From contig VWND01000013.1 in NCBI GenBank assembly GCA_009599575.1, positions 310,001-374,000 of the forward strand: DNA of 64,000 nucleotides, read 5' to 3'. This document shows positions 1-64,000 of the stretch, piece after piece. A model generated the notes under the pieces. The model saw only the letters and a program-made list of their open reading frames with translations. It was not told the DNA's origin and made no database searches. The position numbers and the translations under genes were made by a program. This DNA is from Blumeriella jaapii. Lineage: Eukaryota; Ascomycota; Leotiomycetes; Helotiales; Drepanopezizaceae. How positions within the stretch are numbered: position 1 is the first letter of the stretch; every line of letters begins with the position of its first letter.

Positions 1-1
1 G

Positions 2-875
2 GGCGAGACGGAGATGGAGGACGAGATCCAGTCGCCCGAATCCGAGCACGCGCGCGTGACGCCGAAGGAAGACGGCATGATCATCGCGCCCTGCACGAAC
101 CACCAGAAGTGCCCCATGTACCCCGTGCCGGGCCTCAGCAGCGGACGGAAAGATTTCTGCCACTTCCCCCAACGCTTCATTCGACCCGGCTTCCTCCAAT
201 CCATCCTCGGCGCCAAGGTACGCAACCACGAGGATGCGAAGTTCAGCTACGTGGCCGTTCGCCGCGGCGTCGACGCGCGCCAGTCCTCGCCCAGCCGGGC
301 CCAGGGCGACGAGGCGACGGCGCAAGCCTTCGCCGGGTACGAAGACCTCGAACCCGAGTGCGACGGGAAGGCCGTGCCGAGCGGGTTCGACGCCCAGAAG
401 CTGCCTCGCATCATCCTGCCCAGTCTCAAGCGTCGCGGGCACGTCACGCTCGACCTGTGCACGCCGTCGGGCAAGCTCGAGCGATGGACCGTCCCGCGCA
501 GCTTCAGCCGCACCGCCTACCGGGACGCGCGGAAGTCTAGCTGGGGCGACCTGTGGGCGCTGGGCGCCAAAACGCGCACCTTCCGACTGCCGCGCCTGGG
601 CCGGCTGGCTGGGGCGGGGGCGGGAACGGGGGGGAGACGGGGGAGAAGGGGGGGGAGGGGGGAAAGGGCAGGGCAAGGGGATCCGGGATGGGAGGAGGGT
701 GGGCACGGGACGCCAGAAGAACAAGAAGAACCGGTTCGATATCGTGATGGGCCAGGACGGGTTTGAGGGGATCGAGGAGGACCGCAGTCGGAGCAAGTTC
801 GTCAAGAGGGAGAAGAGGACCAAGGGGGGGCGGATCTGGAAGGAGCCGAAGCCGATTGGGGAGAAGGATCTGTAA
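2..875 (+). CDS. rsm22: Rsm22-type mitochondrial ribosome assembly protein, 3' part, with internal frameshift
   Basis: The gene runs in from the left edge; only the C-terminal part is present. It matches the Rsm22/METTL17 family, mitochondrial methyltransferase-like proteins that bind the small mitoribosomal subunit during assembly. The cysteines expected for the family's iron-sulfur cluster are visible (APC, KCPMY, DFCHF and LDLC), as is the family block [15 protein letters not shown]. Up to about base 600 the frame starts at base 2. From about base 690 the native-looking tail ([20 protein letters not shown], ending at the TAA at 873-875) lies in the frame starting at base 3. The switch falls in a stretch of G-runs (about 628-662), so one extra G, or two missing, is the simplest explanation. 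I see no convincing intron there. Family assignment is secure; the exact tail is not. Confidence 0.85.
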
Positions 876-3850
876 AGGCGATAGGGAGGGTGGGCGTGTG
901 TTGGTGTTGGTGTTGGTGTCGGTCTTGGGAGGGGGTGGTGTGGAATCGGCTTCTCGCTTCTCGCTTCTCGCTTCTGGCTTCTGGCTTCTCGCGTCTCGAA
1001 TCACGGAGAAGGAGATGTTTGTCGCAGGAAGAATGAATGTACTCATGTACTCGGTACTCGGTACTCGGTACCAGTGTAAAAATATGGTGGGTCGAGTCGG
1101 TCTAGGGAAGGTGGTATCACACGGATCCTCGCATCTCGCATTTCGAATCACGGCCGAGGATTTGTTTGTTTCTGCCTCGGAAGAATCTATTTACCGTCCT
1201 GTATGTACATACATACCTACAGTACTGTACTCGGTACTCGGTCCCAATGGACGCACCACCCAAGTCCGCTCCGCTCCGAGCCTGACGGCCTTTAGATACC
1301 ATGGATGAACATCGCCATCCCCCTTGTGTAACAATACTGTATAATCCTCGTCTCCTTCTTCGTCCCGCGCTGCTACCCCCTCTCACCGAAGCAGAGGCTC
1401 TCTGGGCGGGCTCCGCCTAATACTGTACATACTGTACTGCACACACATACAGTCTTTCTCCTTCTCGGGACGTGTACTGCATGTGCTGTGTTTTCCCTCG
1501 GGCTTCCTTCCGTCCTTTACCATTTCCGTTCTTTTTCGTGTCGGGTATAGTATGTCGTATCACGGTATTACCCAATATAGGAGGGGGGTGCTAAGTTCGG
1601 TTTACAGTACTGTACGGTACGGTAGGTAGATGCTTACAGTATGGATGTTTGAGGGAGGTACAGTATGTGTACTGTGTTGTATGTACTTACTGTACACATA
1701 CTGTACTGTACCTCATACTCTGCATTGGGTTTTGTACAGTGAGTAAGTGCTGTGCTGTGCTGTGCTGTGTGTACTGTACTCTACTGTAAGTAGGTTTGCA
1801 CCAAAAGTCTTTTAAACCCCCCTTCCCCTCTACCCCCTCGGCAGGCAGCCCAGAGATACTGTGTACTGTACGTGCTAGATTTAGCATCCTTTGAAACCGC
1901 CGAGCTGCGTTTCAAAGTCTAGCAAAGCTCGCGTCCAGATAGACATGCATCTCGGAGGGCACGAAAAGCGTGTACAGTACACACTGTGCTGTGATGATGA
2001 TGATGATGGGCTTGGGTGGGTATCGGTTGGCTCTTGGTACAGTACCGGAGAGAGGGCGTGCAAAGACTTGTGTGTAGGTAGGTACGCTTGGAAGCGGATT
2101 GATTGAGTGGTACGCGAAATGTTGGGTTCGGGCTTGGGCTTGCGCTCGCGGTATGGTACGGAGGGGGTGGAAGCGGCTAGAGGATTATTAGTGTTATTGT
2201 CATATCGAGTATGTACATACAGTACAGTACTGTGTATACATCTTGGATTCAGGGGGAGGGGAGGAGAGTGAATGACTTTTTGTATACTGTATCATACTTT
2301 ACTTTACTGTACTTTACTTTACTTTACTGTACTGTACAGTACTGAACGTCTATTTACTTACTCCGTACTACAGTACTTACTGTGTGTACTTACGGAGATA
2401 ACAGCGGTTACAGTAGGTGCTGTCATAGCACTACACAGTACACACTACACAGTACTGTACCGTGTACACACATCGTAAGTAGCAAGGGGCAAGAAAAGCT
2501 TAATCTAGAAGAGTGACATCGCGCAAAGGTAGTCAAACCAACCGACAGCCTGACACCTGCGTCTGTGCTGGGATTGGCATCCACGTCAATGAGTGCATCA
2601 ACCGTCCATCAACATGATCACACATGCCTGGACGAATCTTCGGAAAACGCAGAAAGCAAATCTACCAATCTACCATACCATACAGTAGATGGACTGCAGG
2701 TGCTCGATCAATCAACAACTGGGTGTTTTCTCCCTCCGGTGGGCGTGCGTCTCCAGGAGATGTTACTTTTCTGGTTCGGTTTCGGCTCTCCCCACCCACC
2801 CCCTTGCTGGTGCTACGTTACATACTGTACTGTGTGTAGTACGCACCTCCGTTCTGAAACACTGCGACCTGACTATACACACTTTATTCCCTGTATTCGG
2901 TCACCACCGTAAGTCTAGAAAATTCTACAGTACAGTACCATATCTTCATCCCAGCTAAGTTGCCAAAATGCCAAAGCACCTCCTCCCCCCCTGAATCGAT
3001 CACTCACTCACTTACTTATCATCACCCCCCCCCTCGCTCGCTCGCTTACTTGCCCCAACCAACTACGCTCCTGGCTCCTGGGGTCTTCTTCGTATAACAT
3101 ACATAAAGCATGATATACATACTTTACAGTACCTCGTATACATACTGTACAGTACTAGTAAGTGTGTTAGTCGGTACTTAGTACACGACAGTACAGTTCA
3201 GTACTTACTATCAAAGGACTAGTACTTCAGCCTCACCTCCCCTTCCCTTCCCTCCCCCTTGACCCCTATCCCCCTGACCCTTGGCTCTCCTCCTGCACGT
3301 CTCGCCGTTGATCGTCCCCCCTCGCCTTTCCTAGCGGTGCGAGGGCATCTCGGTTGGGGATTCCAGAAGGATGGTATCAAAAGGAACAGGCGGCAAGATC
3401 GATCTGTACCTATGTACTGTACTGTACATACATACAGTAGCTCGACGGTGGACAACCCGATACAGCGCTTTCGAATCCCCGCGTCACCGACCACACGCGC
3501 CTCGACGATACAGTACATCTGACGGAGAAGAGCGGGTCGGTGAAGCAAGCCCGTTGCCTGTTGCCAGCCAGCAACTCCGCCGTACAGTTTCCATCGGCGC
3601 ATCTGACCAAACGATCGAAAGACCGGCCATTCGGCGTCGCCAAGATGCTTTGCCATTCTGGACGAGAGCTGCGATGCGGCGGGATCCCCAACCCGGAACG
3701 TGCGTATCGAAAACGCATTTTCCTTATCATGGTTTCTGCTTTTTTCACACGCACACATAGTGTAGTACTGTAGTGTACATCTCGCCAGCTGTGAACACAT
3801 CGGAGGCCATTTCCCCAACACCATGAACAACCACCCCCTCTGTATGTATG
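876..3850. repeat. Non-coding region dense in GTAC-W-GTAC microsatellite
   Basis: I see no supported gene in about 3 kb. The stretch is packed with the near-palindrome GTACAGTAC/GTACTGTAC and shorter relatives (TACTGTA, TACATAC), with more than twenty occurrences between about 1210 and 3430 and the densest run at 2285-2345. A pyrimidine/purine-rich tract of TTCTCGCTTC units lies at 950-1000. Open frames here are short and have no recognisable content. Confidence 0.7.
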
Positions 3851-3852
3851 TA

Positions 3853-4373
3853 CACAGTCTATCGGTTAAGTATTATTCCTGGTTAAAAACAGTGGGGGTG
3901 TGGAGACAAAACTTGACCTAATCAAGTAGTATTCCATGGAATAATAAAATTGACTTTAACAAGGTATACGTAAACAAATTACGACAAATACGAAGTTTGA
4001 GAACTGCTTTCGGGTGTATGATATAAAATATTTTAATATTCTGTAAATCTGTTTTCGGCGTCAATCACAGCTTGACACCGATTGAATAAAGCAAGCTAAT
4101 ATCACGTCGCTGACCTCGAGTTAAATCAGAAGCTTTTAAACGTTTAGAAACTGAAGTAGAAGCTGAAGTAGAAGCTGAAGCCATTGCGTTGCGTTGCGTT
4201 GTATTGCGTTGCGTTGTATTGCGTTGTGTTGTGTGAAAATTTTGCCCGTATCTCTCATATTGTAATTTTGTCGTATTTCGTGAAAGCTTACCGGAAGTTG
4301 GGTCATTACTTGATTGGGCTAAGGTGAAATTATCCCTGTTTGACCAGGAATAATACTTAACCGATAGACTGTG
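3853..4373. mobile_element. MITE with 31-bp perfect terminal inverted repeats and TA target duplication
   Basis: The 31 bases at 3853-3883 (beginning CACAGTCTATCGG) are repeated exactly, in inverted orientation, at 4343-4373. Both ends are flanked by TA (3851-3852 and 4374-4375), the target-site duplication typical of Tc1/mariner elements. The 521-bp interior holds no transposase frame. It is AT-rich and contains a GCGTT/GTATT pentamer array at about 4185-4235. I infer a non-autonomous element mobilised by a Tc1/mariner transposase encoded elsewhere. I saw no second copy in this window. Confidence 0.88.
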
Positions 4374-4375
4374 TA

Positions 4376-5557
4376 GTACTGTAGTGTAAGAACGAGGCTC
4401 TCGAGCAGCGGGCCCCGTCGCCACACATTTCTTGTCCGTGCATGATCTGTACCTCGCGGCGTTCTCGAACGCCTAATTTTGGATGTACCGTACATACTGT
4501 ACCATCCCAGGCCCTGCGGGAGGCTGAAGTGGCTTTGCTTTGCTTTGCTGTGCTGTGCTTTACTGTGCTGTGCTTTACCCCCCCTCACGTAAAACCATAT
4601 CAATCACCACCACCACCAGCAGCCCCGACCCCCTGACCCTAGGCGTGGCTCTTCCACACATCATTCATGTCTCGCCATGGAAGAAGCCCCTGGGCTGATC
4701 TGGGCGGGCCGGGCTGGCTGGTGTGGTGTGGTGTGGTGTGGTGTGGTGTTGACTTGGGCTCGGTTGGCTCGGTTGGGTCTGGCGCAAGCGAGCGAACCCA
4801 GCTGGTGGATCTTCCGAAAGGGGGCGGGCGATCATGGCATAAACAGGAGGATGAATGGGATGGAATGGGATCAGATGGGATGGATGGCTGGACGGGACTT
4901 GTACAGTAGCCTCTCCAGCTTTTCTCTCTTTCTCTCTTTCTTTCTTTCTCTCTCTCTTTCTCTCTCTCTCTTTCTTGCTTTCTCTCTCTCTGTCTCTCTT
5001 TCGGGTGTGTTTGTTTTCGCCGCTCTGCTCTCGGCTCGCGTGTGTGTGTGTATGTATATGTGTATGTTTACCTTTTGTTCGCGTTGGCTTGCTTGCTTTG
5101 ATCGCATTTCTCGGTGCTATTCTCCTCCTGCTTGGGTGAATACCTCCTGTGCCTGATTGCTGGCTTTGGCTTTGGCTTTGGCTTTGGCTTTGGCTTCGGG
5201 TTATCGCTGCTGCTGCTCGTCTACATACTTTCGTTTGAGAACCAGCCGCACCCCTCCACGCTCCTTTTTATATCTTTGCCTTTGGCCGGCGAACTCTGTT
5301 GTCCGCCTGCCCCTCAGATCTGTCTCTATCTACACCTACATGCCAACCTTATCCGCGTACATACGGTACGGGCCCGTACGCCTCCGTGGTCGATCCCGCG
5401 CCATATAAGAGGAGGAGGAGGAGGAGCTTTCCGAGCGCCGCTGGTGAGTGTCTCGCTCCCCCTCCCAGAACACTCGCCGTCGACCGCACGCAAAGACGGC
5501 CCCCCGCTCACCGCACCGCCGTCCAGCGCGACCTCGCCGACCGCGACGAACGACGCG
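4376..5557. other. Non-coding, several microsatellites
   Basis: No gene is supported. The stretch holds a GTGGT array (about 4720-4748), a TTTCTCTC pyrimidine tract (4915-5000) and a TTGGCT hexamer array (5160-5196). The last part probably contains the promoter and 5' UTR of the membrane-protein gene that starts at 5558. Confidence 0.6.
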
Positions 5558-6187
5558 ATGCCGCTCGCCCGCCGCCGCGCCCTCTTCCCCGCCGCGCCCT
5601 CCCTCGCGACGCCCACACCCCCGCCGTCACCGCCGCAATACGTGCTGCCGGCCTCCTACCGCGTGGCCATCTTCCTCGACGCCTCGATCCTCGTGCTCAC
5701 GCTCGTCATCCTCGTCGGCGCCGTGCTGTACATCCAGCGACGCAGCCGCGGCGCCGCCGCCGGCGCCCACCGCGGCCGTCGCCGCCACGCCCGGGACGCG
5801 GAGGAGGGCGCGACCCTGCTACACGCGGCCTCCGGCCCGGCCGGCCTGAGGCGGCTGGCCGAGAAGGCCGAGAAGGGCGACATGGGCGCCCGCAGCATCA
5901 TCGTGGTGCGCGAGCTGCGGCCGGGCCGGGCCACGGACAAGGGCAAGAAGAAGGGCCACGTCAGGTGGGCGCCGTCCGTCCAGGGCGGCGAGCCTTTCGG
6001 CATCGAGGTCGTCGTGCCTGTGAGAGCCGTGAAGGCCGCGCCGGCCGTCGAGGGGAGGGGAGCTAGCGCGTCCCATCCTCAGCTGGGGCGCGTGTCGTTG
6101 GGGCCGCGGCTGGGCATGGGACTCGAGTTGGAGTTGGGCCTCGACGAGGAGCAGAGACGGCCGGAGGCAGAGGTCATGAAGAAGTAG
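5558..6187 (+). CDS. Hypothetical single-pass membrane protein, 209 aa
   Basis: I do not recognise the family. The predicted protein has a short Pro/Ala-rich N-terminus and one strong membrane segment at about residues 36-60 (core FLDASILVLTLVILVGAVLY) followed by an RRSR cluster. This suggests an N-out/C-in orientation with a basic cytosolic tail of about 145 residues. The open frame extends upstream to 5114, but that part is a simple repeat (GFGFGF) and untypical protein. The ATG at 5558 is preferred because codon use becomes strongly GC3-rich from there. The tail holds a KGKKKGHVRW patch. Function unknown. Confidence 0.6.
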   Translation: MPLARRRALFPAAPSLATPTPPPSPPQYVLPASYRVAIFLDASILVLTLVILVGAVLYIQRRSRGAAAGAHRGRRRHARDAEEGATLLHAASGPAGLRRLAEKAEKGDMGARSIIVVRELRPGRATDKGKKKGHVRWAPSVQGGEPFGIEVVVPVRAVKAAPAVEGRGASASHPQLGRVSLGPRLGMGLELELGLDEEQRRPEAEVMKK

Positions 6188-6703
6188 TTTGGCTGCAGAG
6201 AAGGCCGAGGGGGGGAGGGGAGGGGAGGGGGGAGGGAGAAAAGACAAATCGAAATCCAAGATTGATATGAAAGATTTCGGGCATGGCAATACAGATACCC
6301 GTTTTTTAACTTTGAGTTGGATAATCTTTTTCCACTTTCTTTTTCTCTTGGTTTTGTTTTCTCTTGTTTCTTTTTTGGTTTTCTTTTAGTTCTTTTTTTT
6401 TTTTTTTTTTTAGTTCTCTCTTTCATTCCTCTCTTATTCCTCTCTTATTCCTCTCTTGTTCATTTTTTAGTTCTGTTTTATTTCTCTTTTGTTCTTCTTT
6501 TATTTCCTTTCTACTTTCTCTTTCATTCCTGTTTTTATATCCTTTCTTATTCCTGTTTTATTCCTCTTTTATTCCTCTCTTTTTCCTCTTTTTGGTAAAC
6601 GTGATTATATGAGTGAGTGAGTGGGTGGGTGAGTGGACGTGATCTTGTACGGTAGGCGGGCGTGGAGGCAAAGGCACAGGGAGGGAGAGAGAGAGGGAGA
6701 GAA

Positions 6704-6800
<97 letters not shown>

Positions 6801-7041
6801 AACAACGGGTGTCTGTTTTCTACTGTAGGAGGCTTGATAAAGGCTGCTCAATATGCAAGATTGCTCTCAACACTCTAGGCTTGGATAAGTAAAGAAGAGG
6901 TTGTCCCTTGCATGCCCAACTCTTGGGGGATGCTCCAAACGGGATACGTACAATGGCACACAAGCAGTGCATCAAGGCCTTAAAGACTTCCACATCCAAC
7001 GGCGCAAGAACCATAAAACAAACCCCAGCCCGTTTCCCCTC
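6188..7041. other. Non-coding: T-rich tract and AAAG array
   Basis: No gene is supported. A long T-rich stretch (about 6320-6600, with an uninterrupted T run near 6394-6411) is followed by the AAAG array. The remainder up to the stop of the deacetylase gene is presumably its 3' UTR. Confidence 0.6.
6707..6802 (+). repeat. (AAAG)n microsatellite, about 24 units
   Basis: About 96 bases of uninterrupted GAAA/AAAG tetranucleotide repeat, preceded by a GA-rich run. All purines lie on the plus strand. Length is likely to vary between isolates. Confidence 0.95.
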
Positions 7042-8000
7042 TCACGCAAGCTTGTTCTCCTTCGCGGCCAAAGCCAGCAAGTTGCCCAAGGACTCGGCCG
7101 ACCACTTCCCCGTCTGGTCCCGCTCGAAGCCGTCGAGGATCAGGCGCAGCTGCTCCGCTGAGTAGGACCTCCGATCATGCATGATAACCACGCTCCCCGG
7201 CTTGACCATGCTCAGAACATGCTTCGCGTTCCACGCCGGCCGGTGGATTTGCGGGTCATGCGGGTACACGCTACCGATCACCAGTCGGTACCCGAGCGCC
7301 TCGACGGCGGCCTTCATCTTCCTGTTGAACCAGCCCGAGCCAGGTCGGAAGTACTTCATGCCGTTCGCGTTCGGCGGCAGGAGGGCCTCGACCTCTCCGA
7401 TCTGGCGCGCGAGCTCCGACACGGGGAGCCGGAAGCTGGGATCGTCCGTCATGGCGTGGTTGCCCAGCTCGTGGCCCTCGGCGTGGATGCGCTCCACGAC
7501 GCCGGGATGCTCGGCCACCTGGGAGCCGATGACGAAGAAGTCGCCTTCGCGTGGTGCGCGTGGAGCAGATCCAGGAGCTTGTCCGTCTCGGAGGAGGGCG
7601 CGTCGTCGATGGTCAGGGCGACGACGCGCTGGGCGCTGGGCAGCGGCACGTGGAAGATGACGTTCTCGTTGTACCGTTGCAGCATGCGGATGAGCAGCGT
7701 CGGCGGTTTGTAGATCGTGTGCGCGATGCACACGAGCAGGAGGACGAAGAGGACGAGCGCGATGCCCAGCGCGGAACACATGATGAGGCGCGCGTAACGC
7801 CGCGCGCGGTGGTAGAAGGACGGCGGGCCGTGGTGATGCAGAGGGTCGTCGTCGTACTGGCTCTCCTCATCGTCGATTTTGATGTGTTTGACTGGGTATC
7901 GGGGGCTGGAGGAGGACCCCAGGAGCGAAGAGTAGATGGACTTCCAGACCTGGCTGACGCGAAGACGACAGCATCGACGGACGAGGCTGCTCAGACGCAT
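7042..8000 (-). CDS. Membrane-anchored polysaccharide (chitin-type) deacetylase with one-base frameshift
   Basis: This is a NodB-homology carbohydrate esterase family 4 protein, expected to remove acetyl groups from chitin or a related polymer at the cell surface. From the ATG at 8000 there is a cytosolic stretch of about 70 residues, a membrane anchor (MCSALGIALVLFVLLLVCIA), and the NodB domain: motif 1 VALTIDDAP, motif 2 GHELGNHAM, motif 3 FRPGSGWFN, motif 5 VVIMHD. The frame breaks inside the domain near 7540: sequence coding HAKAT continues as FFVIGSQV only if one base (a T on the coding strand) is added. With that base the protein would be 319 aa, a normal length. Either a consensus error or a recent inactivating deletion explains it. 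Isofunctional substrate cannot be read from sequence. Confidence 0.85.
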
Positions 8001-8916
8001 TGCGCGACTCCGAAGACCAAGGCTCTTGGAACCATTGCTTGGATATCAGATGTGTGGTGGTGGTGGTGGTTGTGGTGGTGGTTGTGATTGTGGTGGTGGT
8101 TGTGATTGTGGTGGTTGTTGTGGTTGTGGTTGTTGTCGTTGATGGAAGTTGCCCCTATCCCATGTCGAGTTTGTACAGTAGAGATGTGGGCCTTCGAATT
8201 GGCAGCAAAGCAAACCAATGCTTGGATCCGGAAAGCCGCGATGGCAGCTACCTCTAGATTTGCAATAGTCAGCTTGAAATTCAAGACTTAAGCAACTGGT
8301 TCGAACTATTTGCCTCTTGTACATACGTTGTGATTCACACAAGAGCCGCTTCTCCGGAAACTCTGAAGCTGGAGAGTCACGTGAGTGCATCACGGGCTCT
8401 GCACGACAACAATAAGGCAGCTCTCGGTTTTGGGGTGGTCAAGGTTCTGGTACTGCCTGGAATTAATTCGAGTCTTTTTGTCAGAGCTACGCGAAGAAAG
8501 ACAAGACTTCAATCTGCCTCCCGTTATAGAACGACACATATCACGTGTTGACTCGGCCCCCAACTGATTCTCTCCCTCACGCGGACCGGTAGTAATGGAT
8601 CAACTAAACGATCTAGAAAGTAAGATAGTTACGTTGAATCTTGGTAATGTCTCCAAGCCATCTCATCTCACATCCTTCCGACGCCGTGGTATCGTCGTTG
8701 TGAGCTCCTACTGTAGGTGTCTCGCTTATAGAAACATGTATTCAAGGCCTACGTACTGTCGCTTGAATATCACCTCCTCAGCCAAGACCCCAGGCTCGGT
8801 TTCTTCGTTTTGATAACACATGATGGACTGTGATAATCCTGTTCACGGTGACCCCCAGCCCCACCGTGGACATGTCTTGACCGTAGCCCTTCATCCTATC
8901 AGATGTGAGACGCCGG
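8001..8916. other. Intergenic, TGG-repeat tract and TCACGTGA site
   Basis: No gene is supported. A GTG/TTGTGG-type trinucleotide tract occupies about 8050-8145, just upstream of the deacetylase start, and a perfect TCACGTGA palindrome lies at 8377-8384. An open frame of 72 codons at 8595-8813 has no recognisable feature. Confidence 0.55.
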
Positions 8917-10143
8917 TTAGTTCTCCACTCTGTTGTGAGGTATAGTCGTATCAAGAATGGCATCGGCATCAACCTGGGGAGCCTCGGCCGGTACATCGTT
9001 GATGACCCTCTCGGCCTTGACAGCGACGGTGCCAGCCGATGGCCGCAATCGCAAATCTCCATGCGCGGCGCTTTCCGGCTTCTGCTCCTGGCCCTGCTCA
9101 GTTGCTGATATACCGAGCCCCTTCTTGACCCAAGCCTCGTGCGCCTTTTGAATCTTCAGCGACTCGTCCACCTCTGCAGTCAAAGTGGCAATCTCGGCTT
9201 CCAGCAGCTCATCCTTCGTCATGCCTTTCCTCGCTTCTCTCAGTCTCTCCGCTTCCTGCTCCTTGACGTTGCCAGCGTGTTCTAGCCACATCTGCTCCAA
9301 CTCATCTCCCCAGCCCAACGCATCGGCCAGCTTCCTGACGCCTTCGTCGCAATCTCCAAGAACAAGCACATCGTCCAGACGACTCCCAAAATCCCCTACC
9401 CGCTCCATGTTGATCAAGAGCCGCGGCGCGCCGTCCCTCGCCAGACTCGGCAGGCTTGCGAACGGCTGCACCGACAAACTCGTGCCCATCACGATAATCA
9501 GGTCGGCCGTCTCGGGAAGGTGGCGATTCTGGTGAAAGGCGTCCGGGAGAGACTCGCCGAAAAACACAATGTCCGGCTTCACGAGCCCGTGGCACTGCGG
9601 CAGCGCGCAATGCGGCACCCGGCCCGTCTCGACGGCCTCCTTCATCCGATCCGCGGGGTAGTCCGTCTTGCAATCGATGCACCGCTGCGTGGCAAAGCTT
9701 CCATGGGCCTCGATGATCTTGTGCCCCGGCACGCCCGCTTGCCGCTCCAGACAGTCGATGTTCTGCGTGAACAGCATTTTCAACCAGCCTTTCTTGTCCA
9801 GCAGCGCGATGAACGAGTGCGCGACTGTGGGCGAGAACCGGCCCGGATACAGCTCCTTCGCCAGGACGTAGAACGGCTTCGGCCGCTCCCGGAAGAAGGA
9901 GATGTCGAACACGGCCTCGGGATGCGGAAGCTCCAGACGCGCGAGGTTGGCGTACAGGCCGGTGTCAGGCGAGCGGAAATCCGGGATGCCGGCCGACGTC
10001 GAGATGCCGGCGCCGGTCATGACGACGATGCTTTTGGGCCGCCCATGCTGGAGGAAGTGCGCAACGGCTGGGAGAGAGCGCGCCGAGAGGGTCCGCGGAG
10101 GCCGGTTGGGGTCGATGGGCGCGTGCGAGTGCTCTTGGCCCAT
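8917..10143 (-). CDS. hst2: NAD-dependent protein deacetylase, Hst2/SIRT2 class
   Basis: Single-exon sirtuin of 408 aa. It uses NAD+ to deacetylate lysines on histones and other proteins; Hst2/SIRT2 members are largely cytoplasmic and shuttle to the nucleus. All catalytic signatures are present: GAGIS and PDFRS (NAD binding), TQNID, the catalytic His in HGS (EAHGSFATQ), a zinc site made of CIDC and CALPQC, FGESLP, and GTSL. After the catalytic core (about residues 30-290) is a charged helical tail. The start at 10143 gives MGQEHSHAP; Gly2 makes N-myristoylation possible, which is an inference. No introns. The upstream kilobase appears non-coding. Confidence 0.95.
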   Translation of the reverse strand: MGQEHSHAPIDPNRPPRTLSARSLPAVAHFLQHGRPKSIVVMTGAGISTSAGIPDFRSPDTGLYANLARLELPHPEAVFDISFFRERPKPFYVLAKELYPGRFSPTVAHSFIALLDKKGWLKMLFTQNIDCLERQAGVPGHKIIEAHGSFATQRCIDCKTDYPADRMKEAVETGRVPHCALPQCHGLVKPDIVFFGESLPDAFHQNRHLPETADLIIVMGTSLSVQPFASLPSLARDGAPRLLINMERVGDFGSRLDDVLVLGDCDEGVRKLADALGWGDELEQMWLEHAGNVKEQEAERLREARKGMTKDELLEAEIATLTAEVDESLKIQKAHEAWVKKGLGISATEQGQEQKPESAAHGDLRLRPSAGTVAVKAERVINDVPAEAPQVDADAILDTTIPHNRVEN

Positions 10144-11176
10144 TTTGCGACCCTTGCCGCCGTTTGGGTGGGAGGCTTTGCCTTTGGCCTGACGTTGTCG
10201 GTGACGGCGACCTATGATTGCGGTGGGTGGAGAGTTCGGTGGGAGAATCCGTGTTTGCTTTCGCGCTTTTATATTCGGCCTTTCTCGCTTCGAATGCGGG
10301 CAGCGGCCATATGTGGCGTTTCGATGAGAAATATCACGTGCTGTGTAAGAGAGGATAGACCCGACCAGAATAGCCTGGCCGTTCCAACAGAAAGCCGAAG
10401 ATCAAAGCGGGAGTCCTCAAGAAAGCTCTTCTGCACTGTTGTAGTTGAGGCCTTTTATCTTCTAGATACGTTGGTTCCAGAAAACAGCGAGGGAGGTGCT
10501 GACCCCACCCAGCCTATTTCCTTGTGGAATTGGAAGCAATGAACGCAACGCAAGTGAGAGCGGAAATCGAGTCATTCTCGTCTCTCGCTCTGATCGTGGT
10601 ACGAAATGCAATAGCCCAATTCCTTGTTATCTTTCTCGCACGTTGCCTTCTCAACCCTCCTTGCAGTAGAACAAGGACCGGGCGCAATGAGAAAAGGAAG
10701 ACGCGAGATGAAGCAGCAAGACAAGCTACAGGCGTTTACGACTATTCATCACCCTTTACGAGTCACTCAGGTTTCGGTCGGTTCGGCTCAGACTGGGGGA
10801 TCCAAGATCTCCATCGCCTGCAAGGCTGTAAGTGAAAGCTTTGCTGTTGGCCCACGCTCTTTTCAGAGGATGCCAGTTGCATGCTGATTGCCATAAACTC
10901 ATCAGAGAAGGCGAGAGAGAAGGAAAGCTTGAAATTTCAAGATGCAAAAAGAATGTAAGGGCGCTTCTAAGCGTTTTAAAATGAACGTGATCTAGACATA
11001 CCTCCACCCCTGAATGCCTCGCTTATCTACCTCGGTAGGTACGAAGCGCCAACGTGATTCTGCCCGTGGCAACATGAGCCCGCCTTCGCCTTCGGCTACA
11101 GATGTAAACATCAAGTCGAAGTACCCCCCACCCCCCATATGTGTGTACAAGAAAAAAGACTGCGCGGCCTCGGTCT
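10144..11176. other. Intergenic between hst2 and laccase
   Basis: hst2 is transcribed away from this region and the laccase gene ends in it, so it should contain the hst2 promoter and the laccase 3' end. I see a CACGTG-type site near 10336 and nothing else of note; the open frames at 10524-10887 resemble no protein. Confidence 0.5.
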
Positions 11177-13267
11177 CTAAACACCACTGTCCGTTTGGTT
11201 CACGGTGTTCCCGCTACTAGTATAGGCCTCCCAATCCGTGCAGGTCTGCTGCATAATGTATGGCGTGGAGTCCCTCGCCTCGATATCCTCCGGCCTCTCC
11301 ATCAAGTTCGCATACAAGCCGGCTGACGTATGCCAGGCGATGTGGCAGTGAAACGGCCAGATCCCCGGGTTGTCGGTGGCGTATTGGAAGACGAAGTGGC
11401 CATGCGGGCGCACCATTTGCACGTCTCGTCGTTGGGGGTTGTTCGGGCGGACGACGCTGCTCCCGTTGTATTCCCCGGGCCCCTCGGTCAGGATCTGCAT
11501 GTTGTGGCCGTGGAAATGCATCGGATGGGCGGCGGGCGTGCGGTTGTTGACGATGATGCGGATGGTGCTGTTGGACCCGAAGTTCTTGACGTTCCATTCC
11601 GCCGGGAAGTTCAGGTCGCCCGCTTCGGCCTGCAGCAGCACCGGCTTGTTGAGGTTGGCGCGAAAGGAGACGCCGTCCAGCGTCCAGAGAAAGCTGCCGG
11701 TCGCGTTGACGAAGGCGTTGATCTCCAGCGTCCTGGTCGTGGCCGGCTCGGTGACCGGTATGGGATATGTTGGGATCGACAGGCTCAGGTCGTCGTTGGC
11801 ACAGGTTCCTGGGTCCGGGACGTTCCAGGGGACGCTGCTTGGGACTGAGTTGGTGTCGGCGCTGTCGTAGTAGATGGCAGCGAGCGCATTCGGATTCTCG
11901 GCCAGGGAGCAGGGCACGGAGATGTTGGCGCGCATCCAGAAGGCGTTGGTGGAGTTGACGTTGGCAGTAACCAGCACATCTGTTCGTTGACCGATTCCAA
12001 GCGTGACGACCTTGGTCTTGTACGGGTTCTGCTCAAATCAGCCTTGGAAGAAAGGGTTTTGGAGGCGAGGACTCTCACAACCGGGACAAAGTCGTTGGCA
12101 ATGACGGTCATCTCATGGCCGTCGATGCTGAATCGCTGGAGGGCTTCCGCTCCGCCATTGATCAAACGCAACAAGTGCGTTTTGCCGGACGTGAACTGGA
12201 ATTTGGAAATCCCAGCGTTGTCGGTACATGGGGTGTTATCTCCCGCAGCCTTTAAGGCGCAGTTGAAGTTCATTCTCCCGTTGATGAGGTTGCTTTGCGA
12301 CTTGGGCGCGAAAGTGCCGTTTGGCTTCACCAGATCGTCGACGATGTCGGCGTAGAAGGCATGGTACCAGTCTTGGATGAAAACAGGGCCGAGATCAATA
12401 TCGTACTCCACATTCCGTGGTCCATGAATGAGCATGGGTCCCAAGAGTCCACCTGTAGCGCATCAGAACGCGCTTGAGCATACGCTGGACGGGTTCACAA
12501 CTCACCAGCATATTGGCCCGAGTAGTGAGAATGGTACCAACTGGTTCCGTACAAGTCGGCCTTGAACTCGTAGGTGAAACTCTTCCCCGGCGCAATGGGG
12601 CATTGAGTCACCCCAGGAACTCCATCATACCACGGCGTCTCCTTGTGTAAGATCCCATGCCAATGGAAAGCAGTGCCTTCCTCGGGTCCGGTGATCTGGT
12701 TGTGAACCGTGATCTTTAACATATCTCCCCAATTTGCCTCGATCTCTGGTCCGGGGAACTGGCCATTAACGAGAATGACGCTCTTCTCATATCCATCAGG
12801 AGCAATCTGTCCCCGAGTGACGGTGAACTCGTACGAGCGAATAACACCGGTGTCTGGTGCCTCGGAATATGGACTATTTGAGACAGCTGAGAGATTACCC
12901 CCTGTGCGTGAGCTTGTAGTAAGCAGGTTGCTCGCAAAAAGCCCCGAGTAGAGAAGAGTCTCCGGGGTCATGATCGGTCGAAGATTCCCTGCCTTGAAAA
13001 GGCCATGACATGTTGAGATCGGAATTTAGCTTACATGGATAGCCGTTTGGAAGCGGGTTGTCGCTCAAGTACGGCGGAAATGTAGAAGCTAGCAAGGTTC
13101 CATATTTGGAAACACTGTCAAATCATTAGTCATTTTTATGGAAACTGATCATACATCTAAAAGCAAGATGTGAGGGACAAAAGATGACATGGCTGATGAG
13201 CGAAGAAGACTCACCCATTGGTCTGTTCTAATGTCAGAGCGCTAAGAACTCCAAGCACATGAATCAT
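11177..13267 (-). CDS. Laccase (ascomycete multicopper oxidase), five exons
   Basis: Exons 13267-13215, 13114-13035, 12901-12506, 12452-12079 and 12028-11177 join in frame to 584 aa. Introns of 100, 133, 53 and 50 bp have GT..AG ends. The enzyme oxidises phenols with reduction of O2 to water. Copper motifs in order: HWHG (about residue 124), YHSHY (about 169), HPMHFHGH (about 469) and HCHIAWH (about 529). The short first exon encodes a hydrophobic start ([15 protein letters not shown]) that I read as a weak or processed secretion signal; this first exon is the least certain part. The C-terminus is DSGV, matching the DSG(L/I/V) plug of ascomycete laccases sensu stricto, where processing activates the enzyme. 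Several NxS/T sites suggest glycosylation. Likely extracellular; substrate (lignin, melanin or other phenols) unknown. Confidence 0.92.
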
Positions 13268-15084
13268 AAAACTGCAAAAGAAAAACATCCCGAAAAAAAG
13301 CAAAAAAGAAAGAAAAGAAAAAAGAGTGAATGGACTAGTGTCTGCTTGCCAATCCAATACCAGCTATGCGGGGAGCGGGATTGAGAGCAATTGAGCAGGA
13401 ATCAGAAGGGGCAGCAACCATTATAGATATACAAAGTCCCTTTTCGGAGCATTGCTCAGGCCTTGGCAGCTATAGCTACGCTCGGTTCACGTATAAGAAT
13501 CAAGTCGTGGAACGATATTAATGAAGTAATTACTGGGAAGTTTCAGGACTCAACTTGCAACCTTGGACACCCCGCCTATAATCATGGTTCTTGTGATCAT
13601 GGCCCACCGCCGTTATCTTCGGTCCACACTGTGATTTGCAAAAACACGAGCCTTGATTAGCCTCAAGTTAATTGCGACGTTGGTTGGGGGAAGACTCTTG
13701 CATGAACGGCTATGAACTTCATAGTCCAGAGCGGGGGATCAACTCCAACACAAATTAACCAGCAGATCCAGAAGGGTAGGGTAGGTCGTCGATCCATAGA
13801 CGATTTTCCTGTCAAAAATCGAGATTCGAGATTGTGGCACAGATAATCTTTTACAAGAAGCTCACCACCATGTTTTTCACCTAATACGTGTTTCTAGAAA
13901 GCTGTTACGCCGCCCATGGTCTTAACTTCAAATGGATGGCGGATATAACAAGCCTTTTCACATCGGCCTTACAATGAAATAGTAGCACTGAACTGTATTT
14001 CGAAATCATTCTCAAAATAGGTCACCATTTTTCTACAATTCCTGACCAATCCACGCTAATCCGTCCAAATAGCGGCTTCTTTACATGTAATTCTTTGTCT
14101 GTAGGACCCAGACAGACCGAAAAAAAACTCGCAATTTAAGCATGTTCGAAATAGAAACATTGGGAAGCATTAACGTGAAACGTTGCAAACTAAAATTCCC
14201 GAAACATCTTGATTGAGTACAATTATGAATATGGTTTGACGTAAATCCAACGACCTCATCACTATGTACTCCTTCCTCCTAAGCGTGTTCATTTAATTGA
14301 TTCAAGCCCGGGGAGTGGGCATTAATGAAGGTACAGTACACTGATGCTTTGGAGCTGGCCGCTGACTCATCAGGGATATTCCCGCTGGTACAGTACACAC
14401 ACATACAGCACTTTCAAGTACGAAGATGATCAACCATGCTGTAGATCAACGCAGTTTCAGAGCCAATCGCTTTGCAGATCTGCATTAAGAGCTGCACATA
14501 TAACCCAAACAGGAGATCTCTGTCTGCGGCGCCTCTAGAGTCAAGGGCTACGGTCATACAATAAGGCAAAGCAGAATGACAGTTCAAGGACATTGCTAGC
14601 ACTAGTCACAATGTTGTGATGTGTCGGCAGCACTCGCTTTTTGGAGCTGTAGTGTACTGCATCATTTTCTACGAAGAATGCAAGAAAGAGTACTGTACGT
14701 TGGACGGGACCGAAATACATGGCAAGGGTTTGATATTGGTGCTGAAGGTGTATGTGTACACATACTGTACAGGGAGCTCTCGCCCCGTTCCTGAAAAAAG
14801 CAACGCGACCTCGAGGGCGCAGTTTGCGCTGCACATTCCAGCTATTTCGAGCTATCTTCACGGTAAGGCAAACCTTTTGCGGTGTGGCTCAATTAGAAAT
14901 GGTATTTAAAGTATCACAAAAGAGCTGCAATACCACGGAATCAAAAATCCGAATTGTACAGTACGCATGAGAACAGATTCTCTCTATGGCACATTTAAAC
15001 TTTGTCCATAGATGTTCTCCTTAGCACGTTTCCGTACATTTCGAAAAGCGTTAAAATTGCAGCGTGACAAGCTCAATATCCTAA

Positions 15085-15260
15085 ACTTTGTTAGTAACAA
15101 TAACACCATCATTATTATCCCCTCTTGCAGGCTTGCCAGCCGGTCAAGACCGGTGAGGCGGGACTGACTAACTCGGCACAGCCTTCGCTTACCTCTTAGA
15201 CACTATTTACAAGTGTCAATACGGCCTCGTAACCCCTTTGAACCTCTGCATTGCATGATG
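15085..15260 (-). mobile_element. Possible 3' fragment of a non-LTR retrotransposon
   Basis: Read on the minus strand, a GC-rich block (CACCGGTCTTGACCGGCTGG, then GCAAGCCTGCAAGAGGGG) runs straight into a degenerate trinucleotide tail (ATAATAATGATGGTG). GC-rich 3' ends followed by a short simple-repeat tail are typical of fungal Tad-like LINE 3' ends. The assignment is from memory of such tails and there is no reverse transcriptase here, so it is tentative. Confidence 0.3.
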
Positions 15261-16410
15261 GAGACCCCCAAGACTATTGTGACGCTTGCTTGTGTACATA
15301 CTGTAGAGAGATCGTCTCTACGACTTCAATCTTCAGCAGCTACTGGATCCATGTAATGCTTTAAAGACATCGTCACTGAGACCATGTGAGGCTTTTCGCC
15401 GATCTGAACTGCATAGCATCAAGTTTGGTTCATCACACATCCTTTAGATGAATTTCTGTTGATTGCATACCAAGATCACTTCTACCAGACGTGATGTTCT
15501 TCGTACACACATTCAGATAAGCCTGCTGTACTGCCGGGGTATGAAAGGAGCTTCCTGGCATCAATCTGCATTTAGGATACCCTGGGATGTAAAACTTTCA
15601 CTTGACTTCAGTGAGGCTCGAGCGCTTGTCGTAAACCGTTCTTATTATATACGCAACGAGAGCTAACCACCCAAGTAAGTAATTATAGCATGAGTCAAAC
15701 AACACGTCCTTGTCTTTTCCGGCTATCATTGTGGGCTGTCAGCCCTCGGTCAACGTATCCACAGTCGATCGAACCCGCAAGAAACTTCGGCCGAGTTGAA
15801 GATACTCGCTGTTCTTGCGTTGATCCAAGCCGTTAAGTCCAGGGCCATGTCGGATTCCCCGCTTCCCCATGGACGACGGAGAAGCCTGAAAGTGCCAATA
15901 AGGGTGCGTGGCAGGGGCTTCAAACTTTCGTACACCGTACAAGCCGAGCATCTCCGCCGAAATAGATAAGATACGAGCACTGGACCCTTCTCGTTGACAT
16001 GCGGATCCAGATGCCCGCCTACGAACGGGAGAACTCTTCATCGACCTCGATGGAGCATTTGTGGGGAGGATAGAGCGACCCCTATTTTGCTGATCTCGGA
16101 AGCTTGTTCAAGGCTGTGCTGTCGCTTTGCGTAGGAGAAACACTGTCGCAGATGGGATTGTTGCTATTGGAATCGTAGGCCCACATACGGTCTTTGAAAT
16201 TACTGGCACTGTAGACTGATGGTGTGTACATCAGCGCCTCGATATATTGATTGTATGGCGTTCGCTAGGTGACGGCAATGATTGACCTCCTGTAGCTGCG
16301 ATACGGTCGCTTCTAGCTAGGTGATATGGCAAGGTGGTGTACAGAGAACATCTATGCACACGCTTGCACGACTGCCTTGCTGCTTACTGAATAGAGATCA
16401 ACCATCTCCA

Positions 16411-16606
16411 CAAGTCCTTGCCATGAGTTGCACAATGCATTTTTGTTGCATGTCTAGCATTGACGCATCAGCGTGGATCTTATCAAACAGCTCAGACCAA
16501 CTGAGGATAACCGGCTTGTTGATTCGACGGAAGTTTCGGTCGCCATGGATCCGGTCGTTGGGAAGATCTTCGCGAGTCTTTCTGAGTGTAAGTATTTTAG
16601 GCTTTG
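16411..16606 (-). pseudogene. Unrecognised protein-like fragment
   Basis: About 60 codons on the minus strand read like real protein (EDLPNDRIHGDRNFRRINKP, later WSELFDKIHADAS) and are preceded by a plausible splice acceptor. There is no convincing first exon or downstream continuation. I do not recognise the family. It may be a relic or one exon of a gene I cannot assemble. Confidence 0.25.
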
Positions 16607-17299
16607 TTTCAGAAGTACTTGAAATGCAATCGGGGCTCGTACCTTGTGAATAATTGGTCGTTAGGGATCCGCTGCCATGGCTTTCGAAAATAGATTCGAA
16701 GTTTTGTCACGCCTGCTGCTATACAATGTCTGTTGGAAGTGGAACGGTATAGGGACGAGGCAGTGCTATGGATAAGGTAGGTAAGTTAGCGGGGTGCATG
16801 AAACAATTATCATAATGGTTCTTTTATGGTCGAGGGGAGTTACTCAATGCGTTCTTTTCTTACACACGGGTTGCATAAAAATGTCGAAGCTCACCTAAGA
16901 AAGAGGGAGCCTCGAAGTGATCTAGGGACTTGGACCCCTTGTGCAAATCGATGTCACAAAAAACCTACAATACACAGTAGTTTCCGAGGAATGCTATTAT
17001 CAGCATCAAGCGTCTGGCCTGGCAATTTGGTCCACAAAGTCCTTACGCACAGTTCTTTGCTAGTACACCCCGGCGTTTTAGATGAACCGCAGAATCGTCA
17101 AGAAAAGGGTATTTGATTGAGCTGGTGTGTTGTTACAATGGGAGAGCTATGGATAAGGAAGGTCAATCAACCAAGGCCGAAAGCTACCTGCTGCCGCAGA
17201 AAGAACCGGTAAGAAAGCTTTTCCACCACATTGAACAGATTCAGAGACGTCATTTGTGCCAACCACATCCAATTATTCCTTCTCGTTTACTCATCAAAT

Positions 17300-17851
17300 T
17301 CAATTGCGTTTTGGCGGATAGGTATTCCGAGGCATGATGATTGGCTTCCTCTTGGAGCGAGCAAAGGCTTCGAGGGCTTGTTGTGAGACTGTATCTGTTC
17401 GAATCATACTGCCAATAGACATGAAGAACCTGGCACTACGGTTAGCATGGTACAAACAACGAAGAACAGGATTTATACCCAAAAGTCGCCCCTGATCCAA
17501 CCATGTACTGGCCGAGTGTCCGCATAACTCCATTTGGTCCTGCACCGAAGCGCATAATGTTCGTTGAACCTTTGGTTTTGGTTGTTAAAGAGGTTGCATC
17601 AATTGGAGAATTCCGGCCTACCAAATATAAAGCCGATGATAACTCCAACAGCTGGTAACAGTCTTAGTATGAAGGTCAACTAAGCCAAGGGCTGTAGAGA
17701 TTTACTGCTACCCATCATGGCACCCATCTTCCCTATTGCCCATGCATCAGCACCGCTCTTTCTAAGCTCTGCTCCACAGCCTCTTTGGGACAGTCTTACA
17801 TTTGTCAAAGGCCGAAGGGCCTCCGATGTTTGCTCCCGCTGGAATCGGCAT
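17300..17851 (-). CDS. mgr2: Mgr2/Romo1-type subunit of the TIM23 protein translocase, five exons
   Basis: Exons 17851-17800, 17732-17706, 17651-17622, 17569-17479 and 17429-17300 join in frame to 109 aa. Introns are 67, 54, 52 and 49 bp with GT..AG ends. Mgr2 is a small inner-membrane protein of the mitochondrial TIM23 complex that controls lateral release of preproteins. Family signatures are clear: DKWKMGAMMGSTVG, then GAGPNGVMRTLGQYMVGSGA (second membrane segment with glycine zipper), then FFMSIGSMIRTD. The end, KPIIMPRN, also matches relatives. Two internal exons are only 27 and 30 nt, so gene finders could easily miss this gene. It is divergent from the FHA gene 864 bp away. Confidence 0.93.
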
Positions 17852-18715
17852 CTTGGTGAGGAGTATGGATCGAGATAGGGTTGAGGGGAGGATGGAGAGG
17901 AACTTTTCGAAGCGCAACTGCAACTCGGCTCTCCATGCGGCCGCCTGTATGTACTGAAGGTACTGTAGATTAAGCGCGCGGCTCGCGGCTATGAGAGCTT
18001 GGACCAAAGATGCGGCTCAGGTCACGTGATCTTACAGCCGTTTCTGCGGCCAAGGGAAAAGTCCAGGTATGCGGTTCTTCTCCTCCTCCTCCATCGCAGC
18101 TCCAAGACTCCGAATACTTTTCATGCCTCAGCGTGCGGCGATCGTTCTCGTTCTCGATCCTATGTCAAGCCGGCTCACGTGTTTGAGCGCGTGCTCTTAT
18201 CCAGCTCTCGCTGCTGATAGGTTCTTTGAACCTTGCGAGTGAGACAGGCCCAGAAAGGGATCTCCAAACTTTCCAAGTTTGCAACATCGACCCCCGAAAT
18301 CCAATCCGACCACGAGGAACCATTGGCCTGGCCCCTAGGCAAGACGCAGATGTGAGTTCTCTCGATTCTACACGCCATACAACCCTCCAGCGAGAGGATG
18401 CATTGCAAATGAAGGGCGTGCGCTCTCTCGCCCGCTAGGGGTCGCAGGCAAAAGAACACCGTGAAGACAGAACTGACCAGAGTCAAGCGTACAGCCCGCC
18501 ATCGAAGAACATACCTCCAACGCGCACGGCGCTCGAAAAGAGCGCTAGACAATAATCTGGTTTGGAACGCGAGGGTCTGGGACGAAGCGCTATCGAACGG
18601 GGCGTTGAGGTGCTGTGGCCGGTTCTGAACTGCGAAAGTTCCAACTATATTGCCCCCCCCCACGGCTCTAGAAAATACAACCACCACGTATACCGAACAC
18701 CCGACGACTTCGCAG
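17852..18715. promoter_or_regulatory. Shared upstream region of mgr2 and the FHA gene
   Basis: Both flanking genes point away, so this 864-bp stretch carries both promoters. It contains a perfect TCACGTGA palindrome at 18021-18028 and a second CACGTG near 18177-18182. A 170-codon minus-strand open frame (18175-18687) begins with GTG, not ATG, and has no recognisable domain, so I do not call it. Confidence 0.5.
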
Positions 18716-21138
18716 ATGACGGCGGTCGCAAATCCTCCGAGTTTCCAACAGAATAGTCGCTCAGGATGGAGTGCTAATCAAGGAGGACTCAATGCTATGA
18801 ACGCCGACGAAGTCGCCCGGATGTTCATGCCACGGAAAAGTGTCCAGCGAGCGAACTCCTCGTCTTCCATCTCATCAACTTCCTCTACATCTTCGACTGC
18901 TACGCTTGTTCAAGCATCACCGCAACTTAATGGAGTACCGATGACGGCCTCAGGAGACCTCGGTTCCTTTGGAACTGCGGCGCGGAAAAAACCCCAGCGA
19001 GCTGGGCCGTGGCCAGCAAATAAACCAGAAGCGCTATCGATTTCTAGTGCGCGGCCTCAGTCTATACTGGCAACAAATGGGTCGACGCCCGCATCCCCCT
19101 CCCCGGTTCTACCTTCACAACTTAATTCTCAACCACCCACACAACAACTTAACGGGAGTCGGCCTCCCGCTCAGCCAGTTGGCGAAAGCACTCCTGTCCT
19201 GTATCTCCTGTCGATGAATGGGACCTTCGAGCGGAAAACCATATCTGTCCCTTTCTACCCCGACAGTCTACGTATCGGGCGGCAAACGAATGCAAAGACT
19301 CTTCCCACCCCTTCGAATGGCTTCTTCGATTCCAAGGTCTTATCGAGACAACATGCGGAAATATGGGCTGATCGCCAAGGGAAGATATGGATTCGGGATG
19401 TCAAATCCTCAAACGGCACATTCGTAAATAATGTGCGACTATCTGCAGAGAATCGGGACTCCGAGCCCCACGAGCTGCAAACGCAAGACCATCTGGAGCT
19501 CGGCATAGACATTGTCAGCGAAGACCAGAAGACTATTGTGCACCACAAGGTTGCCGCAAAAGTTGAGCATGCCGGGTTTCTTGGAGCGACGAACAATGTT
19601 CTAGACATGAACTTTGGCGACTTGGACCCTGCAAATGGAGCGATGATGTTGCCTTCTCAGGGATCGCTACAGATGAGAGGAAGGACGGGTAGTGTAGGAT
19701 CTGTGAACAGCAATGGACGGTTAGCCCCCTCAAGCGTAGCTGGGAGCCAAATAAGTGCCATGAGTCAACAGCGTCCGATGAACTTCTGGTTGACCCCTGT
19801 TACAACTGAGCAAATTGTAAAAAGGCTTACTGTAAGTATTCCGACTCTGATCATCTTGGCACAACTAACAAATCAAAGCATGAGATGAGGGCTGCTCGTT
19901 TGCAGACCAACGAGCTTGGGCGTACGGATAATTTTTTCAGTTCTCTGTTATCAAAGGAAGACATTAAAGAGAATGAGAAGGAGCAAGCGCCTATGGTTGA
20001 AGGGCCTGTTTTTGAATTCCCTCAGCACCAAGAAGCGCCTATTGTTAAAGGGCCTCTTTTTGAATTTCCTCAGCAGCACGAAGCGTCTACTGTCGAAGGG
20101 CCTATACCTGTAGTGCCCAAGCCCACACAAGTTAATGGTAACTCTACAGCATTTCGCGGCGATAGCAAACCTCGCTTCTCGGACCCTCCAGCCCCGCCTC
20201 CACAGCAGCCTCTCCCCGAGAAGCCTGACGTTGCGCGCTCGCATTTTCCGGACTCACCTGCACCACTCTTGAAGCGAAATAATACAGAGCGGCCACGATC
20301 TGTCCCTAGCGGCTCTCCAGTCCGACAAGAGCCTACGAGCCAGATTATCACCCTGGTCGAAGCTCTGGCTACGGCAAAGAAGGAGATTGACACGCAAGGT
20401 GCACGGTTACGGGACCTTGAAGAAATGCTCATGAAGGAACGGCAGGCACGCGAGCAAGCCGAGGAGGTCGCCAAGAGGTTAGAACAACAAACGGAAGCGA
20501 AGATGACTGAGGAAGCTACCGCCAGTAACGAAGGCTCAATCGAAGAGGAAGCATTCGAACCGCCTCTCGAGCCAACCGAGTCCGGGGCAGGTGTGTTATC
20601 TGAACCAGCAGCCTCTACCCAAGACATCGTAGACCCCGTGGCGATCAGTGATTCAACATTATTACTGGAGAAGAAGCTCGAAACCATGTTGCTGGATATG
20701 CAACAGCTGCAGGATCAATTGGAGTCTTTCAGGGTTCGGGCCGAGACTGCTGAGTCTGAAAGAGATGCCGGTCGCAAGACCCTGGCTGAGATGGTTGAGA
20801 AGATTCGGTCTGATGAACTGGCGAGGCATTCTTCCTCGGCCGCGCGGGCACGCTCAGTCTCTATCGGCAACACTGCAGAGGAGCTGCTCGGTGGCGTAAC
20901 CTGTGAGGCAGGTTCAGGTTCAGGTTCAGGTCCAGGGAGGTCTGGTTTGCTGAATGGGACTCTCACGGCCAAAGAGAAGGATTCGATTAAGTCGTGTGTC
21001 GGCACTCTCTCATGGCCACCCGGGAATGCGATTTCAACTCACGGGACACCTTATGCTTCCATGGTTGGCGTTGTACTTATCGGCATGGGCGTGATGGCAT
21101 ACTTGAATGGATGGCAAGCCCCGAAAGTGGCAAGATGA
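18716..21138 (+). CDS. ham-4: SLMAP/HAM-4/PRO45-like STRIPAK protein: FHA domain, coiled coils, C-terminal membrane anchor
   Basis: Exons 18716-19831 and 19879-21138 (47-bp intron, GTAAGT..CTAAC..AAAG) give 791 aa. The order is Ser/Pro/Gln-rich N-terminus, FHA domain at about residues 165-265 (LRIGRQTN, SRQHAEIW, SSNGTFVNN), a linker with three near-repeats of about 14 residues (VEGPVFEFPQ, VKGPLFEFPQ, VEGPIPVVP), coiled coils at about 525-590 and 630-690, and a hydrophobic tail anchor (SMVGVVLIGMGVMAYLNGW). That architecture is the SLMAP class of striatin-interacting phosphatase and kinase complexes (HAM-4, PRO45, yeast Far9/Far10), which act at the ER/nuclear envelope in hyphal fusion and development. 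The first in-frame ATG is 18716; the frame is open upstream without one. Confidence 0.85.
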
Positions 21139-22503
21139 AGACAATCACGCTCAACGCCCTCTTTTGGCATTACAGGATTCAAACACGACCAAGGCTGGCT
21201 GGCGAGGTCGCCATACCATCAATCTCCTTTGTCATTTCCGTTCGACGATGTAGTAGCTTTGCATGGGGCGTTTCTGTTCTTTTGGGGGTGGACACAGCGA
21301 CACATACCGGTGGGACCCACGGGACCTGCATCTTTCATTTCTCTCTGTCTCTCTGTCTCTCTCTGGGTTCTTGGGGTTTCTCTGACCTGTTCGGTTTGAT
21401 GGGCGGATCTCATGATGGTGTGGGGTGCATTGGCTTGCGGATCTGGCCTCGATGGGTGCGGCTCGGCTCGGGTAGATAACCAACTGTGTGACATTATGTT
21501 CTATAGCGAATTGACGATTCGATTTTCCCATCCTTTTGATGGTTGCGAGAAATAGGATCCCGTCCCTCTGCTTTCGTGATCTTGCAAAGCGCCGACTTGA
21601 CCCGATGGATGATCGACTATCTAGCAGCATCACCCGAAGGCATCTTACAGTACACACACACACACACATACACAGACAGACAGACAGACAGATACCACGC
21701 CAGACAGAGGATTGATTGCTTGCACGTCCCGGCGCTACACCCGAGAAGGCTCCGAGAGGTGAAAGAAGACAGACAGACAGACAGACGGCTTTTCTCCTGC
21801 TCTTTCTTACGCCGGTGGATTCTTCTTCTTTTTTGGATGTGGCATGCGAACGAAGTCTCTTCTTTCCTTCCTTCCAAGCCATGACGATCTACGCCTGTGT
21901 ATCTATCTATCTATCGAGTGTGGTATTGGTTGGGCCTCCACGCCGTCCGAGAGGGGGATTTGTTTCCCTTCTTCCACAGAACACATCCCTGATTGATTGA
22001 TTGATACATACAGACACCAAAATGGAAATCAAAACGTGACGCGACGACTTTCCCCTGAATTCGCTCTACGTCAAAAGCACATATACATACATACCTCTGG
22101 CCATCGTAATTACTTGCTTTTGGTTCCTATTTAAATACGCCTGCTGCCTGGCTGCCTACCTATTGTGTAGGTATGTACAATGTACGTGCCCGTTGCTTTA
22201 TCGACTGTGTATGTACAGTACCTACCTACCTACCCTACCATCTTTAGTATTGCGTGTCGTTCGTTCACCTTATGTTCTTTCTGTCTATCCCGCTTGAGAG
22301 GCTCTATTCGATCGATGATGGGAAAAACCCACACGCGTTTTCGGCAAAATCTTTTCCAAGCCACCACTAACCGGCGCCCGCAAAAACACCGCCCCCTCCT
22401 CCCCCCCCAAAAAAATTGGCGCGGAGCAAAGAAAAAAAAAACTCCCACCACGCCCTCCTCTCGCACGCCCAAAGAAAGCAAAAAGATAAAAAGAAAATCT
22501 GAC
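21139..22503. other. Intergenic, simple repeats
   Basis: No gene is supported. CA and CAGA repeats occur at 21651-21692 and 21770-21785, TCTATC at 21900-21915, and GTAC/TACC tracts at 22170-22235. An A-rich stretch precedes the tRNA; the T4 run on the minus strand at 22494-22497 can serve as its Pol III terminator. Confidence 0.55.
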
Positions 22504-22577
22504 TGATCACTACGAGGGTCGAACTCGCGACCTTGGCGTTATTAGCACCACGCTCTAACCAACTGAGCTAAGCGATC
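22504..22577 (-). tRNA. tRNA-Ile (AAU anticodon), no intron
   Basis: The 74-nt sequence folds fully: acceptor GATCGCT/AGTGATC, D-stem GCTC/GAGC, anticodon stem TGGTG/CGCCA with loop CTAATAA (anticodon AAT), T-arm GCGAG-TTCGACC-CTCGT, discriminator A. The B-box-like GGTCGCGAGTTCGACCC is intact. It decodes isoleucine AUU/AUC after A-to-I editing, as usual in eukaryotes. Confidence 0.96.
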
Positions 22578-24703
22578 TCGGAGACCCTGAAGTCTTTTGA
22601 GAGGCGGTGGATGGTTGGCGGGGTGCTCGGTGGTAATATATGGGAGCTAAAAAAAAAAAACAAAAAAAAAAAAACTTGTGCGTGGGAATGCGATAACTAG
22701 GTCGCGGGTGAAAGCCGGGTGCTGATGACGGGCGCGCGCTACGGTTTTCAGTCTGAGATAGGTAGGATGTGAACAGGCTGGGTTGGTTGGTTGGTTGGTT
22801 GGTTGGTTGGTTGGTTGGTTGGTACAGTACATAGCATAGGTACATTGCTTGTCCAAGAGAACGAAAAGAAGCGTGTGCTGCGACATGTCCCAAATCCGAA
22901 GAATCATACAGTACCTATGTACCTACCTATGTAGGTACCTATGTAAGGTACATGCACATTTACTTCAGTTGGTGACTACACACACAGGCCGGAGAATCAC
23001 CACGCAAAGTAGAAACAGCGGTATCAATCAATCAATCAATGCTTGCAAGCGCTCTCGAGGGGAAACGATAGCACGGAGCAGTCAGTCAGTACAGTACAGA
23101 ACTGTACATGCTATTCGGAAGCAATACTCGACCAAAAGGCCCGGTTCAATCAAGGATGGGGCACGGTACTGTATGTAATGTAGGTATGTAGTTCCTCCCG
23201 GCAGCATCAAATCGACTCCGTGAGATGCCGTGGCTGCGGGAGAGAATCCCCGGATCACAGGCGGCGCCGAGAACGGGGAAGAGGATCCCGCTGTGATGGA
23301 GGTTCCGAATGCTTCTCCCGAGCAGGTAAAATCGAGGGTACTACCGAGCACTCGATTCGACCAAGCGGAAACCCGAGCCTCTAGATCTCGGCTGGGGTTA
23401 CAAAAAAGTCTGTCTGTCTGTCTGTCTGTCTCTATTGCCCACCCAATTTTGTTTGTACAGTACAGTATCAGACAACAGAGACTTGCGTTTCAGGCTCGTT
23501 TTTCGTCAGTCGATGCTTAGACGATGCTGCTGCTTCATGTGCTTTTCCTGGCTCTACCTACCTAGGTACCTACCTACCTTCCTACCTTGTCTGTGGAACT
23601 TACCTTAGGATGGATCAGCGAGCATCGCTCTCCTCCATCAGCAAAGAGGAAGAAGCATCACGCTCGAACCACAGACTCGACAACACCAAGCCAAGCCAGC
23701 CTCTGTTTGGGCCAGATACCCACAGCGGTGCGTACCTTGCAAGTCAAGCTACATACCTAGGTACCTACCTACCTATGCTGTTGTGACCGTCGCCGAGCAC
23801 ACCACTTACTCACTCACTCACTCACTGCACTCCACCACAGAGCTCGGGACCTCTTCGAACCGATTCGCCTTTCCGGCGCCGTCGTCTGCCTCGGCGTTCC
23901 CTTCTCTAGGCAGGTACCTAGGGAGGGAGGGAGGGATATTCGCCAGAACACCACCACCACCACCTCCACACCGCTGTGCGCGACGTTCCCGTTTTCCCCG
24001 AGCAGAAGCCCCCAAGAAGCGCGCCGCGGAACCGCCGGATGCTGTGAACGTACCTAGGTATGCATGCAGCCCTTTCCCTCCCGTCTGCGTACGCCCTCGC
24101 GCGCACCGTGGACGACGTGCTCCGAGTCGGCGGCAGGTTTCTCCAACAGCAGACAGAGCTGTACTTTCCAATGCTGTTGGGTTTATCCATTCTCGGGGGG
24201 TTTGAGATGATGGGTTTGGTTTCGCGGTCCGAGAAGTCAAGATAGAAGAAGTGGGAGGAACGAGAAAAAAGGTAAGGGGGGGGGGGGGGGGTCGATTGGA
24301 ATACTAGCTCCAACTTGGTTCCAGATTGCTTTCACTTAACTTACAAATTCCCCTGTTCCAAATCCCAAGCAGCTGTGACTAAAAGTTGCCAAAGACGTGG
24401 TTTACCGGGTAAGAAGGTGCGACGAGCACTCGCGGTGGGGATTCACCATGTTTCTTTCAATCAACGCTTACCTTTTGCTCCCTTCCCGTTTCTATCAGCG
24501 TTGCAGTTACGATTAGGCAAGTCAATGCGGAATTCGAAAAACATCCCCGCACATGAAATTCGGATCGCAGTGCGAGGCGGGAGATAGAAACCTGAGCAGA
24601 AACGGTAGCTTTTGAAAACAAGAAGTAGTCCACCTTTCGTTCCTGCATTTCTCATCCTCATCCACGTCCTCACTACCCGGGTATCACGTCGTCTTCTGCG
24701 TAG
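22578..24703. repeat. Non-coding region with GGTT, CCTACCTAGGTAGG and poly-G tracts
   Basis: No gene is supported in 2.1 kb. There is a (GGTT)n array at 22781-22822, CCTACC/TAGGTA tracts at about 22910-22945, 23555-23590 and 23750-23775, TCTG repeats at 23408-23430, ACTC repeats at 23805-23827 and a G run at 24276-24291. The open frames between 23783 and 24313 overlap these repeats and look spurious. Confidence 0.6.
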
Positions 24704-26143
24704 CTACTTCAGTTTCTTGGCCTCCTCTTCCTCGTGGTACGGATGCTTGATGGTCAGACACCAGATGTCGAGATAATCGCAGATGGTAACAATAACATCG
24801 ACCTATTTCGCTTTAGCCCGCGTCTGGCAAATTTCGTAAGAGAGCAGGGATACTCACGACAAAACTTCCGTAGACCCCAATGGCCATGCCCAACATGGAA
24901 AACACATACGCAACCTGGTACACGCCACTCCCCAGCGCACTCGGCCACCCGAATCCAAGGTACTGCTTCAAGAAAGGTCCCAAGGAGTCGAAGACGCCGT
25001 AAGCGATTGGCAGCACCAGAACATTGTAGTAGGGGAAGTCGAGCTTGACCAGGTGCGCTGTGATCATCTGCCCGACCGAGTAAGCGTTGACGAGGCCAGC
25101 GAAGAAGATGAAGGGCACGAGATGGTTGTGGAGGATTTCGGGGTTGAGCCAGAGGTAGGCTGGGATCAAGGTCCATGTGACAAAAAAGGGGACCAGGCCG
25201 AGGAGGGCGCCGCGGGATTTGTCGCCGCGCTCGCGGCGGACCTTAATCACGTTGAGGGCGCTGCGGATTCGGTTAGACGGGACTCGGTATGCAAGAGAGC
25301 GAGCTTACGACTGGACAGTGTTGAGGACAAGGAGGCTAGCCCCTTGCACCATGTACCACTCGTTAAATGCGAGGTTGTAGATGTAGTCCGGGATGAAAGC
25401 GTAGTGGGGGACGCCCACCGTCTTGAGCATGCCTTGTTGCCAAAAGCTGGCTCCGCCCTTGATGGCCGTAAAGGCGTAGACCAGAGTCAAGAGGACGATC
25501 CCTTCAACAGGGCCGGAAACGATGCCGAGCGTGAGGGTCTTGGTGTGGTACTCGTCCCAGGTTTGTACGTAGAAGGTAAGTAGGGCTGAGTGGGTTAGCA
25601 GATGCTGACCGGTTGGGAGAGGGAGGGCGCATACCTCCGAATAGGGTCATCACAGTCTTCCAGCCCATTCCCATGTTCTGCGAAGCAGCAAAGATGAGGA
25701 CTTCAAGGGAAGTGTTGACGGCATCGACGCCGTGGTCGAAGAGCTCTCCCAGAGGTCCGCTTTGACGAGTCCGTCGCCTGCGACGACATCAGTTTCTGCC
25801 AACCTGCCTGGCATGGCAAGCAAGAGGTGACCTACGCCTGAGAACCATCGACGGCATCAAAAGTCTGGTACAAGAACAGCCCAATCGCCCAGCTCGCATA
25901 CACCCAAGGCGGGCAATCCTGGTCCAGCGTCGGATTGTACCACAACATCGTCAAGACGTTGACAATCACGAAACTGAACCCGCTGAGAGTAATCAGATTC
26001 GGGGCCATCCACATGGGGAAGCATTTTATAACGACGTGGGTGTAGAAGGGCTTCAGCACGTAACGCGACAGCAGCGAGTGGTCAACGCCCGAGTATTTGT
26101 ACTGCTTCAGGTTGGGCAGGTCCTGCTGTCGCACATAGACCAT
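24704..26143 (-). CDS. CDP-alcohol phosphotransferase (choline/ethanolamine phosphotransferase), five exons
   Basis: Exons 26143-25836, 25777-25635, 25585-25309, 25260-24858 and 24802-24704 join in frame to 409 aa; introns are 58, 49, 48 and 55 bp. The enzyme makes phosphatidylcholine and/or phosphatidylethanolamine from CDP-choline/ethanolamine and diacylglycerol in the ER (Kennedy pathway). The signature DG..AR..G..D..D is rebuilt exactly across intron 1: VDGSQAR then RTRQSGPLGELFDHGVD. About eight to ten hydrophobic segments follow, and the conserved C-terminus TICDYLDIWCLTIKHPYH is present. The last exon is only 33 codons. Just upstream of the start, the mRNA leader would contain CAA and GAC trinucleotide runs (26146-26202). 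Sequence alone does not separate Cpt1 from Ept1. Confidence 0.94.
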
Positions 26144-26780
26144 CTTGGCGGCTGTTGCTGTTGTTGTTGTTGTTGACGTCGTCGTCGTCGTCGTCGTCGT
26201 CCGAGTGAGGGCGGTAGTGATGGGGTGGAAGGATGTTGAAGTTCTCAGTCTCAGTCAGAAAGTCGATTCATCGCAAATACGCGACAGGATTCTTGACACG
26301 CGACGCCAAGGCCGCAACGTCATTTCTGGCTTCTCGCTTCTGAATAGGGGTCGATGTTTACATAGGTGAGTGTGAATAGCTTCTTTTTCTGCTGTCCATC
26401 AGTATCATGTTCCTCTTACATACCTTCATAACAATAATCCTCGCTACTCCGACCATGGATCTCGTGGATCTGTCTAGGCTGTATGTCGCTTTTGCAGTAG
26501 CTGATGAGACTCTGGCATGCGCATCTTCCTTCGTTCGCCTGTTGATACGCGTACACGGCACCTGGAATGGATCGTAAATCTTGATCATACTATCAATTGT
26601 TGATTACTAGACATTGTACACTGCTTGGTCATTCTTGCGTCATTAATCATGTCCCAACGCCAGGTCTAAATGCAGCCTAACCACCGTATCCGTACATCCC
26701 CATGTAAAACAACGCTGCGTAGCACGTCCAGACCACACCCTTCTCAGCCGACTGCAAACGCAAAACACACACATCCCACT
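26144..26780. other. Intergenic; trinucleotide repeat in leader of the phosphotransferase gene
   Basis: A GTT-then-GTC trinucleotide array (about 26157-26202) lies directly upstream of the phosphotransferase start. The rest shows nothing coding and should contain the 3' UTR of the transporter gene. Confidence 0.6.
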
Positions 26781-28683
26781 TCATGCCTCTCCCTTCTCGA
26801 GATCCTTATCGGGATCTTGGGATCGGGGACCATCAGGCTGCCCGAGCCTGGGACTGTCAGGGTGCCCGACCGCAGTCTCCTGGCTATGATTGGGTTGTTC
26901 CGCGGTCCTTTTCTCGCCATGGTGGCCTTCATGAGAGGGCCTACCCTCATCCGACTCGCTGTCGTCGCTATTGTGCTCCTCTGGGGGGCTGTTTTCTCGT
27001 TGCTGAACCTGCTCGTTCGGGCTTGGAGTCGGTGCGAACTTCGACCTCTCGCGGATCGGGCCTCCGTATTTGTAGAAGACGAACGGAATGGGGGCAAGAA
27101 GTACAGCAACCCCACCGATCAATGAGCCGCCTCCGCCGACTCCGAGCGCATCGAACATGTACTGGGTGAACAGCGGCGCGGCGGCACCAGCTGCTGATCG
27201 ACACACCGTGTTCGCGGCCAGTGCGCTCGCAGCATACATCAAGTAAGTGTCGGTGAGATAGTTGAGATAGGCCACGAAAATGAGGAGGATGGCCATGCCC
27301 AGACAGGCGCCGGCAATCGTAGGGACAATCCACGGCACGCTGTTGTACTCTCCGGTCCAAGCGAACCAGAACATCGTGACTGGAAATAACACTCCCGCAA
27401 ACATCGCCACTTGCAGCCTGTCTTCCGGAACAGACTTGTGACCAGCCTCCATCTTCTTTCGATCGTGAGCCGACACCGCGAAGATCAGCATACCGCCAGC
27501 GAATGCTCCGATCGCGGTTCCAATCAGAGGCAGCTCCCCAACTCCCGCGTTCCAGCCTCGCTTCTGCTGGAAGACAACGGGGTAGATAGTGAAGAGCATG
27601 TAGAGCAGCATGTAGACAACGGAGAGATAGATTGCCACCATAAGAGAGATGGGGTCAACCAGAAGCCGCCAAGGCCGGGTCAAGGCGATCTTGAAGATTC
27701 CCCCCAGCGTTCGATCGGTAACTTCAATTGGGGCTTTGATGTCCTCGTAGCCGGGTATCTGGAGGCGCCTTAAACGGCGGGCCTTGTTAAACAGCACGAT
27801 CGGCGCCAGCGTCTCGGGGATGGTGAACATCAGAAGCTCGGTGATTCCGCCAAACCAGAGCAGCACGTAGAAGATCCACCTCCAGTCTTCCTTCAGTTGC
27901 AGGAAACCACCAATGACGGGACCAAGCGCAGGACCAACAAAGGTCATCATCGAGAACAAGGCCATCGCGTTTCCTCTCTCGACCGGGCCCCAGATGTCGG
28001 CGAGAACTCCAGGGGCGTTGGAGAGCGGAGCACTGGCCATGGTTCCAGTGATGAAGCGCCCGATGATGAGCGCGGCAAAGTTGGGCGCGAATGCGCAGAG
28101 GAAGTTGAAGACCAGGTACAGCGTGAAGGAGATGTAGAAGATCCATCTCCGGCCGTAGAATTCCGACAGAGGGGCCCAGAACAAGGGACCAAAGCAGTAA
28201 CCCAGAAGGAACACAGTTGTTACCAGGGCCGCAGCTTCGCGTGACACATGGAGCTTTTCCGCGATGCTCTCTAACGTGGCGGATGGGCCAGACGAGGCGA
28301 ACGTGGCGTTCACAACCATGAGCACCGAGACGACGGTAATGTACCAGCGACGACGGGAGGACCAGTTCTTGGGATTCTCAATGTCCCCTTCGTGGAAGTC
28401 GAGGAGGCCATCTCGGTTTGTGTACGGCTTTTCTGTTCTCTCGAGGGCTTTCGATCGGTAGGGCTTCGCCGTCGGCCTCGACAGCAGGCGTTCTATCGTA
28501 TCCTGCAAAAATCAGCATGGGCCAGGTGAGCATAGCGAGAATCTGGGATTCCCTCCCGAAGCTCAATCAATCTGCATGATGGCAGATGGAAATAAGCTTC
28601 CCAAGACTGTTAAGCTTCTTCTCAAAAGAAAGCATCCCGCATAAGGGCCTGGGCGACGACGCATGAGACAACCCACTTACCAT
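26781..28683 (-). CDS. Major facilitator transporter, DHA1 drug:H+ antiporter family
   Basis: The main exon 28502-26781 encodes 573 residues with twelve membrane spans. Family motifs are the N-terminal IENPKNWSS, motif A PLSEFYGRRW, and the antiporter motif C GPALGPVIGGF. Such plasma-membrane proteins expel drugs, polyamines or toxic metabolites with proton exchange; the substrate is unknown. The final 85 residues are hydrophilic, acidic and Pro/His-rich and should be cytosolic. The main exon has no in-frame ATG near its start and is preceded by TTTTTGCAG. The best model puts the ATG alone at 28683-28681, directly followed by GTAAGT, so a 178-bp intron separates the start codon from the rest (total 574 aa). 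That first exon is an inference. Confidence 0.88.
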
Positions 28684-31028
28684 GTACACAACGATGTTAC
28701 GCGACAACCCAGTCTGCGGCCGGGATGGACTATATCAGGCTGCGCAACAAATCGTATTTCGCGCGGCGTGTCGACAAGTGCACAGCAACCGAGGTCGTGG
28801 GTAAGAAAAAGGTGCGAGGAGAGCAAGACGAGAACTACGAACGGGAGGGACCTCCCTCCTAAATAACACCAGAAGAGCCGAGCGTAAAGGACGACACCAG
28901 CATTTAGCATCGCGACTGTAGGCCGGATTTAGCCAAGACTGTAACACGAAGACGAGATGGTGCGCTGCCATTGGCTGCGTGCACGATGAATAGGCACGGG
29001 CAGACGGTTAGACGGCATCGCGGCGATGTGGCGTTGGTACGACATCGGACGGAGATATGATGACGGTACGGTAGTTGGGATCGAAGACGGACTTTGTGCC
29101 GATGGGAGGAGGAGGGAGATAGGCAGGCATGGCGTTTAGGAAATTCGGGGTCTTCGGATGTTTGCAAGGCTACCTACCTTACCTAGGTAGGTAAGTCGGG
29201 ACGGCGAAGTTACTCATTGAAGACGTGAAAAAGCGTCACTGGCGTCACTGGAAAGGGAGCGGGGTAAGTGAGCGGTTTTGGAGAAGAGCGGAAATGTTTT
29301 GATAAGTCCAGACTGTGTGTTCTGAGACGATATTGACTTGAGTACATGACTGTTGACCGAAAGAAAAGAGCTTCGGCAAGTTTGGAATGGCTGGTCAAAT
29401 CGATGTTGAGTGGATTACATAATTGTGAAATGGAATAGAAATGCTATGACAGTATTGCATGTTCGTCGGAAAGCCGGAAAGCCGGAGTCTGCGAAAATAA
29501 GACTAGACTGTATCTCTGGAATATCCTACAGTCATATTTGGATTTACAAAATTTCAAGCTTGCATTAATGTCGATCAGTTTCCATTGACGGCTTGCTTTT
29601 TTCATTTTGTGATTGAGATTTTACTGTTTGTTGATCTTTTGCTGATGATGTTTCGCTAGTGGTATTTCGCTAATGGTCTTTCGCTGTTGACATTTGGAAT
29701 CTTCGTGATCATGCCGCCGATGGCACCACGGAACTCCCTTCCGACCCGTTTTCCATTCAGAACCATGCACACGGCATCCCGAAAGGCTTTGTGTGCCATC
29801 TCCCGTTCCTGGTCGGTATGCGCACGCTGCTTCGCAGAAGCCCAGAAACTCGTTCTCATGGCTCGGGTTGCATCACGGCGGGTGAAAGAGATGTGCGGAC
29901 TTCGGGACGGGAGGGTTTGCCGTGGCTCACTGGCGCCCCCTTCGCCGGACGTGGCGTATTCGGTTTATCATCCTTCAGGCCCTTGCGCGGCGCATCCTCC
30001 AAGATCATCTCCACGCACGGGATCCCTTACAGCGAGTCACGTCTCCAAAGTCCGATGGCCCGAGCCGCTCTTCCGCATCGCCTGGGAAAGCCTGGCCTCC
30101 AATCTCCATGACCGTGCCATCTGATGCGCGAGGGGGCCACTGTGGAACCCCCAGGAGAAGACAAGGACGAGGTGGCCAGAGACACGACATGTATGAAAGA
30201 GAGGGTTGGAGGGTCACCAAGCGCAGAGCATCTCGACTAATGATCTGGAAAGTCTCGAATTCAGGAAACTATCTGAGCTTAGAAATCGATGTTTGGCAAG
30301 TCCGGGCTCCAAGTTGAGGGACGATGAGGCAAATCGTCGTATCATTGCAGCTGAAAAGTAGTGAATCTAATGCTGGGCTTAGGGTTTTGATGGACGATGC
30401 TTGAGCATTTGAACAAGAGTAAATAGTACCGCAAATAGGCTAAATGAGATGTGAGAAAACATCGGATACTCAAACCAATACGACGTGCACCCGAGTAGAT
30501 CGGGCTGCCGAGTGGTGATTCGACAGCTTTGGAGTGGAATGGAGTTTATGTTCCTCAAGCAGTGACAATATCAGCAGGTACTAAAAAATGTTTCATCAGT
30601 GATCAATTAAGTAAAACCTTTCAGAGATTTCTAAAATGAATAAGTTTGCAAACAGGCAAACCATGAAGGTGTAAACGTATTTGATATGTAAAAAGAGGAT
30701 GCTATTTTAACAGGTCGGAAAAGAGCCTTCAAAGCAAAAGATCCCGTCCTTATCGATCGAGCTTGTAGTACACGTGACTATCATGTCTTTGTCACGTGAT
30801 AAGCGAAACCTGTTTATGTGACAGTGTCACACAAGAACCCAAGTAGCACAACAGCACTCGCCACCCATGTGTAAGAGCAACAACAATTAAGTGATCGTTT
30901 TCATTTTGTGGACCTCTTTGACTTGATATTGAGACCAAAAGATCCCAGGGTCTGGCGTTCCTTAAACCATTATTTAGACAGCGATTCAAAAATGTACCGA
31001 TTGCTCAACAACTCCATCTCGCTAGCCC
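28684..31028. other. Intergenic, 2.3 kb
   Basis: The left end is the transporter promoter. A CCTTACCTAGGTAGGTAAG palindrome lies at 29175-29193. CACGTG occurs at 30771-30776 and TCACGTGA at 30792-30799. A protein-like but broken stretch is listed separately (29656-30125). Otherwise nothing is recognisable. Confidence 0.5.
29656..30125 (-). pseudogene. Possible broken coding region
   Basis: On the minus strand three adjacent open segments in different frames look protein-like: one with IGGQAFPGDAEERLGPSD, one with MILEDAPRKGLKDDKPN, and one with MRTSFWASAKQRAH leading to EFRGAIGGMITKIPN. They abut with one-base offsets and no introns. This may be a gene with frameshifts or chance. I do not recognise a family. 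Confidence 0.25.
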
Positions 31029-33921
31029 TTAAGAAACCGACCCAATAACAAGAGCTGCCACCCCTTCCTCTTCACTGCGGACGACGATTTTGCTTGTAAC
31101 GCCTGATTTTGTAGAGTACGCCATCCGAATGTTGGCGACGACTCGGCCCCCCGTGACGGTTTTGCCAAAGAGCTGAGGGTGTGTGTAGTGGTGTTGATCG
31201 GCACGTCTGTACCTTCGAGCGGCTGTAACGAAAGGGTCTTGGCAAGTTGCTCAGTGGCATCTGCAATGCTCTTGACCCCACTGAGTTGCAGGGTCTCCTC
31301 AGCCTCCTCACCAGTAGCACCGACTTGCTCCCAAATGTGGTTAAAGTTGCCGGCAAATGCAGGGACAACATAATCACTTCCTGTAAGCTCGAGATCCTCG
31401 ACCTGGTATTCGTCGTCGTATCCGCTCGCCTCTGGCTCACCGGTTGTAGGATCAATTTCCTTTGTGGTAAACTTCAGAATGTTGGTGAAGCTACTGGCCG
31501 AGAAAGAGCCCTCTCCATTGACCTTCTTAAACGACACATAGATGGTGCCTGGCTCATCAGTGACGAGTTTGGCGGCTGGGATGATGAAGTCCTCCTCGAG
31601 TTCCTCTTCTTCCGCCGGCGTAGCAACAACGGAAACGTCCTCAAGCACAGTGTCTGGGAGAGTGTTCTTGACCTCGTACTGCAGCACAATGTGCTCCTTG
31701 AAAATGTGCTTGACCACGCTAACAACGTACTCCGTCTCGGACTCGGTCAGCTCAACAACAGGCGATGACTTCAACACACTTCCATATGCCTTCATCTCCG
31801 GAATCTGAAGGAGCGCTTGTTGGTATTTCTGAGACACAGCAGAAGCTGTTGCTGCAGCCTCGGCGCCGGTTGGTGTAGATTTGGTTGGGCCAGCCTTCGG
31901 TGCTTTGATTGTAGGAGTGATGGTGGTGAGTTTCTTCGTTCTATCTTCCGCATCTGCTTGCTCCTTGGTGACCACTGGAATAGCAGCAATATCGAATGGG
32001 TTCTCGAAGGTTGATTTGTCGTCTGCTGTGACGTACATGACCAATTGGTGCTCGAAATATGGAAGTGCAAACATGTTTTCTGACAAGTCAGCAACGCAAT
32101 GCAAACATCCGAGATTCATTCTTACCGTTTTTGATGAATCGATCGGCCAGCTCATCAGGCTCAGACATAAGTCTCAAGTTCAACGCAGCTCGGTCTCGAA
32201 CTTCGTCATCAACATCGTCCAAACATCTCGTGAGCAGAACTGTAACACTGCGCTTGACCTCAGGGTCCTTCTGTCCAACACCGAACTTCGCCAACGCTGT
32301 GACTGCTGCCGCTCTGACAATTGCATTTTCGAGCACAACTCGATTGTAGATGTACCGAACATATTTAGTTGGTTGGGTTGTTTTGGGTCCTTCCAATCCG
32401 AGAAGATGGAGAATTCGGACAGCCAATTTTGTGAATTCACAGTCCTCAATGAACTCGCATAGATGAGCGAGCGCATCCTCCTTGGAGTCTGGAACGAATT
32501 TGATCAAGTCGAACATGCTCTCCACCACGGCACGCTTGAATTCATACCCCCCCTCGTCTCGTAAAATGCCGCTCAAGAAAGCCAGCATTCCAGCTTGCTT
32601 GTTGGGGAACTTGAGACAAAGCCCCCGGATAGCCTCCACGATCGTAATCTTGAATTCATCGGTAATGTCTGCCATGAAACCAGAGATTTGCTTAATCAGT
32701 CGGTCCACATTAGCTTCATTACCAGTCTTCAGAAGAGTTGTGAGGGCGAACGTAGCAATCGAACGGTTGGTGTTAGAGATGAGGAGTTCGATATCTGGAT
32801 TGCAGGAATGCACGGCTTGTGGCTTGAATGAAGCGAAGTTGTGGAGGATTCTGATGGCCGCAAATTTGGTAACAGCTCGTGGCGACGTCAAGAAAAGTTG
32901 CAATACGTGAATGGCCTGGGAAACCTCGGTATCTGTCACATCTCGCATGTCACAGATTGCCTTGGCCGCCTCGAAATTTACCATCTCACTCTTGTGTCGG
33001 AGCCAGCCGTCCAGAAGTTGAATCATAGGTTTCCGGAGTTGTGGATCCTCCTCTGCTAATTGTGCAGCCAATCGAACAAGCATAACGGTGGCTGCAGGGC
33101 TCTTTACTGCACCTGCAGTTCCAAATTGTTGAACCATCTTGACCAAAGCCATCCTGTCGTGCATTCTCATCTGGTACAAAAGTCCGATGGCGTGGTACTG
33201 TGTCATGGTGGAGTTGTTGACTGGCATCTGATTTCCAGAGGTAGAAAATCCAAGGGAGAATCCTCCAGATGATTTCGTAGAGGATGCGGCTTCCTGTGTT
33301 TCGCTCTGCCATCTTCGGACAACATCACGGGCTATGGGGAGAAGGTGGTATGAGGATACTAGGGCGGCTGAGGATACAGAAGGGTTCTTGTCAACAATGG
33401 CGGTCTTGATGACACGCTCGATACTTTGTACGGTCGATGCCTAACACCGTCAGACCCGTTCCTGCAGTCGCAGATGTGCCTACTCACGTCTATTATCCGG
33501 CAGAGTGCTCGAATGGCGTTCGGTCTGAAAACAGCGTCGGTTCCACCACCAGTATCTTTCATGATTGTACTTGTGACCATGATAATATCCTCTGCCGAAT
33601 GCGCCAACTCCTTGATGATAAGGTGGACCATTTGCCGTAAGCTGGCATCTTTGTTCTGGAACAACTTCGAGATTCCGAAGAATAGGGTGGTTGCTTCATT
33701 CGTAGGGAAACGCTCGCCGGTGTACAAGAGGAGCGCAATCTTCGTCAGAAGGATTCGGCATTTTCGAGGCTGGATAGGGGAGGAATTGAACAGTCGTGCT
33801 GTCCGGCGTTAGCTGTACTCGAGTAGGGGGGGGGATTTGACCAACCCTCCTGAAAGACGGAGGTTCTGTCCACCCTCATGATGCTTGTGTCGGCATCTTC
33901 GTCTTTCTTGCTGTAACTCAT
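31029..33921 (-). CDS. sec21: Coatomer subunit gamma (Sec21), four exons, one-base frameshift near the 3' end
   Basis: Exons 33921-33846, 33798-33488, 33440-32126 and 32079-31029; introns 47, 47 and 46 bp. With one base added the protein is 917 aa, the usual length. Gamma-COP is part of the COPI coat that drives retrograde Golgi-to-ER transport. The N-terminal adaptin-like solenoid (from ARLFNSSPIQPRKCRILLTK) fills exons 2-3. Exon 4 holds the acidic linker and the C-terminal appendage domain (ENMFALPYFEHQL onward, then VEDLELTGSDYVVPAFAGNF). The frame fails at about 31174: THTL should continue LFGKT, but the coding strand reads CTCAGCTC where CTCAAGCTC is needed. Beyond it the conserved ending (RMAYSTKSGVTSKIVVRSEE, stop TAA at 31029-31031) is intact in the next frame. 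Sec21 is essential in yeast, so a consensus error is the likelier cause. Confidence 0.95.
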
Positions 33922-35205
33922 GGCGAAAGAAGTGAGCTCCTCAGCTTCATGGATTGCAGGGGAGGAGGGGGATTTGGAGTATCTTCGTAGTTGAGGTGAT
34001 CTCGAAATCGCGGCAACGTAGCCAGAAGCGCCGTGGGTGCAGACTAGCTCAGACCAAGCGAGCGGAACAACTGGCGGGCGAATTTCGGGGCGGGATTCCG
34101 CCCAAACCAGGCAAAGGAATTTCCCAGACATTCATGTTCTACTGATTATATATCTCTCTTGTGATGCATTGCTTTGTCCTCTCGGTCTTCAGGATCAGCT
34201 GGACCTCGCAAGCCCTTATCTTTGCTGATTGCTTTGTCGCGATTAACTGTACCAGAGTGTTATCAACGATGTCACAGCTAGCAGTAGCATTGGCGGTTAT
34301 CGGATTGGAAGTCTGTCTAGAGAATCCAAGACCAGAAATTGCTTCCAGCACATGCATGTTGATGTTGAACTACAGCTAAGATCATGGACAATGGCCATTG
34401 ATCAATGATATCTTGTTGCTTCATGTACATGGCGGTGTGTTCAATCCTCGTGGCCGTCCGGGTAGCCTTTTTGGAGGCGTTCTGGGACGCAGCATGTTTC
34501 CTTCAAGCTCTGTTTTGCTGGTCCAAAACAAAAGCACCACTATAACTAGGATCCACTATACTGACAGCTGGGTCTACTGATCATTGAGAGAATACATTGA
34601 TCAAGATGCATCCTTTGGCTCGGATCATCGGGGGCTACGAAAGTACGTTCACTAACTTACGTTAGTACACAATCGCTCGAGCATGTATTGCCCATTACCA
34701 CAAGTCAAAATCCCTATAGACTGTTTTACACTGTTTTCTGGACGCACAAGCAATTTTCGTACACTTACAATTCAATATCAGCATCCTTCCTGCTCCTTCG
34801 CAAGCTGTGACAGTTGAACGCTCTGGTGTGGCAAGGACAGGTCTAGTTTCGCAACGCAAGCAGACACACAACAGTGGTCAAGCGAAAACAAATGCTAGCG
34901 GTGGTGGTCCGGCTCATCACTTACGAAGTACAAATGGCACGCAGAACCCAAGCAAAAAATAACGCTTAGCATCGTGCTGCTGGGCAACATTTGCAACTAC
35001 TCAGATTCTCCTGAGGAGGCAAGCAAGTAGCGAGCGTCCGAGGACCAAGGAAATCGAACCCGACACTTGGCGCCAGCACCAACCGCTCGCGGGGTACCCG
35101 AATATCTTCGAGTGCCCCCAAACGCCAAAAAGATGAAAACAACGCCGATAAGCAAAGGTCGCGCAGTTCAACCAACAAACCAAAAAAAAAACACGAAAAA
35201 AAAAA
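33922..35205. other. Intergenic between sec21 and tRNA-Glu
   Basis: The first part is the sec21 promoter. I find no gene in the rest. Directly next to the tRNA are two long A runs on the plus strand (35182-35191 and 35196-35205). Confidence 0.55.
35196..35205 (-). terminator. Pol III terminator of tRNA-Glu
   Basis: Ten consecutive T on the coding (minus) strand start immediately after the discriminator base, followed by a second T run a few bases on. This is a strong RNA polymerase III terminator. Confidence 0.85.
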
Positions 35206-35355
35206 CTCCGCTACGGGGAATCGAACCCCGGTCTCCGCCGTTTTCATGCCGTGTGAACGGGCTCATGAAAAGGCAGTATGCTGACCGTTACTAGGGACCT
35301 TGTTAGTTCAAGATCTGTAGCGAAAGAGAGAATGCGAACCTACCACCATAGCGGA
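35206..35355 (-). tRNA. tRNA-Glu (UUC anticodon) with anticodon-loop intron and a second, spliceosomal-looking insert in the D-arm
   Basis: Removing two inserts gives a perfect 72-nt tRNA-Glu: acceptor TCCGCTA/TAGCGGA, D-arm GTG-TAACGGTCAG-CAT, anticodon stem CTGCC/GGCGG with anticodon TTC, T-arm CGGGG-TTCGATT-CCCCG, discriminator G. The first insert (35241-35265, 25 nt) sits after position 37, the canonical tRNA intron site, and contains TGAAAA complementary to the anticodon loop. The second (35291-35343, 53 nt) lies between positions 12 and 13 of the D-arm. It begins GTAGGT, contains CTAAC 12 nt before its end, and finishes TAG, like this genome's mRNA introns. It also interrupts the A box of the internal Pol III promoter, while the B box is intact. 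Either the gene is active with an extra processing step, or it is a recently interrupted copy. Confidence 0.9.
35291..35343 (-). other. 53-nt intron-like insert in the D-arm of tRNA-Glu
   Basis: Starts GTAGGT, branch-like GAACTAACAAGG, ends CCCTAG. Length and signals match the mRNA introns of neighbouring genes (46-68 nt). TAGG near its start can pair with CCTA near its end, so a structured RNA insert is also possible. The boundary is ambiguous by one base because G flanks both ends. Confidence 0.8.
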
Positions 35356-36790
35356 TGGCACACATGTAATTGTTGTTTCAGAATCGACTTGTGACTACAT
35401 ATAGCATTTACCTTCTTCGTGGGGCAAAGTCTTCCAATCGGACTCGGAACTATGGGGGACTAGCGGAACCTAGTCCTTGTCGAACCCCCTCTTGTCCAAA
35501 CTCGGGATACGAGTCTGCGGTGTAGGGGGATCTCATCATTCGTGGTTATAAAGTTGCAAAGTCCCGAGTCACTTTACCGGTGCTACGTTCATGGGTGTAG
35601 GCAAGTACTGTAGCATCGTTGGCAATTGCCGATCATCGACTTCTTGTGCAGAATCTTGATGGGCGAATACAACACGGTCACTCACCAGCACTTAAGAATC
35701 ATACCGACCCAACGAAGAACCTAAAGTGGAACGATCAAGAACTTCTCGAAGCCAAGATTATGCGTATCAAGAAAGAAGAATTTGCCACACACCCACTTGC
35801 AAAGACTCCTCGTCTCTGGGGAATGACTAATGGGAGCTGAGCGTACTGTAGGTGCCTCGACCCTTACCGCTGCAAGGACAAGCTGCTGTTCTCATACAGT
35901 ACTATAGTATGTACTGTACCGTACAGTAGCAATACAAGGAACACGCGTGGCATGCTTTTGATCTTCGAGAAGGTTTCCTCCGATGCCTGGAATTTATGCA
36001 GGTGAAGTGACCCATTCTGTTCTGCTGTCACGGAGCCGAACTTCGTACGAGCTACCGATGGTATGTATGTACAGTACAGTAGGGCCAAAAGTAATATGGA
36101 GTCAACGGGACGCCAACAGCAGTCCCAGAGATGGAGAGTTGGTATCACAATGGAACTATCACTGCCATCCAACGGGATTCTGTGGTTCGCAAGTCGGTCG
36201 GGCGGAATGAAACCAGGGAGGAAACAAGTAGCAGATATGTAGACTTGGCGTGGAGGGGCAATATACTCAGTAAGGTAGTCGAGTAACTTTGTCGAATATA
36301 CTAGGGATCAGTGAGCATGTAATCAACACCAATCAGCCAAGAATCGCATGAAAGTGCAATAAAGTACGGGGGAGAGCAAATGGTCTACAGTATTGTACGA
36401 TGTATACTGTACTATATGTTTGATTATTTACCTCAACACATCGCGGAATAACCCGATCCCATTGCCAAGTCAGAAGTCCAAAGCTTATCGATAAAAGCAA
36501 CAGTCTGATATTCTTCATCCCACTTGCACAAGCACCTTCTTCTGCTTCTTCTGCCTCTTCCACCTTTCCGTATCTTAAGAACCTACACATCCTGTATCTT
36601 TTCACCCATATCTTCTCCATAGCTGACAGCCTGCTTTTGACACTTGCACTGGTCTCCGTATACGCACTTCTAGCTTCATACACTTCTTTCACTACTGTCC
36701 TTAATCTGTTCAGCTCTGGAAGTTCAACCCATTGCAACTACTAGAAACAAGTGTCTATCAATACCACATTCCCGCTACAGATTGTACCCA
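35356..36790. other. Intergenic upstream of the bZIP gene
   Basis: Contains GTAC-W-GTAC motifs (35898-35932, 36064-36082, 36385-36420). No supported gene; the 73-codon frame at 35619-35840 has no recognisable content. The last few hundred bases are C/T-rich and probably the leader of the bZIP gene. Confidence 0.5.
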
Positions 36791-37796
36791 ATGGAGTATC
36801 CCTACTTCGGTCCTGCTGTTCCTCCGCCATATCAATTCCTCGACCTGCCTCCTACGCCCACGCCCACACGTACCGGATCTGGCACTTCTGATCATTACAG
36901 CAACTCGCCGCCCGTTCGTGATCACCATCATAAGGTCCAGCCGTACGAGCAAGGATCCTTCCCTACCCCCAATCAGGAGGCTTTTGAGTTCCAGAGCTTC
37001 GAAAATTTCAGCCAGCACCACTACAGCAATGGCCTGCAACCTGAACCGCCCACTCCAGTGTCCCAGCACACAAGCTCGATCAGAAGCGGCGTTCCCAACC
37101 AGGTCTACGAAATGACCAATACTGGGGCAGATGCCAATGACGAGGCCAACAGGCGGGGGAGCAATAGCGACGACGAGGAAAACTTGACGCCTGCGCAATC
37201 TCGGCGCAAGGCCCAAAACCGCGCAGCGTACGCAACTTTCTTCCCACCTCTGTGATTCTTCTTCTGTCAAGACCTAATACTTGTGCAGACAACGGGCGTT
37301 CCGGGAAAGAAAAGAGCGCCGTGTCAAAGACCTCGAAGAAAAACTAGCCGACATGGAGAAAAGCTCGGCCACTGTGGTCGAAGAGAATGTACGACTGAAG
37401 CTCCAGCTTCAAAAAGCTGCCACCGAGAACGAAACCCTCAAAGCGACATCTGCGAGTTCGAATTGCAGAGGCTCCGAACCAGTGTCATATACCGGCCCGA
37501 TGCGATACTCCCCGACAGACTTCTATGCTGAAGTATTAGAACGACACGAAAACAAAACGCCGAGCCATCGGATCGTAACCAGTGACAACGGAGACAGACT
37601 CCTGGCCGTGGGTGCTGCATGGGACTATATCATCCATCACCCTCTGTATGTCAAAGGATTGGTTGACATTGGCGACGTTAGTGAGAGCATCAAGAACGCT
37701 GCGAAATGCGATGGGCAAGGTCCAGTTTTCGAAGAGCGGACGATCATTGAAGCGATTGAGAAAAGTGCTGCAAGTGGTAGCGATGAGCTGCTATGA
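36791..37796 (+). CDS. AP-1-like bZIP transcription factor (Yap/Pap1 class)
   Basis: Exons 36791-37227 and 37289-37796 (61-bp intron inside the basic region) give 314 aa. The basic region SRRKAQNRAAQRAFRERKE carries the fungal AP-1 signature NxxAQxxFR, followed by a leucine zipper (VKDLEEKLADMEKSSA...). The N-terminus is Pro/Gln/Tyr-rich and may activate transcription. The C-terminal half has the conserved RYSPTDFYAEVLERHE and a segment with HPLYVKGLVDIGDVSESIKN seen in short AP-1-like fungal factors; I do not see the paired cysteine-rich domains of Yap1, so redox regulation cannot be assumed. Nuclear, DNA-binding. Target genes unknown. The first in-frame ATG is 36791. Confidence 0.88.
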
Positions 37797-39123
37797 CTTT
37801 ACGTGCGTTCGACTTGTTTGATGCGTGGCCGGTGGATACTACGATGTTTTAGAAGGTAAGGGAATTGGCAACCGGTCGTTTTCTGGCTCCGGTGTTGGAG
37901 ATTTCATCTGTGGGAGAGTCGGTCATGGGCTTCCCTGAATCTACTCGTGGCCACGTTTCAATCCAATGCGCTTGAATTCCGCAACAAAATCAGGTGTGAA
38001 AAGTGTTCTTACCTTATCACTCATGTCTTGGTAAGGATCATCATTTCTTGGTGAAAAAGATATCGAGGCTATCGGTAGTTCCCCACGTCGAGACGTCCTG
38101 AATCTCTACTCCCTAGCTCGCGCGCTCAAGTCTTGCATACGTGCTTTGTAGATTGTACGCCGGGCCATAGATTATCTAGAATTCAAAGTGTAGCAAAGTA
38201 ACAAAACATCCTGTATAGCAGAAAATAGCAGAGGAAACGCTACTATCAGGCACATTTGAAGTGTCAACTGTCGTCCTGTAGATCGCCTGTGTCTTTTTTT
38301 CACATGTGAATATTGGCGGATACTCAGTCCTTGAGACATCACCATTCCTGAGATTTTTAAAATTATCTTTCGAAAAAAAATGCACATGTCACCCATTAGC
38401 AAAAAGAACGCTGGTGACAGTGATCCCAAATGTGGCAATATTTTCCTCCACGGTCTACAAGCCCCTATTGCAACATTTGGTTTTGTCAATGTTCTTGTGT
38501 CTTCTGAACTTATGCTTGAGCTACAGTACTGATGTTTACAAGAATACGAATGCCCCGTGAGTATTATTACAGTACAGTATGTCTTTGGTAGCTGGGTACG
38601 ATTTTGGAAATCAGCAGCAGCAGCAGCAAAAAGAATCGCCACCAAGTTGTTACCAAGCTCATGTGCTACAATCGTGTTCCTGTCTCTCCACTGACATAAG
38701 CACAGCAAGTATCAAACAGTCAGCACCATTTCGAATTCCTAAACCTTCCCCCAGCAGCTATGCCCACTATCAGAGACGATTCTCGTGCGTAAGCCGCGCT
38801 TAAGCTGATATCAGATCGACCTCTGAGCACCACAAAGTCGGCCGAGGATTTGAATTTTCTAATTAGAAGAACAAAAAGGTTATAATGTGTTTGATTATTT
38901 TTAATGTTGCAAACGTCAGGTATGTTGAGAGGGAGGTAGACTTTGAGGTTGATTTTGACCTTGGAGCTAAGCTCGCTTACCAACATAGCGCCATATCTCT
39001 TTTCCTCCACCCCTATCGCCTTTGCGTCTTTCCAGTGACAGGACCATTGACAGATTTATACCAGCGTATTAATCCTTCCAGCTTCCAGGCGTCTTGAAAC
39101 TTCCACTATCACATCCACTCACA
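37797..39123. other. Intergenic, nothing recognisable
   Basis: AT-rich, with 3' UTR of the bZIP gene on the left and promoter of the editing-protein gene on the right. A CAG repeat (38614-38629) and a GTAC motif (38569-38580) are the only repeats noticed. Confidence 0.5.
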
Positions 39124-40544
39124 ATGACTTTCTTACAACCAAAGGTAGTTGGCGACCTTGCCTGCCAGCACGACTCCTATCTCCGAACCATTGAATCCGA
39201 AGTCGTTTCCTGTGTCGAACATCTGCCACAAGCCAAAGCAAACGGCTCCAAGAAATCTCCCAAGAATCAGGTTCCCGAGGAGCCTCCACAGTCATGGTTG
39301 ATCGAGTGCTCGGACTCTGTGCTGTTTCCAGAAGGTAGCTATGGATCTCCCAAGTTCCACGTGATCTTGCATTTGCTAAGAGACATGAGAGGTGGCGGCC
39401 AACCGACAGATTATGGGACGTTAACACCTATCAGTAATTCTCCAGGAGAACCAATTGCTATCAGAGTGGTTGAGCGACAAGGGCTCCGATGCGTGTATCG
39501 ATCTTCGCGACCACTCGAGCCCGGCACTCCCGTCCGGCAGGACGTGGATTTCGCTCGGCGATGGGACCACATGCAACAACATACCGGCCAGCATCTCCTA
39601 TCTGCCGTGATGGACAAGCTCGACAACCTCGAGACTCTGGGATGGGGTATGGGCGCCGAGAATGACATCAACTACGTCGATCTTCCGCGAAAGCCGTCGC
39701 AAGTAGAGATGCAGACGATCCAAGAGAAGTGCAACGAAGCCATTCGCAACAACCACAAGATCACAGTCGAAACGCCCCACGATGCTAAGACCGATAGCTT
39801 GCCGGGAGACTACGACAAGGAAAAAGGTGTCGTGAGAGTCATCAAGATCGCGGATATCGACGAGAACCCGTGAGTTCTTCTTTCTTCCACCCATCCGTCC
39901 TCTTCGCCTAGCTACAAGCTTACGAACCCAGTTGCTGTGGCACACACCTCGCTCAAACGTCACACATTGCTCTGATCTTACTCCATCACACGCAATCCAT
40001 CCGCGGCACCAACACCCGCATGTACTTCAGCGCCGGAGATCGAGCGATCAAGCTCGCCGCGTCGTCCGTCCGCACTCTGCGTTCAGTCGGCGGCATCCTG
40101 TCTTCTGGTATGGCGCCCGACCAGGTCCTATCCAGCGTCCAGAAGATGAGCGACACCGTCTCGGACCTGAACCGAAAATCGAACAAGCTGCTCCTCGAGA
40201 TTGCCAAGTATGAGGGGGAGAGGGTAAGAACTGATCTGGCTGCGGGGAGGAACGCTTGGGTGTATCGATCGTCGCCGGGGCTCGATTTCATCAACTCGGT
40301 GTGCCTTGAGGTGAAGGATCAGCTGAAGGAAGGGGGGCTGCTGGTCTCGGCGTCTGGAGAGGGCAAGAGTGGTGGCGCCGTGGTGGTGGTGGGGGAGAAG
40401 GGCCGGGTGGAGTCGTTTGTGGAGAGGATGAAGGAGCTTCTGAGTTCGGTCAAGGGTGGTGGGAAAGGAGAGAAGTGGCAGGGAAAAGTGGTTGAATGGA
40501 AAAAAGGCGAGATTGAGGCGTTGAGGAAACTGGTCGAGGGTTAG
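39124..40544 (+). CDS. Alanyl-tRNA editing protein (AlaX/Aarsd1 type)
   Basis: Exons 39124-39869 and 39932-40544 (62-bp intron) give 452 aa. These free-standing editing domains hydrolyse tRNA-Ala wrongly charged with serine or glycine. The zinc-binding editing site is visible: HTGQH in the segment QQHTGQHLLSAVMDKL at about residue 152, and CCGTH right after the intron at about residue 250. N-terminal to it is the AlaRS-like beta domain with the RGGGQPTDYG motif. A C-terminal helical region (SVQKMSDTVSDLNRKSNKLL) and a Gly/Lys-rich end follow. No aminoacylation domain is present. Probably cytosolic. The upstream in-frame extension to 39094 begins with TTG, so the ATG at 39124 is taken as start. 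Confidence 0.92.
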
Positions 40545-41530
40545 ATACACATTGTCCCATCCCATGTGCTTCAGATCTCACCTTGCATCTGATGTACCTA
40601 ACTAGCAATCCAAAAGGGAGATTTTGCTTAACAATAAACTTTTCCCTCCCTTCAGGAGCCAGTAAACTCACACGTCGCCCTCTCCAATAACTTCCTCGCC
40701 CTTGCCCCCCTCATTCCCTGAAGACCCCTTCTCCCTCAGATCCCATTCGATCCTCTCGACCGACCTCGCAGCAAACAGCGGAAAGGCGGCCACTCGCTCC
40801 CCGGCCCCCTCCCATTATCCGCCCTGATAAAAGGCACCATCTTGACCCCCTCAGCGCCCAGATCTTCTCGAACTCCTCCTGGCGGAGCCCCCCCGCCGAC
40901 AGTCGCGTCCGGCTTTGGGAAGGGGGCAATCTACTGTACTCGAAGCGAGGAGCTCCGTGAAATGTGTAGGTACGTACAACGCCGTGGCACTTCTGCGATG
41001 GTGGCTTGTCATCGAATTGCAAATCCCGTTCCTACAGACGGAAGATGATGCGATCCTGGGTACATGGCGAGTTGCGAGGGTAGATGAATGAATGTATGAA
41101 GAAACGATCATCTCACATGTTGTTAGCAATTTGTAGAGCATGACACTTTACTGTGAAAGCAGTCAAAAGCATCGTGATGCAGGGAGAACGAGGAAGCATG
41201 ATTCACACAGATATCTGCAAGAGGGTCGTCAGTGGTGTGACATCAAAGGCAAGAGGAGACCACACTCAGAGATGAAAAAGGCTTCGAAGGCATCGTAGTT
41301 TGAATTCATTCATACCTAATGCGATACCCCTCTGATTACAAAGGTCGTTTTCCTATGCCCACGACAATACCATGCTCATGACAATAACCCAGACCGTTAC
41401 CGTTATCATGAAAGCAACCCAAGCGCCTAACCACCAGCCTAAGCCGGATCATCATCGTACAAAACCCCCATACACCACATCCAGCATCCAATCCCACCCA
41501 AACCATATTCACAAGTACAATCAATGTAAT
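40545..41530. other. Intergenic with a possible broken gene
   Basis: Apart from the protein-like minus-strand segments at 40671-41020 (listed separately), I see nothing coding. The right half is the 3' flank of the reductase-inhibitor gene. Confidence 0.45.
40671..41020 (-). pseudogene. Frameshifted hypothetical gene
   Basis: On the minus strand a good frame begins after an AG (KPDATVGGGAPPGGVREDLG, then GVKMVPFIRADNGRG). It breaks in a G-rich stretch near 40800, and native-looking protein resumes in the next frame (FAARSVERIEWDLREKG) to a TGA at about 40671. One G added in the GGGAGGGGGCC run would join them. Family not recognised. A small gene with a homopolymer error or a pseudogene are both possible. 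Confidence 0.35.
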
Positions 41531-42286
41531 TCAGTTACACCCGCTCATCTCCACCTCTCTTGAAAGGCCCTCGTAGTCCAGGAACTCCGCATCCTCGAAA
41601 TCGGCGGCGGCATCAATCCCAAAGTTCTCCTGCCCAAAGATTCTCACCTGCCCAGCATGAGCAGGAATTTTGCCATGCCCATTCCCACCCCACTTCTTCC
41701 GTCTCGGGACAGCCAGCACTCTCTCTCCCAGTCCCCGCAAAGGAGAAACACTGTCCAAAACCACAGCCCCCTCCTCCTCCTCGTCCAGGAACCGTCTCTT
41801 GTTCCCACTCGGGGTAAAAACCTCGCCATCGATGGTTTCCTGACTGCTCATCAAAAACGGGACATCGTCCTCCTCCTCCACACCATCATCGCTTGAGGAA
41901 TGAATGCCCCATTGCTGAGTGCCCATGCCCCCGACCTTCAAGATTGCGCTGCCGCAGAACGGGGTCAGCTCACGATTGCCAGAGCGCGGGCGAGTCTTGG
42001 GAGGAGAAATGGGCGAGGAAGAGGCGGCCATTGGGACAGTGGTGTCGGAGAAGAGGGAGAAGGCGCTGTAAGAGCCGGTTTTGTAGCCTTCGGGGACAGA
42101 TTTCCTAATGCGCATGCCCACGTTCAGGAGGTTCGATTGGACGTTGTGCGGGAGGACGGGAGCGGCGTACGCGGAGGGAGCGTCGTCGGGTGAAGCGGAG
42201 GCCGGGGAGAAGAATGATGTTATGGCGGATTGGTTTTGGGAGCGGGCGCCGGCGTAGGCTTTTTTGTTGGGGTGAGAGAGAACCAT
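41531..42286 (-). CDS. Ribonucleotide reductase inhibitor (Spd1/Dif1-like)
   Basis: Single exon, 251 aa from the ATG at 42286. The block MRIRKSVPEGYKTGSY at about residues 57-72 is the hallmark of the fungal reductase-inhibitor family (Spd1 of fission yeast, Dif1 of budding yeast), which holds down or relocates ribonucleotide reductase until S phase or DNA damage. Near the N-terminus, QSAITSFF (residues 19-26) fits the PCNA-binding PIP box QxxIxxFF and resembles the PIP degron through which Spd1 is destroyed by CRL4-Cdt2. The rest is acidic and probably disordered (SSSDDGVEEEDDVPF, DEEEEG). Expected in nucleus and cytoplasm. Confidence 0.78.
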   Translation of the reverse strand: MVLSHPNKKAYAGARSQNQSAITSFFSPASASPDDAPSAYAAPVLPHNVQSNLLNVGMRIRKSVPEGYKTGSYSAFSLFSDTTVPMAASSSPISPPKTRPRSGNRELTPFCGSAILKVGGMGTQQWGIHSSSDDGVEEEDDVPFLMSSQETIDGEVFTPSGNKRRFLDEEEEGAVVLDSVSPLRGLGERVLAVPRRKKWGGNGHGKIPAHAGQVRIFGQENFGIDAAADFEDAEFLDYEGLSREVEMSGCN

Positions 42287-43794
42287 TGTGTGGCTTCTCA
42301 ATTGTTCTTATGCAGAGAAGTCTGGTGTGGGAAAGGAGAGGGGGACACAATCGCGGAGTCTGATCCTGGGATGTGGACGTTTGGTGTTGAGATGTTTGAT
42401 GTTGTCGCCAGGAGGTACTGTAAGTAGTAGTTAGCACAGGGAATGTTCGCCTTTGATTTGATTTTGGTTCATCTTTACTTGGAAAAGGGGTCGAGACAGC
42501 TTCCACCTGCGCCTTGAAGAAGAAGAAGGAGAAGGAGAAGAAGAAAAAAGCAATGCAGCAAGGTCAATAGAGAGTGGAGAGTTCGAACATTGACTGAAGT
42601 TGTTGTTGTGGTGGGGTAACTCGAGGACTTGTGGAGTTTGTTGCTCAGGAAAGCGGGTGTATCTACAGTACAGTACGGTATCTGTACTGCATACACGCGT
42701 GAACGCTGATTGGCTGGCAGACGCGCGGGTTTCGTGTCAAGATCCTCCCATTTTGCGTGCGTAGTTTACATGTCTCTTGTATGATTCTGAGTATACGTGT
42801 CTCTTGTATGGTTCTGTATAATACTGTACAGTATCGTAGGAACGGCACTGCCGAAGAAAAGTTCTTCATTCTGACTCGACCCAGAGACTTTGGGAATCAA
42901 ACAATGGAAACGATCGAACACATTCTCGGGCTCCAGAAGTTGGCCCAAGGCCAGCCGGAGCAGCTTTGGCACATGGCTATGTGCTGTCTGTACTGCAGGG
43001 TCGGCGGAAGTTTCTGAGCCAGGTAGGCATGGAATTGGAAAACATGGTGGAGTTGAGAATGAGTGGATGGGTCAAGGCGAGGGGGAAGATTGACAGGCGG
43101 TTGCATTTTCACTTCAAGTGTAGATTTATGGTTCTTGCATCCAGGGGAAGTGGTATGCCGTATTCCAGTTACGGGATCAAATGATACTAAGCTTTCCTTC
43201 ATCTGGGGCATCGTTTGAGACTCTACCATTGGCCTTGCCTTGCTTACCGTACTTGCGAATGCTAAGAAATCACATCACATCACACTCAAAGCAACAGAGA
43301 CAGACAACCCTGCGTGGAAAGACTTATTTGTGTATGCACAAGCCCGCAGTGGGTGCAGCAATCCTCAATAAGCGCACCACGTCCTCGTGTCAGAGACACA
43401 TTCACCCCTCGGGGCAAACGCCATGCAGACACTCATGATATCGCCATTTCAGCTCCTCCCATGCACTACCATTGACATATCAAGACAGCCGGCGCGCAAG
43501 AACATCATCCACCCGAGTTCACACGCACGAAGAGCAGGCAAAGAAGAAACAAACGGTCGGTAGAAGAAAGGTTTGATGCAAAGATATCCGGAAGTTGTGC
43601 CCACGAACGCCCTTCATTTTGTGCTATTGCTTTCAAGGAAGTTTTTGTGGCTCCACATCCATCTTCTATCCGTCAAAAGGAATGCCGCGAAGGAAGTACG
43701 GATGGAGGAGCCGAGCCGAGCACAAAACCATCTAAACCCTCATGATGAAAACCAGATGCACACCGAAGGCGAAACGGAAAGCAGATTGTGGAAT
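42287..43794. other. Intergenic, nothing recognisable
   Basis: Promoter of the reductase-inhibitor gene on the left, 3' flank of rps27 on the right. A GAAGAA tract (42515-42548) and GTAC motifs (42665-42680, 42824-42832) are present. The frames between 42757 and 43438 show no protein features. Confidence 0.5.
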
Positions 43795-44329
43795 CTACTT
43801 TCTCCGGAAAGAGCATCCCTCTGTCAGACGGGCCTTTCCTCCGGTTGGTTGGCAGAGAACGGTCGAGCAGCCGGCACAGATGACGACGGTTTGTGCGTGC
43901 GAGAAGACGGTGGTGATGGTAAAGCAGCCGGGGCACTTGACGTCCATGAAGAAAGAGCGGGGAGCAGGGACAAGATTCTACGGGGTAGGTCAGCCTTCCG
44001 CATTTTCTAACGTTTTCTTCGCTGTATTCTGGCTGCAAATTCCAGCATTGTATCGTACCTTGAGCTTGTGCTTGCGAGCCTCCGCCGCTGGGGTAGGGTT
44101 GAGAAGATCGACGGCGAGAACCTATTCCAGGCAGCACCACGTTAGCATTTGATCTCTTCGTCCACCATGAAGTCCATTGCGCCCTCTCGTTTCGTCGCTT
44201 CCCAGCCATCTATAACGCCGAGTCCTTGCGATGCCTTCATCTTTCGATGTCGCCACCTGCAGGTCGTGTGCCGGACCCCTTCCACCGCCATGTCGTGATC
44301 TTGTGCCTCGGAGGGGGGAGCCTCACCAT
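43795..44329 (-). CDS. rps27: 40S ribosomal protein eS27 (Rps27), three exons
   Basis: Exons 44329-44327 (only the ATG), 44121-44059 and 43977-43795 join to 82 aa, the exact family length. eS27 is a small-subunit protein with a C4 zinc ribbon: CPGC and CAGC in [19 protein letters not shown] and [18 protein letters not shown]. It starts [19 protein letters not shown] and ends EGCSFRRK. Introns are 205 bp (ATG followed by GTGAGG, ending GGAATAG) and 81 bp (GTACGA..CCGTAG). A long first intron right behind the ATG is common in fungal ribosomal-protein genes. It is head-to-head with plp2, 307 bp between start codons. Confidence 0.96.
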
Positions 44330-44636
44330 CTTGACGATTTAGAATCGGCCGGTTGGTGATACTGATTGACTGACGTGTCTTTCGTCGAAGTGAATTGAGT
44401 TGGGAGACGTAGAGGGCGAAGGTCAGCGTTGTCGGTGTCAATGGGTGGAGTGGCGCAAAAGATTTCGCATTGCTGGAGTGTGGGATTAGTGCGAGCTCCA
44501 AAAGTTAGCGAGGCACGTGAAAAGCGGGCTCGGTCTTGGCGATACAAAATATGTACAGAGAGGAGGGGAGAGGTGCAGACAGGTCGAAAAGAACCCCGCG
44601 CGGTGTAGTAACATGCGAAGAATTCGACCATAAACC
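44330..44636. promoter_or_regulatory. Bidirectional promoter between rps27 and plp2
   Basis: The two start codons point away from each other with 307 bp between them, so the promoters must overlap or be shared. Both products serve protein synthesis or folding, which would suit co-regulation. I did not identify a specific factor site. Confidence 0.6.
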
Positions 44637-45458
44637 ATGGCTGCCCCAAAGGAAGAACGCATTGCCGTTCCAATAGATGATCCGAATGCCGACACGGAAT
44701 GGTAAGTCCTGTGGTTTCCGAACTCGGGGAAATTTCTAAACCGTCCCAGGAATGACATCTTACGCAAGCACAAGATCATCCCAGAGAAGCCCCCCTCGCC
44801 TACACCCTTCATAGAAGAAGCGATCCTCGAAGGCCGCCGTCTCGCACATGAGAACAGGTTGGAAGGCAAAGGTCTGGACGAGCTGGACGAACTCGAAGAT
44901 CTAGAAGACGAGTCCTTCCTTGAGAAGTATCGCCAGCAACGGGTACAAGAGCTTTCCTCCATAGCCAAAGCAGCTCTGCACGGCGCCGTCTACCCTATTT
45001 CCAAACCCGATTTTATCCGCGAAGTCACAGAAGCCAGCAAAAACGGCGCAGTGCTGGTGAACCTGACCAGCGGCTTGGGCACGAATGTTGAATCAAGGGT
45101 GCTGACGGAGCTTTGGCGGCAAGCTGCGAAGGAATACGGCGAGATCAAGTTCTGCGAAATGAGAGGCGACTTGGCGATTGAGGGATACCCGGACAAAAAC
45201 TGCCCAACGATCTTGGTTTACAACAAGGGTGATATCGCGAAGCAGATAGTGACGCTGACGACGCTGGGCGGGGTCAGGATCAGCATGGCGGAGATCGATC
45301 AGTTGCTGATTGATACCGGCGCTGTGCGGGATAATGATGTGAGGATCTTGAGGCGGAGGAGGGATAAGGAAGATGTCGAAGAAGAGAAGAGGGAAAAGGG
45401 TGGCATTCGGTCGGGCGGGAAACGAGCTACGGTGGACAGCGATGATGATTGGGATTAG
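44637..45458 (+). CDS. plp2: Phosducin-like protein 2 (chaperonin cofactor)
   Basis: Exons 44637-44701 and 44750-45458 (48-bp intron) give 257 aa. Plp2/PDCL3 proteins bind the CCT/TRiC chaperonin and help fold actin, tubulin and cell-cycle proteins; the yeast gene is essential. Exon 1 carries the family start (DPNADTEW, then NDILRKHKIIPEKPPSPTP). The central helical part (ENRLEGKGLDELDELEDLED, then YRQQRVQEL) leads to a thioredoxin-like domain (YPISKPDFIREVTEASK...FCEMRGDLAIEGYPDKNCPT) lacking redox cysteines. The tail is charged and ends DSDDDWD, typical for the family. Cytosolic. Confidence 0.93.
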
Positions 45459-45935
45459 ATGAGGACATTGCACTGGAGTTGGGGCGTCTGGCAGAGAGCT
45501 ACGAGCCTCTGGGATGCGTTGGGTTTTCGAAGCTTGAATCTGCTGACCGGTGTGTGGATTGATACTTGGTATCTGGACAGATGGACCTGCTCAACCCGAA
45601 TCGCGCGAGCCTGGATCATACAAAAACGATCTGACGAAGAGCGTCCTCGTTACTGGCGCTTCATATAAATCCATGCTATCATTATTTATGGTGAGAAACC
45701 ACCAGACAGAGCGGTGGGTGACGAGACTGATATTGAGACATGACGCGCCTGGCAACTTCAGCAGGCTGGCAGGAGACCCGCCCCGCCCCGCCCCGCTCTT
45801 GGCGCGCTCGCGTCGCCTGAGCTCCACAGCTCTGTCGCGTCCTATCCGTAAATCTATCTGATCTACAACTCAATCGCCTTCGATTCTGCTCCGGTCCCCT
45901 TTCTTTCAGAGCACGAGAACTTGGACACCGAAATC
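45459..45935. other. Intergenic between plp2 and the LRR gene
   Basis: 477 bp, with 3' UTR of plp2 and promoter of the next gene. A CCCCG pentamer run lies at 45780-45797. Nothing coding seen. Confidence 0.5.
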
Positions 45936-47566
45936 ATGGCAGACGAACTCCCGCTCCCCAAACTTTCCTGCTCTCCAGCAACCGAGTCCTTTGCCCAAGG
46001 CGCCGCGCGGAAACGCGTCCGTCTGAGCAGCCCTCCTGTGTCTAGTGATCCGCTGTTCTCCGACGACTTCGATGAGCCATCTGCAGAGAACTACACACGA
46101 GAACGTAGGAAGAGGAAGTTCCGCGGGCCATGGTTTTCGCAGAAGCCGGAACCAGAACCAGAACCAGATTCGCACGGATTGAGCGAGACAGAGCCGAAAA
46201 GGGTAAAAAGACCGTTCGAGAGACAATTCGACAGCGGAGTATTCATGGGCAGCGATGGGACAGATATGGATGAGGCAATTGAGGTTGCCAGTGCTGTGAC
46301 ACCATCTGGGTTGCCTGAGAGACTGGTGGGGGCTAATCGCACCCTGAGGGAGCCGGATGCAGAGGAAGTCGCGAGAAGGCAGATTGAGCTGTGTTTGGAG
46401 GAGGGCAACGAAACTATCGATTTATCGTATGCATTGAAAACCTATATTTTATGCCTAGCTAGCTAATTACCTACAGATCAAAATTCTTAACTACGCTGTC
46501 TAATGCCACGTTAAGACCTCTGGCAACCTTCACCCGTATCCCCCGCGGGACTGTCGACGGCTCGCACAAGCTCGAGCCAAAACTGAAGCTATTCCTATCT
46601 TCAAATAGCTTGAAAACCATCCCCGGAGAGCTGTTCAATCTCGAGCGTCTCGTGGTCTTGACATTACGCAACAACGAGCTCCGTGAGCTGCCCCCGTGCA
46701 TCGCTAAGCTCAGGAATCTACGTGAGCTCAACGTGTCTCAGAATGGTCTTCGATACCTCCCGTACGAGATGCTTGAGCTTCTCACCAGCGACTGCCACCT
46801 GAGCAGTCTCAACATACATCCAAATCGGTTCCATGAAGCATATTTTCCGAGTGTTGCACTCAATCGAACGGAGGAAGATGTGCAGATTAAGATCGGGCTT
46901 GCGAATCGCTCACGCAAACACCCTCTGCAGAACACCGCAGCATCGGCCTACATCACCAAACCTCTCTGGGCTGATTGGAACACGAACTGGAAAGTCGAGT
47001 TTCGAGCACGTACGGAAGTCAGATATTTCGATATCACAGGCAGGCTCCTCAAAGGACCTGTCTTCCCCTCCTTAGAAGACGACGCATCGCAGTTTTCCAC
47101 GCACTCGATACCAGTAGTGGACACTGAAGACGTGCCTCGACCCCCGGTATCTCACAATGGCAAACTCTCTCGCTCTCCATCTCTCATCGAGGTCTCTCTC
47201 AACGCCTGTTCCAAAACACCACAACTCCCGTACCTGACCGAGATGCTTCCTAAAGACTGTCCAGGCTACCTGCACAAGCTTCTAGCCGACGCTGCCGCGA
47301 AAAAAGAGTCTGGAGGCAGCCAGTGCACAATTTGTCGACGCAACTTCGTGCTGCCTCGCACAGAGTGGATCGAGTGGTGGGAGATTGCCAAGAATCCGGA
47401 TTTTGGAGAGGGAATGGCGCTTAGCGCTGCGAGTCCATTGAGGGGTGTGGAAAACGATCGGGATGTCTTGGAGAGTATGGTGCCGTTGATGAGGCGGGGG
47501 TGCAGTTGGCTCTGTGTGCCAGAACAGCTGGTGAAGCGGGATCTTCAGGAAGATGCGACGTCGTGA
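45936..47566 (+). CDS. Leucine-rich-repeat protein with C-terminal cysteine motif
   Basis: Exons 45936-46426 and 46477-47566 (50-bp intron) give 526 aa. The N-terminal 160 residues are disordered and basic (RKRVRLSS, RERRKRKFRGPWF, PKRVKRPFER), with likely nuclear localisation signals and a short PEPEPEP run. Three leucine-rich repeats follow at about 200-262 (LKLFLSSNSLKTIP, LVVLTLRNNELRELP, LRELNVSQNGLRYLP), of the type that binds other proteins. Near the C-terminus CTICRRNFVLPRTEWIEWW and CSWLCVPEQL provide paired cysteines that could bind zinc. The architecture recurs in filamentous ascomycetes to my knowledge, but the function is unknown. Confidence 0.82.
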
Positions 47567-48419
47567 AACGTACCAAGGGAGCGATACTGCTGATGATGAT
47601 GGTATTAATTAACGTCTAGCAGATAGCGAGCTTGCAACGCTGCAGGTTTAGGACCTCCTCAGGAACACGGAAACGTGCCAAGTCCAAGATTTCCGTACAA
47701 CGCGAACACGTGTTAAGGGAGTCAAAAGTGCGAGTGGAAAACAGATTTTGTTCAAATGTAAATACATACCGAGTATTTCATACCGCGGTATCGCAGCCTT
47801 TTTCCAACATTGTTAACCCCATTTTGCAATTGAGCCCAATCGCAAGTTTTCTTTTGCACGTATGTCGTACACACCAGAAAGCCAATCGCAATTGTTACAG
47901 TATGGTAAAATCGTGTGACAGAAAGGCTCGGAACCGCTCGCTTACGGAAAAGAAGCCGTTTCGTATCGAAGACTTATTTTTGGCTTTTCAACCTTTTGTC
48001 AAATGCAACGAAGCTTTTTCAGCCGCAGAAAAAACTGGATGAATGTCAATCTAAAAAGCTGAAGGCTTAGCACGTAATCTAGCTGCGGCCTCACACCGAA
48101 GGGTCGCGGGGAAGCGATCCTGAAGCGAGGGCGCTCAGAGTATATGGATTTGTCTTAGCATCGTATCTGACTCATGATCGCCTTCCGGTGTTTCGCGATG
48201 TCTCTATCATTCTTCACATAGATGTGTGTGCCGAATAGGTATATGTAAAACAACAACAAAGTTGTGCTCGCAAGCCCACTCTTGCGGAACAATCTCGGAA
48301 ATCCATGGGTGAGGGGGTTGCTTGTCTTGGTCTTGCGGGGAAAGCAGTACAGAAAGACTCGGAGTGAATATAAATGCATGGCGTACAACATTCGATTGAC
48401 TGCTGATAAAACAGATTTC

Positions 48420-48837
48420 TTCATTGCAGCCCCTCCCTCCCCAGGCAGTCAAGATAAAGGGACCACAGCCAAGCTAGATTTATACCAGCCAAGCTAGATT
48501 TATACCAGCCAAACTAGATTCATGACAGCCAAGCTAGATTTCATTCTATTTTGGTGTAGTAGGCGGGAAACAATACCAAATTTCATGCTGTTTATTAGGC
48601 TGCTTTTCTTCTCATATCTCGGAAGTCACCTAGTAGCTTTTACAACCGCGTTTGCGTGATATTCCACAACAGTAGCTAATCGATATCAACAGACAGTACG
48701 ATACAAACCAAATGTAGATAGCGGCCACAACGCAATTGAGAAGTGGGCAGATTTTGCCAAGTTGGATTGGTTTGAAATCTAGCTTGGCTGTGTTCCCTCT
48801 ATCTTGGCTGTCGGGGGGGGGGGGATGATGCAATGAA
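48420..48837. mobile_element. Inverted-repeat (foldback/MITE-like) element with internal 20-bp tandem repeats
   Basis: Both ends start TTCATTGCA when read inward. The inner 36 bases of the arms (left 48446-48481 and its inverted partner at 48775-48810) differ at only about four positions and share CACAGCCAAGCTAGATTT. Arms are about 62 bp. Between the outer and inner parts the left arm has CCCCTCCCTCCCC and the right a pure G/C run. No reading frame for a transposase. I could not define a clear target-site duplication, so the class is open. Confidence 0.65.
48466..48545 (+). repeat. Four tandem copies of a 20-bp unit
   Basis: Unit CAGCCAAGCTAGATTTATAC occurs twice exactly (48466-48505) and twice with changes at the end (48506-48545). 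The first copy is part of the left arm of the inverted-repeat element, so the array seems to have grown from the arm. Confidence 0.85.
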
Positions 48838-49424
48838 TGACCTTCTGGCAGGAAATGTGCTGTACAGTACATCCGTGATCGTCAGTTAAATTTGATCGAT
48901 CTGTTGATCTCCAGACTTTAAACCCGCAGAATCGCTAAATTTAGAATGCAGATCTGCAGTTTCGTCTGTTACAATGCTTACGTCGTAAACTCGTGGCTAA
49001 TGTGGGGACTGGTTGCGTGCCGAACATCGGCCTTATGAATTGATATACTTCCAACGTTCATCCGGTGTGGGACAAATTGGGGTCTTCTTTTCCTGCTACA
49101 ATGGATTTGCTAGACCTTTTCGAAAACCTGACAACCGTCCATTAGTCATGAAATGTTATTGGTTGATTCGGTTTGAAGTAAAATGCCAATGACAGCCACC
49201 GTTCTGTTTTGATTGTTGTTGCTTCCACCACCCATCGAATGCTGCGCACCCGCAGCACCGACAATACATATAATAAGCAGATCTCCATGTTCAAAGTCTC
49301 TTCAAGCAAGTAAGCCTGTCTTTGGTTCCTGCTGTCTATCTTTATCTTTTCCTGTCGTCTTAAGTTTCCTTATCGTCTTTTCATGTCGACTTGAGAGATC
49401 CGTGATCCTCGACATTCTTTCAAA

Positions 49425-51833
<2,409 letters not shown>

Positions 51834-52844
51834 GCGTTCAAGGCCTCGCTGCTTCTGTCGCATGGATGTCCTCATTCCACGCCGCCAGCAAGAGCCTCCT
51901 GACAGCCCTGGCAGAGAGCTAGATGATCTGGCTGGGCCGGGCGTCGTACATGTATACATAGTATGAAGGCAGGCCCTCATTTTCACGGGAACGAACGGGA
52001 TTGTATTATTTATCAATTTCTTGGGTTACAAATTTCTTTGCTCTGGCATGGAGACTATACATAGAAACAAACATGTTGTGAAAAACTACAGTGTCTTGAG
52101 TGGTTCTTGTGTATTACATCTCACACTATCAATGCCGATAAATCGATCCCAAAACCCAATTTTCTCACTTAGGGTGGATTAAGCGACGATAAGTAAACAC
52201 GACTTCTCCACAGCTCTCCTGAGTCCCCTTGATACTCAGACGACCGCAGATACAATCCCACTGGATGTATGGTCTTACTTATACTATCGAGGAGTTGTGG
52301 ATGGCTGGATATCGTGATCTAAAAGCATGGTAATGAAAAAGAGCATTCTCTGTACGATCATACTCACTTATTTTTTTCAAAATACCCGAGAACGCTTATC
52401 ATTGCGAATCCTCCTTTTTCGCTTGCCATCTTGTAGTCGTAGAATTAAGTGGTGTGTTATTCATGGATATGTCCATAGAATCAGATAACCTTCCAGAGGT
52501 ATGATACTGATGATGATGCGCATCGTGGCTTCCTTCTCATGATCACCACCGCATTCCTTTACTTCATCAGATCTAATTCCGAGTCTATACCAACCATACG
52601 AGTTCCATAACCAGCTTTTTATCCCACCATTTTACCAAATATCATTAAGCCAAACCATAGGATAAGCTCTACGCTATCATCGGATAGATAACATGCCTGG
52701 ACAGCTTGAGAAAGCCATACGTTGGTTTTGCTGCCAAGTGAGCCAGCCACTCTCCCCCCCCCCCCCCCCCGAGACCGATGCAATAACCACTAATCCACCG
52801 TTCCAAAGTGCAAGGATGGAATCGGAAACTCTATCCCTCACTAT

Positions 52845-53120
52845 ATGACAGCCGAGGAGCGCATCTGGAAGAAAGACGACGCGCGCACCCACCTACTCTG
52901 CAGCAACATAAATTGCAGCTTGTCGTCGGCTGGCGCCGAGACCGCACACAAGCGCTGTGGCGACTGTCGCGAGATCACCGAGAACTACATCACCTTGCGC
53001 CATTGCGACCTCAGGTGGCTGGACTGGGTGGCGACGAATACTCGGCGCTCGACTCGAGCACGATGGATAGGGAGGGGGGACCCGGGCGAGGGCAGGGGAG
53101 AAGACTCAGGAAATGAATAG
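52845..53120 (+). CDS. Doubtful small hypothetical protein, 91 aa
   Basis: An ATG-started frame with several cysteines (HLLCSNINCS, RCGDCREI, LRHCDL). The first half looks like protein; the end is Arg/Gly-rich and less convincing. No family recognised, no intron or promoter evidence. Could be one exon of a larger gene or chance. Confidence 0.25.
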   Translation: MTAEERIWKKDDARTHLLCSNINCSLSSAGAETAHKRCGDCREITENYITLRHCDLRWLDWVATNTRRSTRARWIGRGDPGEGRGEDSGNE

Positions 53121-54205
53121 GTGTTGTTAGGTTTCGGATGGGATTGGTTTGAGTCACGCTGGTCGGGGACCTTGGATCGGTATGAGCTGCTCGTGTCTCT
53201 GTATACATAAGCGTTGAGCCTTGTAGTGGATTTGAATCCAAGCCATTTGACCCAATGTAGGTACAGTACCTAGGTGTGCTGGGCCTTTGCCCGAGGTGCA
53301 CAGTACGTGCTAAGACCGAGATGATCATTGTTCCGAGACGACAATCTTCACTCGAGGATAAATCACAAGAACACCCCCAGGTATGGGGCGGTTGCTTTAT
53401 GTCTGGCAGTTTTAAATTTTGAGTTCCAACACGGTGTGCATGAAGTAGTAGAGCCGTCCATTTAATCTCCTGCAAAGACAGACGGGAGTTAACAAGATGC
53501 GAAATCATAAGCTGTTCTCACATTAAGCCGGGCTCCTGTATTTGTAACTTGCAGTAATTAGCCTTCAGACGGACCAGGCCATCACCGGCGAGTTGTCGAG
53601 TCTCGTTTGTTGCTTCGGAGGAGGAAGTACAATGCGAAATCATCAGGGAAACAGATGTAAGATTGAGAGCATTCACGTCGAGCGTACTTATGACAGTACA
53701 TGCAAGCACTGATTCTCTCTCCTGCTACAGTATGTACCATCTGCAGATGATCCATCTGGGGAGGGAGCACGCCAAGAGACAGACAGACAGGCCCAGACCC
53801 AGACCCGAACCTAAACCTAAACACAAACCAACTCCAACCCAAACCCGAACAGACTCAGAGCGGAAAGCTTGGCTCTGACTTCGGCGCTCTTGGGCACCGA
53901 GTCACGTCGTATCGCGCACAAGTCATGCCTGGCGCGCGCGATCGCGATCGAGCATGTTGCGAGTAAGGTGCGAGGGTAGTTAGTTGGGCGCCGGTGGACG
54001 GGGTTGGGGGAGGGTTGGTTGGTGCGGCTACGGGAGATTGGAAAATGAGGGAGGGATGTACTTACTTACTTACTCAACTTGTCTACTTACTTAGGTAGGT
54101 AGTTAGGTACTGCTTGTTTGTTGGGCTGATCTGGTGGGTGGGATATAAAATTGGGATGGGAATCAGGGATGTGGAATATGTGGGAACTGGGGGAAGGAAA
54201 TATGG

Positions 54206-54208
<3 letters not shown>

Positions 54209-54268
<60 letters not shown>
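54209..54268 (+). repeat. (GA)n microsatellite, about 30 units
   Basis: Uninterrupted AG dinucleotide run of about 60 bases. Confidence 0.95.
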
Positions 54269-54270
<2 letters not shown>

Positions 54271-55176
54271 TTGTCTGGCTGATCAATAAATCAACGAGGA
54301 AATGGTGCTGGTCACCTAGGCAGACAGCTTGGGTCAGGACTGTTTCACATGGCACCTTTTCATGACAGCCTAGAGGCAGAGCACAACTCGTTCATTACAA
54401 GTAGACAAAGAGAATTAGAGTACAAGAATGTCCGGAGGCATCTTTCAAATCCACCTCTTCACTCCCACTAAATAAATTACCACCCACCTCACGAACCAAC
54501 CTCCAGGCCACCTCCCGGGGCTACAGCTCTCGCCAGCCCACCGTCCCTCCGCGATCAACCTAACAACCAGAACCTAAGCCAAGTATACAACAAGGCCAAC
54601 CTATGCATACAGCATCCCCCTACCGTCCCCTCAGCCTCAACCCCCCAAGATCCCTCGGACCACGCACAAAAAAGATCCTACTGCGCGATCCGACACCAAC
54701 TCGCAGACGGAGCTGCAAGCATCAAGAAATAGTAGAAAGATGGAGCCGCCTAAGCTGCTCACAGATAAAGCGCACGTGCGAAGCGGAAGAAGGAGAAGAA
54801 AACGTGCGCTGTGTACGGGGTATGGGTGAAGCGAAGTTGTTGTTCGAAGGCATGCATGCGCGTCGTCACCGAAGAAAGGGGGTATCGATCATCGCTCAAA
54901 TTCCATCATACGTAGTACGTAAGACGTAAGATGGGAAAGATGTGTGGTATCGGGAACAAGTTCATCAAGCCGTAAATGTCCATCCAGCGCTCGCTCAGAA
55001 GAAGGGAGCGAGCGGTGAGTGGACCCGTAATGAAGGAGGTGGATAAACGTATCAAAGAGTGCGGGAGGACACAATGGGTTGTGCCGTGACGAAGAAGCGA
55101 GGAATGCGGTTGTCGCGTGGCCGAGAATCGCATGGCCACGACATCAGCGGAAGATGCGCATTGCCACTGCAGTCAT

Positions 55177-55605
55177 CTACAACATCATCGCAACGGCGCA
55201 AGCGACCAGGCCAGCTCCCCCCACCCACGATCCACTCAAGCTGTTCGCCGCACTGGTGAAGCCAGGCAGGGTGTTTGCCGGGGCGCCAGGTGCAGTGCCT
55301 GATGGAACATACTTGTTCACGACTGTTGGGCCATTGGTGGGCACCGTGGTGTTGTAGGATGGGTAGGTGGCGTAGACGCTGGTGACGACTTCCGAGACGG
55401 TGATGGTCTTGGTGAGGTAGGCGGTGGAAGTGACGGACACAGTTGGCATGACGGCCGCTGGGTAGGAAGCGGGCGGGTTGGGGTCGACAACTGGGTAGGG
55501 AGCGGGCGGGTTGGCTTCGACAGCTGGGTAGGTCGCGGGCGGGTTGGCTTCGGCAGCGGCCAGCAGGGGCAAGAGCGCCGCCGCGGTGAGGAAGGTCAGG
55601 CGCAT
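55177..55605 (-). CDS. Small GPI-anchored cell-surface protein, 142 aa
   Basis: Not assigned to a family. The design is clear: signal peptide (MRLTFLTAAALLPLLAAA), then three short tandem repeats (EANPPATYPAV, EANPPAPYPVV, DPNPPASYPAA), a Thr/Ser/Val-rich middle (VSVTSTAYLTKTITVSEVV) suited to O-mannosylation, and a C-terminal small-residue site followed by a hydrophobic tail (GAGLVACAVAMML) typical of GPI attachment. It should be a plasma-membrane or wall protein. Single exon with ATG at 55605. Function unknown. Confidence 0.75.
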   Translation of the reverse strand: MRLTFLTAAALLPLLAAAEANPPATYPAVEANPPAPYPVVDPNPPASYPAAVMPTVSVTSTAYLTKTITVSEVVTSVYATYPSYNTTVPTNGPTVVNKYVPSGTAPGAPANTLPGFTSAANSLSGSWVGGAGLVACAVAMML

Positions 55606-58600
55606 TGTCTCGTGAGGAATATGATGAAGTGCGAAAATGTTGTTGCGATTGCGATTGTGATTGCGATTGCGATTGCGACGCGACGGCGACTGTTGTTTCG
55701 AAGAGGGCGAAGATCAAGTATCGAATGCGCGAATCGCAGAAGGTGGGGTAGACAGCAAGATATAGCAGGTATGTCGTGGTTCAGGCAATTGTTTGAAGAG
55801 ATCGTGTTTGAAGAGATCGTGTTTGGATCGTGGGTAGGATACTCGGGTTTGCGACAAGATGCGACACGATGCGACGGGATGCGACAGAACAAGCGACTCC
55901 GCGAATGGTGCGATGGCGGGCTTGCGGTGGAAGTCGAGGAAGGAAGGAAGTAATGGTGATGGGGATGAAGAGTATATGAAAGATTCACAGGACCAAGAGA
56001 GAAACTCTGCCAACGGAGTCTGTGGTTGCAAGATCAGAAGGATGGGGATGGTGAGGGGGAGCAAGAGGAGAGCGAGAGAGGGATGGGCGGAGAGGGAGAA
56101 GTTAAGTGGAAGAAGTAGCGTCGAAGGTGACTAAGCCGCTGGCACGTGACGGCCCGTGGTCGATATTCGTGTCTGGCCGCCTTCGGGTCTGGCCGCAAAT
56201 GAAATCAGAATGGATGGCAATACACAGACAGCACTGATGGTCGGGTCAACGAAAACAGCGCAGCTGTCTCCAGTCTGGACGGGAGTGAGTGAATAAGTGA
56301 GTGAGTGAATGAATGAATAAACGAACAAATAAACGGACGAACGAACGAACGAAGAAGATGCGATTTGGTGGTAAGTATCTGTAGGTCCTGTATGTAGGTA
56401 CTGTGCTAGACACTAGGCGAGGCGAGATAACCGTTGTTGACTTTCCCCCACACCGATATACTCCAGCTAGTCATGGAGGATCGAGAAGCTTTTCTCCCTC
56501 AAACCCAATGCTGCTTGTCAACAGTCACGCACACCTTGCTCGGTCACGTACATAATTTCACTCTCTGCATTCCATCCTCTCTCGGCTCCCCGATTGCCTG
56601 CATCACGACCGGCTCTCAACGTTTCCTGCAAGCCTTCTCGGTTAGGGCCGCCAACATCAACAAACGACTTCTCGTTCGATGTATCGATTTGACCTGTTTG
56701 GTGTCCCCTGTCCAGTCACTGTCCAGTCACTGTCCCGTCAGTGTCCATGGTCCCCCGTCACACTGCAATCTTGCAGTACTGTACTGCACCTAAATTATCC
56801 TTTTCACCACACTTACCCCAGCGTGGTCCCTGCCGGTCCCCAGCTATTCCCTGCACGGCCAGGATTGGCCCAAACCCAGCGCGTCTCGCACGCTATATCT
56901 GCGCCCTGTGCCCCTTGGTACCTGGTTCCAAGCCCTAAGGCCCATAGAGAGAGCCGACTAGGTCCGGGGCCGTAGAGAGAGATTGCTATGTACAGTACTG
57001 TACTGTACAGTAGATGATATGATTATCGATTAGCGCCCGCCCATGGACAAGATGGTCGATACTTCACTCTAAAATGACATGGGACGAGGAATGGCCCAGA
57101 GTGATCTTGGGATGAAGATGCTTTGCCTCTCGCATCCAGAGCAAAACATACAGAGCACAGGGGCTGGTTTCGCACCCCACGCATCTGTGGTCTGAGGTGG
57201 TACGCGTTACGGAGTACTGTAAACAACCATGACACACGTACAGTAGTAGCACAGCACTGTACTGTACAACAGCATTTCCCATCCCACCTGCGCATCTCTC
57301 CCCGCCAACGAACGCTCGCGAAAAATCCCGGCGATCTAATGAATTAATCAAAATTAGTCGCCGACCGGCAATTGCCAATCTTTCGGTACTGTACAAGATC
57401 GTCATCATCGTCGGGTTATAATTAATTAAAGGGGCGTCAATTGATATCGGTTGGCTAGCGAGTCCCAATTCCATCTCGCTAAAGAAAGGAACAAGCCCCC
57501 CCCCCCCCCCCCCCGCTTCTCCATATCAAAACACAACGTCGTCGCTAATTCGGAACAGTGGTTGTCGACTGATTTAATCAATGGCCCCACTACTTACCAT
57601 ATCAGTCTCTAATTGCGGGGGTTGTTTACACTTGTCACTTTCTCGGCTTTTTTTCGCTCTTATCGGATCTGCCTAGGTACAGTACTGCACACAGTAGCTT
57701 GCATCGAACTATTCCGAAAACTTCGTTTTCTCTGCTGTTGCGCTGCTGCCCTTCCCTTCCCTGGATGGAGATTGACGATGTACCCATCAGCTAATCTCTG
57801 TAGGGCAAACAACCTTCTTCGCGCACACTATTGATTCCGTACCACGTACCACGTCTCACGTCTCCTCTGCCGCCACACGAGCCGAAACACCGCGTTTGGC
57901 TCGCGTTTGTGTTTGAAGACCTCACAATGCGTTCATCTTAGACCGCACACCGTGCCGGCCCGCCGAGGCAGGACCGGCTCTATCTGTGTCGGTGTACCTA
58001 CAGTATCTCCACACTGTACATACAGTACAGCAGTCTGTGTCTACTAGCCGCGCGGTACCCCAGCCAACTTCACCACTCCGGCTATCCATCTACATACAGT
58101 ACATACTGTACATGTCCAGACAAGTGCCAGAATCCAGTCACCGCTCGTGCGTGTGCTGTTTCGCTTTTCGAAGTTCCGCTTTTCGAAGTTTCGCTTTTCG
58201 CTGTGTGTTTTGGTTTCACGATCTGCGCGTCGAAAGACAAAGACTGGAATGCCTATGCGAGGGCTGTTTCTCTCGCCTTTCCAAACATGCTCACGCTCTG
58301 CCTCAGAACAACCAAACTTTCTCTTCGATCGAGGGCTCTATTGGTACCCCGAGGCTAAAGTCAACGAGTGCGGTCATTTTAGGGTACAATTAGGCATATA
58401 TCGACATGTCTACGGATGGGGCGATTGATACGGAAATAGATCATGAGCGTTTTTATTGATTGGATCTGTTCATCTATTTACTTTCCGGGTTACTATTTTC
58501 GGTGGTTTATTTACTCCTTCCTGCTAACCCCCTTTTTTATGGCCAGGCGAGAAGATGGAAGGGGGGAAGCGACAGCATGAATTCTAGTGGTCCGACCCCG

Positions 58601-60010
58601 ATTCTCCGACGTCACGAAAAGAAGAATCGATACTGAGTACGCAGGTACTGTATAGGTAGTGCATAAATCACGTGCCTTCATGTTCCTCCCTATGTGCTAC
58701 GGTTCCGCCTTCTTGAAGGAATGTTGCGCTCCTGTCGACGAACACTGACTGGGATTCTGTTCTTTGGCCATTGATACAGCGAATAACAGCTACAGTAGGT
58801 AGATAACTTAGGTAAAGTGCATCTCAGATACACGTGATCTACCCGTGAAAACACGCGAGTACCGTGCCTCCTCAGACTCTAAGATATATCATCAAATGCG
58901 AGGAAGATTGTACAGTACTAAGGCTAATGTTGAGATATCTCGGTTTCTACATACCGGGCAACGGCCAAGAGGGATTTTGAAGTGGATTGAACTGGCGCAG
59001 TATGCTCTAAGAAGCACCAAGCGTAAGTGAGGACAACAAGACTCGAGTGGCCCTGTCAATGACTTGCAGCGGCAACTGCACAGGGACAGGGAGATCCTTG
59101 GACGCCAGTCTGCCATCTCGTACAGGTAAGGTTATCGTGAAGGATCAGGAAGAACCGGCAAGCTTTTCGATCCGATCCGATCGCTCTCGCCTAACAATCT
59201 TTGTCCAAATCCACAACCCGACTACGCACATGGCATATCAGCGTACTTGCCTAGTTTTCTCATCTGGTGGTTGATCGGGGCATCGGATGTGGCTCTGGCG
59301 GAAGGGGTCGTCTCCGATCCCCTGATGAGGTAATTGGCGGCGGGATGCGGGTGTTGGTGGGTGAGGGGATGCAAATCGGTTTCTACGCCGTGAGACAGGT
59401 AGGTACTTGATTTTACTGCTATGGTAAAGAGAAGGCGTCTTCAACCGCGGCATGGTGAGATGTAGCTATGGAGGTGGTGGAGGCGGAGATTGTGATGTGG
59501 CCATTAGCATTTAAGAGCGCGCTGGTTAGATGGTTGACCTCCTCAGTAGGTACCTACGTATGAATTGTACTTATTGTACCTACACACAGCACATTCTCAG
59601 TTTTATCACGTCCGCCGGCTTGAGATCTACCTACCAGCCTGGTGAGCCCTCCGGATTACCTTCTTACAGCTCTTGCGAATGCCATTTCCACCACCTAACA
59701 TGCGCCAGATGATGGGTGGACGGCCCCTAAAATGGCAAGTACTGTAGGCTCGGCTAATCACGGAATATAAACACGTCCAGCAGCCGGGCTCTCGAACTGT
59801 ACCAAAGTGCCAAAGCGAAAGAGACGCATTCATTTTCATGAATTGGAAAATCAAGTTGGAAATCTTTCAGCTGAAAGGCAATCCGGAACGCCCTGCTAGC
59901 CTTCAACGCCTGTACCGTGCGATATCCATGTACACGTGAATGTTGAGAACCAGATTTAATCCCACGCGTTACGCCAATGCTCCATCATCGTACATTATAT
60001 GGAGAATTTA
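55606..60010. repeat. 4.4-kb non-coding region rich in GTAC and CCTACC microsatellites
   Basis: No supported gene. Features seen: a GATTGC hexamer array just upstream of the GPI gene (55643-55675), GACGGGATGCGAC-like repeats (55855-55885), GAAT/GAAC tetranucleotides (56286-56352), CAGTCACTGTC repeats (56710-56740), GTACTGTAC clusters (56990-57012, 57240-57265, 58010-58110), a C run at 57496-57514, three TTCGCTTTTCGAAG copies (58160-58200), and CACGTG sites near 56143, 58671 and 58831. Confidence 0.55.
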
Positions 60011-61564
60011 TCAGGGGTTGGAATGTACCCAGTGCGCGCTGCTGCACTCGGTCTTTGTCGTCCCTAGAAATCAGAAAAGTCAGCAATCGCCACGCAAGGA
60101 ATACAAAGAGAGCGCAGCTTTAGCTGATCTACGCCGGGTAGATCAAAAAACAGCAACAGATGCAGTACTCACACTCCCGAATTCTATCGATATTCCAGCC
60201 CGAGAAATAGCGCTCGTAGCTCGGCTTCTCCATCTCACGGGCACGGCCAAGTCTGATCGAGTGCGACAACTCGCATCGTTTGCCGTGAAAGACAAACTGG
60301 AAGCAGAGCTTATCGTCCTCGCACGCAGCTCGACAGTCCTCGAAGGACTCCTCCGTACGGACGAGGTCGGCGGACTCGGTGTTGACCCAGTCGTCGCGCC
60401 GTGGTGAGAAGTCGGCCGCGACGTACTCGAAGAGGTCTTTCCACAGAAGTGGCTGCTACCCGTGCGTTTTCGTCAACATGTGTACATATACACTGAAGCA
60501 CGGAGAAAGACGTCACGAACCTGATTCCTCACCCGATGCTTCCACGCCACGATCCACGCCCACAACGAACCCAGATTCTGCTCGCCAATGTGGTGCAGCG
60601 AGATCACGGGCTCGCACCAGAGATCCTTCCCGTACGTTGCCGTCGCGGGAATCTCGCCGTTGAACAGCGGCCAGTACCCCTTCATCCTGATGCCTCTCTT
60701 CAACAGCGCTCTCGCGACGGCCTCGTCGCCGCAGCACAGTGCGGTCACGTTGGTCCCGAATTGGCTGTACATTGGACTAGCAGGGTCCAGCGAGCCCGGC
60801 GCATCCGGCGCCTCGACTGTGTTGAGCACCTTCAGCGCGCCGTAGGAGAGTACATACGCACTCCCGCCATGCGCGAACTCGAAGCTGAACTTCCGCGGCT
60901 CCTCCTCACGGACCCAGACGGGGCTTCCTAGGTACAGCTTGCTCGAGGCGTCCAGGTGTTGCAACAGCCCGAACAGGTTGTCCCAATCGACGAAGGTGTC
61001 GGTGTCAATGAAGACAAACCACTTCATCTGGTGGGTGCGCGCCTTCTGCAGCTGCCAGAGCGCCCGCTTCATGGGGAGGTTCTTGTACTTGTCTAGCTTC
61101 CAGCCGCCCTCTAGCTCGCTCGTGTCCTTGCCCGCCGCCTGGTAGGCTAGTTGCTCGTCGTACAGCTTGAATTCGGGGTACAGGCTGCGCTCTTCTTGCG
61201 ATATATTCGCATACACATCATGGATATGGTACGCGCCGAGATCCTTTTCCAGGTCCGAGAAGATGAGAAGGTTCTCGGGGGGAACTTCCGAGAGGAGAGT
61301 AGCTAGTTGATACCGGAGGCGATCAAGCTGCTCCGTCCCACCGGTCTTGACCACAATTTGGACATCGCGGGAGAAAGAGGTTCGAGGTATGTTGCAGAGT
61401 TTGTCGAAAGGGGAGGCGCCCGAGGGGCAGGATACCCAAGGTCTGGTATCGAATTGACGAGTAGAAGACGGCAAGAAATTAGACAGAAGTAGCAGTAACA
61501 ACACTAGCACAAAAACAGCGCCACCCCTTAGCATTCGACGAGTCGAAAGAAAGCACAGTGCCAT
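60011..61564 (-). CDS. Fungal GT31 glycosyltransferase, type II membrane protein with PAN-like C-terminus, three exons
   Basis: Exons 61564-60521, 60452-60173 and 60063-60011 join to 458 aa; introns 68 and 109 bp. A short cytosolic end precedes a signal anchor (AVFVLVLLLLLLSNFLP), placing the catalytic part in the Golgi lumen. The core resembles C1GALT1/fringe-type GT31 enzymes: NLLIFSDLE, then the metal-binding DxD in WFVFIDTDTFVDW, the HGGSAYVLS acceptor-site motif, and CCGDEAVARALL. Exon 2 adds a cysteine-rich segment (SFEDCRAACEDDKLCFQFVF, then KRCELS) like an Apple/PAN module. The last exon is 17 codons (WTTKTECSSAHWVHSNP). Sugar donor and acceptor are unknown. Confidence 0.9.
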
Positions 61565-64000
61565 TTCGAGTATTATTGCTTCATGGTTGAGATCGAAGCG
61601 GGTGGACTGTTAATAATAGGGTTGTCGAAAGGCCAGGTCTCGAGTGAATTGGTCGTCTACGGCTGTGCGTTAAAGGTGATTTTAACGATTGGCAGTTCGT
61701 GAAATTGTCTTCGTATAACCCTACTACTCATCAGTTGACGTCTATCTGTAGCAGCAGACTAGGTTTATTGACATCGCTAGTTTGCCTCTGGCGCAACTAA
61801 GCATTTTTTCTTGCCGGCGATCCAAATATCAATCTTAACTTTATTTCAAGACATCTGACGTGCGTGACCCTTATCAGATATTACAGTATCACGCACCAGA
61901 GCAGCTATCTTATTTAATGCTTCTCCGAGAGAAACTTTTATTCTCCCGAGTTATCTGATTGAACTTCTGTTGCACAAGATCAATCCTTTGGCGCTCTTGG
62001 CGCCTTGATCTTCTCTGCGTGCACATCATAATTATACGCTTTGGTACATGCTTTGGTCTACGTACGCTTTGACGTACGCTTTGGGGAGGGAAATATCCAG
62101 CACCTGTACGCGGTGCTTCCAATGAATTATCAGCTTTTGAATCGCAAAGAAAAGTCGGAAAAGCCAAATCTGAATCCACGACGTGTGGCGACTTCTAAAA
62201 TCATTTTCTTTTCGTCGGCGATCCGAGCGTCTTTTCTTTTCCTACGACTTTGCATCTACGACTATGATGTACCTGACGAAAGCTTATCTACTGAAAAATG
62301 CAGCAGTATTGTATGAATTAGATCAGGCGAAAAGGAAAGAAGATGATTAACAGTGTTATAATCGAAGATCCGGTATAACTTTGTCGAATCATCACTTTAC
62401 CGAATACAATTGACTCGATGGCATCTTTGACGAAGAAAAAAGTAACGGTTTAACGGAAGTACAGTCGAAAAGTATTTGATGACTAAATCCAAAACCCCTT
62501 ATAATTCATTCGACGTTATCAATTAAAATCTTGAAACATCTCCAGAAGATTCAAAATAGCTGCGATGCAGCGGGATGTACGTGTTTTAAAAGGGTATTCT
62601 CGGTGGTTGCTTTGACTTTTAATACGTAAAGACTTTGTAGTTAGTGACAATTGTAACCCAGTTCTTTCACAAAGACCGTGAAGGGTGCAGTTTCACTGCC
62701 CCCTCCAGACGTTAAATAATATCATCATCATCATCAACAACAAAGACTGTGAAAATTTAATCTGCTTGTAGAAAAAGTGTTTAAACAGCGGATAGTTGTC
62801 ACATATTCTTCTTATGTAACTGCTTTCTGAAAGGTTACATGTATGTAAATATTTCCCTGCTTAGCACGTTTCCAACGCCCTACGAAAGGCTTGTGGTTGC
62901 TCAGTTTACTGGGTCCTCCATACATTGAACAAGATCATTATCATCATTACTATTTTATCATGTAAGCTTTGATACACGCTTCGACGTACACTCCGATTTT
63001 GATCGTCGCTGATCACTGATCATGGCTCTTGCAAGTTCAGGATCTCTGACTCTTACTCTAATGGCTAGGATGTGCTCGCTACTCTCATCATGTAAAATAA
63101 TTGCTCTCTGCTCTCTTTCTCTTAGATTAATGACGTATATCATTAATTATCACCTCTACTATATGCATACAGTGATCGTGATCTTTCACATACAGAAAAG
63201 AGCCTTTCCACCAATCTGTGTCACAACTTCGTATATAGAGAAGTGGCCTATATCCTAAAAAAAACCCAAAATACACTATAGTAGAAAGTAAAGCTATAAG
63301 CAGGAAAGAGGTTTGCATTCCGCTATATAAAAGAATAAATCTACTTTTCTGCCTGCAAAGTTACACAAGCGAAAAGCTAGCCAAAACACGCGCATCTCCG
63401 AATGCATCAAATCAAACATAACCATTTTACAGTATTATTCTGGATCGAGATGAACAACGCGATCGTGCACGCGCAACGCTCAAACGATAGCGGTGCTCAC
63501 GATGCAGCTGGGGGTCTGCTTTTTGAGCCGTTCTCTTCCGCAAGCACGTACACGCCAGTCAGATCACGAACAAGCACGTTGCATTACGTGTAGACCTAAC
63601 TTCACTCATGATTCTCGAGAGTTCTAAGACTTTCTAGAAGATGAAACTCGAATTTAATATGTTTTCCACAGCGAAGACGATGGACTAGGAATTAAGGCAT
63701 TGATGCCCGAGACGTGCAACTTGAGCTCTTTGTCGCTAGATGATGGGATAGAGGCTTGCTAGCAGCAAGTAGTATTCGATACCGGGATGTTAGAGCTGAA
63801 AGTAAGAGAGTATGAGATATCGATACATCTAAAGTGTATGGTAATTTGCAACACTGACTACGAAGTTCCTCTGAACTCGCCTTGTCAATTGTATGATCTG
63901 AGGTATTGTTGGTTTGGATGTCATTTCCAACAGCCATACTCTTCACTTAGTGTGGTATACTTCTTTGCTTTCCTACCCTTGGTGTTTTGATAGGGCAATA
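61565..64000. other. AT-rich non-coding region
   Basis: 2.4 kb to the right edge with no supported gene. The left end is the GT31 promoter. There are ACGCTTTG-type short repeats (62035-62085), a possible retrotransposon tail at 62675-62750, and many stops in all frames. Confidence 0.5.
62675..62750 (+). mobile_element. Possible 3' end of a retrotransposon with trinucleotide tail
   Basis: GTGAAGGGTGCAGTTTCACT is followed by CCCCCTCCAGACG and then an (ATC)n/(AAC)n-like tail at 62720-62745. A stable end plus a triplet tail is LINE-like. No coding part is present, so the call is tentative. Confidence 0.3.

Follow-up and report, generated by a model that had tools for sequence, protein, structure and literature searches.

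A probable spliceosomal intron in the D-arm of a Blumeriella jaapii tRNA-Glu(UUC) gene, and similar interruptions in at least seven other tRNA genes

The window, meaning the whole 64,000-nt stretch of contig VWND01000013.1 that was analyzed, carries on its minus strand a tRNA-Glu(UUC) gene that is interrupted twice. Its parts are listed below with the basis of each assignment; the paralogue mentioned is a second tRNA-Glu(UUC) gene of the same genome (L002).

35206..35355, minus strand: whole tRNA-Glu(UUC) gene with two introns (sequence reading and excision scan)
35344..35355, minus strand: exon 1, 12 nt, tRNA positions 1-12 (identical in the paralogue)
35291..35343, minus strand: D-arm intron of spliceosome type, 53 nt, between positions 12 and 13 (same site in the paralogue, interior diverged)
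35338..35343, minus strand: 5' splice site GTAGGT (GTAAGT in the paralogue; copy comparison)
35302..35306, minus strand: branch-site motif CTAAC, its A 12 nt from the intron end in both copies (copy comparison)
35291..35293, minus strand: 3' splice site TAG (CAG in the paralogue; copy comparison)
35266..35290, minus strand: exon 2, 25 nt, positions 13-37, anticodon UUC (sequence reading)
35241..35265, minus strand: canonical intron, 25 nt, after position 37 (sequence reading)
35206..35240, minus strand: exon 3, 35 nt, positions 38-73 (sequence reading)
35217..35227, minus strand: B box GGTTCGATTCC (B-box pattern)
35196..35205, minus strand: T10 run, a Pol III-type terminator (sequence reading)

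Excision of 35343-35291 and 35265-35241 yielded a 72-nt tRNA-Glu(UUC) followed by the T10 run. With the GT-AG excision, the completed cloverleaf of each Glu copy scored 23.5, against a threshold of 20 for plain genes. The sequence, coordinates, two inserts, and T10 run given in the original prediction were all confirmed by this re-reading and excision. The 25-nt intron occupies the canonical 37/38 position of tRNA introns; the 53-nt insert is separate from it, lies at 12/13, and has the form GTAGGT...CTAAC...TAG. The ends of this insert are not unique by structure alone, because several near-optimal excisions score alike (nine in the window gene, three in the paralogue). The GT-AG excision has two placements, one base apart (GGT/GGTAGG or GGTG/GTAGGT). 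For the paralogue, the GT-AG solution scores 0.5 less than a 50-nt excision in which CAG is retained. The gene was absent from the ARAGORN calls and unmatched by Rfam at gathering thresholds, each of which returned just a tRNA-Ile at 22504-22577 in the window; with long introns allowed, ARAGORN mislabeled the gene as tRNA-Cys.

For comparison with mRNA introns of the same fungus, three introns were placed by alignment to a 917-aa homologue in a gamma-COP gene at 33.9-31.0 kb, about 1.3 kb from the tRNA-Glu gene:

33799..33845, minus strand: gamma-COP mRNA intron 1, 47 nt, GTTGGT..CTAAC..CAG (placed by homology)
33441..33487, minus strand: gamma-COP mRNA intron 2, 47 nt, GTGAGT..CTGAC..TAG (placed by homology)
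32080..32125, minus strand: gamma-COP mRNA intron 3, 46 nt, GTAAGA..CTGAC..CAG (placed by homology)

Branch-to-end distances in introns 1, 2, and 3 were 10, 9, and 8 nt, respectively. The claim that the 53-nt insert is exactly like the neighboring mRNA introns held for the splicing signals; these three introns are 46-47 nt, a little shorter than 53 nt. The same relationship, matching signals at somewhat greater length, applied to the tRNA inserts described below. Relative to homologues, the gamma-COP frame shows a one-base slip at HTL(K)LFGK (about 31173 in the window), indicating either a one-base assembly error or a frameshift. The closest gamma-COP homologues were from Leptodontidium, Halenospora, and Diplocarpon, and a Sir2-like protein of this genome was closest to those of Drepanopeziza brunnea (75%) and Diplocarpon, similarities that point to a helotialean ascomycete.

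The genome was sampled through one assembly (G000; 47.4 Mb in 91 contigs). A BLAST search with the window locus identified the second tRNA-Glu(UUC) gene at G000:C1:1383429, with an insert at the same position, which answered the earlier question of whether other Glu(UUC) genes carry it; no significant similarity between the two loci was detected by BLAST outside the gene. Because this second gene has unrelated flanks, the window insert is no assembly accident, and an artefact was ruled out more broadly by the finding of differing inserts at eight separate loci on five contigs. The exons of the Glu pair showed 0/72 mismatches, whereas the inserts (53 nt each) differed by 6 mismatches and 4 gap columns in 55, and the canonical introns by 7 mismatches and 2 gap columns in 26. 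The splice signals stayed valid in both copies (GTAGGT/GTAAGT, CTAAC/CTAAC, and TAG/CAG, that is, GTRRGT/CTAAC/YAG). A third Glu(UUC) gene (L081, G000:C1:211217-211304, minus strand) was uninterrupted and diverged, with a different acceptor stem and A73. It supplies the intact copy that had been asked about and refutes the notion that GAA decoding is provided solely by interrupted genes. An intron family spread by copying was likewise rejected, the BLAST search of the Glu locus having returned the paralogue and otherwise the 3' half of Glu(CUG) only; likeness among inserts of different isoacceptors was compared by eye alone.

The survey was then extended to the tRNA complement of the assembly. 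Loci were gathered by an Rfam search (63 of 2167 candidates scored), by B-box-plus-T-run patterns (from the matches listed, at least 14 of which fell outside the census), and by isoacceptor patterns; such a census is blind to genes whose B box departs from these patterns or whose T-arm holds an insert. Each candidate was subjected to a scan that scores cloverleaf pairing and a few conserved bases and can remove a stretch of 25-160 nt between position 8 and the T-stem. A plain tRNA was defined by a score of at least 20, and interrupted genes reached 20.5 only after insert removal. The rules of the scan were fixed after the Gln and Pro genes were known, and the Pro insert was first recognized by eye. 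Among 72 distinct B-box/T-stem candidates, 55 were plain, 8 required the removal of an insert, and 9 were neither, in a set that includes some chance motifs and some mitochondrial loci on C36, a contig taken to be mitochondrial by inference. Among the candidates scored, many tRNA matches on C36 recurred on the same strand at a distance of about 61.4 kb, as if a circular mitochondrial genome had been assembled more than once round. Two further loci, L092 and L126, had been flagged through the acceptor threshold of an earlier scan and proved to be uninterrupted. The eight interrupted genes are as follows:

Glu(UUC), two genes (the window gene and L002): insert after nucleotide 12, 53 nt each, beginning GTAGGT and GTAAGT
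Gln(CUG), two genes (L085, the same as L053; and L099): insert after nucleotide 19, 54 and 61 nt, both beginning GTATGT
Leu(CAA), one gene (L104): insert after nucleotide 9, 51 nt, beginning GTAAGC
Arg(CCG), one gene (L082, the same as L043): insert after nucleotide 28, 97 nt, GC-AG, beginning GCAAGT
Pro(AGG), two genes (L143 and L152): insert in the variable loop, 52 and 53 nt, both beginning GTAAGT

The inserts occupy five tRNA positions and measure 51-61 nt in seven genes and 97 nt in one, compared with 46-47 nt in the three mRNA introns. All eight genes possess a GT/GC-AG solution with a CTRAC motif within 0.5 of the best score (CTAAC in seven, CTGAC in one), and the branch A lies 9-13 nt before the insert end in every case. 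The number of near-optimal excisions ranged from 3-10 in Glu, Leu, and Arg to 32 in Gln and 163-164 in Pro; by these counts, structure alone fixes the insert ends well in some genes and barely in Pro and Gln. In Gln, the fold prefers a 3' end at GAAG; a YAG lies 5 nt before it. A T-T mismatch is present in the T-stem of both Gln(CUG) copies, whose T score is 3.0 of 5.

Several controls addressed how readily such solutions arise. GT-AG ends were available in seven of the eight genes, the eighth being GC-AG, and the next-best end pairs reached 5/8. When CTRAC was also demanded, the 255 other end-dinucleotide pairs gave at most 4/8 (mean 0.635) versus 7/8 for GT-AG, and 60 random pentamers put in place of CTRAC gave a maximum of 2. 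Of 320 trials with shuffled upstream sequence, 19 produced an excision that folds and none produced an intron-like one. In random segments of the window, with three sliding placements, GT(GCAAG)...AG plus CTRAC occurred at a rate of 1.65e-4. A loose intron-motif count over the window was not clearly enriched (16 versus 10.75, sd 3.5, in 20 shuffles). Exact-pattern scans for interrupted genes in prokaryote and viral collections gave 0 matches. Among the seven further interrupted loci, Rfam at E up to 1 recognized none as a tRNA. ARAGORN with introns allowed, applied to five of the eight interrupted genes (the window gene, L001, among them), missed L085 and L104 and mis-called L001, L082, and L099. 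Across 60 regions of the assembly given to ARAGORN, isoacceptors such as Phe, Tyr, Cys, Lys(UUU), Val(AAC), and Gly(UCC) were absent from its calls.

The two other duplicated isoacceptors behaved like the Glu pair. The Gln(CUG) exons were identical (0/71 different) in copies whose inserts differ by 14 mismatches and 7 gap columns in 61, with GTATGT and CTRAC kept. The Pro(AGG) exons plus canonical intron differed at 1/90 positions, whereas the inserts were identical in 36 of 64 columns, with GTAAGTT, CTAAC, and CAG kept; this contrast between stable exons and a diverged insert with retained signals is the trace that selection for splicing should leave. Both Gln(CUG) genes found were interrupted, each with 1 mismatch to the Gln pattern; at 3 mismatches this pattern reached the plain Gln(UUG) gene L083 and five further places that lie outside the count. 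Both genes within 3 mismatches of the Pro pattern were interrupted as well. Plain genes exist for Gln(UUG) (three: L083, L147, and L148) and for Pro(UGG) (two: L144 and L145), and their tRNAs might, through wobble, stand in for the interrupted Gln and Pro isoacceptors. For Leu(CAA), one gene has the insert (L104) and one lacks it (L093); since L093 and L081 are intact, the Leu(CAA) and Glu(UUC) isoacceptors are independent of insert removal.

Insertions in the D- or T-arm of eukaryotic tRNA genes mostly hit a single member of a large synonymous gene set and are presumed to mark pseudogenes (PMC4090602). By analogy, introns or fragments could have landed in spare, unexpressed copies here, a reading that matches this usual assumption and the existence of intact Glu(UUC) and Leu(CAA) genes. 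We nevertheless regard it as improbable, because the exon drift that it predicts is absent: all three pairs have nearly or fully identical exons next to diverged inserts and flanks, and the splice signals are kept. Both Gln(CUG) and both Pro(AGG) genes found are interrupted, B boxes are retained in all eight genes, and seven have a T-run that starts no more than about 8 nt beyond the 3' end. The related option of a decaying copy, raised for the window gene in the original prediction, does not fit either, as the exons are unchanged while the insert interiors diverge.

Interruption by an intron of this kind extends to the U6 snRNA gene (L134 281-439; G000:C7 about 1619180-1619338, plus strand), the one match among 47 of 2846 candidates scored with Rfam. 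A 51-nt GT-AG intron lies near its 5' end: CTTTCTTCGCCTTCGGGCATTTGGTC stands upstream, followed by GTAAGT, and the intron (GTAAGT...CTAAC...CAG, branch A 10 nt from the 3' end) precedes AATTTGAAACGATACAGAG. Removing the 51 nt joins GGTC to AATTTGAAACGATACAGAG, which we take to be the fungal U6 sequence. The Rfam match starts within the intron, its 5' part being filled with a poor fit by CTAACCTTCATCAG and adjacent intron letters; automated annotation would misplace the 5' end of U6 because the match absorbs the intron as a 5' stem. Since U6 is interrupted besides the tRNAs, several Pol III genes of this fungus bear such introns. mRNA-type U6 introns occur in other fungi too. The U6 snRNA of Schizosaccharomyces pombe has an mRNA-type intron that is spliced (PMC10484740), and the B. 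jaapii genes resemble it in that a spliceosomal-type intron lies in a Pol III transcript, U6 included; they differ in that the hosts are also tRNAs, from five isoacceptor families, each with an endonuclease-type intron as well.

The promoter elements were assessed with an A-box matrix built from 40 plain genes (plain median, 10.5; random 99th percentile, 3.2). The genes for Glu and Leu have an A box split by the insert; in those for Gln, Arg, and Pro it is intact. In Glu the split A box, as originally claimed, was borne out by a score of 3.0. With a one-base skip (the best of five), this rose to 9.4-9.5, the box being rebuilt in part by the 5' splice site G/GTARGT; in Leu (L104) the score was -9.8 and was not restored. 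The A-to-B distance was 112-194 bp in the seven genes measured. The gene without a close T-run is L152, where the first run of at least four Ts comes about 28 nt downstream. Spliceosomes normally act on Pol II transcripts, and the split A boxes of Glu and Leu together with the lack of a close T-run in L152 could be read as signs that Pol II makes longer RNAs, which are spliced like mRNA before the tRNA is excised. This scheme is highly improbable given the close T-run of the other seven genes, the intact A boxes of Gln, Arg, and Pro, and the interruption of U6, a Pol III RNA whose S. pombe counterpart is spliced (PMC10484740). The unspliced Glu transcript was predicted to fold strongly (z -3.8) into a structure that lacks the normal D- and T-arms, with the branch motif (35306-35302) in the loop of a 7-bp intron hairpin; by eye, the paralogue keeps this hairpin with one pair changed. 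Because that predicted fold is strong and without these arms, the Glu precursor is probably bound before adopting it, or unwound.

That the inserts are instead tRNA-endonuclease introns excised through a bulge-helix-bulge, as in archaea (20/21, 29/30, and other sites) and the D-loop of Cyanidioschyzon merolae (PMC4090602, PMC3978253), with a spliceosomal resemblance by chance, is a reading to which we give a very low probability: although Glu attains 3/4 core pairs at an alternative placement, the 4-bp core of the strict form (a 4-bp helix between two 3-nt bulges) was incomplete in U6 and in the seven tRNA inserts tested (all but that of the second Pro copy), and the GT/GC-AG solutions with CTRAC are present in 8/8 genes. 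The bulge-helix-bulge proposed earlier as a check on the window insert did not form in its strict version, the maximum of 3/4 pairs being reached by both Glu copies and Arg.

The observations are best explained if the window gene is a working nuclear tRNA-Glu(UUC) gene whose D-arm holds a U2-type spliceosomal intron, such introns being present in a minimum of eight tRNA genes and in U6. Maturation of these tRNAs would require the spliceosome as well as the tRNA endonuclease; on the sequence evidence we consider this account very probable. In outline, Pol III would make the Glu transcript (B box and T-run present, A box split), and the spliceosome would remove the 53-nt intron in the nucleus by way of GTRRGT, CTRAC, and AG. 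This removal would restore the D-arm, after which the tRNA endonuclease could recognize the mature body and cut out the 25-nt intron. The endonuclease recognizes introns by measuring the mature tRNA body, and we infer the order of the two steps from this mechanism. The introns may have been gained several times, at different tRNA positions, possibly by reverse splicing into Pol III RNAs, a route that is speculative. Among the options put forward in the original prediction, processing by the two machineries together, spliceosome and tRNA endonuclease, gives the best fit, with signals kept, interiors diverged, exons unchanged, eight genes affected, and U6 interrupted; the gain of an intron by a tRNA gene fits too, in the form of several separate gains.

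These introns share features with, and depart from, each of the known classes. Introns of eukaryotic nuclear tRNAs are ascribed to the tRNA endonuclease and spliceosomal introns to Pol II transcripts, with U6 as the exception. The inserts differ from the canonical 37/38 introns, one of which is present besides in all eight genes, in position, in splice motifs (which the canonical introns lack), and in the enzyme presumed to remove them. They resemble the mRNA introns of the same fungus in GTNNGT/GTAAGA..CTRAC..YAG signals (branch-to-end 8-10 nt in the three mRNA introns checked) but reside in a structured Pol III RNA, the shortest first exons having 9-12 nt of tRNA plus a leader. The tRNA introns of archaea, C. 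merolae, and nucleomorphs are similar in occupying D-arm, anticodon-stem, or variable-region sites, sometimes with a second, canonical intron (PMC4090602, PMC3978253). In archaea and C. merolae, removal relies on a bulge-helix-bulge and the tRNA endonuclease, in contrast to the GT-AG ends, branch site, and absence of a strict bulge-helix-bulge where tested here; for nucleomorph tRNA introns, the source describes the removal mechanism as unknown (PMC4090602). In the portions of the open-access literature covered by our search, including those of PMC4494063 and PMC12350175, spliceosomal introns are nowhere reported for nuclear tRNA genes.

We think it likely, with some reserve, that the spliceosome is a regular tRNA-maturation machine in this lineage. 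On this view, U6 and genes of five tRNA families, all of them Pol III genes, would have acquired spliceosomal introns on repeated occasions, and every Gln(CUG) and Pro(AGG) gene found would depend on the spliceosome. Each such tRNA would need two unrelated splicing systems acting in order, which would tie decoding to spliceosome activity. Several tRNAs with spliceosomal introns would break the division of labor between endonuclease and spliceosome. Intron gain into structured Pol III RNAs also becomes directly testable, the Leu(CAA) pair offering a natural comparison with and without an insert. Real tRNA genes would then be escaping standard tRNA finders, and isoacceptors that appear to be missing from fungal annotations may be of this kind.

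A separate observation concerns four tRNA-Asp(GUC) genes (L137, L138, L139, and L140, on C8, C45, C50, and C73), which share a near-identical 3' flank of about 40 nt, TTCTCTAGAGTTCATGgCCCTGAGC..ATGCtCGGA, that is hairpin-like by eye; their remaining flanks differ. Rfam at E up to 1 matched nothing but the tRNA at these four loci, and the shared flank is possibly a tRNA-linked small RNA.
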